A DNA stretch of 64,000 bases from Campylobacterales bacterium (GCA_026390165.1 JAPLGM010000017.1:1-64000), one strand, 5' to 3'; positions 1-64,000 are shown, numbered from the stretch's first letter. Notes: generated from the sequence alone by a model not told the origin. Numbers and translations: made by a program.

Positions 1-130
1 AGACGATTTCCCACCGCTAAATCGCGTCGGAATTTTTAGCGTTTCTTCCGAATACTCACCGTTGAGCCTTCCGAATCATTTCCGTCGCACCTTCCGAATG
101 TTCACCGACGCGCTTTCCGGATGTTTCCGA
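1..130. mobile_element. Terminus of an IS21-like insertion sequence (truncated by window edge)
   Basis: Several degenerate copies of TTCCGaat(g/a)tTCACCG at 46-61, 67-84, 92-110 and 113-130, resembling the multiple terminal repeats of IS21-family elements; integrase homology begins right after. Confidence 0.6.
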
Positions 131-722
131 CGTCAGCAGTAAGGAAGCGTTCACGCGCATTATCAACTTTTAGACCATCTATAGCACTTGCAGGGTTAAT
201 GCCATTGTAGACTTGTTTTTTTATTGCATGTTTGAATATTGTAGCAACCATAAAGACAAGATGGTTAACGGTTCGCGGGGCAAAGTATTTCATGTAATTT
301 CGTTGCATGTCGCCAATGTGATCAATTGTAACATTTTCAAGTCGTTTGCTTCCAATAATAGGCTTTATATGATTCTCATAGCGTTTACGTTCCTTTTCAA
401 CATCTTTAGCTAAGTGTTTATCTTTGAAATAAAGCTCTGCAATATCATCGAGAGTAAGAGTAGGGCGTTCTCGTGCAATATGTGGTAGTTCTTCACCAAG
501 ACGGATTTTAGTAACAATTTCATCACGTTTTTGTTTGCAGTATTGCTCACGAATACCTTCGGAATATTTGCCTATAGTTTTCAGACGTTCTTTTCCATCT
601 TCATCAAGATAACGGATTCCATAGATCTTATCGACAACTTTATTTGAATCCGATATAATCTCTTTATAAAAGACACCTGCGGTGCGAGTTTGTATTCGTT
701 TAGACGAGGTTTTGCTCTTCAT
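131..722 (-). pseudogene. Tyrosine-type site-specific integrase, 3'-truncated (N-terminal and core-binding regions only)
   Basis: 206-aa ORF with integrase-like N-terminus (YGIRYLDEDGKERLKTIGKYSEG) and SAM-like region ending ARERFLTAD; catalytic R..HxxR..Y domain absent; junction with repeat-rich DNA near 130. Confidence 0.8.
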
Positions 723-739
723 GTTTTTTTAAGTCCTTT

Positions 740-780
740 TATCGGACTCAAATTAGATTGAGTCCGTTCTTAGTCCGATA
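740..780. promoter_or_regulatory. Nested inverted repeats upstream of integrase
   Basis: cggactcaa(743-751)/ttgagtccg(758-766) and tatcggact(740-748)/agtccgata(772-780). Confidence 0.5.
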
Positions 781-891
781 GATATGTAAAAATTCGATTA
801 AATTAGACTAGATATGAAGATATTGTATCAAATAAAAAGCCCTAAAGTAAGGGTTTTGAGTAGATTTTAATAAATTTAAGGAGTAATTAAA

Positions 892-1323
892 ATGGAATGT
901 GAATTTCCCACGGTTAATGCCAATAATGATGAAATCCGATCAATTTTAAATGATATTAAGACAATTGCTGTTTTGGGCTTGTCTCCAGATCCTACCAAAG
1001 ACAGTTACCGTGTTGCCCAGTATCTTCACAATGCGGGATACACAATTATCCCTGTCTATCCCAAAGAGGAGACGATTTTAGGTCAAAAAGTGTACCGGTC
1101 ACTCGAAGAGATCCCTTTTCCAGTTGATATGGTTAATATATTTCGAAAGTCTGATGCCCTCAACGCAATTGCTGATGCGTGTATAAAGCGTGGTGATATA
1201 AAAGTTTTTTGGGCACAAAAAGGGATTGTTAATAATGAAGCAGCGCAACGTGTACGTAACGCTGGGATGAGAGTGGTTCAAAATCATTGTAGTATGGTCG
1301 AGCATCGACGTTTTTACAGTTAA
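892..1323 (+). CDS. CoA-binding domain protein (YccU-like)
   Basis: IAVLGLSPDPTKDSYRVAQYLHNAGYTIIPVYP motif. Confidence 0.85.
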   Translation: MECEFPTVNANNDEIRSILNDIKTIAVLGLSPDPTKDSYRVAQYLHNAGYTIIPVYPKEETILGQKVYRSLEEIPFPVDMVNIFRKSDALNAIADACIKRGDIKVFWAQKGIVNNEAAQRVRNAGMRVVQNHCSMVEHRRFYS

Positions 1324-1332
1324 AGGGAAGAA

Positions 1333-2544
1333 TTGATCGATTTAGAGACAATAAAACGCGCACATAAACGGATCGAAGGAGTTGTTGTAAATACCCCTTT
1401 TTCGTATGCCCCACGGCTGAGTGAAGAGTGTGGATGTGAAATTTATCTTAAAAAAGAAAATTTACAAGTGACGGGTGCCTTTAAAATACGGGGCGCCTAC
1501 AATAAAATCGCGACACTTACTGCAGCTGAGCGTGCATGCGGAGTTATAGCAGCAAGTGCCGGGAACCATGCGCAGGGTGTGGCTATGGCAGCACAAATGT
1601 TTGGAATTAGTGCTTTGATAGTCATGCCTGAATCGACACCACTAACTAAAATTAATGGTGTTCGCTATTACGGAGCCGAGGTTATTTTATCGGGTGGTAA
1701 TTACGATGAAGCTTACGCGTATGCCAGCCAGTTCGGTCAAAAAGAGAATATGGTGTTTGTCCATCCCTTTGCTGATGAAGCGGTGATGGCTGGGCAGGGG
1801 ACAATTGGCCTTGAGATGTTAGATGCGATGGCTGATTTGGATGCTGTTATTGTCCCAGTAGGGGGTGGAGGTCTTATCTCGGGGATTGCATCCGCTATAA
1901 AGCAGATTTCGCCCCATATTGACGTGATTGGAGTGAGTGCATTGGGAGCTCCAGCGATGAAAAACTCGTTTGAAGCAAAAAATGCGATTGATACCCTAAG
2001 TGTTCGAACCATAGCTGATGGGATTGCCGTACGTGACACTTCTCCTTTGACGCTTGCTCATATTCTGGAATCTGTTGATCACTTTATTGGTGTGGATGAG
2101 GAAGAGATTGCGAATGCAGTTTTGTTCTTGTTAGAGCGTCAAAAGCTCGTCGTTGAAGGGGCAGGATCCGTTGGTGTTGCGGCACTGCTTCACCATAAAC
2201 TTCCCTATCTTACAGGGAAGAAAGTAGGGGTTGTCCTTAGTGGCGGGAATATGGATGTGACCTTATTGTCTATTATTATTGAAAAAGGGTTGATTAAATC
2301 GGGAAGAAAGATGAAACTTACCGTCACACTCATCGATAAACCAGGGGCCTTGATGCAATTGACGCGTATGCTGCAAGAACTAAATGCCAATATTGTCCAT
2401 ATCGAGTACGATCGCACCTCAACGTCACTGGCGTATGGCGATGCCAATGTCCGTATCCATTTAGAGACCAAGGGTGAAGAGCATCAAGCCAAGATCCGTT
2501 CCCTATTGCATGAACATCGCTATTTAAGTAGCGAAGAGGATTAA
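1333..2544 (+). CDS. ilvA: Threonine ammonia-lyase (biosynthetic type with C-terminal ACT domain)
   Basis: PLP motif GAFKIRGAYNK, GGGGLISG, C-terminal ACT-like region; TTG start. Confidence 0.9.
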   Translation: MIDLETIKRAHKRIEGVVVNTPFSYAPRLSEECGCEIYLKKENLQVTGAFKIRGAYNKIATLTAAERACGVIAASAGNHAQGVAMAAQMFGISALIVMPESTPLTKINGVRYYGAEVILSGGNYDEAYAYASQFGQKENMVFVHPFADEAVMAGQGTIGLEMLDAMADLDAVIVPVGGGGLISGIASAIKQISPHIDVIGVSALGAPAMKNSFEAKNAIDTLSVRTIADGIAVRDTSPLTLAHILESVDHFIGVDEEEIANAVLFLLERQKLVVEGAGSVGVAALLHHKLPYLTGKKVGVVLSGGNMDVTLLSIIIEKGLIKSGRKMKLTVTLIDKPGALMQLTRMLQELNANIVHIEYDRTSTSLAYGDANVRIHLETKGEEHQAKIRSLLHEHRYLSSEED

Positions 2545-2559
2545 GGGAAAAGTGTACAG

Positions 2560-4692
2560 ATGGAAATTTTGAAATCACTTAATATTAAATTTCCTATTAT
2601 CCATTTGAAAATGCTTGAAAATGGTTCGCTTGCTATTATTGATGCACATACTACTGTCCGAATTCTTTCGATGGATGATTATAAGGTTGTGGGGGGATTT
2701 AAAAGTAATATTTTGCATGAGCGTCTTTTAGGATGTGTAGCAGATATTTCGTTTAAGGGGGATTTTACGATTTCGATTATCCCAAAAAGTAATCAAGCAG
2801 CTTTGTTTAGTGTTGCCAAAAAAGAACTTTTATATAAGGTTGGACGGCATCAAGGGGAGGTAGAGAGCGTTGCTATTGATCCCAATAGCCGTTATTGTGT
2901 TACGTGCGGACAAGATGGGAAAGTTTTTGTATGGGTGATTAAAACGGCTCGTTTGGCCTTTACGATGCCTCCTCATGCAGACTTTGTCACTTCGGTTGCC
3001 TTTAATGAGAAAGGGCAATGGGTCGCAACGGGAAGTTTTGATCGCAGTATTAATCTTCTTAATCTTGCGACCATGAAACAACCCCTTAAACTTAAAGGGC
3101 ATACTAGTGTTATTGTCAAGATGCTCTTTCTCCCCGAAGCTCGATTACTCTCTGCTGATAAAGAGGGGAGTCTCATTATCTGGGATATTAAAAGTGGAAA
3201 AATACTCAAGCGTCCTGAAAAAATGAGCGATGATATTAGTGCCATGTGTATCAGTGACGATAAGCAGTTTGTATTTGTGGGGACTAAGCTAGGGTATATT
3301 GGTCTTTACGATATGCAGACGATGGAGTTGGTTCGACAGCGGTACATTAAAGAGAGTGAAGAGATTACTTCGCTCGCATTTATCAAACATGGTTCTCGTC
3401 TTGCCGTAGGAACGGCTCATGGAAATGTCCATTTTTACTCACTTTTGGGTGATCAAGAAGCCTATATGACCCTTTTACGCAGTCGACAATACAAAGAATT
3501 TTATGCTATTTTAGAAGAAAATCCCATATTACAGTATTCAAAAATGTATGATTTGGTTGAAAAAATATGGGAAGATACGTTAATGAGGGTTAAACTGTAT
3601 CTTGAAAAAGGGGAGAAAGAGAAAGGGAAAGAGCTTCTTAATACTTTCTCAGGGATTCCTAAAAAAAATGCATTTATACTTCAAATGATTCGTGATTATG
3701 AAAAGTATTCCCAATTTAAAACCTACATAGAAGAGGGGCGTTTCCCTTTGGCCTACTCTATGGTAAAACAATACACAACCTTCAAAGATTCAGAACCCTA
3801 CCGGAAAATGGAATCGCGCTGGAGAAAACTTTTTGCTAAGGCGCAAGAAGTTATTGTAGAAGCTAATGGAGAGGAGAAAGCACGAACATTGCTAGCTTCA
3901 TATCGGGGAATATCGGAAAAAACTCTCCTGATTCAGCAACTTTTTGCAGAAAAACGTTTGTATGAATATTTTAAAAAAGTTATTGCAGCGCGTGATTTTG
4001 TCAAATTTTTCGATTTAACTCGAAACCACCCTTTCCTAAAAGAGTTTTCTGAATATACAACTGTCATGGAATATGCGGATAAATTGTATATACAAGCTTT
4101 GAAGGCATATCAAGAGGGGGATACTTCTATTGCAAAGAAGGCATCTGAAATACTAATCTACTTCCCTGATTATAGCGTGGAAGCTCATCAGATGTTGGAT
4201 ACCATTAAAGTGAAGCATCTTTTCTTGGACTCAGTCAATTCAAATAATATGTTGAATGCTTTTTCTTATTTGAGTTCGTATCCATTACTGTATGAAACAC
4301 CTGAAGCGCAAGAGCTTGAAAATCAGTGGAATGAACTGCTGGATGTTGCGTTACGATACGCCGCTAAGGGATCAAGTGCAGAGTTACAAAAATATTTTCA
4401 ATATTATTTACCAATCACAGCTAAATACTCAGCGATAGGGGCTGTTTTTGCTCAATGTTATGCCGTGCAGCTTGAGCAAAAGTTTCGGGCTAATACTTCC
4501 CAGAATGAATTGGAAAATGGGATTAAGAATTATGTAGGACTCTTTGGAACTGATGATTATATCCGCTACTTTTTTTCGCTTTATACGAAAAAATACACAA
4601 CAACGATGGAGTTGTCCGAGTTAAAGCAAGGTTCCTTAGAATCATGGAGTCCCTATATGATCATCAACGATATAACGGCTAAAAAAATATGA
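2560..4692 (+). CDS. WD40 repeat (beta-propeller) protein with long C-terminal helical region
   Basis: Repeated VAIDPNSRYCVTCGQDGKVFVW / VAFNEKGQWVATGSFDRSINLLNL / ADKEGSLIIWDI units. Confidence 0.8.
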   Translation: MEILKSLNIKFPIIHLKMLENGSLAIIDAHTTVRILSMDDYKVVGGFKSNILHERLLGCVADISFKGDFTISIIPKSNQAALFSVAKKELLYKVGRHQGEVESVAIDPNSRYCVTCGQDGKVFVWVIKTARLAFTMPPHADFVTSVAFNEKGQWVATGSFDRSINLLNLATMKQPLKLKGHTSVIVKMLFLPEARLLSADKEGSLIIWDIKSGKILKRPEKMSDDISAMCISDDKQFVFVGTKLGYIGLYDMQTMELVRQRYIKESEEITSLAFIKHGSRLAVGTAHGNVHFYSLLGDQEAYMTLLRSRQYKEFYAILEENPILQYSKMYDLVEKIWEDTLMRVKLYLEKGEKEKGKELLNTFSGIPKKNAFILQMIRDYEKYSQFKTYIEEGRFPLAYSMVKQYTTFKDSEPYRKMESRWRKLFAKAQEVIVEANGEEKARTLLASYRGISEKTLLIQQLFAEKRLYEYFKKVIAARDFVKFFDLTRNHPFLKEFSEYTTVMEYADKLYIQALKAYQEGDTSIAKKASEILIYFPDYSVEAHQMLDTIKVKHLFLDSVNSNNMLNAFSYLSSYPLLYETPEAQELENQWNELLDVALRYAAKGSSAELQKYFQYYLPITAKYSAIGAVFAQCYAVQLEQKFRANTSQNELENGIKNYVGLFGTDDYIRYFFSLYTKKYTTTMELSELKQGSLESWSPYMIINDITAKKI

Positions 4693-5600
4693 TTGCTATC
4701 GATTTAGGCTCTAATACAATCCGTTTTATTGAATATGACGGTCAAAAATGGGGAAAGAGTTTTGAAAAGATTGTCCGTACAGCGGAGGGGTTAAATCATT
4801 CGGGAAAAATAGGTGATCCAGCCGTGGAGCGAATTCTTGCTGCGATTGACGAGGCAAAAACTATTTTCGATTTACCCTCGCATGAGGTGGTTGCCATTAC
4901 AACGGCAGCGATGCGTATGGCACGTAATTCAGAAATTATACGTCAAAAAATAGAGGCAAGAACAGGGATACTCTTCCGTTTAATTGAGGGGGAAGAAGAG
5001 GCTTTTTTGACACTCAAAGCGGTTGTGAATCGTCTTCATCACCTTAATATACCCTCTGATGATTTTATTCTTGTTGATATTGGTGGTGGCTCAACAGAAA
5101 TTATTGTGGTTTCAGGAGGGTACTCTCAAGCAAAAAGTTTTCCATTAGGGATTGTGACACTGAGCGAAAAGTCTTATACTACTGACATTTTGGAAAGTGA
5201 ATTGAATGTTTATCACGAAAGTATTGCCAGTTATATCGAAAGCTTGGCATTAATATCACCCCCTAAAACGTTGGTTATGACGGCAGGAACTCCTACTACG
5301 ATGGTGGCGTATCGGATGGGTATGAGTTACGCTTCGTATGATACGACTAAAATCAACGGTTCTATTTTGATGCGACACGATTGCCCTCATATATTGAATG
5401 AACTGATGAAGATGGATGAGAAGAGACGCGCTTATTATGTCGGAGTGGGGAGAGAGAGGCTCATAACCACAGGTATTCGTATTGTTGAGATGCTCTTTGA
5501 GGTGCTAAATTATGACTCTGCTATTATTATTGATGACGGATTACGCGAGGGGGTAGCACTGGATTATTATTCCAAGGGCTACATTCAATATTTAACGTAA
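4689..5600 (+). CDS. Ppx/GppA family exopolyphosphatase/phosphatase
   Basis: IDLGSNTIRF and VDIGGGSTEI motifs. Confidence 0.88.
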   Translation: MIAIDLGSNTIRFIEYDGQKWGKSFEKIVRTAEGLNHSGKIGDPAVERILAAIDEAKTIFDLPSHEVVAITTAAMRMARNSEIIRQKIEARTGILFRLIEGEEEAFLTLKAVVNRLHHLNIPSDDFILVDIGGGSTEIIVVSGGYSQAKSFPLGIVTLSEKSYTTDILESELNVYHESIASYIESLALISPPKTLVMTAGTPTTMVAYRMGMSYASYDTTKINGSILMRHDCPHILNELMKMDEKRRAYYVGVGRERLITTGIRIVEMLFEVLNYDSAIIIDDGLREGVALDYYSKGYIQYLT

Positions 5601-5674
5601 TTTATAGCTATATTTTTCTATAATACGGCCAATTATAGCACTTTTTATATATATTTTAGGCAAAGGGAGACAAC

Positions 5675-7369
5675 ATGCAAATCAGCGGTGCGCAAATGGT
5701 TATCGAAGCACTCGCGGCTGAAGAGGTCGAAGTGGTGTTTGGTTACCCAGGCGGTGCGATCATGAACGTCTATGATGAAATTTACAAACAAAATGCTTTT
5801 CAGCATATTTTGACACGTCATGAGCAAGCAGCAGTTCATGCAGCCGAAGGGTACGCAAAAACTTCTGGCAAAGTTGGGGTTGCGATGATTACTTCAGGTC
5901 CTGGATTTACCAATGCAATTACGGGGATTGCCGATGCCTATATGGATTCTATCCCCCTTGTGGTTATCAGTGGGCAGGTTCCTATGTCTCTTATCGGTAC
6001 CGATGCATTCCAAGAAGTGGATGCCGTAGGGATAAGTCGCTCATGTACGAAGCACAATTATCTTGTTACCCATGCAAGTGATCTTCCCCGTATTTTAAAA
6101 GAGGCATTTTATCTGGCACGTACAGGTCGCCCAGGTCCTGTTCATGTTGATATTCCCAAAGATGTTACGGCACAAATCGCGACGTTTGATTATTCTAAAG
6201 AGGTCGATCTAGAAACGTATAAACCTACCGTTAAAGGGAATATGCGTCAGATTAAAAAAGCGGTTGAGGCGATTGCAAGTGCAAAACGTCCCCTTTTGTA
6301 TCTTGGGGGCGGGGTGGTAAGCTCAGGTGCATCGGATCTTGTACGCCAATTTTCGACTATGACGCAAATCCCAGCAGTTGAGACCTTTATGGCACGAGGA
6401 ACACTGCATCATGCTGATCCGTTACTGATTTCTATGTTGGGGATGCACGGATCGTATGCAGCGAATATGGCCATGTCCGAAACCGATTTAGTTATCGCTT
6501 TGGGAGCCCGTTTTGATGACCGTGTAACGGGTAAACTTTCTGAATTTGCCAAAAATGCGCAAATTATCCATGTCGATATTGATCCTGCAAGTGTTTCAAA
6601 ACTGGTTAATGCCCATTTCCCCATCGTAGGTGATGTTAAAAATGTTTTAGAAGCAATGATCCCTTTAGCCGCAGAGCAAGTCGATCCATTACGTCATCAA
6701 TTGTGGCTCAAAACGATTGCTAATTTTAATAAATTACACCCTTTGAGCTATAAAGAGGAGGGAGATCGTCTAAAACCACAATGGGTTGTGCAACGTATTG
6801 GTGAGTTGCTTGGGGATGATGCCAATATCTCCACGGATGTAGGGCAACACCAGATGTGGACAGCCCAATTTTATCCTTTTAGCCGTCCTCGTCAATGGAG
6901 CAGTTCAGGTGGATTGGGGACAATGGGGTATGGTTTTCCAGCCGCTATTGGAACTAAGCGTGCTGATATGAATCGAGTGAGTATCAACATTACAGGGGAT
7001 GGCTCCATTTTGATGAACATTCAAGAGTTAATGACAGCGGTTGAATATAAGCTCCCCGTTATTAATGTTATCTTGAATAATAATTTTCTAGGGATGGTGC
7101 GTCAATGGCAAACAATGTTTTACGATAAGCGTCACTCAGAAACCGATCTCTCTATTCAGCCCGATTTCGTGAAACTCTCAGAGAGTTTCGGGGGTATTGG
7201 ATACCGTGTCACGACGAAAGAAGAATTCGATGCAGCTCTTAAAGATGCTGTAGAGAAAAATGTGGTAGCGATTATTGATGTTGTTGTTGCCCGCTTTGAA
7301 AATGTTTTACCGATGGTTCCAGCCGGTGGATCGCTCTTTAATATGATGTTAGAATACAAGGATAAATAA
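5675..7369 (+). CDS. ilvB: Acetolactate synthase large subunit
   Basis: GYPGGAIMNVYDE, HEQAAVHAAEGYA, GDGSILMNIQEL TPP motif. Confidence 0.96.
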   Translation: MQISGAQMVIEALAAEEVEVVFGYPGGAIMNVYDEIYKQNAFQHILTRHEQAAVHAAEGYAKTSGKVGVAMITSGPGFTNAITGIADAYMDSIPLVVISGQVPMSLIGTDAFQEVDAVGISRSCTKHNYLVTHASDLPRILKEAFYLARTGRPGPVHVDIPKDVTAQIATFDYSKEVDLETYKPTVKGNMRQIKKAVEAIASAKRPLLYLGGGVVSSGASDLVRQFSTMTQIPAVETFMARGTLHHADPLLISMLGMHGSYAANMAMSETDLVIALGARFDDRVTGKLSEFAKNAQIIHVDIDPASVSKLVNAHFPIVGDVKNVLEAMIPLAAEQVDPLRHQLWLKTIANFNKLHPLSYKEEGDRLKPQWVVQRIGELLGDDANISTDVGQHQMWTAQFYPFSRPRQWSSSGGLGTMGYGFPAAIGTKRADMNRVSINITGDGSILMNIQELMTAVEYKLPVINVILNNNFLGMVRQWQTMFYDKRHSETDLSIQPDFVKLSESFGGIGYRVTTKEEFDAALKDAVEKNVVAIIDVVVARFENVLPMVPAGGSLFNMMLEYKDK

Positions 7370-7839
7370 TGGAGCAAGCACGACGCGTTATTTCCGTTAT
7401 CGTTTTAAACGAGGCAAGTGCCCTTTCTCGTATCGTGGGCCTTTTCTCAGGTCGAGGATACAATATTGAATCACTCACGGTTGCCCCTATTCCGGAATCA
7501 AAATATTCACGAATTACCATCGTCACAGCGGGATCTATAAAGGTGGTTGAACAGATTATCAAGCAGTTACATAAACTTATCCCTGTTTTAAGAGTCTATG
7601 AGCATGCGGATTTGGTCGAAAAAGAGATGGCAATGGTAAAAATCCCTCTCAATGAATCGTTGGGTGACATAGAGGCGTTAGCTCATGCCTACAATGGTAA
7701 AATTGTCAATGTTAGTAGTGATACGATGATTGTGATGGTTGCCGATGAGCCAATGAGAGTAGGGCATTTTCTCGAAGCAATTAAACGGTTCCACCCTAAA
7801 GAGATTGTCCGAAGCGGTTCCGTCGCACTGGAGCGTTAA
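7369..7839 (+). CDS. ilvN: Acetolactate synthase small subunit
   Basis: ACT domain ISVIVLNEASALSRIVGLFSGRGYNIESLTV. Confidence 0.95.
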   Translation: MEQARRVISVIVLNEASALSRIVGLFSGRGYNIESLTVAPIPESKYSRITIVTAGSIKVVEQIIKQLHKLIPVLRVYEHADLVEKEMAMVKIPLNESLGDIEALAHAYNGKIVNVSSDTMIVMVADEPMRVGHFLEAIKRFHPKEIVRSGSVALER

Positions 7840-8784
7840 ATGAGACTCAATGAGGTTGTTCAGTACTTAGCTCTTGATATGAGTGTATCTAGCACGGTTG
7901 AAATTAGTGGAATTAATACCCTTAAAGATGCTGTTGTAGGGGAGATCTCTTTTCTCTCCGATTCTAAATATGAAAAAGATTTAGAAAATACTCAGGCAAC
8001 CGCCGTTATTCTCCCCTCGGCAAAAGCATATCTACTTCCAAAAGAGTGCATCGCCCTTTGTAGTGATGAACCCTACTTGATGGTAGCGCATCTCTCTAAG
8101 TTTTTTTCAAAACCGATACAAAGTAGTAATGTTCCCCCCGTTATAGGGGAGAACTCAACCATTTATCCCACAGCACATATTGAAAATGGGGTACAGCTTG
8201 GATCAGGATGCACTATCATGAGCGGTGTCTATATTGGAACCGATGTCGTGATTGGCGATAATGTTACCCTCTATCCAAATGTAGCTATTTATCGTGACTG
8301 TATCATCGGAGACAATGTCATTATCCATGCGGGGAGTGTTATTGGAAGTGATGGTTTTGGGTACGCGCATACCAAGATAGGTGAACATATTAAGCTCTAC
8401 CAAAATGGAAATGTTATTATCGAAGAGAGTGTTGAACTAGGGGCTAATACAACAATTGATTGCGCCGTCTTTGGTTCAACGCAGATAAAGAGGGGCTCTA
8501 AAATTGACAATCTTGTCCAAATTGGGCATAACTGCATTGTAGGTGAGCACTGCATTCTAGTGTCTCAGTCGGGTCTTGCAGGTTCTACAACATTGGGTCG
8601 CAATGTTGTTATGGGGGGGCAAAGTGCTACCGCTGGCCATTTAAGTATTGCCCCCTTTACTACGCTTGCTGCCCGTTCAGGTGTTACAAAAAGTATCACT
8701 AAAGGGGGCGTCTATAGTGGCTTCCCTCTTATGGAACATAAATTATGGCTGAAGCTTCAAGCAAAACTGGCTAAAATATTATAA
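7840..8784 (+). CDS. lpxD: UDP-3-O-(3-hydroxymyristoyl)glucosamine N-acyltransferase
   Basis: Left-handed beta-helix hexapeptides; [20 protein letters not shown]. Confidence 0.94.
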
Positions 8785-8804
8785 TAGTAATATAAGGAAA
8801 GCGT

Positions 8805-9356
8805 ATGAGGAAACTGGGAGCTATACTTATCGCTACTGCCCATTTGGTGGGGAGTGATATAGATACAACTGGTATACGTATGCCTGATATTGTTTTGGAT
8901 GCCATAAAGCATTGTGAGTGTTTAAAAGAAAAAGATGGGAGCTGTAATCCCAATGTCATACGAATTAATGCTGATGGTGATGCGGCACGGGCACTAGGAG
9001 CTGGTTTTGCAGTTAGAGGTCATATTATTCGGTGCAACTCCGCAGAAGAGTGCAGTGCACAAGCGCAAGCCTTGATTAATGGTGGAATCGTAAACCTTGA
9101 TCTTGGACCCTATCAGATTAATTATAAATATCATCCCAACCCTATCTTACAAGACTATTTTATCGATGCCAATGAACGGGAACACGCCAATAAAATAATG
9201 ACTAGCTTAGTAAAAAGCTTTGGCTATTCGTGGGAAACATTAGGACGCTATCACCATTTTAGTGCTGCAGATCGTACTCGAAATGAACATTACTACCGCA
9301 AAATGTACGCTTTTATCTATAGCAATGATCCACAAGCACAAGGTTCAGCACAATAG
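8805..9356 (+). CDS. Transglycosylase SLT-domain-like protein
   Basis: LGPYQINYKYHP and SWETLGRYHH resemble SLT-like lysozyme-fold proteins. Confidence 0.6.
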   Translation: MRKLGAILIATAHLVGSDIDTTGIRMPDIVLDAIKHCECLKEKDGSCNPNVIRINADGDAARALGAGFAVRGHIIRCNSAEECSAQAQALINGGIVNLDLGPYQINYKYHPNPILQDYFIDANEREHANKIMTSLVKSFGYSWETLGRYHHFSAADRTRNEHYYRKMYAFIYSNDPQAQGSAQ

Positions 9357-9427
9357 CACCTTTTTTAAGTTTGCTTTAGTGAAAATCGGATAAACTCTAA
9401 TTTATCTATATTTATTAGGAGAACATT

Positions 9428-9649
9428 ATGAGTTCATCTGTAGCTATTATCAAAGAGATACCCTTGAAGGGAACTAAAAAAGGGGTCATTATTGTCAGTA
9501 AGATTGATGCGCCATACGGTGAGGGAAGTGATAGTGTCGCGAGTATTGGGATATCATTGAGCGGTGATGCCAAAAATCCAGAGTGGAAAGTGCATTTACC
9601 TTTAGGAAATATTGATGAAGTGATTGAAGCGTTAAAATCTATTGAATAA
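9428..9649 (+). CDS. Conserved hypothetical small protein
   Basis: 73-aa ORF with RBS-like aggag upstream, followed by a hairpin. Confidence 0.65.
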   Translation: MSSSVAIIKEIPLKGTKKGVIIVSKIDAPYGEGSDSVASIGISLSGDAKNPEWKVHLPLGNIDEVIEALKSIE

Positions 9650-9654
9650 AATAT

Positions 9655-9675
9655 CGAAGGGATTTCATCCCTTCG
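9655..9675. terminator. Bidirectional hairpin terminator candidate
   Basis: cgaaggga-tttca-tcccttcg perfect 8-bp stem between convergent genes. Confidence 0.7.
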
Positions 9676-9695
9676 GTTAGTCGCTTGAATTGTGA

Positions 9696-10862
9696 CTACT
9701 TTTTTGTTGCTACAAACGTTGCAATACGTTTAATCCCCTGTCGAATACTTTCCATATCTGTTGCGAAACTGAATCTGAAATATCCATCTGATCCGAATCC
9801 GATTCCTGGAATAACAGCAACTCCTTGCTCTTCCAATAGCTCTTTACAAAAAGTCATGGAGTCGTCGGTAATAGCTTTAATATTGACGAAAAGATAAAAA
9901 GCACCCGCTGGGGAGAGGACAGAGAGCCCATCAATTTCATTGATCAGCTTGACTGCTTCATCACGACGCGCTTTAAAGGCTTGACGCATCGATTCAATAT
10001 CACTATCCGCATCGCCGTTTAATCCTACTATTGCCGCTTTTTGGGTGATACTGTTGATGTTCGAGGTGCTTTGGCTTTGTAATTTTTTGGTTGCTTGGAT
10101 GATTTCAGTATTAGCAGCTGCCATATACCCAAAACGCCACCCTGTCATTGCGACCGATTTACTCAAACCATTAATAGTGATTGTACGCTCAAACATATCA
10201 TCGCTCACCGATGCACTAGAGACAAATTCACCGTCATAAATAAGTTTTTCATACATCTCATCGCTGGCAACAAGAACTTTTGTCCCTTCCAATACTTTCC
10301 CTAATGCAATTAACTCATCACGTGTATAAACTGCTCCCGTAGGATTGGAGGGAGAGGTGAGGATGAGCATCTTTGTGTTGGGAGTGAGTGCGTTTTTGAG
10401 CTGCTTTGGGGTTATTTTAAATCCACTGAGATCATCAGTTATAATTTCAACAACACTACCGCCACAGTATTGAACCAATTCGGGATACGTAACCCAGTAG
10501 GGGGCAGGGATAATCACTTCATCACCTGCTTGGATGGTGGAAGCAAAAAGGTTATACAAAGAGTGTTTTGCCCCATTGCTTGCAATAATTTGATTGGCTT
10601 TATACTCCAAACCATTATCACGCTTGAGTTTTAGAGCAATGGCTGCTTTGAGTTCAGGGATACCATCCACGGCTGTGTATTTGGTAAAACCGTCGTTGAT
10701 AGCTTTAATAGCTGCATCTTTTATCACTTGTGGTGTATCGAAATCGGGTTCACCTGCTGAAAAACTGATAATATCTTTACCTTGCGCTTTGAGCTCTTGC
10801 GCCAAGGTTGAGATAGCTATGGTAATGGATTCTGAGAGGGTATTAACGCGATCACTTAGCAC
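9696..10862 (-). CDS. aspC: Class I/II aspartate aminotransferase
   Basis: SNPTGAVYTRDEL and NGLSKSVAMTGWRFGY. Confidence 0.9.
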   Translation of the reverse strand: MLSDRVNTLSESITIAISTLAQELKAQGKDIISFSAGEPDFDTPQVIKDAAIKAINDGFTKYTAVDGIPELKAAIALKLKRDNGLEYKANQIIASNGAKHSLYNLFASTIQAGDEVIIPAPYWVTYPELVQYCGGSVVEIITDDLSGFKITPKQLKNALTPNTKMLILTSPSNPTGAVYTRDELIALGKVLEGTKVLVASDEMYEKLIYDGEFVSSASVSDDMFERTITINGLSKSVAMTGWRFGYMAAANTEIIQATKKLQSQSTSNINSITQKAAIVGLNGDADSDIESMRQAFKARRDEAVKLINEIDGLSVLSPAGAFYLFVNIKAITDDSMTFCKELLEEQGVAVIPGIGFGSDGYFRFSFATDMESIRQGIKRIATFVATKK

Positions 10863-10977
10863 GTGAGGATCCTTTGGGTAAAGATTTTCGAAATTATAGC
10901 ATAACCGCTGGCCTCTTTTTACCTGTATGTTTGTAATTTTCCTCTACAATGCGCTCATTATAATTTAAAGGATAAAA

Positions 10978-11445
10978 ATGTTTTTTGAACCAGGCTTTTT
11001 AGGGACCCGTGCAGCTTTTTATATGGATGTTGTAACCCTTTATTTTGCGATACTCCCTTTTTTATTAGCTTTTTCCATTCGTCAAGCAGTTGTTGGTAAT
11101 ATAACCCTCCACTATCGCTCACAAATAGGGATTCTTGGGTTAACGCTACTTATGGTTATTTTATTTGAAGTGGGGGTTCGTGTTGAGGGGGGATTTATTG
11201 AATACGTCAAAATGTCTAGTGTATCCTATGACTTTGTATTGCTATTTTTAGCCGTCCATATTTTTATTGCTTTAATGGCTGTAGGAGGGTGGATATTCCT
11301 CATTGCCTCATCGTATCGTACCTATTTAGCAGATGGTATAAAAGGGATGGGTAAACACCGTCGCATGGGAAAATGGATTTTTGCAGCATTAACACTTACC
11401 TCAGTTATGGGGTGCAGTATTTATGGTTTCTTATTTATAATGTAA
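10978..11445 (+). CDS. DUF420-like integral membrane protein
   Basis: About four hydrophobic TM helices and histidines (H in LAVHIF, KHRRMGKW). Confidence 0.55.
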   Translation: MFFEPGFLGTRAAFYMDVVTLYFAILPFLLAFSIRQAVVGNITLHYRSQIGILGLTLLMVILFEVGVRVEGGFIEYVKMSSVSYDFVLLFLAVHIFIALMAVGGWIFLIASSYRTYLADGIKGMGKHRRMGKWIFAALTLTSVMGCSIYGFLFIM

Positions 11446-11466
11446 CAGGTAGTCCTTGCGGTATCA

Positions 11467-12471
11467 CTAAAACTCGAGTTCCAGCTGTCTCGTCTGGGAG
11501 CTTGGAGAACGAAGGATACTTTTATCGGCGCCCGCAACAAGGGCAAAATGAAATGAATTGCTTTGTAAGAGAGGGGCTACCTTTTCTATAGTTTCATAAA
11601 ATAGAATATTTTTAACCCCCATTGTACGGGGTGTTTTTAGTATCTTTGGCAAAATATAAAGTGTTTTCGACCATGATGCGCGTTCTTCTAAAAACTCAAT
11701 CTCTGCATCAATAAGTTCGAGAAGAGGCTCGAAAATTACCACGCGATCACTGCTTCCAAACTCCTTGATCTCAAGCCTTTCATTGGTAAATATAGGGATG
11801 AAATGTCCTATTTTACCAAAGTTTTTAATCTGAAATTCTATTTTCATCACAGTATAAAAAAAGAGAAGATCTTCTAAATAAGGGATAAAAAAGGGAGAGA
11901 GCGTCTGCCGTTCATAAAAAACCTCATTGTAGACAAAAGAGGTTTCAAAAAGGGTGTGTTCAATAACCGTTATCGTACTCTCTTTGGATTTAACCATCGG
12001 TTTCGTCCCGATGAATATCTCCGAATCGGTTAGAAGTGGGGAAAAAAGGACGATTGAATTTTTTTCTAACGAGGCAAGTTTTTCCCATACTTGAGCTACA
12101 TTTCCCTCAATGGCGCAGACGTTCTTTGGGGTAGAAATAGCACTGGCAAGATAGACCATAATTGGATCACACGTATAAACTTGGAGTTCTTTTTCAAGCA
12201 AATAAAAACGGAGCAGTCGTTTGAGTGCTTCATCGATATTGTTCACTTTGATCCATGCCACTTCACTGTCGGCTATTTGAGTTGGCTTGTCGAATAGTAT
12301 TCCATACGCGCCACTGATCAATGCTTCGGGGATATCACTAGGATTATGGGCAACGAAAATTGATCCTCGCTTAACTTTAGAAACCTCAAAGGCGATGGTT
12401 TCAAAAAAATTAACACTAGGGTCACTGTAGAGCGTCCCTTTTGTCAGTGCAAGGATATTTTCAAGTCTCAT
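11467..12471 (-). CDS. Mur-ligase-like protein lacking a recognisable P-loop
   Basis: N-terminus resembles Mur ligase N-domain (KRGSIFVAHNPSDIPEALISGAYGILFDKP); no GTNGKT-like motif. Confidence 0.5.
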   Translation of the reverse strand: MRLENILALTKGTLYSDPSVNFFETIAFEVSKVKRGSIFVAHNPSDIPEALISGAYGILFDKPTQIADSEVAWIKVNNIDEALKRLLRFYLLEKELQVYTCDPIMVYLASAISTPKNVCAIEGNVAQVWEKLASLEKNSIVLFSPLLTDSEIFIGTKPMVKSKESTITVIEHTLFETSFVYNEVFYERQTLSPFFIPYLEDLLFFYTVMKIEFQIKNFGKIGHFIPIFTNERLEIKEFGSSDRVVIFEPLLELIDAEIEFLEERASWSKTLYILPKILKTPRTMGVKNILFYETIEKVAPLLQSNSFHFALVAGADKSILRSPSSQTRQLELEF

Positions 12472-14417
12472 CCAATACTGCTTCCAACACTTCGTGGTTT
12501 TTCAGGACGGATAAGACAAAGTCCATCAGCATCTTTCGCCGCAAGTAACATCCCCTCAGAGAGCATCCCCATTAGTTTGGCAGGTTTTAGGTTCGCAACA
12601 ACACACACTTGTGTCCCTACGAGTGACTCGGCACTGTAATATTCACGGATTCCTGCAACGATTTGACGGGGTAACTCTTCCCCTAAATCGACCTGAAGCT
12701 TGAGAAGCTTGGAACTTTTTGGTACTTCTTGGGCTTGGAGAACGGTTCCTATTTTGAGAGAGGTTTGAAAAAACTGATCGATTGTGATAAGCCCCTCTAG
12801 TGGAACGGTAGACTCTTTTTTATCCTCCATTTTAGGGGCAGTAATAACGACGGGTGCTGTTTCAATCATTGCTTTAGGAGCTTCTTCCATTAATGGCTCT
12901 TCAACACGAGGGAAGAGAGGGGGAATTTTTTTGATGGTAAAGGCTTTGAGCAATCCTTTATTAAGAATCAACTCCGTATAGCTAGCCGTCGTGATTTCAA
13001 ACCCAAGGGCATCAGCAACGGTAGCGGTCGTATGGGGCATAATAGAATGAAGAACGATAGAGGCTTTTGCAAGAAGATTGGCGACCAATGCAACCGTTGC
13101 AAGGGCTTCGTCGACGCGTCCCTCTTTGATCTTGACCCATGGAGCATGCTCTTCGATGGCTTTATTTCCAATAGTAAAAATTTTCCAAAGCTCTTCGAGA
13201 TAACGGTGCAGTTGCAAATCATTGAAGAGTTCAGGGAGAGTATCTATGATAATGTGTGCATCATTGATCTCTTTGGCGTGATACTTCAGAACGTCAACGC
13301 TGTCAATGGCAAAATTAGAGTATTTTTCAGACATTCCAATAACACGATTGAGAAGGTTTCCTAAATCATTGCTCAAATCGGAGTTCATACGATCAATAAG
13401 AGCACGTTGAGAAAAATCGCCATCTTGTCCAAACGGCACTTCACGCATCATAAAATAGCGAAAATTTTCAACGCCGTAATGTTTGGCCACTTCTCTTGGA
13501 TCAACGACGTTCCCTTTTGATTTGGACATCTTCTCCCCATCGCGTGTCCACCAACCGTGTGCGCCGATATGTTTTGGAAGGGGTAAATCCAAACTCATCA
13601 AAAATGCGGGCCAGTAGATAGCGTGAAATCGTAGAATATCTTTACCGACGAGTTGAGTCGTAGCAGGCCAAAAATCCATAAGCGCCTCATCATTGCCGTA
13701 TCCCAATGCGGTGACGTAGTTCATCAGGGCATCGAGCCAAACGTACATGACGTGCTTAGAATCGTTTAAGGACTTGGGTAAGTGAACCCCCCAATTAAAA
13801 CTGGTACGGGTGACGGAGAGATCATGCAGTCCACCACGGACAAAACTGATGACTTCATTGCGACGTGATTTCGGGAGGATGAAATCAGTATGCGCTTCGT
13901 AATATTCCATCAACGGTTTTTCGTATTTTGAGAGGCGAAAGAAATAGCTCTCCTCTTTTACAATACTTGTAGCACGTCCGCAATCAGGGCAACATCCCCC
14001 CTCCATCAGTTGTGATTCAGGGAAGAAAGTTTCGCAACTGACACAGTAGTTTCCCTCATAAAAATCTTTATAAATATCCCCTTTTTCCACCATCTTTAAA
14101 AAAGCAGCTTGAACCCCTTTTTTATGACTCTCATCGGTCGTACGAATAAATTGATCGTAACTAATATCAAACTCATCCCAAAGATTTTTAAAGGTGGCAC
14201 TGATTTCATCGGCAAACTGTTGTGTTGGTTTGTCTAATTTTTTAGCGGCCTCTTCGATCTTTTGACCGTGTTCATCCGTCCCTGTTAAAAAATAGGTTTC
14301 GTTTCCTAAAAGACGCGAATGACGCGCAAGGGTATCGGCAATAAAAGTCGTATAGGCATGACCGATATGGGCTTCACCATTGACGTAATAGATAGGGGTT
14401 GTAATGTAGTTTCTCAC
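12468..14417 (-). CDS. metG: Methionyl-tRNA synthetase
   Basis: YYVNGEAHIGHAYT, KMSKSKGNVVDP, C-terminal tRNA-binding domain. Confidence 0.97.
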   Translation of the reverse strand: MRNYITTPIYYVNGEAHIGHAYTTFIADTLARHSRLLGNETYFLTGTDEHGQKIEEAAKKLDKPTQQFADEISATFKNLWDEFDISYDQFIRTTDESHKKGVQAAFLKMVEKGDIYKDFYEGNYCVSCETFFPESQLMEGGCCPDCGRATSIVKEESYFFRLSKYEKPLMEYYEAHTDFILPKSRRNEVISFVRGGLHDLSVTRTSFNWGVHLPKSLNDSKHVMYVWLDALMNYVTALGYGNDEALMDFWPATTQLVGKDILRFHAIYWPAFLMSLDLPLPKHIGAHGWWTRDGEKMSKSKGNVVDPREVAKHYGVENFRYFMMREVPFGQDGDFSQRALIDRMNSDLSNDLGNLLNRVIGMSEKYSNFAIDSVDVLKYHAKEINDAHIIIDTLPELFNDLQLHRYLEELWKIFTIGNKAIEEHAPWVKIKEGRVDEALATVALVANLLAKASIVLHSIMPHTTATVADALGFEITTASYTELILNKGLLKAFTIKKIPPLFPRVEEPLMEEAPKAMIETAPVVITAPKMEDKKESTVPLEGLITIDQFFQTSLKIGTVLQAQEVPKSSKLLKLQVDLGEELPRQIVAGIREYYSAESLVGTQVCVVANLKPAKLMGMLSEGMLLAAKDADGLCLIRPEKPRSVGSSIG

Positions 14418-14453
14418 GTAAAATTTCTCCTTTTTTCTGTCTCAAAAGAGACA

Positions 14454-14508
14454 AGCTTTCGTGTCACAGCGGCTAGCGTAGCCAAAGGGATGCATTCCTT
14501 TGGTGTTT
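14454..14508. repeat. Intergenic hairpin repeat, copy 1
   Basis: gtgtcacagcggctagcgtagccaaagggatgcattcctttggtgtt; hairpins ggcta-gcg-tagcc and ccaaaggga-tgca-ttcctttgg. Confidence 0.6.
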
Positions 14509-14516
14509 AAATAATA

Positions 14517-14711
14517 TTAGAAGTCAAATCCGCCCGTTTCACCCTTGGACATACTTTCATACACTGCACGTACATAGAGTGTTCGGATGGGGCATCCAAG
14601 GAGTAGAGGGCATTTTAAACAGCTCTCAACCTCTTTGGATATTTGGCATTCATTCAATGATTGTTTTGCTTCGTCAAGTTTCGCTTCGTAAACATCATTA
14701 GTTTCGTGCAT
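14517..14711 (-). CDS. Small Cys-containing hypothetical protein
   Basis: 64-aa [15 protein letters not shown], abuts fbp. Confidence 0.6.
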
Positions 14712-15540
14712 AAACGTCTTTGACTACCGAAATTTCGTATTTGGAACCAAAAAAGCACGGTGATGTATCATGGACATGTCGTGTTACACACTCTAACGCT
14801 CTATTTTTGCCATTAATCGCTGCACCGCCCGCTTTTTCAAAAATAAATGCAAATGGGAATACTTCAAAAAGTTGACGCAACTTACCCTCAGGTTTATCGG
14901 TCGCACCTGGATAACTAAACAATCCGCCCCCTTTGAGGAGGATTTGGTGTAAATCTGGAACCATACCCCCTGAATAACGCAAACGATACCCTTGAGCAAA
15001 GAATGAATCAACCATTGCTTTATGATGTGGTGCCCAAAATTGCTGCGTCCCTCCTGGGGCATTGATTTTCCCTTTTTCATTCAAATGGATCTCTTTGACG
15101 TATTCAAATTCACCCTCTTGGAGCAGATATAATTTAACTTTCCCCTCGTAAGCGTAAACAAGCTCTACGCGTGGACCATAGACAACGTAGCAGGCTGCAA
15201 TCATCTTACTGCCTATAAATTCACCCTCATAGATTCCGAAGATAGATCCGACACTGAGATTAACATCGACGAGGGATGAACCATCAAGGGGATCAAAGGC
15301 GATAAAATAGTGCCCTTTTTCATTAAGAACCATCGGGTGTTCTTTCTCTTCACTGGCGATAGTGTGCACCCCTTCTACTTGACTAAGCTCTTCCTCGATA
15401 ATCATATCACTCTGAATATCCAGCTGAAGCTGCGTCTCTCCTGAACTGTTTTGCTCTTGAGAATAGCCAATATCTTTGACATCAATAGCCCGTTTGATTC
15501 GGATTGCACTGCGTTCAATTGCTTCTAAAATTTCTTTCAT
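14698..15540 (-). CDS. fbp: Fructose-1,6-bisphosphatase class I
   Basis: [35 protein letters not shown]. Confidence 0.95.
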
Positions 15541-16043
15541 GGGAGTACCTTTGCATTTTTTAATATCCAGTCGATAATAGTATCGGCATTGTTGAGATCG
15601 AGTATATCAATAGAATTGGGAAAATCATAGTCGGCGATACTAATGGTCTCGTCAATGGCGAGTGCATTCATATAGGGAAAATAATCGGTATCAATAGAGT
15701 CTCTAAAAATACTGATACGGGGAAGGGGAAGATTTTTAAGCCCCTCCACCAACAGCACATCAAACTCTCCGAACAAAGCGATAATCTCATCGAGCTCTTT
15801 GTGGCGTTGAGAAAAGAGAGTGGTACGAGTAGGGGAGGTGACAACCACCTCGGCACCCGTATCACTAAATTTATAGCTATCTTTTCCGGGAACATCGAAC
15901 TGTGCTTTGTCCTTGGGATCATTTTTGACAATTGCCACTTCTAAATGATGTTCATGAATAAGCTTCCGTGCTACTTTTAAAATCAATGTTGTCTTACCGC
16001 TATTAGATGGTCCGGTAAAAGCAACTGCTAAACGTTTTTTCAA
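15537..16043 (-). CDS. mobB: Molybdopterin-guanine dinucleotide biosynthesis adaptor protein
   Basis: [15 protein letters not shown]-loop; [18 protein letters not shown]. Confidence 0.88.
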
Positions 16044-16102
16044 AAATCACAACCTCTGATAAAATAGAAGATTTATTATAACACTTTTCGGCTTTGTGAG
16101 AT

Positions 16103-16474
16103 TTAACGTCGCTCTTTTACGAGCTCACGAACCTTTTTATCCACTTCACTAAGGGAGCTAAACGGTTTGAGGAGATAATGATCTGCCCCTATTTTGTGCG
16201 ACTGCAATACTTTCTCTAGTGATGAATAGGCCGTCATCATAATGACAGCACACAGGGGATCTTTTTTTTTGATCTCTTCTAGAACACTCAATCCATCTTT
16301 TTGAGGCATCATAATATCCAGCAATACCCCATCGTACTCGCCTACTCGAAATTGTCCTAATGCGGTGATAGGGTTGTCAAAATAGGTGATTTTAAAATCA
16401 CCTGAGCGACTGAGAGCTTTTTCTAACATCTGCCCGATTGAGGGCTCATCATCTACTATCATTAAGCGTATCAT
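16103..16474 (-). CDS. Single-domain response regulator
   Basis: [27 protein letters not shown]. Confidence 0.9.
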
Positions 16475-17793
16475 TTTTTTCCTCCAAATAGGTCATTAAG
16501 TGCTGTTCCCATAAGATCTTCCGTTTTTTCCTTCACGAGGGTGTCTAAGGTTGCAAAAACACTATGGCTTGCTTCCTCAATCGTTTTAATTCGCTGTTGG
16601 ATTTGCGTGCGTGAACAGAGTTTATTTCCCTCACCGCAATCGGCGATTAGGGCATTGGCTTGGCTGTGGACAAGGGCATGGGGAGAGGCCAGTTTACCGT
16701 ATGATTTTAGCTTCCCAAACTCCTCTTTACCCACTCCCGTATCGTACCATTGTCCCAGTCGGCATTGATGGTGATCGGTGGACTTAAAGTTGCTATTTTG
16801 GCCAAATAAAAAGGCATAAACATTGTTTTTATAAATAACGTGGTCGATTTTGGCGAGATTGCTGAAGATATAGTTGCTAATATCCATAATCTCATAAACA
16901 CTTCGAGAAGAATTTCGTTGAAAAATTGTCATACGATCACTCATTTGGTTCACTTCTGCTTTTGTAGTGTAAACAATCGTTGAGAGTTCTTCTGTGGCAC
17001 CTGAAATTTCATTGGTATCTTGTGTCATCGATTGAATAACGATTTCAATCTCTTTGGTCGCTTTTTGAGTCCGCTCTGCTAATTTTCGCACCTCATCGGC
17101 GACTACGGCAAATCCCCTTCCATGCTCTCCTGCACGCGCTGCTTCAATGGCTGCATTGAGTGCCAGAAGATTAGTTTGATCGGCAATATCTTTGATAAGG
17201 GCAACGACACTTGAAACCTCATTCGACCGTGTAACGAGATTGGCTGTTGTACTGAGAGTTCCCTCCATCAGTTCGGCCAAGTGGTTGATTTGAATATCAA
17301 CATGATTGGCAATTTTGAGCCCCTCGTTCGATCCTGTAGCCGTTTCACGTGATTGCTCAACCATACCCTTGAGCTTTTCGAGAATATCAATAAAAACTTT
17401 TTGCGTTGCGGTTAATGCCTCTTGAATACTTTTTTGGTGCATTTCAAGTAAGGAATTGTCTTCACCGCCAATTGTCGATGACTTGGTCAAAACAAACCCT
17501 TTTGCCCCATTGCTCAAGTGTTTACTCATAACAGATGCTTCACACTCGTCGGCCATAATATCTTTAGATCCTTTGAGTAATTCTCGGATAACCGCATCTT
17601 TGTTGGTGAGAGCTTCGGCACGTTTGTTGAAGAAAACCGGCTCATTATGACCATTTAAGACAATGATCGCCTCTTTGTCATTCAGTAAGGCAATTTCTTT
17701 ATAGAGTGAGAGCTCCGCATTTAGAATCTCCCTTTCGAGATGCATCAGCTTAATCGCCTCTTTTAACTCTTTTACTTTTGATCCAAAAAACAT
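16471..17793 (-). CDS. Apparently soluble methyl-accepting chemotaxis protein with C-terminal CZB domain
   Basis: Signalling hairpin [41 protein letters not shown]-like [11 protein letters not shown]...[11 protein letters not shown]; no obvious TM segment. Confidence 0.9.
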
Positions 17794-19695
17794 TTATTTT
17801 TCCTCCTGATAAGTTTTTAACGTAATTTCAAACAAGGCTCCACCTTCTTGGTTACTAACATGAATATCCCCTCCGTGTTTATCGACGATCGCTTTAGCAA
17901 CATTTAGCCCTATCCCCATGCTCATTTTTTTCTCCCCCCCTATGGCAAAATCGAAAATAGACTCAATCATCGATTCCGGTATCCCCCCTGCATTATCAAT
18001 AATTTTGATATTAATCTCTTTTTGGGTGCACGTAAGAGAAATATCAAGATGACGTTTGTCATACGTGAGGGTGTTTTTTTCAAATTCATCGAGTGCGTTA
18101 TTAATAATAATAATCCACACCTGCTCCAATCGTGTCGATATCCCCATGGTTAGACACTCATTGGTGTTGTTGTACATTGTTATGCTGGAAAAAAGTTCCC
18201 CATTGATAGTGATAGGGACAATATGTTTTGCTCGATTTAAAATAATACGAAGTGAATAAATGAGGGTCATGTAAACATTGCACGGCTTCATTATCTCTTT
18301 TCCGGTCCCTGCAAACTCATACATAGAGTTTACAATGGATTGGATCCTTTCAATCCCCTCCTCAATGGGTTGAAAAAAATCAGACGCGTCAGGAATTTTT
18401 TCTTCACACTCCCATTTGAGCAACTCAAGATTCCCTTTGATATAGGTGATAGGGGTATTGATCTCATGGGTAATAGCAGCCGCTAAACGTCCCACAACCA
18501 TCAGTTTTGCATCGCTTAATTTTTCTTCTTTGAGTCGTTCAAGATGGGTGACATCAACAAAATAGAGAATATGATATTTTTCGCTTCGGATCATGGGATT
18601 GGGCATAGAGGTTTTATGGACGGTATAGTAATGTTTGTTCGAATTTAAATCCATCGATACGATACGGTCTTGAATCTCTCCCTGTCGTATGAGTGAAAAT
18701 ATGGATTCAAAAACCCCTTTATGAGAAGACTTTTTGGAGAGTATGGAGGTGAGTGAGTCATGATTTTCGACCATCCACTCCCACAAATTAGATGAAGCAA
18801 AAAACTCTTCACTGTTGGTGTATCCGTTGAGTTGCAAAAAGCTTCGGTTGGTTAATATCGCTTCATGTCGATGATTAAAAAGAATCGCCAATGAGGAGTC
18901 TTGATCAATAAGTTGTTCCATACTGGCGAGAATTGCTCGATTCGTTTCACTAACATCTTGACCGATAAATACAATTTCTTCAATTGCTCCATGCCCGCTG
19001 CGAATGGCATAGATTGTAGCATCAACCATAATAGAGTTACCCTTAGAGGTAATGAGTTCGATGGTTCCTCGATAGATCTCTCCTGCTTCAAGCTGTTTGC
19101 GTATTATCGAGCGTAAATAGATCCAAAAACGGCGTTCAACGAATCGCATCCAGTGAAAATTAAGAAGATCTTCATTCGAGTACTCCAACAATTTTAAGAG
19201 GCGATCGTTGGCATCAATAATCGTCCCATCTTCGTGCATCCGAACCAAAAGGGTTGTTTTGGAGATGGCATCAAACATCAGATTGATCTGTTTGAATGCT
19301 TTCTGGGCTTGCTTTTTCTCTAAAGAGTGTTGCACTAGACGTTCAGCGACCTTTTTGACGGCGCTTGGCAAAAGAGGCTTTAGAAGATATTTGTCAACCC
19401 CTACATCAATGGCTTGCAAAAAGAGATCGCTTCCGTGTGCACTTGAGATGACCACGGTTTTAATATCTGGATTTTCGGCTTTACTAATGCTGATTGTATC
19501 AAAAACATTAGGGGTCATAGTGGTTGGATGAAGGATGAGAAGATCAATATCATAAAAAGAGTGGGGTAAATACCCTTGTATAGTCACGTGGGCATCTACC
19601 GTTTTCAAAATATCGTAAAACGGATCAGAGATGTGTGGGGAATTTTTTTCATACACCCAATCGGTAACATATACAATTCGAATAATTTCAGTCAT
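17794..19695 (-). CDS. PAS-containing sensor histidine kinase with degenerate N-terminal receiver
   Basis: AAAITHEINTPITYIKGNLELL H-box, DNAGGIPESM and MGIGLNVAKAIVDKHGG; N-term receiver-like with YLLKPL. Confidence 0.88.
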   Translation of the reverse strand: MTEIIRIVYVTDWVYEKNSPHISDPFYDILKTVDAHVTIQGYLPHSFYDIDLLILHPTTMTPNVFDTISISKAENPDIKTVVISSAHGSDLFLQAIDVGVDKYLLKPLLPSAVKKVAERLVQHSLEKKQAQKAFKQINLMFDAISKTTLLVRMHEDGTIIDANDRLLKLLEYSNEDLLNFHWMRFVERRFWIYLRSIIRKQLEAGEIYRGTIELITSKGNSIMVDATIYAIRSGHGAIEEIVFIGQDVSETNRAILASMEQLIDQDSSLAILFNHRHEAILTNRSFLQLNGYTNSEEFFASSNLWEWMVENHDSLTSILSKKSSHKGVFESIFSLIRQGEIQDRIVSMDLNSNKHYYTVHKTSMPNPMIRSEKYHILYFVDVTHLERLKEEKLSDAKLMVVGRLAAAITHEINTPITYIKGNLELLKWECEEKIPDASDFFQPIEEGIERIQSIVNSMYEFAGTGKEIMKPCNVYMTLIYSLRIILNRAKHIVPITINGELFSSITMYNNTNECLTMGISTRLEQVWIIIINNALDEFEKNTLTYDKRHLDISLTCTQKEINIKIIDNAGGIPESMIESIFDFAIGGEKKMSMGIGLNVAKAIVDKHGGDIHVSNQEGGALFEITLKTYQEEK

Positions 19696-19861
19696 ATTCT
19701 CACATTTATTCTTAAGATTTTAGATTATATAAAGATTTTTATTACGTAAAGATTCTTACTTTTTTTATCGTCCTTATTGTAGTCTATTTTAGACCATTTG
19801 TAGCTACTATTCACGGAACTTTTGTTAAGATAGCGTATTAGAACACCGAAAAAGGAGTGAT

Positions 19862-20353
19862 ATGAGATTTTCAATTATAGTTTTATGTACGATTTTAGGA
19901 TTTAGCGGTTGCGCACAGAAGGGGGCGTTTGATATGTTCAAGATAGATGTCTCCCATGAACGTTCGGTAGAACAGCTACGAACAGGGGCTATACTAGAAT
20001 CGTTGGAAACCAAAGCCCTTCTCTCAGCTGTGTATCTCAATCCTGTTTATCCTGAAACATATAACGATGGGGAGTATTTCATTGGGGCATTTTATTTCAG
20101 CAAAGGGCTTCGTAATGTTAAGAAATGGGATCTCGATACTTTTGGTTATACGTTAACGCTCAATGGGCAAAAAGCTACCTTGTTCGAAGAGTTAAAAGAG
20201 ACCGATCCAAGACGGGCGCTTATTCCCGTCCAAAATAACTGGAATAAATACTATCTTATTCGGTTCGATACTGCGCCAGAGGGGAATTTAACTCTACTCC
20301 TCGAAAACAATCAGACTGGGTCGGTTGCACTAAGTTATCCAAAAGGGAAGTAA
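19862..20353 (+). CDS. Hypothetical lipoprotein
   Basis: Signal with lipobox-like GFSGC near N-terminus. Confidence 0.7.
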   Translation: MRFSIIVLCTILGFSGCAQKGAFDMFKIDVSHERSVEQLRTGAILESLETKALLSAVYLNPVYPETYNDGEYFIGAFYFSKGLRNVKKWDLDTFGYTLTLNGQKATLFEELKETDPRRALIPVQNNWNKYYLIRFDTAPEGNLTLLLENNQTGSVALSYPKGK

Positions 20354-21911
20354 TTGCGATCTCTTCCCCTAGTATTTTTTTGTAGATAACGTAATTGGCA
20401 AGGACCCGCTTGCCATATTCTCGATTCTCCGTATTCCCCACAAGCTCCATACTCATAAACGGCTCGTGCTCCCCTTCTAAAAACTGTCCCGTATTTAAAA
20501 TTAACCGTTTCGTAGAACCTAAACCGCCATTATAAGCATACGCTTTAAGGACAGGATTAAAAAGGGTTCGATCAATATGTTTCATGTGCTCGATTGCGTA
20601 GGGGATATTATAAGCAGGATTAAACATATCATTATAAGAAGTTACTTTCAAGGGGAGACTTTTTGAGATAGTGTCCACATTAAACGGCATCAACTGCATT
20701 AATCCAAGGGCAAAAGAGCGAGAAATTAATCCGGGGATCATCCGCGTCTCTTGACGCATTAGGGCATACATAAACGCTTTTTGATCGGTGGTGAGTGTTG
20801 TCATATAGGCATCGTAAGGCATCGTAAAATTATGGATGAAGGGGGTGTAAGCACGTTCGATAATATAGGCTTGAACGGCAAGGGAATCCTCTCCATCATA
20901 GCGGTTGATAAGGTCAACAACATTCTCTTTGGTCGAAGCCATAATCTCATCATTGAGTGCATTCCACGCGAAAGGGTCATCCCCTTTGAAACTACTTTTT
21001 TGACTTGTGGGGAGTGTTGTAAAATAGTTTTCGGCTTCTATCCCTATCTTCTCTTTTGCCCATAACGCGTACATATTAAGGTCAAGACTTTGGGAGAGGG
21101 TATTGAGGGTTGATGGCTCATGAGTGAGTTGATAAAGCCAAAAGGTGGTTCGGTCTTGATCCATTTTTGAGTTTGCCAGCTTTTGAGCCTCTTTTATATG
21201 AAAAAGGGCATTATCCTTTCGTCCATAGCGAAGGGCATTCATCCCCAGATAAAAATGGGTTTGGAAATCATAACACCCGCCACTCACCTCGGAGAGAGAG
21301 CGTTGCGCAAGGGTCATCTTCGGATCGGTAATAACGGTATAGGCAAATTGTCCGAAACCTTTTAAAACGGTGAGAGTTTTGAGGGTATCGGTATCGATCG
21401 TATGGTTAAAATGCTCTTGGTGGTAGATTGGTGTTGTGATTAAAAAAAGTCTCAGTGACGCACCAATATCCCTAAAGGGGGTGAGCTGATTGGGTTGGTT
21501 CATAGTACGTAACCACTGAACGTTTCCAAATTTATCCCCAAGTTTCGTCGCAAGCTGCTCTCGCTCACTGTTTTGAAGAGTTTGGGCTTTTGCAGGGGTG
21601 AGGGCGAGATAGAGGCAATCATCCGCTTCGATCGTTAGAAGTTCATTTGAGGGCTTCTGGAGACATTGTGCGGTATAGATGATCTCTGCTTCGTCGGTTT
21701 TTTTGGCATAATCCAATAAAAAACGGGTATTAACCCTATCCATCTGATAAAAAGCGTCACGTGCTTGTGACGCATTAATATCTTGGTGGAGAAATTGCCA
21801 GATAAGAAAGTTTTTTTCAGGCGAAGGGGGCTCAATGGTGATCTCATCCAACGTTACATCTGCAAAACAGGAGGAGAAGAGGGCAAGACAAAGGAGGAGT
21901 GAACGCTTCAA
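20256..21911 (-). CDS. Soluble lytic murein transglycosylase
   Basis: SLT domain: ALMRQETRMIPGLISRSFALGLMQLMPFNVDTIS, AYNGGLGSTKR. Confidence 0.9.
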   Translation of the reverse strand: MKRSLLLCLALFSSCFADVTLDEITIEPPSPEKNFLIWQFLHQDINASQARDAFYQMDRVNTRFLLDYAKKTDEAEIIYTAQCLQKPSNELLTIEADDCLYLALTPAKAQTLQNSEREQLATKLGDKFGNVQWLRTMNQPNQLTPFRDIGASLRLFLITTPIYHQEHFNHTIDTDTLKTLTVLKGFGQFAYTVITDPKMTLAQRSLSEVSGGCYDFQTHFYLGMNALRYGRKDNALFHIKEAQKLANSKMDQDRTTFWLYQLTHEPSTLNTLSQSLDLNMYALWAKEKIGIEAENYFTTLPTSQKSSFKGDDPFAWNALNDEIMASTKENVVDLINRYDGEDSLAVQAYIIERAYTPFIHNFTMPYDAYMTTLTTDQKAFMYALMRQETRMIPGLISRSFALGLMQLMPFNVDTISKSLPLKVTSYNDMFNPAYNIPYAIEHMKHIDRTLFNPVLKAYAYNGGLGSTKRLILNTGQFLEGEHEPFMSMELVGNTENREYGKRVLANYVIYKKILGEEIAITSLLDNLVQPTQSDCFRGVELNSPLAQYRTE

Positions 21912-22195
21912 TGGATTACCATTGCATTGATAATATTGACCAATACTACATCGATGATATTGAGCGAAACGATCAAAATTATGGGGGCCAAATCAAGTCC
22001 GTTAAAAACCGTCGGCATCATCCGTCGAATCAGGGCATAGGCAGGCTCTGTAAGACGATGGATGATTTGAACGATAGGGTTATAGGGGTCAGGTCGAACC
22101 CATGAGAGGAGGGCTCCGATGATAACGATCCATGTGTACACTGTGAGGAGCGAATGGACGATACCGCCCAAGCCTGATACGATACCTTCTATCAT
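21908..22195 (-). CDS. YggT family membrane protein
   Basis: [30 protein letters not shown]. Confidence 0.92.
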
Positions 22196-23490
22196 TTGAC
22201 CACCTCTTTGAGATAATTTTTGAGATGGGTATAAAGATCATTTAACTCAGGTCCGTGTTCTGACCCTCCGATAAGAATCCGAAGAGGTTTAAAAAGATTT
22301 TTTCCTTTTAATCCCGAGTGTTGCATTAAATAGCTCTTATAGGAGTCGTAATCATCAAAATGGGGTGCTTTTATCGTCAATTCACGAAGAAGTTCAAACC
22401 CCTCTTTGAATTCATCGGGGACAATTTTAGGGGCAAATATAGCTTCTATTTTAGAACGTAACTCTTTGAGGGTGCTCACTTCATCCAAAAAGACTTTGGC
22501 AAGCCGCCCGATATCTTCATCGGCAAATCCGACGTAGCGGGAGAGCTCTTTGGGATCAAGACCACGCAAATGTTCACGGTTGATAAATTTGAGTTTATCA
22601 ATGTCGAAATGGGCAGGGGATTTGGAGATGGTGGTGAGTTCAAACCACTTGATCGCCTCTTCGAGGGTGAAGATTTCGAGTGGAGTTTTATTCCCCATTA
22701 AGATGAGATAGTTGATAATAGCTGCAGGTAAAAATCCCTCTTCCAAAAGCCATTTGACACTGGAAGCATCATCCCTCTTGGACATTTTTTTCCCCTCATT
22801 GTTGAGAATAATGGGCAAGTGGGCATATTCGATAGCACGATCATACCCCAATGCGTGTTGGATCGCCATCTGTTTTGGGGTATTGGTGAGATGATCTTCC
22901 CCACGAATAATGAGAGAGACATCGGAGAGCATATCATCCACCGCGCAAGCAAAATTGTACGTTGGATATTTATCGGCACGCATAATGATAAAGCTGTCTA
23001 TATCATCAGGGGCAAAAGTCGATTCCCCTTTGATAAGATCGCGTACCGTGAGCGGATGTGACGGTTTTTTCAAACGAATGGTAAAGGGGGCCATATTATC
23101 AATCACTTGATCGGCAGAAAGATTTTCACACTCTCCATCATAACGGTAGGCTATTTTATCCTCTTTGGACTTCTCCCTCTTGCCTTCAAGGGTCTCAGGG
23201 GTACAAAAACAGCTAAACGCTTTTTTATCGTGTAAAAGTTGCAGTGCCATGGCACGGTGAAAACGGAGATTATTGCTTTGAAGCTGATGCTCTTCGTGGG
23301 TAATCCCAAAAAGGGCAAGAAGTGCAATAATCTCATCCTCTTTCCCAGGGATATTACGCTCTTTATCGGTATCTTCGATACGGATTAAAAGAGGTTCAGA
23401 GCGTTTTTGAGACATAATATAGTTGAAAAGGGCGACTCGAAGATTGCCAATGTGCATATCTCCAGTGGGGCTAGGGGCAAAACGAAGCAT
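22192..23490 (-). CDS. gltX: Glutamyl-tRNA synthetase, GluRS2-like
   Basis: [25 protein letters not shown] and KMSKRDD; start refined from 23550 to 23490. Confidence 0.93.
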
Positions 23491-23562
23491 TAAAATTCCT
23501 AAGATAAATATGAATGAAATTCTAGCAGAAAAGAGTTTAAGATGAATCAAGTGCTGATTTCA

Positions 23563-24381
23563 TCAATCCTTCATATTTTCTCGTATACGGCGAGCTGCAT
23601 TAACAAAACGGGTACTATCATAGCCCATTTTTAATACGATTTTAGCCCCCTCTTCAATACTGGCATCACTCAATTGTTCTTTTACATTGATAGCCGTACG
23701 TACTGCTTTTAATGCAAGTACCATATCTTTGATCTCGCTATCTATTTCTTTTTCATTGTCAATATTTTCCATTAGCTCTGCGAAGATAGTTTCAAAATTC
23801 CAATGCTTAAATAATAATGCACATATCTTTGTCGAGGTAGTTCCGGTAAAATCGCTCTCTACTTGTGATATAGAACTACTCTGCATTAATGCATCGCGGA
23901 ACATCTCTCCATACGAGCTTTCAACCACCTCTTTTGCGATTAATACTTTCCCCGTTTCCATAATAAATGCAATAGGAATCATAATCTTCGCTCTTTGAAC
24001 GTCGATGCCCATATACCATTGAAACATCAAAGCATTTTGCATAGCGCTTATTTTGGAAAAATCTTCATTACTGATAGCGTAAGGTGACATATCGATTTCA
24101 AAATTTCGTTCCATGGTAGCTTTAAGAGCGGATGCTCTTACTGTATTCAAGCCAAATAACGTAACCGCCTGCATTACAGAAACAATATGATTTTTCAGTC
24201 CAAAAACCGGTGCATTTACTTTGGCCAATATTCCAGCTGTCAAAAGAGGATCCCCTTCAATGATAGAAACAATAGTTTTCATATTCGGTTCACCCATACG
24301 AAACGCTTCTTCTAATTTAATGATAGACTGGGGGAAAGGTGGAAGCGAATTGATTTTAGAAATAATAGATTCAAATCCCAT
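23563..24381 (-). CDS. HDOD domain protein
   Basis: INSLPPFPQSIIKLEEA...IEGDPLLTAGILAKVNAPVFGLKNHIVSVMQAVTLFGLNTVRA. Confidence 0.88.
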   Translation of the reverse strand: MGFESIISKINSLPPFPQSIIKLEEAFRMGEPNMKTIVSIIEGDPLLTAGILAKVNAPVFGLKNHIVSVMQAVTLFGLNTVRASALKATMERNFEIDMSPYAISNEDFSKISAMQNALMFQWYMGIDVQRAKIMIPIAFIMETGKVLIAKEVVESSYGEMFRDALMQSSSISQVESDFTGTTSTKICALLFKHWNFETIFAELMENIDNEKEIDSEIKDMVLALKAVRTAINVKEQLSDASIEEGAKIVLKMGYDSTRFVNAARRIRENMKD

Positions 24382-24544
24382 AATGTCTCCTTTATTACTT
24401 AAAAACTAAATGTTACCATAAAAGATTTAACCGTATAACCGCAATGATGCTTCAAGGAGTCACAAAATATGACTGCCTGAAATATACAAAAGATTATAGA
24501 ATTAGTTATAATACAAATCGTTTAGAATAAAACAAGGTGTACGT

Positions 24545-25345
24545 GTGAACAAATATCAATTAATCAGCCATTATTTAGAAAATTTTTTGAGTCATGAAGT
24601 ACGTAAAACAGGTCTCAGAAAAGTAGTGGTCGGGTTAAGTGGCGGACTTGATTCAGCGGTGGTTGCGGTATTGGCACATCGAGTATTTGGGGATGATCTG
24701 TTGTGTATAAAGATGCCCTCTCATTTCTCGTCACAAAGCAGCTTAGATGATGCAGATGAACTTTGTGAAACCTTTTCCCTTCGTTGCGAGACTCAGAGTA
24801 TTGAAGCGATGGTGAGGGCGTATTACACGGCAGATATGTCACCGCTTCGGGTGGGAAACCTCTCGGCACGGTTACGAATGGTGACACTGTTCGATATATC
24901 GGCACGTGAAGGAGCTTTGGTTCTGGGAACCAGTAATAAAAGTGAATTGATGCTCGGATACGGAACGCTGTATGGTGATTTGGCCAGTGCCCTTAATCCT
25001 ATTGGTGATCTGTACAAAACAGAGGTGTTTGAACTAGCGAGGGAGTTAGGGGTGAATGCTTCGATACTGACGAAAGCCCCCTCGGCAGATTTGTGGGAAG
25101 GGCAGAGCGATGAAACCGAAATTGGCTATTCCTACAGTGATCTTGATCGAGTTTTACGTGGATACGTCGAAGCACGTCATACTAAAGAAGAGCTCATAGA
25201 GTTGGGAGAAGATCCAGAACTCGTAGAGATGGTGATAGAGCGTATTTATAAAAACCAGTTTAAGCGAAAAATGCCACTAATCGCGAAATTGACATCGCGA
25301 ACGATTAACCATGATTTTAATTATCCAAGAGATATAACTTTATAG
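24545..25345 (+). CDS. nadE: NAD+ synthetase
   Basis: VVGLSGGLDSAVVAVL; GTSNKSELMLGYGT. Confidence 0.95.
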   Translation: MNKYQLISHYLENFLSHEVRKTGLRKVVVGLSGGLDSAVVAVLAHRVFGDDLLCIKMPSHFSSQSSLDDADELCETFSLRCETQSIEAMVRAYYTADMSPLRVGNLSARLRMVTLFDISAREGALVLGTSNKSELMLGYGTLYGDLASALNPIGDLYKTEVFELARELGVNASILTKAPSADLWEGQSDETEIGYSYSDLDRVLRGYVEARHTKEELIELGEDPELVEMVIERIYKNQFKRKMPLIAKLTSRTINHDFNYPRDITL

Positions 25346-25355
25346 AGGAGTTTTT

Positions 25356-26474
25356 ATGAAAATACCATTTTACCGTGTTAATGTTGGCGGAGATGAGCGT
25401 GAAAAGATTGATGAAGTGCTTGATGGTGAAGCACCGAATATTGTTGAAGAATTGGAATCTGCCTTTGAGTCGTATATCGGTGCGAAGTATGCACTGGCAA
25501 CCTCTCATGGTACCTCGGCACTGCATTTGGCAATGTTAGCGATTGATTTGAAACGGGGCGACAAAGTATTGTGTTCGATCAATGCATTCCCTTCTGTCCC
25601 TGAAGTCGTGCGTCATTTTGATGCGGAGCCAATTTTTGTAGATATAGATCCTGATCTTTTTAGTATGGATTTAGACAAGCTCGAAGCACATTTGGCGGAG
25701 CATAAATCCAAAAAACTCAAAGCAGTCATTGTATCGCACATTGCTGGGCAAAGTATTAATTTGGATAGATTGTACAGTATCGCCAAAATGTATGATGTGA
25801 AAGTTATCGAAGATGCGTCCGATGCGTTGGGTGCAACCTATAGAGGGGCTAAAATTGGCTCTACGGGTGCAACGATTACCTGTTTTGATTTCAGTCCTCA
25901 TTTACGACGCAATGTATGTAATGGCGGTATGCTTGTTAGTGATGACGAAGAAATTATTGAACGGGCAAAGTCGTTGCGTTATCATGCCCTCTCAACGGAT
26001 GATGATGCCCTCGGGTACGTTTATGACGTGAGCGATATCGGGAGTGAATACACAATCAGCCCCCTTGATGCGGCGATAATTTTGGTTCAGTTGGAAAAAC
26101 AAGATGAAATTATTGAGCGTCAGCAAGCAATTGCGGCACTTTTTAAAAAGAAATTAGCCAAGGCTCCTCATATTACGTTGCCAGTAGTAGCCGAAGAGCA
26201 TATTTTTTCCCTCTATATTGTTAAGATTGATAAAAACCGAGATTCTTTTGCACGCGAACTAAGTACACTGGGTATTGAAACAGGATTGCATTATATCCCG
26301 TTGCATTTACTGAACTATTATAAATCGAAATATTCTCTTCGTATCAATGATTTTCCTGTAGCACTGCGCAATTTTAGCCAAGTACTTTCGATCCCCAATT
26401 ATGCCGCTTTGAGCGATAAAGAGGTGGATCTCATTTGTAAGGCAATTTTGGAAGTAGCGTCTACGCGCGTTTGA
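25356..26474 (+). CDS. DegT/DnrJ/EryC1/StrS family protein lacking the canonical PLP lysine
   Basis: Fold-type I DegT signature (ATSHGTSALHLAM, VIEDASDALGATYRG) with FDFSPHLRRNVCNGGM at the lysine site. Confidence 0.88.
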   Translation: MKIPFYRVNVGGDEREKIDEVLDGEAPNIVEELESAFESYIGAKYALATSHGTSALHLAMLAIDLKRGDKVLCSINAFPSVPEVVRHFDAEPIFVDIDPDLFSMDLDKLEAHLAEHKSKKLKAVIVSHIAGQSINLDRLYSIAKMYDVKVIEDASDALGATYRGAKIGSTGATITCFDFSPHLRRNVCNGGMLVSDDEEIIERAKSLRYHALSTDDDALGYVYDVSDIGSEYTISPLDAAIILVQLEKQDEIIERQQAIAALFKKKLAKAPHITLPVVAEEHIFSLYIVKIDKNRDSFARELSTLGIETGLHYIPLHLLNYYKSKYSLRINDFPVALRNFSQVLSIPNYAALSDKEVDLICKAILEVASTRV

Positions 26475-27376
26475 AACGTTCGTTAGTCCAATGGGGTGAG
26501 AGCTATCTCTATTGCCCCTCACGTATGCAAAAAATCCTCTCCCTTATTCTTCTCCCTCTAAGCTGGATTTATTGTTTACTCAGCTTTATCCGTTATCGTC
26601 TTAGTACCCCTAAGAAGTTTGGGATACCTGTCATAAGCGTCGGAAATTTAACCGTCGGTGGAAGCGGGAAAACCCCACTAGTCACAGCTCTTGCATCTCA
26701 TTTCCAGAGACCCGCTATTGTATTGCGCGGATATGGACGTCAAAGTAAAGGGATGATAGTCGTCAAAGATGGCTCTATTTTATGCGATACCCTTATCAGT
26801 GGTGATGAAGCAATGCTTTATGCTACAACGCTTCCTAATGCCGTGGTGATTGTCAGTGAAAAGAGGGAGCTTGCACTCCTTGAAGCGAAGAAGATGGGGT
26901 GTGAGGTGGTGTTTCTCGATGATGGATACGGTAAGCATGGGATTAAGAAGCTTGATCTCCTTATCGATGTTCAAACGCCCAACCATTTTTGTCTTCCCAG
27001 TGGTGCCTATCGTGAAAAGCTATGGAGTGGTAAAAAAGTCGTTATGGTGAGAGAAGGGGAGAGCTTTAATCGTCATGTAACCGTTCAAAATCCAACGTCG
27101 AATATGGTTTTAGTGACAGCCATCGCTCGCCCCCAACGACTGGATATCTATTTGCCAAAGGTGTTTGAGAAAATCTATTTTGAAGATCACCATTTTTTTA
27201 CCCTTGAGGAGCTTCAAGCAATTATTCGTCGAACGGGGGCAACGAGTTTGCTTATTACTCAGAAAGACTTGGTTAAAATAGCGCACTTTAATCTCACTCT
27301 TTCGGTATTAATGCTCTCTTTGGAGCTTGACGAAGAGTTAATAACCACTGTAAAGGATTATGTTTATGCAACGTAA
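26471..27376 (+). CDS. lpxK: Tetraacyldisaccharide 4'-kinase
   Basis: VISVGNLTVGGSGKTPLVTAL; VFLDDGYGKHGI. Confidence 0.93.
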   Translation: MKRSLVQWGESYLYCPSRMQKILSLILLPLSWIYCLLSFIRYRLSTPKKFGIPVISVGNLTVGGSGKTPLVTALASHFQRPAIVLRGYGRQSKGMIVVKDGSILCDTLISGDEAMLYATTLPNAVVIVSEKRELALLEAKKMGCEVVFLDDGYGKHGIKKLDLLIDVQTPNHFCLPSGAYREKLWSGKKVVMVREGESFNRHVTVQNPTSNMVLVTAIARPQRLDIYLPKVFEKIYFEDHHFFTLEELQAIIRRTGATSLLITQKDLVKIAHFNLTLSVLMLSLELDEELITTVKDYVYAT

Positions 27377-28217
27377 GATTGAAACCGTTAAAACCCTGAT
27401 GGACGCGATGCCGTTTATCAAAGAGTTCCGTGATGAAGTTGTCGTCATCAAATATGGCGGATCAGCCCAAAGCTCGGATGAACTCAAAGCAAAGTTTGCC
27501 CAAGATATTGTACTTCTTCACCTCGTTGGGGTAAAAGTGGTCATTGTTCATGGGGGTGGAAGTCGTATCAGTCAGCTTTTGAGTGATTTGAATATCCCGA
27601 CCGAGTTTATTGACGGTGAGCGGGTGAGTACCCCTGAAGTGATGCGTGTTGTTGAGATGGTTCTTAGCGGCGAAATCAACAAAGAGATCACCTCATTACT
27701 TAACTCTTATGGTGCCAAGGCGATCGGTATCAGCGGAAAAGATGCCCATTTTTTGAGAGCGAAACCAAAAGATGAGGCAAAATTTGGTCTTACGGGACGG
27801 GTAGAACATGTTAAAGCCGATGTGATTCATAATCTCTTGCGTGAAGGATTTATCCCTGTTATTGCCCCTATCGGTGCTGATCCAATCGTTGGACACCCTG
27901 GATACAACATTAACGCCGACCTCGCCGCTTCATTTATTGCCAAAGAGATTGGGGCGTGCAAAGTGATCTTTATGACCGATACCCCTGGGGTTTTAAATAA
28001 AGAGAAAGAGCTTTTTTCGACATTGACTGAAGTACAGGTAGACGCACTCAAAAATGACGGAACGATTAGTGGCGGAATGGTTCCAAAAGTCGATGCGTGT
28101 CTTGAAGCGGTTGATGGAGGGGTTGCTAAAGCCCATATTATCGACGGACGGATTGAACATGCGATTTTATTGGAGCTCTTTACCTCTGAGGGTGTGGGGA
28201 CGCAGATTACGTTGTAG
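27360..28217 (+). CDS. argB: Acetylglutamate kinase
   Basis: VVIKYGGSAQ, VIVHGGGSRIS, GGMVPKVDACLEAV. Confidence 0.96.
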   Translation: MFMQRKIETVKTLMDAMPFIKEFRDEVVVIKYGGSAQSSDELKAKFAQDIVLLHLVGVKVVIVHGGGSRISQLLSDLNIPTEFIDGERVSTPEVMRVVEMVLSGEINKEITSLLNSYGAKAIGISGKDAHFLRAKPKDEAKFGLTGRVEHVKADVIHNLLREGFIPVIAPIGADPIVGHPGYNINADLAASFIAKEIGACKVIFMTDTPGVLNKEKELFSTLTEVQVDALKNDGTISGGMVPKVDACLEAVDGGVAKAHIIDGRIEHAILLELFTSEGVGTQITL

Positions 28218-28219
28218 AA

Positions 28220-28238
28220 GAAAGCTCATAGAGCTTTC
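28220..28238. terminator. Hairpin terminator between convergent argB and pepA
   Basis: gaaagctc-ata-gagctttc. Confidence 0.65.
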
Positions 28239-28242
28239 ATGA

Positions 28243-29676
28243 TTATTGACAATGACTCATCATCCATTCCAAACTCATTCGCACTCCTGCCCCCGTTGCA
28301 CCATACGTGTGAACGTCATACGGGCTTTCGGTATAGGCCGAACCTGCAATGTCGAAATGAACCCATTTCTCTTTCATATTCTCATCGATAAAATTGTCCA
28401 AAAATAAAGCAGCGGTGATCGCTCCGCCATACGGCTTGGAAGAGACATTGGATACATCAGCAAGGTCACTTTTAAGGAGCTTTTTAAGATGGCGGTTAAA
28501 GGGGAGAACTCCTGCATATTCACCGCTTTGTTTAGAGGCTTTTATCCACTCTTCTTTGAGGGTTTCATTATGCCCCATAACTCCTGTCGTATAGGGTCCA
28601 AGAGCAACCATGCACGCTCCTGTAAGGGTGGCGTAGTCGAAAATAAAATCACTTTTTACTTTCTCTTGGGCGTACCCTAGCACATCGGCGAGGACAAGTC
28701 GCCCTTCAGCGTCGGTGTTACGCACTTCGATGGTTTTACCGTTTTTTGCACGGAGGACATCATCGGGTTTATAGGCATTTCCACCGATCATATTTTCAAC
28801 TGCACCCACAAACGCGTGGACTTCGATATCGAGTTGGAGTTCGCTTACCGCTTTGAGTATCCCCATTACGGCACAGCCACCTGCCTTGTCCATTTTCATC
28901 GTCACCATGGAGGCGGCGGCTTTGAGGCTAAGTCCGCCACTGTCGTAGGTGAGTCCTTTACCCACAAGGGTAATGATCTTTTTAGGATTTTTGGGTTTAT
29001 AGGCAAGGTGGATAAGGCGGGGGGGATTGATCGAAGCGCGACCCACGGCGATCATTGCCTCCATCTTTTCATCTTGAAGACCATTGACATCGAGAATCGT
29101 ACATTCGAGTTTATTGGATTTTGCCAACGTCTGGGCTACGACACTCATCCCTTGAGGGGTCATATCATAAGGAGTTTGGTTGACCAAATTACGGACAAAA
29201 TTAGTTGCTTTGGAAATAATGAGGGTTTGGGAAAGAATCTTTTCGAGAACAAGAGGATCTAAATCCAAGCCATCTCTCTCCTCATTTGAAAAAATAACGT
29301 CAACTAATGAGGAGATTTTAGGTTCAGATTTGTAGGTATTAAAGGTATAGCTTCCTAAAACAACCCCTTCGATGAGCGAGCTAAAATGAATTTGACCATA
29401 CTGAGCCAACTTTAGAGAGGTGTAGGTGTACTCCATGGCGGTTTTAATCGCATTGGCAGCCGTACTTCGAAAGAGTTCATTACTAAATTCATTGATACCG
29501 CATATCATCACGCGGTGTTCATGAAGCGTGCAGAGTTGCTCATCTTCAGCTTTGAATCCTGCTTGCAATAAGAGTTCTTTGTGGGGATGGGACAACAGCT
29601 GGTGCGGGGTGACGAATTCAAGCGACAGTTGCGCATCGATTGCTTTTAAAGGTTGATTAATGAGTTTGACGGTCAC
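28243..29676 (-). CDS. pepA: Leucyl aminopeptidase
   Basis: VGKGLTYDSGGLSLK, NTDAEGRLVLADVL; GTG start at 29676 with GGAG upstream preferred over the longer ORF. Confidence 0.94.
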   Translation of the reverse strand: MTVKLINQPLKAIDAQLSLEFVTPHQLLSHPHKELLLQAGFKAEDEQLCTLHEHRVMICGINEFSNELFRSTAANAIKTAMEYTYTSLKLAQYGQIHFSSLIEGVVLGSYTFNTYKSEPKISSLVDVIFSNEERDGLDLDPLVLEKILSQTLIISKATNFVRNLVNQTPYDMTPQGMSVVAQTLAKSNKLECTILDVNGLQDEKMEAMIAVGRASINPPRLIHLAYKPKNPKKIITLVGKGLTYDSGGLSLKAAASMVTMKMDKAGGCAVMGILKAVSELQLDIEVHAFVGAVENMIGGNAYKPDDVLRAKNGKTIEVRNTDAEGRLVLADVLGYAQEKVKSDFIFDYATLTGACMVALGPYTTGVMGHNETLKEEWIKASKQSGEYAGVLPFNRHLKKLLKSDLADVSNVSSKPYGGAITAALFLDNFIDENMKEKWVHFDIAGSAYTESPYDVHTYGATGAGVRMSLEWMMSHCQ

Positions 29677-30250
29677 GGCGTTTCTCCATAAATTTTTTTT
29701 CAATTCGGTTAAAAGTAAATGATATAGCTCCAACGATACTAAGGGCTAATGGGAGTGCAAAATACCAATGCGCTTTAATCCACCCAAGGATGACCAATAA
29801 CTCATCTCCAAAATAGTAGGCTGGAATGATAGTCATAGCAGCCCAAAAGAGGGCGCTAATAAAATTCACAAAAGCAAAATGTTTCGCAGAATATTTGGTT
29901 AATCCTATTGCCATAGGGATGGCGGTACGCATACCGTACATATAGCGTTGCACGAAGATAATTGGCCAGCCGTATTTCTTGAGGAGAAGATGGGCAATCG
30001 CAAATTTACGACGTTGTGTATGAAGTTTGGTGTAAATGTAATTTTTATTATAACGACCAATGTAGAAATAGATTTGATCCCCTACAAATCCCCCTAAAGC
30101 ACCAACAACAAGTGCTATTGGTAAGAGCATGTCACCTGTATGGGACATAATACCTGCCATTACAAGCCCAAGCTCACCCTCGAGTATACTCCATCCAAAA
30201 AGGACAATATAGCCGTATTCTTTAAGCCATTCTAAGAAAAGATGTTCCAC
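29657..30250 (-). CDS. DedA family membrane protein
   Basis: GEIGL-like EGELGLVMAG, GALGGFVGDQIYFYIGRYN, QRYMYGMRTAIPMAIG. Confidence 0.9.
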   Translation of the reverse strand: MEHLFLEWLKEYGYIVLFGWSILEGELGLVMAGIMSHTGDMLLPIALVVGALGGFVGDQIYFYIGRYNKNYIYTKLHTQRRKFAIAHLLLKKYGWPIIFVQRYMYGMRTAIPMAIGLTKYSAKHFAFVNFISALFWAAMTIIPAYYFGDELLVILGWIKAHWYFALPLALSIVGAISFTFNRIEKKFMEKRRDRQTH

Positions 30251-30258
30251 TAAACCCC

Positions 30259-31458
30259 TTAGTTATCAAAATTCAAAAGCTCTTTGGCTTGAATCATATC
30301 TTTGTCGCCACGCCCTGAAATATTCACGATAATGAGTTTATCTTTAATGTCACCCATTTTTTTCAAATAAGCGACAGCATGAGAAGATTCAAACGCAGGG
30401 ATAATCCCCTCTGCACGACTGAGCCACACAAAAGCGTCCAACGCTTCCGCATCGGTGATATTATCATAGCTCACGGTGCCGTTTTCTTTGTGAAATGCGT
30501 GTTCTGGTCCAATCCCAGGATAATCGAGACCTGCTGAGATAGAGTGCGCCTCGAGAATTTGTCCGTCATCGTCTTGGAGGAGATAGCTCATCTGTCCGTG
30601 CAGCACCCCTGGGCGACCTTTTAGGAGGGAACATCCGTGTTTATCGGTTTCGACCCCTAGCCCTCCTGCTTCGATTCCGATACAGCGAACTTCTTTGTCC
30701 TCAAGGAAGTGTTGAAAGCTCCCGATGGCGTTCGAGCCTCCCCCGATACAAGCGAGGACATAATCGGGCAAACGATTCTCTTTTTCGAGGATTTGTGCAC
30801 GGGCTTCACACCCAATGATTGCTTGAAAATCGCGTACCATCATCGGATAGGGGTGAGGACCTGCAACCGTTCCAATGATATAAAAGGTGTCACGTGCGTG
30901 GGTGACCCAGTGACGTATAGCATCGTTCATAGCGTCTTTGAGGGTTTTTGAACCGCTCTCTACCGCGTGAACTTTTGCCCCCAAGAGCTTCATCCGAAAA
31001 ACGTTAAGCTCTTGGCGCGCCACATCTTTCGCCCCCATAAATACTTCACACTCCAACCCCAGCAATGCAGCAATGGTTGCCGTAGCGACACCGTGCTGAC
31101 CAGCACCCGTTTCGGCGATTACTTTTTTCTTCCCTAAACGTTTTGCCATAAGCCCTTGGGCGATAACATTATTGACTTTATGTGCCCCTGTGTGGTTTAG
31201 ATCTTCCCGTTTAAGGTAGATTTTGGCACCCAACTCTTCGGAAAGGTTGGCGGCAAAATAGAGGGGACTTGGGCGACCGACATAATCTTTTAGATACCCA
31301 TCCACTTCACTCCAGAATGTTTTATCAAAGCGAATCTCTTTATAGGCATTTTCAAGTTCAAGAAGTGCAGGCATAAGGGTTTCAGGGACAAATCGTCCCC
31401 CGAAGATGCCAAAATGCCCATCAATGGGATCAAATGGTGAGGGTGAGGGGATATACAT
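30259..31458 (-). CDS. trpB: Tryptophan synthase beta subunit
   Basis: [30 protein letters not shown]. Confidence 0.96.
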
Positions 31459-32021
31459 TAATCAACTCCTAATACGGTATAAATTTTTACAATTTCAGCC
31501 ATTTTTTCTTGTCCATTTAAAAAATCAAGCCCCAGTATAAAACACGCTTCGACGCACTGGGCACCCACTTTGTTGATGAGATTTGCTGCAGCGAATGCTG
31601 TCCCACCCGTCGCGATCAAATCATCAATGAGCAATACCCGTGGGGACTCGACATTGGAAAAGGCATCAATATGCACTTCGACTTCATCAAATCCATATTC
31701 GAGACTATATTTTTCGGAAACAGTAGTGTAGGGGAGCTTCCCTTTTTTACGGATGGGGACGAAACCAACATTGAGCATTTGCGCCAATGCCGCACCGAAA
31801 ATAAATCCTCGTGCATCAATACCCGCAATATGGGTCAAATTATACGATGCGTAACGCTGATGCAAATGGCGCATCAGTAAGGCATACGCCTCTTTATCGG
31901 CAAGGAGTGTTGTAATATCTTTGAAAACAATTCCCAGTTTTGGAAAATCGTGAATATCACGGATGGAGTTCATCAAAATAGTTTTTTCGTTTGCGGTGAG
32001 TGTCATAAAATTCCTTTTCAT
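31458..32021 (-). CDS. apt: Adenine phosphoribosyltransferase
   Basis: [27 protein letters not shown]. Confidence 0.94.
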
Positions 32022-32027
32022 AAATGG

Positions 32028-32360
32028 TTAAATTAACGCGTCAATACGCCCTTCCAGCTCTCGAATTTTATTTTGGAGACGATCCGTTTCAACACGATGT
32101 TTTGCGTTGCGTTGCTTGAGCATTTTGACTTCATTACGCAAGTTGTTAAGTTCTTCACTCAAAATATCGACATTTCCCAAAGCACGCTGAAGCTGTATCT
32201 GATACTTTCGGATCAAAATTTCAGCCTCTCTGAGGGTTAGCTTCATCATTTCACTGGAGCGTTGTTCTTTGACCGTAATGCTTCTAAAATAGAACATTTT
32301 AACCAAAAAAACAAGAGCTACCATTGTAATAATAGTGAGAAGTGACCACTCTAAAAACAT
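32028..32360 (-). CDS. TM-anchored coiled-coil hypothetical protein
   Basis: N-terminal TM helix and heptad-rich C-terminus. Confidence 0.65.
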   Translation of the reverse strand: MFLEWSLLTIITMVALVFLVKMFYFRSITVKEQRSSEMMKLTLREAEILIRKYQIQLQRALGNVDILSEELNNLRNEVKMLKQRNAKHRVETDRLQNKIRELEGRIDALI

Positions 32361-32362
32361 AA

Positions 32363-32800
32363 TTATCCTTGAATCGCCTCAATTTTATTTACGCGGCCGC
32401 AATGGCGACCCCCTTCAAATTTTCCCGCAATCCATGCGTCTACAATTGATTCAGCAACTCCTTGCCCTACAATTCGCTCGCCGAAGCAAAGGACGTTGGC
32501 ATCATTATGGCCACGTGCAACGGTTGCCGTATAGGCATCATGACACAATGCGGCGCGGATACCGTGGAAACGGTTCGCTGCCATTGACATACCAATACCT
32601 GAACCACAGATGAGTATCCCTTGCGCTGTTGAATCAGCAAGGACATTTTCACACACTTTGACGGCGTAATCGGGATAATCGACTCTATCTTTGTCGAAAG
32701 GTCCCAAATCAATGACCTCATGTCCTTTCGTGAGAAGCAATTCGACGGTAAAGTTTTTGAGATCAATTCCCGCATGATCGGTTGCGATATAAAATTTCAT
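32363..32800 (-). CDS. rpiB: Ribose-5-phosphate isomerase B
   Basis: IATDHAGIDLK, ILICGSGIGMSMAANR. Confidence 0.94.
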   Translation of the reverse strand: MKFYIATDHAGIDLKNFTVELLLTKGHEVIDLGPFDKDRVDYPDYAVKVCENVLADSTAQGILICGSGIGMSMAANRFHGIRAALCHDAYTATVARGHNDANVLCFGERIVGQGVAESIVDAWIAGKFEGGRHCGRVNKIEAIQG

Positions 32801-32809
32801 AGTTTTCCT

Positions 32810-33487
32810 TTAATTAAGTAATAAATGAAGCAGTGCTGATGTTGGCCATACCAAAAGAGGTTCTTTTAGCGGGGTTACAAGAATAATAACGATAATAATC
32901 ATCCCATACGGTTCAGCTTTCGCGAGGAGTTCTGCAATCTTGTAGATTTTAAATTTCAAGCTAAGATAACCGAGAAAATGGGCTCCATCAAAACTAGGAA
33001 TAGGGAGAAGATTCAAAACCGCTAAAACAACATTGATTAAAACCAATTTTAAAACCAAGATATACCCAAAGATATAGAGTGTAGTATCACTACTCATCGG
33101 CTCACTCATCGATGTGAGAAGTATTGAAAAGAGGGTTGCCAGAAAAAGGTTGTAGGCAATCCCTGCTAAACTCACCTGCATTGCTGCATTGTATCCCCCG
33201 TTACGGATAACGGTATGGGTATTGACAGGAACAGGCTTCGCCCATCCGAATAAAAAGCCACTGGAAGCACCCAATAGCATAGGGATAAAATAGGTCATCA
33301 GGGGGACGAGAATGGAACCCATGGGATCAATATGAACGATGGGATTAAGACTGAGCCTCCCCATATTTTTGGCAGTATTGTCTCCATATTTGTAGGCAAC
33401 CCAGCCGTGCATGATCTCATGACCGATAATAGCGATGAGGAGGGCTGCGATGGAGGCGCCAATTTCGAACAGATTAATAGAGTTCAT
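32810..33487 (-). CDS. Site-2 protease (M50) family protein
   Basis: IIGHEIMHGWVAYKYGD, NLLPIPSFDGAHFLGY; start refined to Met at 33487. Confidence 0.9.
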   Translation of the reverse strand: MNSINLFEIGASIAALLIAIIGHEIMHGWVAYKYGDNTAKNMGRLSLNPIVHIDPMGSILVPLMTYFIPMLLGASSGFLFGWAKPVPVNTHTVIRNGGYNAAMQVSLAGIAYNLFLATLFSILLTSMSEPMSSDTTLYIFGYILVLKLVLINVVLAVLNLLPIPSFDGAHFLGYLSLKFKIYKIAELLAKAEPYGMIIIVIILVTPLKEPLLVWPTSALLHLLLN

Positions 33488-34292
33488 TGTCGTGAGCGTC
33501 TTCGATGATCCGTTGCTCTTGGGCACGTTTCAAAATATCACCTTGTTCCAAATCATGAGGTGTTTTACCGATACGATCCCAGCGTACTTGATAGTTGTCA
33601 TCCAAACTAAAGTAAACAAACCACGGTGTCCCCTCGATCAAACCATACGGAACGGCTCCCCAAAAACGGCTGTCATTGGAGTGGTCACGGTTATCTCCCA
33701 TCATGAAATATTGCCCATCAGGGACAATAATCGGGGTTGTATTAAAGATTTCGGCAGGAAAAACACCGTTATCAACGATATGATCATCGTGATGAATCCC
33801 CTCATGTTCGAGGGTATAAGGATCTTTGACCCACATTTTCCCCTCTATATTTTCGATGGTGTACCCTTTGAACGCTTTTTGTGCGTATTCATTCCCTTCA
33901 TGAGGGTGGAGATAGAGGATTTTGTCCATCACGAAGAGCTCATCTCCCGGCAGAGCAACACAGCGCTTGACGTAGTGAAGTTTTGGATCATTCGGATAGC
34001 GGAAAATAACAATATCACCACGTTTAGGAGTGTCACCATTGATGATATGCCCATCGGTTCCCGGAATAAGGGGAATTTCTAAAAAGGGGATATGGGGGGT
34101 TGAGATACCGTACGCGAATTTTTTGGCAAAAAGATGATCGCCGATAAGGAGTGAATCTTTCATCGAACCGCTAGGGATACGAAACGCTTGGGCGATAAAA
34201 AAGATCACAAAAAGGACAATAATAACCGTCCCCGTCCATGAATTGGAAAAACGGTAGGCACCGTGAGCCGCGTTGAGTATTTTTTTCTTCAT
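33474..34292 (-). CDS. lepB: Signal peptidase I
   Basis: FRIPSGSMKDSLLIGD, GDIVIFRYP, FMMGDNRDHSNDSR. Confidence 0.95.
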   Translation of the reverse strand: MKKKILNAAHGAYRFSNSWTGTVIIVLFVIFFIAQAFRIPSGSMKDSLLIGDHLFAKKFAYGISTPHIPFLEIPLIPGTDGHIINGDTPKRGDIVIFRYPNDPKLHYVKRCVALPGDELFVMDKILYLHPHEGNEYAQKAFKGYTIENIEGKMWVKDPYTLEHEGIHHDDHIVDNGVFPAEIFNTTPIIVPDGQYFMMGDNRDHSNDSRFWGAVPYGLIEGTPWFVYFSLDDNYQVRWDRIGKTPHDLEQGDILKRAQEQRIIEDAHDNELY

Positions 34293-35147
34293 TTAAACGT
34301 TTTCTCCATGATTTTGGGCTGCTTTTAGGGTGTTGGAGAGGAGCATGGCGATGGTCATCGGACCAACTCCCCCAGGTACTGGGGTAATGTACGAGGTTTT
34401 AGGAGCAACGGCATCGTAATCGACATCCCCTACAAGACGACCATCGCTTGCGCGGTTGATCCCAATATCAATGACAATCGCCCCCTCACGTACCATATCT
34501 TCTTTGATTAAATTGATAACACCGGCACCCACGAGGATAATATCTGCTGCCAAGGTGTGTTTTTTGAGATCATCGGTAAAAATATGGCAAATTTCAACAG
34601 TAGCGTTAGCATTGAGTAAAAGAGCTGCCATCGGTTTTCCAACGATATTGGAAGCACCGACAATACAACAATTTTTTCCTTTTGGATCAATGTTGTATTC
34701 GCGCAAGAGCTCCATAACCCCAAGCGGAGTACACGGAACAAATCCATCCAGACCCGTAGCCAAGCGACCGACATTATAAGGGTGAAATCCATCCACATCT
34801 TTGGAAGGGCTAACCACTTCGAGAATCTTGGTCGTGTCGATATGGCTTGGGAGGGGGAGTTGGATCAAAATACCGTCAATATTCGGATTGTCATTCATCA
34901 TCTCAATGGTTTTAATAATCGCCTCTTGGGAGATATCATCGGGCATTTCATGGGTTACGGAGTAAAAACCTGCGCGATCACACGCTTTTTTCTTCATCCC
35001 TACATACGCTTGGCTCGCGGCATCATGACCGACGAGAATAACCGCTAATCCGGGAACCCGATGGGTACGAGTTTTAAACTCTTTGGCTTGGAGCGTTACG
35101 CTCTCTTCGATCTTTTTCGCGAGGGATTTACCGTCAAGTAGTTGCAT
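34293..35147 (-). CDS. folD: Bifunctional methylene-THF dehydrogenase/cyclohydrolase
   Basis: DGILIQLPLPSHID, PCTPLGVMELL, TPVPGGVGPMTIAML. Confidence 0.96.
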   Translation of the reverse strand: MQLLDGKSLAKKIEESVTLQAKEFKTRTHRVPGLAVILVGHDAASQAYVGMKKKACDRAGFYSVTHEMPDDISQEAIIKTIEMMNDNPNIDGILIQLPLPSHIDTTKILEVVSPSKDVDGFHPYNVGRLATGLDGFVPCTPLGVMELLREYNIDPKGKNCCIVGASNIVGKPMAALLLNANATVEICHIFTDDLKKHTLAADIILVGAGVINLIKEDMVREGAIVIDIGINRASDGRLVGDVDYDAVAPKTSYITPVPGGVGPMTIAMLLSNTLKAAQNHGENV

Positions 35148-35210
35148 TTAGTCACCGTAAAATAGTTTTTGGGTATGATACCGACAAAAGATTAACAAGA
35201 TGGTTAAAGG

Positions 35211-35579
35211 GTGGATTTGAAAGTACTGTTGGCTTTATTTATATGCATACCCCTTTATGCTGCTACATCATTTATTACAAAAGAGGAGTATGCTGCCAGT
35301 CTTTATCATAATCCAAGAGGTATCGGGTGTAATCTGTGCCACGGTGAATTGGGTAAGGGAAAGCGTATTGCTTTTTACAAAGATAAAGGGGTTCCCAAAG
35401 TATTTGAAGGCAAACCGATCAATACAATTGCATATGCCCATTTTTACGAACAAATAAAAAGTAAAATTCGAGGGATGCCACGTTATTATCTCACCGATGT
35501 TGAGATCCAAACCCTTTACTACTATTTACATCGCGAGGAGTTTCGTCGTGCCGCTTCGAAATCCAACAAACCTAAATAA
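35211..35579 (+). CDS. Monoheme c-type cytochrome
   Basis: Signal peptide and one CNLCH heme motif. Confidence 0.8.
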   Translation: MDLKVLLALFICIPLYAATSFITKEEYAASLYHNPRGIGCNLCHGELGKGKRIAFYKDKGVPKVFEGKPINTIAYAHFYEQIKSKIRGMPRYYLTDVEIQTLYYYLHREEFRRAASKSNKPK

Positions 35580-36483
35580 TTGCGATGAAGCTAGAGATTT
35601 AGCTACGTTACAGAGTTTAGCTATTCCCATTCTCCGTATTCAAAACCAATCTCAAAATTATCGTTCATGTATGATGCTCTCCACACACAATGTGAAACAT
35701 CTCAGTAAAATCCCCATCTTGAATGCAGAGGCTCTTATTCTCAATCTTGAAGATGGGGTAAGTGCAGAACAAAAGCCATACGCGTTAGTATTGTGTGCGA
35801 TTACTCTAGCGTCTTATCCTAAAGTTGAGAAAAAACTTATTGTCCGTGTTAATGCGCTGGAAGAGGGGGGGATGGAAGAGATTATGTACCTCAACCCTTT
35901 TATGCCTGATGCAATTCGTATTCCGAAAATTCGGACGATTGCAGAGGTAGAACGTGCCTTGGAGCTTATCGATGATTCTATTGAAGTTCATCTCTCCATC
36001 GAGACCAAAGAGGCATGGCTTGCGTTGGGGAGCCTTGCTATCCATCCACGCATTAAAGCCTATTATTTAGGGGTACTGGATCTCTTTGCCGATTTAGGAC
36101 TTTCCCAATATTTATTCACCCCTGATAATCCAACCGCCCATTATCTACTTTCCCATTTTTTGATAACAGCTCGTGCGTGCGGTATCAAACCCGTATCGTT
36201 TGTTTATCAAGAGTATAAAAATAGTGAGGGGTTACGGGATTGGCTGGAGCTGGAAAAAAAGATGGGATTTGATACAAAAGGGGCTATTTCTCCCAATCAA
36301 GTGGAGCTTATTCATGAAATTTTTGGATACAGTAAGGATGACATTGAGCGTGCACGAGAAATTATTGCTCTTTTTGAAGAACATGCTTCATGTGGCATTA
36401 CAGGGTTTGTGGATGAACGGTATGGGTTTATTGATGAGCCGATTTACAAAGGGGCGTTGGGGATTCTTCAATATAAGAGTTGA
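35548..36483 (+). CDS. CitE-like HpcH/HpaI family aldolase
   Basis: LILNLEDGVSAEQK, RVNAL; GTG start at 35548 with GAGGAG RBS preferred over 35497. Confidence 0.8.
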   Translation: MPLRNPTNLNNCDEARDLATLQSLAIPILRIQNQSQNYRSCMMLSTHNVKHLSKIPILNAEALILNLEDGVSAEQKPYALVLCAITLASYPKVEKKLIVRVNALEEGGMEEIMYLNPFMPDAIRIPKIRTIAEVERALELIDDSIEVHLSIETKEAWLALGSLAIHPRIKAYYLGVLDLFADLGLSQYLFTPDNPTAHYLLSHFLITARACGIKPVSFVYQEYKNSEGLRDWLELEKKMGFDTKGAISPNQVELIHEIFGYSKDDIERAREIIALFEEHASCGITGFVDERYGFIDEPIYKGALGILQYKS

Positions 36484-36618
36484 TACCATAGAATAGTATA
36501 TCAAGTATTGTCTGGGATACGACATTGGTATAATACTTCTCTTCAGGGTGCATGTATTAGCGCAAAAAAGGGTGAAGATGCGCTGGGGGGAATATATGAA
36601 AGTAGGGCTGGTGTAGCG

Positions 36619-37314
36619 TCAGCGGATATTTTCGATCCGCTGATTGACCACATCCCAATTAATATTTTTGAAAAATGTTTCGATATACCCTTTTGCGTTG
36701 GCTCCGAAATCCATCTGATAGGAGTGTTCATACATATCAAGAGCAAGAATGATCTCTGAATCCCAAAGCCCATGCAAATGATCCCAAGACCAAACATTTT
36801 CAAGTCGATCTAATCGTTTGTTGTACACAAGGATAACCCATCCTGATCCACCGCTGAGAGAGAGTGCCATTTTTTTAAATTCATTCTCCCAAATACCCAT
36901 ACTCCCAAACGATGACTCTAACATCGCTAGTGTTTTGTCATTCGTTTTTCCTGAAGAGCCTAAACCGTCAAAATAATACTCATGTAAAATCATAGAATTA
37001 AGGGCGACCATCTCTTCCCGCTTGAGTGAACCAAACTCAAATGGATTGGAATCCGCATTCAATAGTGAAATTTTTTCTTCGATCAGTTTAGCCCGTTTTA
37101 CTGCTCCGCCGTAATTGTTTTGATGGTGTGATAGAATCATTTTTTCAGACAAGCCATCAAGTTTTTGCGGGGCAAAGGGGAGAGGTTTTGAAATCAATGC
37201 TTCTACGTGAACTGTCCGTCCACGTGTCGTGGGTGCTTTTTCATTTGTATTAGCTGCATATAACGAACCAGCAAGCGTCAAGGCACTTGTGGCTAAAAAA
37301 TCTCGTCTTTTCAT
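36619..37314 (-). CDS. Fe/Mn-type superoxide dismutase with Tat-like signal
   Basis: MKRRDFLATSALTLAGSLYA; ILHEYYFDGL and DMYEHSYQMDF ligand motifs; start refined from 37638. Confidence 0.87.
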   Translation of the reverse strand: MKRRDFLATSALTLAGSLYAANTNEKAPTTRGRTVHVEALISKPLPFAPQKLDGLSEKMILSHHQNNYGGAVKRAKLIEEKISLLNADSNPFEFGSLKREEMVALNSMILHEYYFDGLGSSGKTNDKTLAMLESSFGSMGIWENEFKKMALSLSGGSGWVILVYNKRLDRLENVWSWDHLHGLWDSEIILALDMYEHSYQMDFGANAKGYIETFFKNINWDVVNQRIENIR

Positions 37315-37581
37315 CTCACTATTCCTTTTAATTGTATTTAATGTTGCATAGTTATAGCTAAAAAAAATAGTATAAAAATTAAATCTGCTTTTGATTTCGC
37401 GACACTTTCTGAAATTTAATTTTTTACAGGCTTGTATATGGAACATAATCATCATAACAATTACTCTATCAGCGGCAAAAAGCTCCTCTTTAGTGTGTTG
37501 CGGTGCGAGGGAGATCATTGAAAGAAGTAGTAAAAGTTGGGTATAATTTACACTAAAGCAGATGAGCATAAAGTAATAGCG

Positions 37582-37774
37582 ATGACAAAAATAAATATTT
37601 TTAATACGCTTAAAAAACTCAAGCCACAATATCAACAAGACGGTATTATCCTCCTTGGACTGTTTGGTAGTTAAGCGACGATGTTACTGGCTCTGAAAAA
37701 GACTTTATAATTACAGCTATAGCTGAAGATTATTATGAGAGCAGAAAATTTAAAAATATAGTATTAGTTAGTTA
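37582..37774 (+). pseudogene. Decayed MNT-type nucleotidyltransferase
   Basis: MTKINIFNTLKKLKPQYQQDGIILLGLFGS then frameshift/stop; DDVTGSEKDFIIT continues in another frame. Confidence 0.65.
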
Positions 37775-37861
37775 AAAAAACGGTAGAAAAATGAATAAAT
37801 GATTCTCTCGTCCTTAGCATTCTTATGGGCTTAAAAGCGAGAAAACTAAAAAAGGAACCGC

Positions 37862-38164
37862 ATGAAACGAGAAGCAGTATTAAACTATCTTCGCTCTAAA
37901 AAAGAGGAATTCCATACCCGTTACGGTATCACGACGCTGGGGATTTATGGCAGTGTTGCACGGGATGAAGCGACAGATAAAAGTGATGTGGATATTTTCT
38001 ACGAGAGAGACAGCGGTATAGAACTTGAAAGCGGATTGGAGTTTATGCAGATTCCTGATGTGATAGCGCAAAACTTACATGTCCCAAAAGTTGACTTTGT
38101 GAGTCTCAAATATATGAATCCGATCATCAAATATTACGCTCAAAAGGATTTCATTTATGTATGA
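37862..38164 (+). CDS. MNT-domain nucleotidyltransferase antitoxin
   Basis: GIYGSVARDEATDKSDVDIFYE (GSx10DxD). Confidence 0.9.
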   Translation: MKREAVLNYLRSKKEEFHTRYGITTLGIYGSVARDEATDKSDVDIFYERDSGIELESGLEFMQIPDVIAQNLHVPKVDFVSLKYMNPIIKYYAQKDFIYV

Positions 38165-38579
38165 CGAAAAAAATTTAATTTATATCATGACCATGCTAGA
38201 ATGTACCGAAAAGGTGTGGATATACTCTGGTAAATACAAAACTCCCGATGATTTTATTTGGGCAGATGAGCAACAACCGCTTAACGGTGTGATAAGTTTA
38301 TTTATCGCCATTGGTGAAGAGTCAAAAAAAATTGATCAAAATCTTAAAAAAAATATTTCAACTCAAATGGATTGGGTCAGTGTTGCTGGTATTCGAGATA
38401 AAATTTCTCATGATTATCGTGGAACGGATGGAGATGTTTTATGGAGTGTGATTCATAAAGATTTGGTACGACTCAAAAATTCTTTGGTTGAAATGGTGGA
38501 TTTGATAAATCCATCCAAAGAGATATTAAATAGCTTTTTAGAGAGTCCTTATTATCGACATTTGGGGTATTTACGATGA
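38157..38579 (+). CDS. HepT-like HEPN toxin (DUF86)
   Basis: RDKISHDY fits RX4HXY HEPN motif; overlaps MNT gene. Confidence 0.88.
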   Translation: MYDEKNLIYIMTMLECTEKVWIYSGKYKTPDDFIWADEQQPLNGVISLFIAIGEESKKIDQNLKKNISTQMDWVSVAGIRDKISHDYRGTDGDVLWSVIHKDLVRLKNSLVEMVDLINPSKEILNSFLESPYYRHLGYLR

Positions 38580-39238
38580 AAAAAGCACTCTGTATCATGA
38601 GCGGTGGGATGGACTCTACGCTTGTGGCGTATATCATGAAATCACGCGGGTATGAGATTATTGCGTTGCACTTTAATTACGGGCAGAGAACTGTTGTCAA
38701 AGAGTTGGAATCGTTTCGGGGTATTTGTACCGATTTGGGGGTCAATGAAAAATATGAGATTGATCTCGATTTTTTTAAAACCATCGGCGCTTCAGCATTG
38801 ACCGATCATACGATAGAGGTTCCTACAGGGGGGATTGAAGAGGGGGTTCCGATCACTTACGTCCCTTTTCGTAATGGTATCTTTCTCTCTATTGCCACGG
38901 CTATTGCGGAGAAAGAGGGGTGTGACGTGATTGCGATTGGTGTCGTGGAGGAGGACAGCAGCGGTTATCCTGATTGCCGTGATACCTTTATCCAATCATT
39001 CCAAAACAGTGCCAATTTAGGGACGAAAGAGACGACCCATATCACGATTGAAATGCCGTTAGTTCATCTGAAAAAATCGCAAATCGTCCAAGAGTCGTTA
39101 CGGCTTGGTGCGCCGCTTCATCTGACATGGAGTTGTTATCAAAGTGATGAACAATCATGCGGTGTTTGTGATAGCTGTCGTCTGCGTCTACGTGGATTTG
39201 AATATGCGGGAGTAAATGATCCTATTGAATATGTTTAG
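38576..39238 (+). CDS. queC: 7-cyano-7-deazaguanine synthase
   Basis: IMSGGMDSTLVAY, CGVCDSCRLRLRGF. Confidence 0.95.
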   Translation: MKKALCIMSGGMDSTLVAYIMKSRGYEIIALHFNYGQRTVVKELESFRGICTDLGVNEKYEIDLDFFKTIGASALTDHTIEVPTGGIEEGVPITYVPFRNGIFLSIATAIAEKEGCDVIAIGVVEEDSSGYPDCRDTFIQSFQNSANLGTKETTHITIEMPLVHLKKSQIVQESLRLGAPLHLTWSCYQSDEQSCGVCDSCRLRLRGFEYAGVNDPIEYV

Positions 39239-39869
39239 TTCGAGCACCTCTCCCCTTACGATTCATCATCGCCCTCGTAACCGCAACACCTATATTGCTA
39301 TCACCCAAGAGGGGGAGGTGTGTGTACGGACACCGCTAAAAGATGAAAAACGAATTCGTAGTATCCTAAGAGAGAAAGAGGGTTGGATTAATGCCAAACT
39401 CCTCACGATACGATCACGTCCATCGCAAGCACACACCTTGGGAGAGAATATCCGATTTCGGGGAGAAGTAATGGCTTTGGAACATTTTGAGCGTCTGCAC
39501 CAAAAAGTTACAAAAGAGACGAATCCTCTTCATATCGAAAAACAGTATCATCAATTTTACAAAAATGAGGCGATTTTAACTCTTCCGTCACGGATAGATC
39601 ATTATGCGCAAAAAATGAACCTGAAACCGAAGGAGATACGGTATAAAAGGATGAAGCGACGCTGGGGAAGTTGTAGCAGTGCAGGGGTTGTGACATTCAA
39701 TACCCTTATGCTGCAACTCTCCTACGAGCATATTGACTATATTATCGTCCACGAGCTGGCGCACTTAAAGCAGATGAATCACTCTCACGAATTTCATGCG
39801 TTGGTGAGAACAATTTTAGCGGATGAGAAGCGATTGCGGTGTGAATTAAAAGCGATACGGATAAGTTAG
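39216..39869 (+). CDS. YgjP-like M48-type metallopeptidase
   Basis: RWGSCSSAGVVTFNTLMLQLSYEHIDYIIVHELAHLKQMNHSHEFH. Confidence 0.92.
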   Translation: MILLNMFSSSTSPLTIHHRPRNRNTYIAITQEGEVCVRTPLKDEKRIRSILREKEGWINAKLLTIRSRPSQAHTLGENIRFRGEVMALEHFERLHQKVTKETNPLHIEKQYHQFYKNEAILTLPSRIDHYAQKMNLKPKEIRYKRMKRRWGSCSSAGVVTFNTLMLQLSYEHIDYIIVHELAHLKQMNHSHEFHALVRTILADEKRLRCELKAIRIS

Positions 39870-39904
39870 GATACTATTACAATAGAGAATAAAAAGGAGT
39901 TAGT

Positions 39905-40471
39905 ATGCCAAAAGTATTAGTCCCTGTTGCAACAGGATTTGAAGAGATTGAAGCGGTGTGTATTATTGATGTGCTACGTCGTGGGGGAATTGAGGTTATT
40001 GTGGGGGCATTGGATGAGAGCCTTCTTGTCAAGGGTGCTCACGGTATTACGGTGCAATGTGATCGCTCTATAGAGGGGATCAGTGCCGATGATCTCGATA
40101 TGATCGTCCTCCCTGGTGGTGGTGCTGGTACGAAAGCATTGGTTCACGATAGTGGCGTTCAGTCGTTACTCAAAGCAATGGATGCAAAAGGTAAAAATAT
40201 CGGTGCAATCTGTGCTGCTCCTTTGGCTCTTTATGCGGCGGGTGTTCTCAAAGAGGGGTATACGTGCTATCCAAGTGTGGAAGAAGAGATTGATGTTCCG
40301 GGATACAGAGGCGATGAAAGCGCTGTCGTTCAAAGCGGTAATATTATGACCTCTCGCGGTCCTGCAACGGCAATTTGTTTTGGGCTTGCTATCGTTAAAA
40401 AACTCGTTGGCATGGAAGCGTATACAAGAGTTCGTGGCGGTTTATTGGCAGAGTATTGTGAAAAACAGTAG
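39905..40471 (+). CDS. DJ-1/PfpI (YajL) family protein
   Basis: VLPGGGAGTKAL, IGAICAAPLALYAAG. Confidence 0.92.
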   Translation: MPKVLVPVATGFEEIEAVCIIDVLRRGGIEVIVGALDESLLVKGAHGITVQCDRSIEGISADDLDMIVLPGGGAGTKALVHDSGVQSLLKAMDAKGKNIGAICAAPLALYAAGVLKEGYTCYPSVEEEIDVPGYRGDESAVVQSGNIMTSRGPATAICFGLAIVKKLVGMEAYTRVRGGLLAEYCEKQ

Positions 40472-40493
40472 TTCCTTAAGCAATCTTCATGAT

Positions 40494-41747
40494 ATGACTA
40501 ATAACGAAAAAGCATTACTCTATCATGAAAACCCTCGTCCCGGTAAAATCGGTACCCAAATCACAAAATCCTTTGTCTCACAAAGTGATCTTGCCCTCGC
40601 GTATACTCCGGGCGTCGCGGCTGTGTGTTTGGCAATAGAGAAAAATCCTGATGATGTCTATCGTTATACGGCGAAAGGGAATCTGGTAGGGGTTATCTCC
40701 AATGGAACAGCAGTTTTGGGACTGGGAAATATCGGCGCCCTTGCTTCCAAGCCTGTTATGGAAGGGAAAGCGGTATTATTTAAAAAATTCAGCGACTTGG
40801 ATGCGTATGACATCGAAGTGGATGAGACGGATATTGACCGCTTTTGCGATGCCGTGGCGGCTATTTCTCCGACGTTTGGAGGGATTAATCTCGAAGACAT
40901 CAAAGCTCCTGAGTGTTTTGAGATTGAGCGGCGTCTTGTTGAACGTTTGAATATTCCCGTCATGCACGACGATCAGCACGGCACGGCAGTGATATCCCTT
41001 GCCGCGGTGATGAATGGAGCTATTGTTACTCATAGGGTGTTGGAAGATTTGAAAATTGTTATCGTGGGGGCAGGTTCAGCGGCGATAAGTTGTGCGCGGT
41101 TGTACCGTTGTATGGGGGTCAAGAATATTTTTATAACCGATTCCAAAGGGGTGATTCATGCAGGACGTGAGGATCTCAACGATTACAAGCGCGAATTTCT
41201 AGCCCCTAAGGGGATGAGCTTTGATGATGTGTTTAGAGATGCGGATGTTGCGGTAGGACTCTCTAAACCGGGAAGTTTTGGGGTGGAGGATATAGCAAAA
41301 ATGGCACCCAACCCTATCATTTTAACGTTAGCCAATCCTACCCCTGAACTTTTCCCCGAAGAGACGAGGGCAGCGCGTCCCGATGCCATCATCGCCACAG
41401 GTCGCAGTGATTTCCCCAATCAAGTCAATAATGTTCTCGGATTCCCTTTCATCTTTCGGGGAGCTATGGATGTACGGGCTAAAATGATCAATATGGAAAT
41501 GAAAGTCGCCGCTTCTAAAGCGTTAGCCCAACTTGCACGTGCTCCCGTCCCTGAGTATCTTAATGAACTGTATGGGACGACTCTCGTTTTTGGAAAAGAG
41601 TACATTATCCCAAAGCCTTTTGATAAACGTCTTATTGTTGAAGTCTCTGCGGCTGTGGCGGAGGCGGCAGTCAAAAGCGGGGTGGCACAGGTAGAAGCGT
41701 TTGATTTAGAAGGGTATAAACGTGAACTGGCTCATAGATTGAACTAA
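40494..41747 (+). CDS. maeB: Malic enzyme
   Basis: [41 protein letters not shown]; start refined from 40380. Confidence 0.93.
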
Positions 41748-41856
41748 AACTCGCTATAATGCGGTTATTAAAACGGAGAAATCCGTGAGCCGCTCACTAT
41801 TCGCACCTCTTTTCTCGCAAATTTTGTCTGCTTTAACACCCAAAGGAACTTACTAA

Positions 41857-43188
41857 ATGTTATTTACTGATTTAAAACTCTCCGAACCGCTTTTAAAAGC
41901 CGTTGCTGATGAGGGATATACAACTCCAACCCCAGTCCAAGCGCAAGCCATCCCCTTTATCTTAGAAGGGCGTGATATGCTCGCCGGTGCTCAAACGGGT
42001 ACGGGTAAAACGGCTGGATTTACGTTGCCGATGTTGGAAATTCTTTCTCGCAAAGTACACAACCCAAAAGCACCTCGCCATGTGCGTGTTCTTATCCTCA
42101 CGCCGACACGGGAACTTGCCGCTCAAGTAGGGGAGAGTGTTAAAACCTACGGAAAATACCTCAAGTTTAAAAGTGCCATTATTTTCGGTGGGGTTGGACT
42201 TCAGCCTCAGGTTGCCGCATTGCGTCAAGGGGTTGATATTGTTATCGCTACTCCGGGACGATTGCTCGACCATTTATCTCAAGGGACGATTGATTTACGT
42301 AATGTTGAGATGTTGATTCTCGATGAAGCGGATCGTATGTTGGATATGGGGTTTATCAAAGATATTCGTCGTGTTATCTCGGTGTTGCCTCAAAAACGTC
42401 AAAATCTCCTCTTTTCAGCAACCTATTCGGATGAGATCAAAACATTGTGTGAGTCAATCTTACGCAATCCTGCCATCGTTGAAGTGGCGCGTCGCAATAC
42501 GTCCAGTGAACTCGTTACCCAACGGGTTATTCTCGTAGACTGTGCGCGTAAAAGTGCTCTCTTTGGTCATTTGGTTAAAGAAAACAAATGGGAGCAAGTA
42601 TTGGTCTTTACCCGTACCAAGCACCAAGCCAATAAACTTTCCGATTATCTTCAAAAAATCGGCGTAACGTCGGCAGCGATTCACGGGAATAAAAGCCAAG
42701 CGGCACGTACGAAAGCGTTGGCTGATTTTAAAGCAGGGGTTGTTAAAATCCTTGTGGCAACCGACATTGCGGCGCGTGGTTTGGACATTGATCAGCTTCC
42801 TCATGTGGTCAATCTCGAACTTCCGAACATCGCGGAGGATTACGTTCACCGTATTGGTCGAACTGGACGTGCGGGTAACGAGGGGGAAGCAATTTCTCTC
42901 GTGTGTGTCGATGAGTATGATTACTTGAAGGGGATTGAGCGTTTGATCAATCGTAAACTCGATCGTGATATTATCGAAGGATATGAGCCTGACCCTTCGA
43001 TTATGGCAATGCCTATCGTCCAAGGTCGTGGCGGCGGAGGCGGTCGTGGAAACAGTGGCGGCGGACACTCTCCAAGCGGTAAACCCCAAGGGCAAAAACG
43101 TGATAGTTCTAGCCGTCGCGATTCCAATCGTAGTGAAGGTCGTAGCAATACACAACGACGTGAAGATAGCAGAGGGCGTGGTAGATAA
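41857..43188 (+). CDS. DEAD-box RNA helicase, RhlE-like
   Basis: [33 protein letters not shown]; Gly/Arg/Ser tail. Confidence 0.95.
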
Positions 43189-43194
43189 TGAAAT

Positions 43195-43254
43195 GCTTTA
43201 GTGCCATAGCGGCAAGCGTAGTAAAGCGGGACGTGTTCCGTTTTACGTTCTAAA
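43195..43254. repeat. Intergenic hairpin repeat, copy 2
   Basis: gtgccatagcggcaagcgtagtaaagcgggacgtgttccgttttacgtt; hairpin gtaaagcggga-cgtg-ttccgttttac. Confidence 0.6.
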
Positions 43255-43262
43255 GTAGACTT

Positions 43263-43709
43263 ATGAAAATTCTCATCGATGCCGATGCGTTTCCCAATGC
43301 ACTCAAAGAGGTACTGCTTCGCGCAGTACACAAACGTCAAATCCCAACCCTCTTTATCGCCAATAAAAATATTTCTATTCCCAAGGTTCACTATATCTCT
43401 ATGGAAGTAGTTGCGCAAGGTCCGGATGAAGCCGATCACCGTATTGCCCAATTATGTGAATCTACAGATTTGGTTATCACCGCAGATATTCCCCTTGCAG
43501 ATCGCATTGTAACGATTGGGGCGATTGCCCTTGACCCTCGTGGGACGATTTACGATGAAAATAATATCAAACATCTTCTCGCCATGCGTAATCTTATGGA
43601 AGATCTCCGTAATGCGGGGGAGATTACGGGAGGTCCTGGTGCGATTACCCCTAAAACGGTAAGAGAGTTCGCGGATGGGTTGAATCGATTGTTGTCAAAA
43701 CTGATGTAA
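43263..43709 (+). CDS. YaiI/YqxD (DUF188) family protein
   Basis: ILIDADAFPNALKEVL, LVITADIPLADRIV, TGGPGAITPKTVREFADGLNRLL. Confidence 0.93.
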   Translation: MKILIDADAFPNALKEVLLRAVHKRQIPTLFIANKNISIPKVHYISMEVVAQGPDEADHRIAQLCESTDLVITADIPLADRIVTIGAIALDPRGTIYDENNIKHLLAMRNLMEDLRNAGEITGGPGAITPKTVREFADGLNRLLSKLM

Positions 43710-43718
43710 GGGATCACT

Positions 43719-45413
43719 ATGAAGCACCGATGGGATTCTTTGCCAATCGTTATGAAGCTTTTTCTCGCCCTCTTTGTAGGGATTGCAGTGGTTATTATTC
43801 TTTTACTCTCCTATGTATGGGGGTATGAATCAAATATGATGCTCAAGAAGGAGCAAGATCTTCTTCATGCGCACTCTATTAGTGTGGCAAATGATCTTAA
43901 CGGACATCTGAGTGCATTAAATAAGGAACTTCTCTTCTTGTCACGATTGGAAGTGATGAATGATATGGTGACAGGGGATATGGATCGGCGTATCACGACC
44001 ATACTGGAACAAAAATCGGATGATTTAGGGGAATCGATTACCTTATTGACCCTTTCCCCTGATGGTTCTATCCTTGCTTCCTCCAATTTGACTCAAATAA
44101 ACACCCGCTTTAGTGAAATAAACTCCCTTGAAAAAGTAATTGACAAGGGGAAATCTTCTCTTTTTAGTAGTGAGAAACTCTATTTCTTTGCCCCCATCTA
44201 TGGAACTTTTTATACCCAAGAGGTTTTAGGGTATTTGGTCATGTCGTATCCTCTGAAGAATTTTAGTCACCATTTAAAAAGTGATCAAAACTTACACCGA
44301 TGGTTGAGTCCACCTGCATCACTCTCAGACGTGTATAAAATTTCTCTCCCCACTTTTGAACCCGATGCGTATCTCTCAAACACTATTCTCCTTGATAGAA
44401 TTTTAAAGGGGTGGACGCTCCATTATGCGATGCCAAAAAAGGATGCCCTTGCCCTCTTGTACCATTTTCAAACCCTCTTTTTGAGTGTGTTTGGTATTGG
44501 GTTGACGGTCATTGCTTTTTTGGTTTGGAGTATTCTCCTTCAGATCGTTAAACCCCTGCGTTCTCTCTCTGATACCGCTAAAAAAATTGCAGTGACGGGG
44601 GACTATACACAGAGGGTTGTGGAAACGGGAAATGATGAAGTGGGAATGATGGCAAAGACGTTTAATGCACTAATGAGTACCACGCGTCTTAGTATAGAGC
44701 GAATTGAACTTTTAGGAAAAACACAGGCTTCCTTACAGGCCAAATCCTCGTTTTTATCGGCAATGTCCCATGAACTTCGGACACCGCTTGGCTCAATTCT
44801 TAGTTTAACCCAGTATCTGATGACACAGCCACAAACGCCAGATCCGATGGTTGAAACACTCGGTAAAATTGAAAACTCAGCTCACCATTTGTTAGGGGTT
44901 ATCAATAATGTACTGGATTTAGCCAAAGCGGAATCGGGAAAAATAAAACCCCATATTGCAGTGTGCGATCCTATCGCTATTGTTGAAAATGCACTCGATT
45001 TAGTTTCCCCGTTGGCAGAAGATAAAGGGTTGCAGATCACGAGAAGGTTTGAACCTAGTGATGAAGTATTGATGAGCGATGCTCGCCTTTTGGGGCAAGT
45101 GGTGATTAATCTCCTCTCCAACGCGATCAAATATACAGATCATGGCTTTATTAATGTTGCCCTTCACTCGGAGGAGGGAGCTTTTATTTTAGCAATAAAA
45201 GATAGCGGTTGTGGCATTGAAAAGGGGGCCCTGGAACATTTATTTGATGAATTTTATCAAGTGCGCTCCAAAAATGAGAGCGGATTGGAGGGGAGCGGTT
45301 TAGGGTTGGCGATCAGTCAACGTATCGCTGTATTGCTTCTTGGTGATTTGAGTATTACCAGTGACGGAGAGGGGCAGGGGACGAATGCAACGTTTCGCTT
45401 TAGAACGTTTTAG
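43719..45413 (+). CDS. Membrane sensor histidine kinase (HAMP)
   Basis: FLSAMSHELRTPLGSILSL, GSGLGLAISQRIAVLL. Confidence 0.92.
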   Translation: MKHRWDSLPIVMKLFLALFVGIAVVIILLLSYVWGYESNMMLKKEQDLLHAHSISVANDLNGHLSALNKELLFLSRLEVMNDMVTGDMDRRITTILEQKSDDLGESITLLTLSPDGSILASSNLTQINTRFSEINSLEKVIDKGKSSLFSSEKLYFFAPIYGTFYTQEVLGYLVMSYPLKNFSHHLKSDQNLHRWLSPPASLSDVYKISLPTFEPDAYLSNTILLDRILKGWTLHYAMPKKDALALLYHFQTLFLSVFGIGLTVIAFLVWSILLQIVKPLRSLSDTAKKIAVTGDYTQRVVETGNDEVGMMAKTFNALMSTTRLSIERIELLGKTQASLQAKSSFLSAMSHELRTPLGSILSLTQYLMTQPQTPDPMVETLGKIENSAHHLLGVINNVLDLAKAESGKIKPHIAVCDPIAIVENALDLVSPLAEDKGLQITRRFEPSDEVLMSDARLLGQVVINLLSNAIKYTDHGFINVALHSEEGAFILAIKDSGCGIEKGALEHLFDEFYQVRSKNESGLEGSGLGLAISQRIAVLLLGDLSITSDGEGQGTNATFRFRTF

Positions 45414-46071
45414 TGGCAATTTTATATCCGACCCCTCTTACCGTTTCTATCAGTTCATCGGCATTGAGTTTTTTACGTAGATTTTTGATATGGGCATCGA
45501 CGATATTACTGGCACTGAGATGGTCGAAATCCCGATTGAGATGCTCCGATATTTGATAACGGGTGAGGACGGTATTGGTATTAAGGATGAGCAGTTCGAG
45601 GAGCTCAAACTCTTTGGCAGAGAGCTTTACGGGGGTGTTTTCAACAAGGACGCTGCGTGAGGAGAAATCAATAGTTAGTTTCCCTATCGTAATGGAACTT
45701 TGTTTTTGACCGCTTTCGCGACGCAATAATGCCCGAATCCGTGCCAAGAGTTCGATATTTGAAAAAGGTTTTTCCAGATAATCATCAGCCCCGCCATCAA
45801 GAGCCTCTACTTTCTCTTCAACCTCTTTTTTGGAAGAGAAGAGGAGGACGGGGGTAGAAATTTTTTCATGACGTAACCGCTTTAACACATCAATACCCGT
45901 TCCATCAGGTAACATCCAATCCAATAAAATAAGATCGTAATTTTTGTTGGATATTTTCTCCCATCCTTGAGTTAGAGTCACCGCGACATCAACATAATAG
46001 CGCGCATCTTCTAAAAGCTGTTGGAGCCCATAGAGTAATTCTTCGTTATCGTCGATAATTAATAGATGCAC
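45400..46071 (-). CDS. OmpR-family response regulator
   Basis: LIIDDNEELL, LLDWMLPDGTGID, winged-helix VVDAHIKNLRKKL-type C-terminus. Confidence 0.94.
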   Translation of the reverse strand: MHLLIIDDNEELLYGLQQLLEDARYYVDVAVTLTQGWEKISNKNYDLILLDWMLPDGTGIDVLKRLRHEKISTPVLLFSSKKEVEEKVEALDGGADDYLEKPFSNIELLARIRALLRRESGQKQSSITIGKLTIDFSSRSVLVENTPVKLSAKEFELLELLILNTNTVLTRYQISEHLNRDFDHLSASNIVDAHIKNLRKKLNADELIETVRGVGYKIATKTF

Positions 46072-46143
46072 AAAAACCTCTTTTCATCAAAAATTCATAA
46101 TGGTAGTGTACCATAACAGATAAAGTATCCTAAAGGAGTTATC

Positions 46144-48348
46144 ATGCGTCAAGCGATTGGAATTATAGCATCAGCCATAACCGCATTTATTTTAGTGGGG
46201 TGTGGAGGCGGAAGCGGTGGAACAGTTGATCCAGCAACGGGGATATCAACAGCAACTTTTATTGATTCTCATGTAGTAGGATTGGAATTTGAGAGTGCTA
46301 CACAAAAAGGTGTTACCGACAAAAATGGTAATTTTCAATACAAAGAGGGTGAAGCAATCACTTTTCATATTGGGAATCTTTATTTAGGTTCGGCAAAACC
46401 GAAAGAGGGGAAAATCACTCCACTTGATATTATCAATACGGCCGATAGTTCTCATCCGCAAGTAGTTCGCATCCTCCAAACACTTCAAACACTTGACAGT
46501 GATGGAAATGCTTCCAATGGTATTGAGATTGATGCGGCAATTACAGAGACACTCAAAACACAATCACGTGTAGATCTCAATGCGACAGCAACAACAGACA
46601 CTCATGTCACCGCACTCATCGGTAATTTCAAAGTAGATGGAGCAACAGCACAAAGTAATTTTACACCGAAAGTTCCGTCTAACAGCACTCAAGGATATAC
46701 ACCACCTATTCCTGCGACCCCTACAACACCGGTCTCCTCTGGAAACGGTAAATACACCCTCGTAGCATGGAATGATTTGGGAATGCACTGTGTAGATGGG
46801 AAAGATTACTCGGTATTTACCATTCTTCCTCCGTACAATAATCTTCATGCCCATCTTATCAGTAAAGATGCAACAACAGGTAAATCTATTACGAACACAA
46901 GTAGTGGTATAACGCTTACGTATGAAGCAGTCGCCGATACGACGGGGTCTATTAATACGAAAAGTGCGACAAAAACCAATTTTTGGGATTGGGTTCTTTC
47001 TATTTTTGGGGCTAACCCAGGAACGAATAAAGGTCTTAATCTCAATGCAGGCGGGCCTAGCAATCCGGTTCAGAGTTTGACCCCTGCACCTCTTGCGTAC
47101 AATGGTGCTCATGGATGGTGGGAAGCTGAGGGAATTCCTGCAATGCCCTACGATGATAATGGGGTTAAGAACTATTATCCAATGGTAAAAGTAGTTGCTA
47201 AAGATGCAGCAGGTACAGTTTTGGCGAGTACAAAAGTTGTTCTCCCCGTCTCTGATGAGATGAGCTGTATCAGTTGTCATGCTTCTACTAGCGGTGTTGC
47301 GGCGGCAAAACCTTCCGCTGGATGGGTTAATAACGCCGCAGCCGAAAAAGATTGGAAACAAAACATTCTCAAACTGCATGATGATAAATATCCGAATGCT
47401 ATTGTGACGGCAAATATGGAGAGTACGTATAAAAATGGGACATTGTTAGCAACTGCTAATGCAGGACAACCAATTTTATGTGCATCGTGTCACAAATCAA
47501 ATGCTCTTAATACACCACTCAAAACAGGAATAAAACCTTTGACAGAGGCACTTCACTCTAAGCATGCCAACGTTATCGATCCGAAAACGGGAACAACGAT
47601 GAACAGCAGTACGAATCGCGATTCGTGTTACCAATGTCATCCGGGTTCAGTGACAAAATGTTTGCGTGGCGCCATGGGAAATGCTAAAAAAGCAAATGGA
47701 AGTAATGCCATCGATTGCCAAAGCTGTCATGGTACGATGAGTGATGTGGGTAAAACAGGACGTGAGGGGTGGTTGGATCAGCCAAACTGTCAGCAGTGTC
47801 ATGATAAAAATACGACTTCAGGGAACTTTACACGCTACAACAGTGTATTTTCTTCTCCTGGAACATTGCGCACTATTGTAGATCCGAAATTTGCAACCAA
47901 TGCCAATACCCCGATGGCCGGTAAATCACTCTATCGATTTAGTAAAGGGCACGGCAATCTTCAGTGTGAATCGTGTCATGGTGCAACGCATGCGGAGTAT
48001 CCGAGTAGCCATGCAAATGATAATGTACAAAGCATTGCGCTCCAAGGGCATACGGGAACTATCGCTGAGTGTTCAACGTGCCACACAACGGTACCAACCG
48101 GTACGGCAAATTTTACCAAAGGGCCTCACGGAATGCATGCAGTAGGACAAACAGCCGTAAGTGCACACCAAGATGTGGCTGAAAAAGGGACTGCAAGCTG
48201 TACCGCATGTCACGGTACCGATTATCGAGGAACGATCCTCTCCAAAACATGGGCAACTCGAACATTGAGTGTTGAACATGGAACCAAAACATTTGCACAA
48301 GGGCACATGGTCAGTTGTTATGATTGTCACAATGGTCCAAATCCCTAA
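46144..48348 (+). CDS. Nine-CxxCH multiheme c-type cytochrome lipoprotein
   Basis: Lipobox LVGC; CISCH, CASCH, CYQCH, CQSCH, CQQCH, CESCH, CSTCH, CTACH, CYDCH. Confidence 0.92.
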   Translation: MRQAIGIIASAITAFILVGCGGGSGGTVDPATGISTATFIDSHVVGLEFESATQKGVTDKNGNFQYKEGEAITFHIGNLYLGSAKPKEGKITPLDIINTADSSHPQVVRILQTLQTLDSDGNASNGIEIDAAITETLKTQSRVDLNATATTDTHVTALIGNFKVDGATAQSNFTPKVPSNSTQGYTPPIPATPTTPVSSGNGKYTLVAWNDLGMHCVDGKDYSVFTILPPYNNLHAHLISKDATTGKSITNTSSGITLTYEAVADTTGSINTKSATKTNFWDWVLSIFGANPGTNKGLNLNAGGPSNPVQSLTPAPLAYNGAHGWWEAEGIPAMPYDDNGVKNYYPMVKVVAKDAAGTVLASTKVVLPVSDEMSCISCHASTSGVAAAKPSAGWVNNAAAEKDWKQNILKLHDDKYPNAIVTANMESTYKNGTLLATANAGQPILCASCHKSNALNTPLKTGIKPLTEALHSKHANVIDPKTGTTMNSSTNRDSCYQCHPGSVTKCLRGAMGNAKKANGSNAIDCQSCHGTMSDVGKTGREGWLDQPNCQQCHDKNTTSGNFTRYNSVFSSPGTLRTIVDPKFATNANTPMAGKSLYRFSKGHGNLQCESCHGATHAEYPSSHANDNVQSIALQGHTGTIAECSTCHTTVPTGTANFTKGPHGMHAVGQTAVSAHQDVAEKGTASCTACHGTDYRGTILSKTWATRTLSVEHGTKTFAQGHMVSCYDCHNGPNP

Positions 48349-48355
48349 CTTTATT

Positions 48356-48379
48356 CCCCATACCCTAGGGTATAGGGGG
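48356..48379. terminator. Palindromic hairpin after cytochrome gene
   Basis: ccccataccctagggtatagggg followed by T-rich sequence. Confidence 0.55.
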
Positions 48380-48452
48380 CTGTATTCTAGTCTTTCTTTT
48401 TAGATTTTTCACACTACAATACCCCTATTAATGTATTGAAAGGGAGGTTGTT

Positions 48453-49247
48453 ATGGATATTAGAGGGATTATTGCAGCAATAGCACTCTTAGCCCCCTTT
48501 TCCAACGCGGGTGAAATTGCCCTCAAAGCCTCTTCCGTACAGTTTGATTATCGAGAGTACTTGGATAATGGTGAGCTACTTGATAGTGAAAAAGCGAATA
48601 TGAGTGCGTTCAATGGGGTGGATATTGCTCTGCGAATGGGGGGGCGTACTCCAAACGGTGTCAAATTTATACATGATTTAGACTACTCCTATCACGAGGG
48701 AAAGACCGATTATGTCGGTTCTCTTTTATACGATCCTGCAGGTCAATACGGCGATCTCAAATCCACTACGTACAATCGTCTCTCTGAATTTAGTTACTTG
48801 GTAGGAGTCTCATTGCCTGTGACGAGAAATTTTTCTTTTGGCGGACAAACAGGCTTCGGAAATCGTCAATGGAAGCGGGGGCTAGGTGAGGGAATTTTAG
48901 AAACCTACACCTGGTCCCACTGGATTGCGGGGGGACGTGCCGATTGGCTTTTTCATAACGGGGAGTTTTCTCTCTATGCCAATTATCAAGAGGCATTTTT
49001 ACCAAAAATGGCTGCAAGTGATTTGGGATTGATGTTTGATTTAGGAAAAACAAGTGGCTATAAACTGGGGGCACGTTGGAGTACACGACTGAGTCGAAGA
49101 ATCTCTTTTGAGATGGAATACGTGTATGACTATTGGGAAATTGGCAGGTCAAAAACAAAACAAGCGTATGATAAGAAATATTATTATGAACCATCTAGCG
49201 AGACGAAAAACAACACCGTTAAAGCAGGGTTTGTCTATATATTTTAG
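48453..49247 (+). CDS. Putative outer-membrane beta-barrel protein
   Basis: Signal peptide, alternating aromatic/hydrophobic strands, C-terminal GFVYIF. Confidence 0.6.
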   Translation: MDIRGIIAAIALLAPFSNAGEIALKASSVQFDYREYLDNGELLDSEKANMSAFNGVDIALRMGGRTPNGVKFIHDLDYSYHEGKTDYVGSLLYDPAGQYGDLKSTTYNRLSEFSYLVGVSLPVTRNFSFGGQTGFGNRQWKRGLGEGILETYTWSHWIAGGRADWLFHNGEFSLYANYQEAFLPKMAASDLGLMFDLGKTSGYKLGARWSTRLSRRISFEMEYVYDYWEIGRSKTKQAYDKKYYYEPSSETKNNTVKAGFVYIF

Positions 49248-49256
49248 GAGAGTAGC

Positions 49257-52001
49257 GTGTTAGATATTTTTAAACAGCAAAAAAGCTTTTTGACGCGGGC
49301 GAAAGAGAAAAGTTCGTTTCGGTATTGTATTGATTTTGATAGCAATGGTGCGTTTATCGACGTATGCGATAAAAATAACAAACCTTTGAGCGGTCTTGAT
49401 TATCGGGTTTATAATGGTCTTGATCGGGAAATACTGCAGCTTTTCGATGAGTATGCGAAAAGTGATTTTTTTGCTATCAGCTGGGAAGAGGAAGAGGATA
49501 AAGTTTATCTTACCAAACATCCCAAACTCTTGGAGCTACTACGCTTTAGTGATAATCTCTATTGCAAAAATGAGAAGATTGGTTTTGCGACAGGAGTGAG
49601 TGAAGTTGATCTGATCATTGTCCCCAAAGATAAACTTATTGTTTTCCCCACAATTCAGGGGGAGAGTGAATTTGTATTTCTCACCTCAAGCTTTGTTTTG
49701 GTTGGCAATACGATCAAGCAAATTCACACCGTAGGGGAAAACTTCGCCAAACTTAGCAGTTTTAATACGATTGTCGAGAAAGAGAAACTCGAAGAGTTCC
49801 TAACTATTTTGGTAACCCATTTTGAAAATATCAATCTTAAATATGACGATTATCGTGTTGAGCTCAAAGAGGAGAAGAAGCTCATCAAACCTGCGGTTAT
49901 CTTCGAAAAAGTGACAGCGGAGAATGAGCTTATTTTACGCACCTCCGCGATGATTGGGGGGCTTACCCCTGAGTTTTTTAATGATTTCAATATCTCTAAA
50001 ATTGTCCTTATCAATGAGTTCGAGAAAACGATTAATATCTATGAGTGCGATTTTAGTGATGTATTTGACTCCTACGCTACGATTTTCAAACAACTGGCAA
50101 CCCTTAAAAAAACACTTAAAGAGGCAAGCTTTAGTGAAGATGACGGGCTGTTTGTGATTGATGCACCTTTAGCGAGCGAATTTATCCTTCACCATCTTCA
50201 CGGAATTATCAGCAGTTGCGAAATCTACGGCAGTGACAAACTCAAAACGTATAAATACAACACGACCAAACCAACCCTTAATGTCCGTTTTAAAGATAAA
50301 GTCAATTTGCTTGGGGGAGATGATATTAGCGTCACTATCGGCGATGAGCAATTTAATGTTTTTGAGTTGATTAATCTGTATAAAAAGCACTCCTATATTC
50401 CCCTTAGTAATGGCGAAAAATCGATTATTGACAAATCGTATATTGCCAAATTGGAACGGATTTTCAAAAAAGAGGGGAAAAACGTCAAAATATCTTTCTT
50501 TGATCTCCCCGAAATCGAGGAGTTGATTGCCCAAAAAGATCAAAAAATCTTCAAAAATTCACGCGATTTTTATCAAGGGTTTGAGGGGTTAAAAAGTTCT
50601 AAAGCAGGTTTGCCAAAACTGAACAATGCGACGCTTCGTGATTATCAAAAATATGGGATCAAATGGCTCAAATATCTTTACGACAACAATTTCGGCGGCT
50701 GTTTGGCAGATGATATGGGGTTGGGAAAAACGATCCAAGCTATCGGGCTTTTATCAACGATCTATCCCAAAGCAAAACGCCCCTCACTCATTGTAATGCC
50801 CAAAAGTTTGCTCACCAACTGGCAAAATGAGCTAACGAAATTTAATCCCACTCTCTCTTTTTACCTCCATTACGGCAATATTCGTGATACATCTAATTTT
50901 GCAAATTATAATATCATCCTCTCCACCTATGCCATCGTCCGTAATGACATTGAGACGATCAAAGAGATAGAGTTTGATACCATTATCCTCGATGAGTCCC
51001 AAAATATCAAAAATATTGACTCCCAATCCTCCAAAGCGATGATGCTTCTTAATGGTGTTCACAAATTCGCCCTCAGCGGAACCCCTATTGAAAACTCCCT
51101 TTTTGAACTCTACTCCCTCTTTCGGTTTATCAATAACGGGATGTTTTCGAGTGTCAACAATTTTAAAAACGATTTTGCCGCCCCCATCCAATCGCAAGAG
51201 GATGAGGAGATTGCCCAAGCCTTGAAGACAAAAATCACCCCCTTTATCTTACGACGGCTCAAAAAAGATGTTCTCAAAGATTTACCTCCCAAACAAGAGC
51301 AGATTATCTACATCGATATGGAGGAGAAACACAAAGCATTTTACGATCAAAAGAGAGCCTATTACAAACAAATGCTGGAGCAACAAGTCGCCGCAAGCGG
51401 CATTGAAAATGCAAAATTCGCCATTTTCCAAGCGTTCAATGATCTTCGACAAATTGCCTCCGTTCCCGAACTCAAAAGTGATCTCCCTATCCCTTCGTCG
51501 AAAATCGATGCCCTTTTTGAGATGTTGGAAGATATTATTGCCAACAACCATAAAGTCCTTATTTTCGCCAATTATCTAGGTTCTCTTGATGCAATTGCCT
51601 CCAAAGCCGATACATTGGGGTATGAGTATCTGACGATGACAGGAAGTACACGAGACCGCCAAGCGTTGGTCGATAAATTCCAAAATGAGAAAAAATACTC
51701 CCTCTTTTTAATGACCCTCAAAGTGGGAGGGGTAGGGCTGAACCTCACCGAAGCCGATTTTGTCTTTATTTTCGATCCGTGGTGGAACAAAGCGGCGGAG
51801 AATCAAGCAATAGACCGTGCCCACCGTATGGGGCAAAAAAATACCGTCTTTAGCTACAAGATGATCACCAAAGGGACGATTGAGGAGAAGATATTGGAGT
51901 TGCAAGGGCAAAAGCAAGATTTGACCGATCGAATCATCAGTGGTGACGAAACAGGGCTCAAACAGATCACTGCCCAAGAACTCGAATTTTTATTAGGATG
52001 A
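49257..52001 (+). CDS. SNF2-family DNA helicase/translocase
   Basis: LADDMGLGKTIQAIGLL, LDESQNIKN, LSGTPIENSLFELYSLF, DRAHRMGQKNTVFSYKMITKGTIEEKI. Confidence 0.93.
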   Translation: MLDIFKQQKSFLTRAKEKSSFRYCIDFDSNGAFIDVCDKNNKPLSGLDYRVYNGLDREILQLFDEYAKSDFFAISWEEEEDKVYLTKHPKLLELLRFSDNLYCKNEKIGFATGVSEVDLIIVPKDKLIVFPTIQGESEFVFLTSSFVLVGNTIKQIHTVGENFAKLSSFNTIVEKEKLEEFLTILVTHFENINLKYDDYRVELKEEKKLIKPAVIFEKVTAENELILRTSAMIGGLTPEFFNDFNISKIVLINEFEKTINIYECDFSDVFDSYATIFKQLATLKKTLKEASFSEDDGLFVIDAPLASEFILHHLHGIISSCEIYGSDKLKTYKYNTTKPTLNVRFKDKVNLLGGDDISVTIGDEQFNVFELINLYKKHSYIPLSNGEKSIIDKSYIAKLERIFKKEGKNVKISFFDLPEIEELIAQKDQKIFKNSRDFYQGFEGLKSSKAGLPKLNNATLRDYQKYGIKWLKYLYDNNFGGCLADDMGLGKTIQAIGLLSTIYPKAKRPSLIVMPKSLLTNWQNELTKFNPTLSFYLHYGNIRDTSNFANYNIILSTYAIVRNDIETIKEIEFDTIILDESQNIKNIDSQSSKAMMLLNGVHKFALSGTPIENSLFELYSLFRFINNGMFSSVNNFKNDFAAPIQSQEDEEIAQALKTKITPFILRRLKKDVLKDLPPKQEQIIYIDMEEKHKAFYDQKRAYYKQMLEQQVAASGIENAKFAIFQAFNDLRQIASVPELKSDLPIPSSKIDALFEMLEDIIANNHKVLIFANYLGSLDAIASKADTLGYEYLTMTGSTRDRQALVDKFQNEKKYSLFLMTLKVGGVGLNLTEADFVFIFDPWWNKAAENQAIDRAHRMGQKNTVFSYKMITKGTIEEKILELQGQKQDLTDRIISGDETGLKQITAQELEFLLG

Positions 52002-52005
52002 TGAG

Positions 52006-53808
52006 ATGGCATTGTTAGAATTTAACCTCGATAAAGTTACGGAGATTACTAAATCTTTTTACAAAAGCGATTCAATAGCAGTGATTGATTTTATGGAGAG
52101 TTTACTGGATCCAAACGAGAAAGAAAAACTTCCTGCAACGTTAAAAACAGCGGGGGGACGAACGGCGGCACCCGCTGGGACGTTGAACCAATTTATCAAC
52201 AAAAAGATCAAAGATCAGACCTTTCGAGAGGCATTTAGTGCCAAGTTGACATCAACGGAGAATTCAAAAGAGATCTATTATAAGCTGATTTGGGAAGATG
52301 ATAGGATTCCTACTGACTTCTTACCCGAAACCATCCCCCTTCCTCAAAATATCCCCGATCAGTCCTACGGAGTTCACGAGGTGGTATTAGCAGATGAGCT
52401 CTCCTTGATCTCCTATTTTACCCGTTCTGGGGACTATTTTACAAAGAAATACAGTTTCGTCAAAATCAACCCCAAAATTGTAGCTTTGTTGAAATTTCTT
52501 TTTCCGTTACCCTTAGATTATGAACTTGTTGCTATCGAAAACTCAGCAGAGACAGAGTATACCTACAACAACGAAGAGGGGATTTTGGGCTTTATCACCC
52601 TTATTGATGAGATGATCGAACACAATCTTGTGGAGATCAGCGAAACGAATGAAAAAACGTCGACGAAAACCTTGAACGTCCTCAAAAAATCAAGCGGTAT
52701 CCCTGAATTCTACGGGGATAAAGGGATGGACAGCTACGCCAACGATATGCTCACCCGAAGTTTTTTCTTTTTTCGGTTTGCCAAAAAAAGCTACCGCAAT
52801 AAAGAGTTGGAGTCGCTCAAAGAGTTCGTGCAGTATCAGTTGGAGAATCGGCTCCAATTTTTCATCTCCCGAATTTTCACCTCCCATTTGCGAAAAGTAC
52901 GATTTTCCCAAAACGACACCTCCCAAGCAGGGTTATTTTTACTTCTCAAAGAGATTTTGATGAAAATGCCCAAAGAAGCTTGGGTTAGTTTTGAAAATAT
53001 TGAACACTATTGCTTTTACCGCAAATATGAAATTCACCTTGAAGCAAGGCACAAAACCGATTCTTACAATATGGAGTGTCAAACGGAGATGGATAAATTT
53101 AGGACATTTTCGTGTGAAGAAGCCTATCATGAATTATTTTTAAATCCTCTCCTGAAAGCGTCACTCTTTTATCTAGGGGCATTGGGTGTTTTGGAAATTA
53201 AGTATGAACATCCACTCTCAGAGTGTGGTTTTAGTGCGGAGGGTAAGGATTATATTTCAGTATGGGACGGGTTAAGTAGTATCCGCTTTACTCAATTGGG
53301 AAAATATCTCCTTGGTTTTACGAAAGAGTACACCCCAAAAGTGTTGGAAAGAGAGAAGAGAGAGATTAAGTTCGATGAGTATAAACCCATCATGACCATT
53401 AATCTTAGTGATACAATCACTATTGCCAAACTCGAAGGGTATGCCGAAAAAATTGATGCGAACAAATACGCCCTTAGTTATCCCAAGATTTTCAAAGAGT
53501 GCACTAGTTTCAAAGCATTGGATTTAAAAATTACCGCTTTTTACAAAAATATCGAGGAGCATCCCCCAAAAGTATTTGTTGATTTTTTCGAAGAGATTCG
53601 TAATCGTGCCAATTTGCTCAGTGTTGATCGCAAGCAAATCGTCATCGAATTGGAGAACGATAAAGCTCTTTTACATCTCTTTATGAACAACAAAAAACTC
53701 CAAGAGCTGATTATTAAAGCGCAAGGGTATCGGATTCTGGTTCTCAAAGAGAATCTCCCCAAAGTAAAAAAAATATTGCACGATAATGGATTTTTCATTG
53801 ATTTCTAG
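52006..53808 (+). CDS. Unknown 600-aa protein; C-terminus faintly like XPB/Ssl2-type Helicase_C_3
   Basis: Single ORF 5 nt after SNF2 gene, overlapping recQ; C-terminal IMTINLSDTITIAKLEGYAEKIDANKYALSYPKIF... Confidence 0.75.
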   Translation: MALLEFNLDKVTEITKSFYKSDSIAVIDFMESLLDPNEKEKLPATLKTAGGRTAAPAGTLNQFINKKIKDQTFREAFSAKLTSTENSKEIYYKLIWEDDRIPTDFLPETIPLPQNIPDQSYGVHEVVLADELSLISYFTRSGDYFTKKYSFVKINPKIVALLKFLFPLPLDYELVAIENSAETEYTYNNEEGILGFITLIDEMIEHNLVEISETNEKTSTKTLNVLKKSSGIPEFYGDKGMDSYANDMLTRSFFFFRFAKKSYRNKELESLKEFVQYQLENRLQFFISRIFTSHLRKVRFSQNDTSQAGLFLLLKEILMKMPKEAWVSFENIEHYCFYRKYEIHLEARHKTDSYNMECQTEMDKFRTFSCEEAYHELFLNPLLKASLFYLGALGVLEIKYEHPLSECGFSAEGKDYISVWDGLSSIRFTQLGKYLLGFTKEYTPKVLEREKREIKFDEYKPIMTINLSDTITIAKLEGYAEKIDANKYALSYPKIFKECTSFKALDLKITAFYKNIEEHPPKVFVDFFEEIRNRANLLSVDRKQIVIELENDKALLHLFMNNKKLQELIIKAQGYRILVLKENLPKVKKILHDNGFFIDF

Positions 53809-55585
53809 CCATAAATATACGACCCTTAAACAGGTATTCGGATTCTCAGCGTTTAGAGCTTTACAAGAGGAGGCGGTTGATGCGATCCTAGAGGGGCGAG
53901 ATTTAGCGATGCTGCTCCCTACGGGTGGCGGAAAGTCACTGTGTTATCAGCTTCCCTCTTTGCTTATGGGCGGGGTTACGATTGTGGTCTCCCCCCTTAT
54001 TGCCCTAATGCAAGATCAGATTATTGCCTTAAAAGAGCTAGGGATTGAAGCAGATATGATCTCCTCGGCACAAAGTAATGATGCGGTGCAAGAGGTGTAT
54101 GCCAAAGCAAAAAATGGAGTATTGAAGCTGTTGTATATCGCCCCTGAACGATTGGGAAGCCCTCAGTTTGTTTCGCTTCTTCGCACCCTTGCTGTTAACT
54201 TTTTCGTCATTGATGAAGCCCACTGTATCAGTGAGTGGGGGCATGAATTTCGGGATGATTACCGACGATTAGGGGAGTTGAGAGCCAATTTCCCCCATAC
54301 CCCCATCGCCGCTTTTACCGCCACCGCCACCCCCAAAGTACGTGAGGATATCCTCTCACAGTTGGGGCTGAACGATCCGTTGATTTTACGGGCCCCCGTA
54401 CTGCGTAAAAATATTAAAATCACCCTCCGAGAGCGCGATGGGGCGTGGCGTGCTGATTTGATTGCATTACTGAAACAACATCGAAATGAAAGCGGTATTA
54501 TCTATGCCTTCTCACGAAAAGAGACTGAGGAGCTCTCTGAATTTTTAACTAAAAAAGGGTTTAAATGCCTTGCGTATCATGCAGGGATGAGTGCACAACT
54601 ACGCCATGACACGCACAAAGCGTTTTTGAACGATGAGACGCAAATTATTGTTGCTACCGTTGCCTTTGGGATGGGGATTGACAAAGGGGATATCCGTTTT
54701 GTTATCCATACCTCACTCCCCAAAACGCTTGAAAACTACTATCAAGAGATGGGGAGAGCAGGGCGTGACGGGGTCGATTCGGAGGCGGTACTTTTTTATT
54801 CGGGAAGTGATTTTTATACGAAAAAACGGCTTATCGAGAGCAATGATGATCTTGGTTATCAAGAAATGATCCTTCAAAAGCTCAAATCAGCGATGGATTA
54901 CGCTACGGCTGAGGAGTGTCGCCATAAAATGATTGCCGCCTATTTTAACGATACGATTGAAGCGTGCGGGTCACAATGTGACAACTGTCTGGAGAGCGAT
55001 ATCCCCAAAAGTGATATTTCTGTTGCATCCCAGAAATTTCTCTCGTGTGTCTATAAAACAGGGGAACGGTTTGGGGGAGGGTATATAGCTGAAGTTCTTT
55101 TCGGGGAGAGGGAGAAACTACGCGATGAGGCTCACGCATCTTTAAGTGTTTTCGGTATCGGAAAAGAGATGAGCAAATCGGTGTGGGGTATTATTGCCAA
55201 ACGCCTCGTTGAGATGGGAGCTATTGAACCTGATGAATATAAAGCCCTCAAGCTTACCCCTGTTGGTGCTGAGATATTGAGAGGAAAGAAAAGTGTTTCT
55301 ATCCGAAAAGAGCGATTGATGCCGAAAAAAGCGTCTTCAAAAGAGAAAGAGTATGATACGCAAACGCCGACTCATTTTGATGCGTTCAAAAAACTTCGTG
55401 CACAAATTGCCAAAGAGAACTCTATTCCTGCTTATATTGTCTTTGGGGACAAAACATTGATGGAGATGGCGGATAAATTACCGATAACCAAGGAGGAGAT
55501 GCTCCGTGTCAGCGGTGTGGGTGAGGTGAAATACGAACGATATGGAGAGCGTTTTAAGGAACTCTCTTTACAACTTATTCACTAA
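53786..55585 (+). CDS. recQ: ATP-dependent DNA helicase RecQ
   Basis: LLPTGGGKSLCYQLP, DEAHCISEWGHEFR, CGSQCDNC zinc site, HRDC-like C-terminus. Confidence 0.95.
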   Translation: MDFSLISSHKYTTLKQVFGFSAFRALQEEAVDAILEGRDLAMLLPTGGGKSLCYQLPSLLMGGVTIVVSPLIALMQDQIIALKELGIEADMISSAQSNDAVQEVYAKAKNGVLKLLYIAPERLGSPQFVSLLRTLAVNFFVIDEAHCISEWGHEFRDDYRRLGELRANFPHTPIAAFTATATPKVREDILSQLGLNDPLILRAPVLRKNIKITLRERDGAWRADLIALLKQHRNESGIIYAFSRKETEELSEFLTKKGFKCLAYHAGMSAQLRHDTHKAFLNDETQIIVATVAFGMGIDKGDIRFVIHTSLPKTLENYYQEMGRAGRDGVDSEAVLFYSGSDFYTKKRLIESNDDLGYQEMILQKLKSAMDYATAEECRHKMIAAYFNDTIEACGSQCDNCLESDIPKSDISVASQKFLSCVYKTGERFGGGYIAEVLFGEREKLRDEAHASLSVFGIGKEMSKSVWGIIAKRLVEMGAIEPDEYKALKLTPVGAEILRGKKSVSIRKERLMPKKASSKEKEYDTQTPTHFDAFKKLRAQIAKENSIPAYIVFGDKTLMEMADKLPITKEEMLRVSGVGEVKYERYGERFKELSLQLIH

Positions 55586-55586
55586 A

Positions 55587-56501
55587 TCAGTATTTTTTAT
55601 TGGTGTTAACGAGGAGATCTTTTTCGCTTAGATCTTCTAGCAACATTTTGAGATTTTTAAGGGTGAAGAGACGTAATGTTTCGCATTTTTCTTTTTTAAA
55701 CTCATTGGAGAATCCATTTTTTGAGAAGATGACGAAAATATCGGGGGTGAGTTTCGCTGCTGAACATCTCTCTTGAAGTTTGGTGAGCTCGCTTTTGTTC
55801 GCCTTTGCTTTGGAATATTTGCATGCGCCCGCAATGGTCTTGCCCCCCTTGGTTCGTCCCAATATCTCAATAATGCCGTTTTTATCCCAATACGAGCCGA
55901 TTTTTCCTACGGGGTCCTCTTTAAAGCTTTGTTTGGTCAGCTCAATAACCAGTTTCTCATACACCGACTCGAAAAAGGCTTGCTTCGTATTTTCCCAACG
56001 CTCTTTCATCTCTTTATACTCACCCTCTTTAATCCCCTTGTAATACGGTGAGACAAAAGCAAACCAGAATCGGAGAAAGGGAGCTGTAAAAGTAAGTCGA
56101 TCAGAGACAATTTCGTTCTCATCAGCTGGCTCCTCTTGAGAGTTTTCACGGCTCAATAATCCATTTTTAATCAAAAAAGCTGCCGACTCTTCCCCCTCTC
56201 TTCGGGATAGATTTGCACGTCTAAACGCTGAGTGCTCTCTGGCATCACCACTTGCAAGGGCAGTGAGAAGGGCATGGTGCCCCTTGTTACTTTGGGTGAT
56301 TTTGGCAATGTCCCCATGGATATAGTGATAGTTTGCCAACACCTTTTCATCGATCAGTTCTTCCAACGGTTTGGTCACATCCACGCTCCACCCCATACCG
56401 CCAAAAACCGCGAAGTACTCTATTGCCTTTTCGATGTCGGTGGCGTTATTTTGAAAACAAAATGAGCGAAATTGTTGTGTGGGTAGTGAGTGTTTTGACA
56501 T
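55587..56501 (-). CDS. DUF234-domain protein without N-terminal AAA ATPase domain
   Basis: LTFTAPFLRFWFAFVSPYYKGI, nuclease-like NGIIEILGRTKGGKTIAGACKYSKAKAN. Confidence 0.7.
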   Translation of the reverse strand: MSKHSLPTQQFRSFCFQNNATDIEKAIEYFAVFGGMGWSVDVTKPLEELIDEKVLANYHYIHGDIAKITQSNKGHHALLTALASGDAREHSAFRRANLSRREGEESAAFLIKNGLLSRENSQEEPADENEIVSDRLTFTAPFLRFWFAFVSPYYKGIKEGEYKEMKERWENTKQAFFESVYEKLVIELTKQSFKEDPVGKIGSYWDKNGIIEILGRTKGGKTIAGACKYSKAKANKSELTKLQERCSAAKLTPDIFVIFSKNGFSNEFKKEKCETLRLFTLKNLKMLLEDLSEKDLLVNTNKKY

Positions 56502-56551
56502 GAGAAAAACCTTGAATTATTTTTTGATATTATAGCCTAATGGTGATGCCA

Positions 56552-56992
56552 TCAAATAAAATCGGCACCTTTTTGGGTCAACACCAATGTCACGCCATCC
56601 TCTTGTACCTCAATGAGTCCATCACTTTTGAGTTCTTCCATCGCTTTAGCAAACGTTTTGTCTTGCTTAGAATCCAATTTTCGTAAAACATTATTGATGA
56701 CATCCTGCTTGGTCATAATATGACCTTCTAATGCACGACTGCCTCTAAACCAATTGATAAATAGTGTTTTGATCTCATTTTTCTGAGTTGTTTCTAAACT
56801 CTCTTTTTTTGGGGGTGCTTTGCGTGTAAAATTTTGAGAAGGTTTGGAATAATCATTCCATGGAGTTTTTTTTCTATTGGTGGCAGATGGTTTGATAGGG
56901 GATCCTTTTATAGATATAGTATCGCAATACAAGAATAAAGTCAATTTCAATTTTGAAAAGTAAAACGGGGAAAACAGGGTTATAATACACAC
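56552..56992 (-). CDS. Hypothetical protein with wHTH-like C-terminus
   Basis: DKTFAKAMEELKSDGLIEVQEDGVTLVLTQKGADFI; start uncertain. Confidence 0.55.
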   Translation of the reverse strand: MCIITLFSPFYFSKLKLTLFLYCDTISIKGSPIKPSATNRKKTPWNDYSKPSQNFTRKAPPKKESLETTQKNEIKTLFINWFRGSRALEGHIMTKQDVINNVLRKLDSKQDKTFAKAMEELKSDGLIEVQEDGVTLVLTQKGADFI

Positions 56993-57051
56993 GCAAGGAC
57001 GATGTGTGAGTCATAAATGTTAAAAAAACGCCATTAAAAAGGGATTTTATA

Positions 57052-57750
57052 ATGATGCAAGGCAAAATACTGGATTATAACAGCGATATGAAAAGTGGAT
57101 TTTTAAGAGATGAGAGTGACAATAGATACCACTTTTTTATGGGTGATTGTACAAATCCGGAAAAACTCAAAATGGGTGCGGATGTCAATTTTGAACTCGA
57201 TGGAGAAAAAGCAACACATATTACCATTATAGAGAGTATGCGTGATATCTCTAGTACGGAAGAAAAATTCACCAAGGCAGCGTCGTTAAAAAAATCACAA
57301 AAAGTCATCTCTATACTTTTGATATTGATGTTACTATTTGCGATAGGTGGATTAATTGTTATTCAAAGAATCTCTGCACTACAAGACCGAGAATTCGAAA
57401 AGGTTGAAAAAAGATATGAATCACAAATTAAGAATATAAACCAATACCTTCTAAAAGGAGAGTGTTCCAAAGCCGCTTCTGAATATAATCAAGCAGGGGA
57501 TACGCGCAAAGAAATATATAAACATGGTGCGTATTACAGTATTGAAACACATGCACAACATGCGCATGCAATCGATATTGCAGAGTGTTTTGCAAACGAA
57601 AAAGATTTTAGAAATGCTGTACAAATGTTAGATATTAAAAATGCAAATAGTCCCGATTATTTCAATAGAGCTTCCATTGTTTATAAAAAAGCAGGGGATA
57701 CCGCACGTGCCAAAGAGGCACATATTAAAGCGCAAGAGTTCCTACCGTAA
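57052..57750 (+). CDS. Cold-shock-like N-domain, TM helix and TPR-like C-terminal protein
   Basis: MMQGKILDYNSDMKSGFLRDESDNRYHFFMGD; VISILLILMLLFAIGGLIVI; helical repeats. Confidence 0.65.
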   Translation: MMQGKILDYNSDMKSGFLRDESDNRYHFFMGDCTNPEKLKMGADVNFELDGEKATHITIIESMRDISSTEEKFTKAASLKKSQKVISILLILMLLFAIGGLIVIQRISALQDREFEKVEKRYESQIKNINQYLLKGECSKAASEYNQAGDTRKEIYKHGAYYSIETHAQHAHAIDIAECFANEKDFRNAVQMLDIKNANSPDYFNRASIVYKKAGDTARAKEAHIKAQEFLP

Positions 57751-57772
57751 AACGTATTTCTTAATTCATTGT

Positions 57773-57803
57773 TTGTAGTAGATAGATTATCTATCTACTA
57801 CAA
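57773..57803. terminator. Perfect 14-bp hairpin
   Basis: ttgtagtagataga-tta-tctatctactacaa. Confidence 0.6.
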
Positions 57804-57806
57804 CGC

Positions 57807-57959
57807 CTATTCTTCAAGCCCCATCGGCTTCACTGCTATGGGGATGAGCAGCCAAAAGGTACTTCCCCTCCCTGAGTCACTCTCCATCCCCACTTCGCCG
57901 TGTAATATATTTTCCGTAATCTTTTTGGTCAGATAAAGCCCCAGCCCCGACCAATTAGC
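57807..57959 (-). pseudogene. C-terminal fragment of a histidine kinase (HATPase_c)
   Basis: [50 protein letters not shown]. Confidence 0.85.
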
Positions 57960-57999
57960 CTTTTACGTATTTTTTAGACCATGTTGTGGAGTAAGCAGA

Positions 58000-58119
58000 G
58001 TGATAAATCAAAAAAAGTTAACCCATCTCAAACAACTTGAAGCTGAATCGATTCATATTATGCGTGAAGTGGTTGCCGAGTTTGAAATTAGCTATTTGAA
58101 GGAGAATCAAAACCTCTGA
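58000..58119 (+). pseudogene. cysD: N-terminal fragment of sulfate adenylyltransferase subunit 2
   Basis: [29 protein letters not shown] matches CysD N-terminus, then unrelated [10 protein letters not shown]. Confidence 0.8.
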
Positions 58120-58164
58120 GTGAATTCGCTATACTTTCAAAATAAGCAAACAAAGAGACAGACT

Positions 58165-59697
58165 ATGAAAAAACTCCCGATCGGAATATCAACACTCAAA
58201 ACAATCATCGAAGAAAATTATCTCTATGTCGATAAAACTAAAATAGCACTCGAACTTATAGAGAATGGACAATACTATTTTTTAAGCCGCCCACGACGAT
58301 TTGGAAAATCTCTTTTTCTCGATACTCTCAAAACCATCTTCAATGCCGATAAAGAAGTATTCAAAGGGCTTTATATTTATGATAAATACGATTGGAGTAA
58401 AAAATATCCGGTGATTCATATCTCTTTTGCAGCGGGCAATCCTGCTACAAAAGAGGATATTCAAGCAAAACTTTATGAAATCATGGATACAAACCAAAGA
58501 CATTTAGACATCTCATGTCCCGAAAACTTTAGCTTGTCAGGGTGTTTTAAAAGAATGATTGAAGAAGCCTACACCAAACACAACCAAAAAGTGGTTATTC
58601 TCATCGATGAATATGATAAACCCATTTTAGACAATATTGAAAACACTGAAGTAGCAACACAAGCAAGAGAGATTTTAAAAGACTTTTACAGTGTCATAAA
58701 AGGGTCTGATGAGTACATCAAATTTGTATTTATAACAGGGGTGAGTAAATTTAGTAAAATTTCTCTTTTTAGCGGACTCAATAACCTTGATGATATTACC
58801 ATAGATCCAAACTACTCAACCATTTGTGGCTATACGCAAAACGATGTTGAAACGGTGTTTGCAAAGCATCTTGCAGGTCAAGATTTTACAAAAATAAAAC
58901 ACTGGTATAACGGCTATAAATGGCTCGGTGAGGGGGTATATAATCCGTTTGATATATTGTTGTTTATTTCAAAAAACTTTATATATAAAAATTACTGGTT
59001 TTCTACGGGAACACCTACTTTTTTACTAAAACTTATTGAAAAAAATAACTATTTTTTGCCAGACTTAGAGAATATAGTAAAAGATGAAAGTATGCTTGAG
59101 AGCTTCGATGTAGACTATATCGAGCTTGAAACATTGATGTGGCAAACGGGGTATTTGACGATTGTAAAAACAGAAGAGGGGTTTGATGGAATCCCTTTAT
59201 ATAGTTTAGATATTCCAAATTATGAGGTACGAAGCTCACTTATTAATACTATAGGTGACTTTATGACTAAAATACACAACCCTTTAGTGTTAAAAAACAA
59301 TCTTTTTAACGCTTTCAAAACGTCTGATTTTATTATTTTTGAAAGAGAGATAAAATCCCTCTTTGCCTCCATCCCTTACAACAACTTCGTTAATAACCCA
59401 ATGCACGAAAAAGAGGGGTACTATGTGAGTGTTTTTTACGCTTATATGAAAGCTATGGGTGTTGAAACTATAGGAGAAGATGTCACCAATAAAGGACGCA
59501 TCGACCTCACTCTCAAGCTCCCCAATGCGCTCTACATTATGGAATTCAAAACCGATGGAAAAGATGCACTTGCTCAGATAAAAGAGAGAAAATACTACGA
59601 AAAATACACCTCTTCAAATCTTCCGATTTATCTTGTAGGGATAGAGTTTGACATCAAAGAGAAAAATGTATCAAGACTTGAGTGGGAGAGGGTTTAG
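58165..59697 (+). CDS. AAA-ATPase-like / PD-(D/E)XK nuclease superfamily protein
   Basis: LPIGISTLKTIIEENYLYVDKT, SRPRRFGKSLFLDTL, C-terminal GRIDLTLKLPNALYIMEFKTDG. Confidence 0.93.
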   Translation: MKKLPIGISTLKTIIEENYLYVDKTKIALELIENGQYYFLSRPRRFGKSLFLDTLKTIFNADKEVFKGLYIYDKYDWSKKYPVIHISFAAGNPATKEDIQAKLYEIMDTNQRHLDISCPENFSLSGCFKRMIEEAYTKHNQKVVILIDEYDKPILDNIENTEVATQAREILKDFYSVIKGSDEYIKFVFITGVSKFSKISLFSGLNNLDDITIDPNYSTICGYTQNDVETVFAKHLAGQDFTKIKHWYNGYKWLGEGVYNPFDILLFISKNFIYKNYWFSTGTPTFLLKLIEKNNYFLPDLENIVKDESMLESFDVDYIELETLMWQTGYLTIVKTEEGFDGIPLYSLDIPNYEVRSSLINTIGDFMTKIHNPLVLKNNLFNAFKTSDFIIFEREIKSLFASIPYNNFVNNPMHEKEGYYVSVFYAYMKAMGVETIGEDVTNKGRIDLTLKLPNALYIMEFKTDGKDALAQIKERKYYEKYTSSNLPIYLVGIEFDIKEKNVSRLEWERV

Positions 59698-60073
59698 GTT
59701 TCGCTTTTACCCTTGATCCCAATCTTTACTGTAACTTTTCTACTCACAGAAACCTTAATATTCATCAAAAAAAGTTTAAAATCCAAGTTTGACGTGAAAA
59801 ATCATTTTTGCGACATGTTTGCGATAATAAAAAGATACAATCAAGAAATCAATGTAAAACTAACTTTATCTACCCTAAAGGGCTCATGAAGTCCGAGGAT
59901 GATGGGAAAAAAGAGTACTGCGTAAGGTCAGTTATCAATATGTTGCAACGCATTTGCAACATTTAAGGGTTATACTGGCAGAATCATCGTCAATTTAAAA
60001 ATATTAAAAAAAGATCGTTTTAATATTTTTTAACGGAGTGAACACGCTAACATTATCAAAAGGGGATTAGAGC

Positions 60074-60757
60074 ATGAAACACCATTATTTGAGCGCCCTC
60101 GCGGCGCTAACTCTCGCATCGTCCGTATTTGCCGGCGGACCGGACGATTTTATCGGTTCGATGTGGCTGACGGCGGCGCAATTTTGTCCGCAGGATACGG
60201 TAGAAGCGAACGGCCAGCAATTATCGATACAACAGTATCCTGCATTGTCGGCGATATACGGAATTACCTACGGCGGTGACGCAAGAACCTATTTCAACGT
60301 ACCCGATATGCGCGGCAAAATGCCGGTAGGAACAGGATTAGTTCCCGGTACATCCTACACGGTTCAGCGCGGAGATAAAGTGGGTCAGGAGACCATGACT
60401 CTAACTCAGGCCTCTCTTCCAACCCATACCCATACCGCGACGTTTGCACCCACCCCTATCACGGTCAACATTCCCGTGTCATCAAATATAAAAAACAATA
60501 CAAATGTCCCCTCGACAACTAACAAGTATTTGGCCGCATCTTCAGCCAACAGTAGTGGAGCTACTATGTGGGCGAACACTAATACAAATCCGGTCAATCT
60601 TGCCGGAGTGAGCTCTTCGGGCGGTGTAGGGGGAGGAAGTGTGAGCGTCGCCGCTACAGGGGCAACTGCCCCGACAGCAGTCGTTACGATCCCTCCGCAA
60701 TTGGGCGTGCGATTTTGTATCGTGACCATCGGAACCTGGCCGGAAAATCCAAACTAA
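60074..60757 (+). CDS. Secreted phage tail collar-domain protein (MdpB-like), paralog 1
   Basis: Signal peptide MKHHYLSALAALTLASSVFA; DFIGSMW...GITYGGDARTYFNVPDMRGKMPVG. Confidence 0.88.
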   Translation: MKHHYLSALAALTLASSVFAGGPDDFIGSMWLTAAQFCPQDTVEANGQQLSIQQYPALSAIYGITYGGDARTYFNVPDMRGKMPVGTGLVPGTSYTVQRGDKVGQETMTLTQASLPTHTHTATFAPTPITVNIPVSSNIKNNTNVPSTTNKYLAASSANSSGATMWANTNTNPVNLAGVSSSGGVGGGSVSVAATGATAPTAVVTIPPQLGVRFCIVTIGTWPENPN

Positions 60758-60791
60758 TTTCATCCTAAAAAATATCAATGAAGGAAAAAAT

Positions 60792-61475
60792 ATGAAACGT
60801 TATTACGTCAGCAGCCTTGCGGCACTTGCCCTCACGTCATCCCTGTATGCAGAGAATCCCGATGCCTATATCGGCTCGATCTGGGCTACGGGATCGAACT
60901 ATTGTCCTACCAACACGGTACTGGCAGACGGTCGGCTATTGAACGTCAACGACTATCCGGCATTGTTCTCCCTCTTCGGAACGACCTACGGCGGTAACGG
61001 AGCTGCGACCTTTGGTGTACCGAATCTGGGCGGGCGCACGCCGGTCGGTGTAGGAACGGGGAACAACCTAACTCCTGTTGCACTCGCGCAACAACGCGGA
61101 CAAGCTAGCGTAGCTCTTACAGCGACCAATCTTCCGGCACATACCCATGTTCCGACGTTTACCCCAAACGGCACTACAACCGCTTTTGCGGTTAACGTTG
61201 CGGTTTCTTCGAACATCGGAAGTGCGAATCAGCCTTCACCGACCGTGAACACCCTCTCCGGTTCGACCATCGGCAGTGCCGGAGCCAATATGTGGGCATC
61301 CACTAATCCGACATCAGTCAACCTCGCAGGGGTTACGATTTCCAACGGAGCCGGTGCTGCGACCGTGACGTTGGCCAGTACAGGCAGCAACGGAACGGTT
61401 CCAACGATTCCGCCAGTGTTGGGGATGACCTATTGCGTCACAGTAAACGGCATATATCCGGTTAAACCTAATTAA
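60792..61475 (+). CDS. Secreted phage tail collar-domain protein, paralog 2
   Basis: Signal peptide; GTTYGGNGAATFGVPNLGGRTPVG. Confidence 0.88.
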   Translation: MKRYYVSSLAALALTSSLYAENPDAYIGSIWATGSNYCPTNTVLADGRLLNVNDYPALFSLFGTTYGGNGAATFGVPNLGGRTPVGVGTGNNLTPVALAQQRGQASVALTATNLPAHTHVPTFTPNGTTTAFAVNVAVSSNIGSANQPSPTVNTLSGSTIGSAGANMWASTNPTSVNLAGVTISNGAGAATVTLASTGSNGTVPTIPPVLGMTYCVTVNGIYPVKPN

Positions 61476-61497
61476 TACCACATAATAAGGAAAAAAT

Positions 61498-62199
61498 ATG
61501 AAACACTATTACCTAGGCGTTCTTGCCGCTCTTACTATGACCTCCTCCGTATTCGCGTGCGGTTCGGATGCAGATTATGTCGGTTCGATCTGCACCACTG
61601 CCGCAGCCTATTGTCCGGCAAACACACTCGAAGCGAACGGTCAGATATTGCAAGTAACTCAGAATCAGGCTTTATTTTCTTTGCTCTACAATACCTACGG
61701 CGGCGACGGGAAAACGACGTTCGCCCTTCCCGATCTGCGCGGACGCGCTCCTGTAGGGGTGAGTTATAATGTACCGAGTGCTGCGAATCAACCGGTGAGC
61801 ATGGGGACAAAACGGGGCAGCGAATCGGTCGCGCTAACAACGGCTCAAATGCCGATACATATCCATAATGCGGCGTTTACCCCAAGCAACGGGACGAACC
61901 CCATTGCCGTCACTGTACCAGTTTCTTCGAATACGTCTGGAAATACAACCGTTCCCTCGCCAACCAACAATTATCTGGCTGCATCGCCTAGTGGCGATAA
62001 CGGCGGGAATATGTGGTCGAGCACGCCGAGTACCCCTCCGGTCACTCTCGCAGGGGTGACGACCACCGGCGGGACAGGGACGGGTAACGTAACCGTCGCA
62101 ACCACCGGTGCGAGCGTACCAGTCTCGACGATTTCGCCGGAATTGGGTTTGAAATATTGCGTCGTTACGGTCGGATACTATCCGCCGCGACCGGATTGA
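61498..62199 (+). CDS. Secreted phage tail collar-domain protein, paralog 3
   Basis: Signal peptide; YNTYGGDGKTTFALPDLRGRAPVG. Confidence 0.88.
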   Translation: MKHYYLGVLAALTMTSSVFACGSDADYVGSICTTAAAYCPANTLEANGQILQVTQNQALFSLLYNTYGGDGKTTFALPDLRGRAPVGVSYNVPSAANQPVSMGTKRGSESVALTTAQMPIHIHNAAFTPSNGTNPIAVTVPVSSNTSGNTTVPSPTNNYLAASPSGDNGGNMWSSTPSTPPVTLAGVTTTGGTGTGNVTVATTGASVPVSTISPELGLKYCVVTVGYYPPRPD

Positions 62200-62330
62200 T
62201 TTTATCCGTTTATATTTATTCCCTCCCGCTTGTCAAAGCGGAGAGCATCCGCAAAGGGCTTTTATGAGACGAGCTTTTTACGGATGCTTCTAGCAGTCTC
62301 TATTATATTTTATTCGAAGGATTTGTAGCT

Positions 62331-64000
62331 ATGGATAATGTTATGTCACAACAAATTGCATTTATTATTGATAATATCGCCGATTATCAGACCCTCGTTG
62401 CAGGAATTCCTGCTGAAACTATAGTTTATGTCCTCGATAGTCGTGGTGATGCCCTCGCACAAATGGCGGCGATTACAGCTGATTATTCGAATCTTAGTGC
62501 AATTCATCTTATCTCTCATGGTAGCGACGGAGTGATTAACTTAGGTGGGTTGAGTCTCAACAGCGATAATCTGAACACTTACGCCGATACTCTCTCCAAA
62601 ATTGGTGCAAGCCTAAGTGATTCGGGGGATATTTTCCTTTACGGTTGTAATGTTGCCGAAGATCAGAGTGGAGTTGATTTTATTGGTAAATTTGCCCTTA
62701 CCACGGGAGCGGATATCGCCGCCTCGAATGATATGACGGGTGCTAGCAGCCTCGGCGGAAACTGGACGTTGGAAGCAACGAATGGGACGGTGGAGCGCGG
62801 ACTCATTTTTTCCGAAGAACAATTAGCTCATTTCAATAGTCTATTAATAGCACCGGTAAGCACGGATATTAGCGGAACGTTGTTGACAACTAATACTTTT
62901 GATAGACCGCAAACCTTTGCAGATGTTGACCAACAAGATTATACTCCGACATTTTATGCGGCGACTCCTGGAGACATAGTAGGGCAAATGGGGAGTCAGT
63001 TCAATTACTTTACCAGAAATGTTACCCCAAGTGCAGACGGTACGTTTACATTTAACGTGACGGCGGCAGAGTTTTCTGATACTTTTCTATTGCTGTATGA
63101 TGGCTCGTTCGATCCTGCTCACCCGCTAACCAATCTGATTTTGGCACAAGACGATAGTGCTACCTTATGGTCACAGTTTAGTTATGGTTTGACGGCCAAT
63201 CATACCTATGTATTGGTTTTGACGAGTTTTGGTAGCGGAACCACAGGTACGCTTACTGTTAACGTGTCCGGCCCCAGTGCTGTTACTGTTGCCGCAAACG
63301 CATTTTCCTCCGATGCACCGGCGGGACCTTCCGTAAGCTCTGCGACCTACGATGCCAGTACCAACGTTCTGACGGTGACCGGTACCAACATGACGACGGG
63401 CGATACGATCGATCCGACCAAACTGACCCTCACCGGTCAGGGCGGCAATACCTACACGCTCACCAGCGCCAATGTCACCGCCACCAATGCCACCACTTTT
63501 TCGATCACGCTCAATGCCGCCGATCAGATCAACGTCGAAGGGCTGCTAAACCAAAATGGCACCTCTTCGGTAGGCGGTACGACGTTTAATCTGGCCGCTG
63601 CGGCAAGCTGGGATTCGACCGCCACAGCCGCAGCCGACCTTACCGGTAACGGCGTCACCGTCAGCAACACGCAGACGCCGACCATCACCTCGGTAACTTA
63701 TGATGCCGGTACGGGTTCGCTGGTAGTGACCGGCACCAATCTGGTCAAAACCACGGGTGCGACCAACGACATCACCGCCAACAAACTCACCTTTACGGGC
63801 GAAGGGGGAAGTACCTATACCCTCACCGACACCTCAAACGTCGAGATCACATCCGGCACTGGATTCACGATCACACTCAGTGCAACCGACCTTGCCGCGC
63901 TCGATCAAATCATGAACAAAAACGGTGCTATTTCGACGGGGGGCACCACCTACAACCTTGCCGCCGCAGACGACTGGAACAGCGTGATTACCGGCGGCAC
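62331..64000 (+). CDS. Giant DUF4347-domain adhesin-like protein (partial, runs off window)
   Basis: Manual translation from ATG at 62331 stays open to 64000: IHLISHGSDG...IFLYGCNVAEDQSG...GADIAASNDMTG...GGNWTLEATNG, PPC-like region, then tandem ~117-aa repeats. Confidence 0.88.
   Translation, partial: MDNVMSQQIAFIIDNIADYQTLVAGIPAETIVYVLDSRGDALAQMAAITADYSNLSAIHLISHGSDGVINLGGLSLNSDNLNTYADTLSKIGASLSDSGDIFLYGCNVAEDQSGVDFIGKFALTTGADIAASNDMTGASSLGGNWTLEATNGTVERGLIFSEEQLAHFNSLLIAPVSTDISGTLLTTNTFDRPQTFADVDQQDYTPTFYAATPGDIVGQMGSQFNYFTRNVTPSADGTFTFNVTAAEFSDTFLLLYDGSFDPAHPLTNLILAQDDSATLWSQFSYGLTANHTYVLVLTSFGSGTTGTLTVNVSGPSAVTVAANAFSSDAPAGPSVSSATYDASTNVLTVTGTNMTTGDTIDPTKLTLTGQGGNTYTLTSANVTATNATTFSITLNAADQINVEGLLNQNGTSSVGGTTFNLAAAASWDSTATAAADLTGNGVTVSNTQTPTITSVTYDAGTGSLVVTGTNLVKTTGATNDITANKLTFTGEGGSTYTLTDTSNVEITSGTGFTITLSATDLAALDQIMNKNGAISTGGTTYNLAAADDWNSVITGG
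63327..64000 (+). repeat. Tandem ~117-aa coding repeats (two units visible)
   Basis: PSVSSATYDASTNVLTVTGTN... from 63327 and PTITSVTYDAGTGSLVVTGTN... from 63678, 351 bp apart. Confidence 0.85.

Follow-up and report, generated by a model that had tools for sequence, protein, structure and literature searches.

A SNF2-family ATPase and a distant relative of XPB partner proteins are encoded as a conserved, mobile gene pair in Campylobacterota

At positions 49257 to 55585 of a 64,000-nucleotide stretch of DNA from a Campylobacterales bacterium (GCA_026390165.1 JAPLGM010000017.1:1-64000; hereafter the window), a gene for a 600-aa protein lies between the genes of two different helicases, SNF2 and RecQ. 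The question raised by this locus is whether the three genes form one system, as an initial annotation had proposed, and what the protein encoded in the middle may do there. We refer to this protein, encoded after the SNF2 gene, as MID. The proposed layout stood for all three genes (Table 1), with the gap between the SNF2 gene and MID being 4 nt (52002–52005) and not 5. The GTG start codon of the SNF2 gene is preceded by a good Shine-Dalgarno sequence (AGGAGAG) and lies 9 nt past the previous gene. The 23-nt overlap claimed for MID and recQ holds provided that recQ starts at ATG 53786; since we found no Shine-Dalgarno sequence upstream of this ATG, and since the recQ ORF of a sister species starts at a TTG aligned to residue 5 of the window's RecQ, the true start of recQ is uncertain.

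Table 1. Genes and protein regions of the locus, in window coordinates
Feature	Position	Strand	Basis
SNF2-family ATPase, 914 aa, GTG start	49257..52001	+	ORF call; Pfam domains
SNF2 residues 1–440, uncharacterised N-terminal region that marks this SNF2 subfamily	49257..50576	+	
SNF2-related ATPase domain, residues 463–736	50643..51464	+	Pfam
Helicase_C domain, residues 754–859	51516..51833	+	Pfam
MID, partner protein of 600 aa, inherited together with the SNF2 gene	52006..53808	+	ORF call, loci, trees
MID residues 1–150, variable N-terminus, no homology found	52006..52455	+	
MID residues 151–414, homologous to the central part of the Helicase_C_3 partner proteins	52456..53247	+	E 2e-9
MID residues 415–600, most conserved part, Helicase_C_3-like C-terminal domain	53248..53805	+	E 1e-17
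RecQ DNA helicase, 599 aa: DEAD, Helicase_C, Zn-binding, RQC, HRDC	53786..55585	+	TIGR01389, Pfam

To define the conserved unit, we took loci from 100 relatives (MID present in 9, the SNF2 N-terminal region in 10), 228 same-family genomes and 399 order genomes. The downstream neighbour of this SNF2 gene was readable at 19 loci, from 17 Campylobacterota genomes and one Fusobacterium (G000, which is the genome of the window, G040, G085, G071, G049, G061, G048, G058, G473, G455, G448, G457 with two copies, G393, G474, G464, G364, G543, and Fusobacterium vincentii), other matches being cut by contig ends. At 19 of 19 loci, a MID-type gene came next after SNF2, on the same strand and 0–11 nt away. 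The partner in G058 is a shorter 436-aa form with the MID C-terminus, and G049, G455, G393 and G464 carry a tandem pair of two partner types; next to the two decayed SNF2 copies (G093, G502), a partner could not be recognised. The conserved unit is therefore the SNF2–MID pair and not the trio: recQ directly follows MID in just 2 of the 19 loci, those of G000 and G040, which are sister species (MetG identity 96%). Synteny of the three genes had been named beforehand as the test by which the idea of a three-gene system could fail, and the trio proved not to be co-conserved; what survives of the initial annotation is a compact helicase module around an otherwise unmatched protein with a remote XPB-type link. 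The window comes from a Sulfuricurvum-like genome, its nearest relative carrying all three genes being the MAG JAABPY01 (Sulfuricurvum sp.). The genomes surveyed were mostly fragmented MAGs, and the loci beyond Campylobacterota came solely from plasmid-type records; a scan of genome contigs with a single protein gave two loci, so that sampling of the pair is thin beyond Campylobacterota and Fusobacteriota. Our literature search for the SNF2–MID pair found no description of it.

The SNF2 protein has an intact motor core (motifs DDMGLGKT, DESQ, SGTPIEN and QAIDRAHRMGQ), the helicase motifs are invariant or nearly so in the SNF2 alignment, and its Pfam matches (SNF2-rel_dom 1e-68; Helicase_C 1e-20) identify it as a SNF2 family ATPase. 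Its best solved relative is the Snf2/Rad54 helicase 1z63 (residues 459–912, E 1e-116). The motor core is common to both, but unlike the Snf2/Rad54 ATPases of this Sulfolobus type, the SNF2 protein of the window carries a long N-terminal region particular to its family, and its gene has a constant partner downstream. The expectation that about 450 N-terminal residues would be uncharacterised was borne out, with ~445 aa giving zero family matches in Pfam and PHROGs. Comparing the profile of this region with those of the XPB N-terminal domain and of MID gave no signal and no clutch-like domain, and AlphaFold models of it (2 sequences; pLDDT ~40) were too poor to use.

MID itself, described at the outset as matching nothing, indeed gave no significant match in Pfam, NCBIfam, PADLOC, PHROGs or PDB, and relatives were not found in viral and phage collections. 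A sub-threshold match to Imm72 (E 0.079) was taken as chance. The Helicase_C_3 model (PF13625) matched neither MID nor the 9 homologues tried, even with the threshold relaxed to E 5, and had no match in the whole genome. When MID was searched against plasmid records with tblastn, we recovered Rhodococcus proteins annotated as helicase-associated, and these homologues do pass PF13625 (45 bits; cut-off 34.2). Helicase_C_3 is the N-terminal domain of XPB. A homologue from Gloeocapsopsis ends 1 nt before an XPB gene, and the N-terminus of that XPB is itself PF13625. Aligning a profile of ten MID proteins (A1) with one of six proteins of the Helicase_C_3 partner family (A2) in hhalign gave a probability of 99.5% (E 2.2e-23; 437 columns), compared with E 0.5–0.8 for five column shuffles and 0.37 for the reversed control. 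By segment, the match was strongest in MID residues 415–600 (E 1.4e-17), followed by residues 150–414 (E 2e-9), and nothing was found for residues 1–150. On these profile comparisons we take MID residues 150–600 to be homologous to the Helicase_C_3 partner proteins, and residues 151–414 look winged-helix-like by inspection. The shorter partner form, of 435/436 aa, shares the C-terminal part (415–600); the partner types seen were of 435/436 aa, 576/598 aa and ~580–606 aa, occurring alone or in tandem. Two fold checks had been suggested for the 600-aa protein, of which profile alignment yielded this remote homology and AlphaFold (3 sequences; pLDDT ~40) yielded models too poor to use.

How does this family relate to XPB? 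Relatives with a Helicase_C_3 domain are encoded next to XPB in cyanobacteria as well as in Deinococcus and Paenibacillus. In Deinococcus and Paenibacillus, XPB adjoins a gene for a protein with a helicase-associated domain; these partners match the XPB N-terminal domain and the XPB chains of TFIIH, and the A2 family is related to these larger helicase-associated proteins (E 8e-8). A direct profile link from MID to the same proteins failed (E 0.76). Compared directly, the profiles of MID and the XPB N-terminal domain match very weakly (E 0.03–0.3), with 8e-4 reached only after merging MID with the intermediate family, so that the chain of homology from MID to XPB rests on intermediates. Since MID is homologous to the Helicase_C_3 family and such relatives are encoded beside XPB genes, the faint resemblance of its C-terminus to the XPB-type Helicase_C_3 region, noticed in the initial annotation, is real, if remote, and MID, judging from these profiles, is distantly related to the XPB-neighbouring partner proteins. 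In arrangement, too, the locus resembles the bacterial pairs of XPB and a PF13625 neighbour, where the gene of an SF2 motor adjoins one whose product has Helicase_C_3 at its C-terminus, but the motor here is SNF2 and not XPB, and MID falls below PF13625 detection; as the adjacent motor has SNF2-rel_dom and Helicase_C without ERCC3_RAD25_C (Pfam), the two genes do not constitute an XPB-partner pair.

In TFIIH, p52 is a winged-helix protein whose C-terminal clutch domain is homologous to the XPB N-terminal domain, and p52 and XPB dock through these homologous domains (PMC6422496). According to a 2012 study, XPB and XPD were the sole TFIIH subunits that had been found in bacteria (PMC3353954). 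We propose p52 (Tfb2) with XPB as the working analogy for MID with SNF2, although MID has no direct sequence match to p52 and the SNF2 protein has no detectable XPB-type N-terminal domain. With regard to clutch docking of the TFIIH type, the MID C-terminus is remotely related, the SNF2 N-terminus gave no signal, and the structure models were at pLDDT ~40.

The SNF2 gene of the pair is patchily distributed (22/228 same-family and 7/399 order genomes). The SNF2 protein of the window shares 72% and 70% identity with those of other families (G071 and G085, respectively), compared with 67% and, for G048, 43% within its own family; the housekeeping protein IlvB displays the opposite pattern (G048, 82%; other family members tested, 78–80%; G085, 72%; G071, 69%). 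The tree of SNF2 matches that of MID (Mantel r 0.97 overall and 0.79 for the ingroup; p 0.0002), and both contain a clade of G085, G000 and G071 with a support of 0.94 each. With concordant trees for its two members and a SNF2 pattern at odds with that of the housekeeping gene, the pair travels as a unit and moves horizontally between bacteria. Flanks vary among carriers and are mostly housekeeping genes; the Fusobacterium pair adjoins dnaE in two records, one of which is a poor assembly. MID evolves ~2.8 times as fast as SNF2 (tree comparison), and between the sister species dN/dS was 0.11 for MID (purifying), 0.04–0.065 for SNF2 and 0.065 for RecQ. Change in MID between these species is greatest in residues 76–150 and smallest in the last 75, a gradient consistent with one end being conserved for docking and the other variable for targeting.

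Putting the probability at roughly 0.6, we favor the reading that SNF2 and MID make up a two-gene accessory cassette in which MID is a docking partner of the SNF2 motor. The product of the first gene would be an apparently active SNF2 dsDNA translocase whose long N-terminal region is specific to the family, and that of the second a dedicated partner composed of putative DNA-binding, winged-helix-like modules and a C-terminal Helicase_C_3-like domain, the domain class through which XPB and p52 dock in TFIIH. By analogy with p52 and XPB, MID would bind the SNF2 protein, target it to DNA and stimulate its ATPase, as p52 does for XPB; specificity would be set by the fast-evolving N-terminal half of MID or by a second tandem partner. 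MID is thus most likely a winged-helix docking or regulatory partner of a SNF2 dsDNA translocase, like p52 with XPB, and recQ would be a helicase gene of housekeeping type, distinct from the cassette, that ended up downstream of it in this lineage. A bolder version, which we consider rather unlikely, is that the pair represents an undescribed, horizontally moving two-component translocase system built on the XPB–p52 docking principle, in which interchangeable, fast-evolving Helicase_C_3 partners serve one motor family and set its target, probably in conflict with mobile DNA.

A different proposal concerns role and is compatible with the docking model: the pair could be a two-gene anti-phage or anti-plasmid defence, with SNF2 translocating on invading DNA and the fast-changing partner recognising the invader. 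We regard this as possible, with the odds somewhat against it. The patchiness and horizontal movement of the pair, the higher rate of MID with the top dN/dS in its N-terminal part, and the partner swaps and tandem partners all favor it, as do certain neighbours: MksBEF genes 12 nt downstream of MID in L124, T5orf172/ResIII (restriction-type) and AAA ATPase genes in L128, and, in Cupriavidus and Polaromonas, partner-family homologues that adjoin Wadjet (L063) or lie near Hachiman (L064). However, pairwise dN/dS of MID is purifying, MID has no PADLOC match and the PADLOC matches of SNF2 are confined to the motor region; a classical defence-island system is argued against by the mostly housekeeping flanks, including dnaE in Fusobacterium, together with the finding of no nuclease or toxin domain in the pair. 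PADLOC assignments of SNF2 as DpdE, ZorD or DrmD and of RecQ as DpdF were rejected as generic helicase matches. Although the SNF2 or RecQ-like motor domains of Dpd (DpdE, DpdF), Zorya (ZorD) and DISARM (DrmD) do match, the SNF2 matches span the motor half only and partner genes of these systems are not found beside the locus. The DpdE match covers residues 437–901, the motor half, and scores 46.6 bits in NCBIfam (cut-off 500); the ZorD match reaches 222.9 bits (cut-off 1500), and the scanned neighbours include no ZorA- or ZorB-like protein (Pfam).

A joint role of SNF2, MID and RecQ in DNA repair or at replication forks, as one accessory module, is improbable in our view. RecQ of the window is an ordinary RecQ DNA helicase, incidental to the conserved pair, that matches NCBIfam TIGR01389 over its full length (666.7 bits; cut-off 640.2) and also has the RQC, HRDC and Zn-binding domains (Pfam). 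The operon-like spacing of recQ in the two sister species and the repair function of XPB relatives speak for a joint role, but adjacency is limited to those 2/19 loci. RecQ is present in 20 of 22 further SNF2-bearing genomes, mostly on other contigs, and is 40 kb from the pair in G058; in five other genomes or species of the genus, recQ stands among unrelated genes, with neither SNF2 nor MID. In two further lineages recQ lies upstream of the pair with other genes between (2.1 kb in G448; 0.9 kb in G543), compared with a rough chance expectation of ~0.1 locus, in a post hoc test on fragmented contigs; this nearness makes a loose link of recQ to the pair possible. It is likewise improbable that the pair is a transcription-recycling or gene-regulation complex similar to RapA/HepA, with MID as a DNA- or polymerase-binding subunit, for although SNF2 is an ATPase with a long N-terminal region whose top NCBIfam match is to a Snf2 helicase described as a regulator of pilus expression, that match is far under its cut-off (389 bits; cut-off 1100), the RapA match covers the motor only, and the patchy presence is unlike that of a core transcription factor.

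With MID read as a docking partner of the SNF2 motor, a previously unannotated protein family acquires both a homology and a function open to experiment. It is also suggested that bacteria combine Helicase_C_3 partners with SF2 motors of two kinds, XPB and SNF2, an arrangement known structurally from XPB and p52 in TFIIH. Should a single motor be retargeted by exchanging its partners, the pair would offer a simple model of how translocases gain specificity.

Genes following recQ in the window are listed below. A relative of the DUF234 protein, 75% identical, is encoded at locus L068 (3589-4503), and in both the window and L068 the DUF234 gene lies less than 1 kb from recQ. A gene similar to the AAA-ATPase_like/PDDEXK_9 gene is found in L019, 2.7 kb downstream of the SNF2-MID pair. 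The secreted paralogues resemble phage tail-collar domains, as judged by eye.

Genes downstream of recQ in the window
Position	Product
55587-56501	DUF234 protein, without AAA ATPase domain
58120-59697	AAA-ATPase_like + PDDEXK_9 protein
60074-62199	Secreted paralogues of 227-233 aa, three in tandem

Following the same SNF2 family, second partner types (435/436, 576 and 598 aa; L014, L122, L128, L130 and L016) stand in place of, or before, the ~600-aa MID, with which they have a common C-terminus. Frameshifts or stops disrupt the SNF2 genes of the family at L073 and L133, and neither has an adjacent partner gene.

In L124 (8547-15722), MksF/MksE/MksB-type condensin genes start 12 nt after MID, apparently forming a five-gene operon with the pair. 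Stand-alone genes for A2 proteins (the partner family, profile-level MID homologues) lie immediately upstream of Wadjet jetABC on a Cupriavidus plasmid (L063:4749-11779) and beside Hachiman hamAB on a Polaromonas plasmid (L064:4992-11601).

Genes for Helicase_C_3 (helicase-associated domain) proteins also neighbour bacterial XPB genes: they adjoin in Gloeocapsopsis (L062:6717-10281), are adjacent with a 14-nt overlap in Paenibacillus (L090:3977-7670), and are neighbours at three Deinococcus loci (L087, L091, L092). Bacterial XPB with its adjacent Helicase_C_3 protein is a candidate counterpart of XPB-p52, the eukaryotic TFIIH helicase and its docking subunit.
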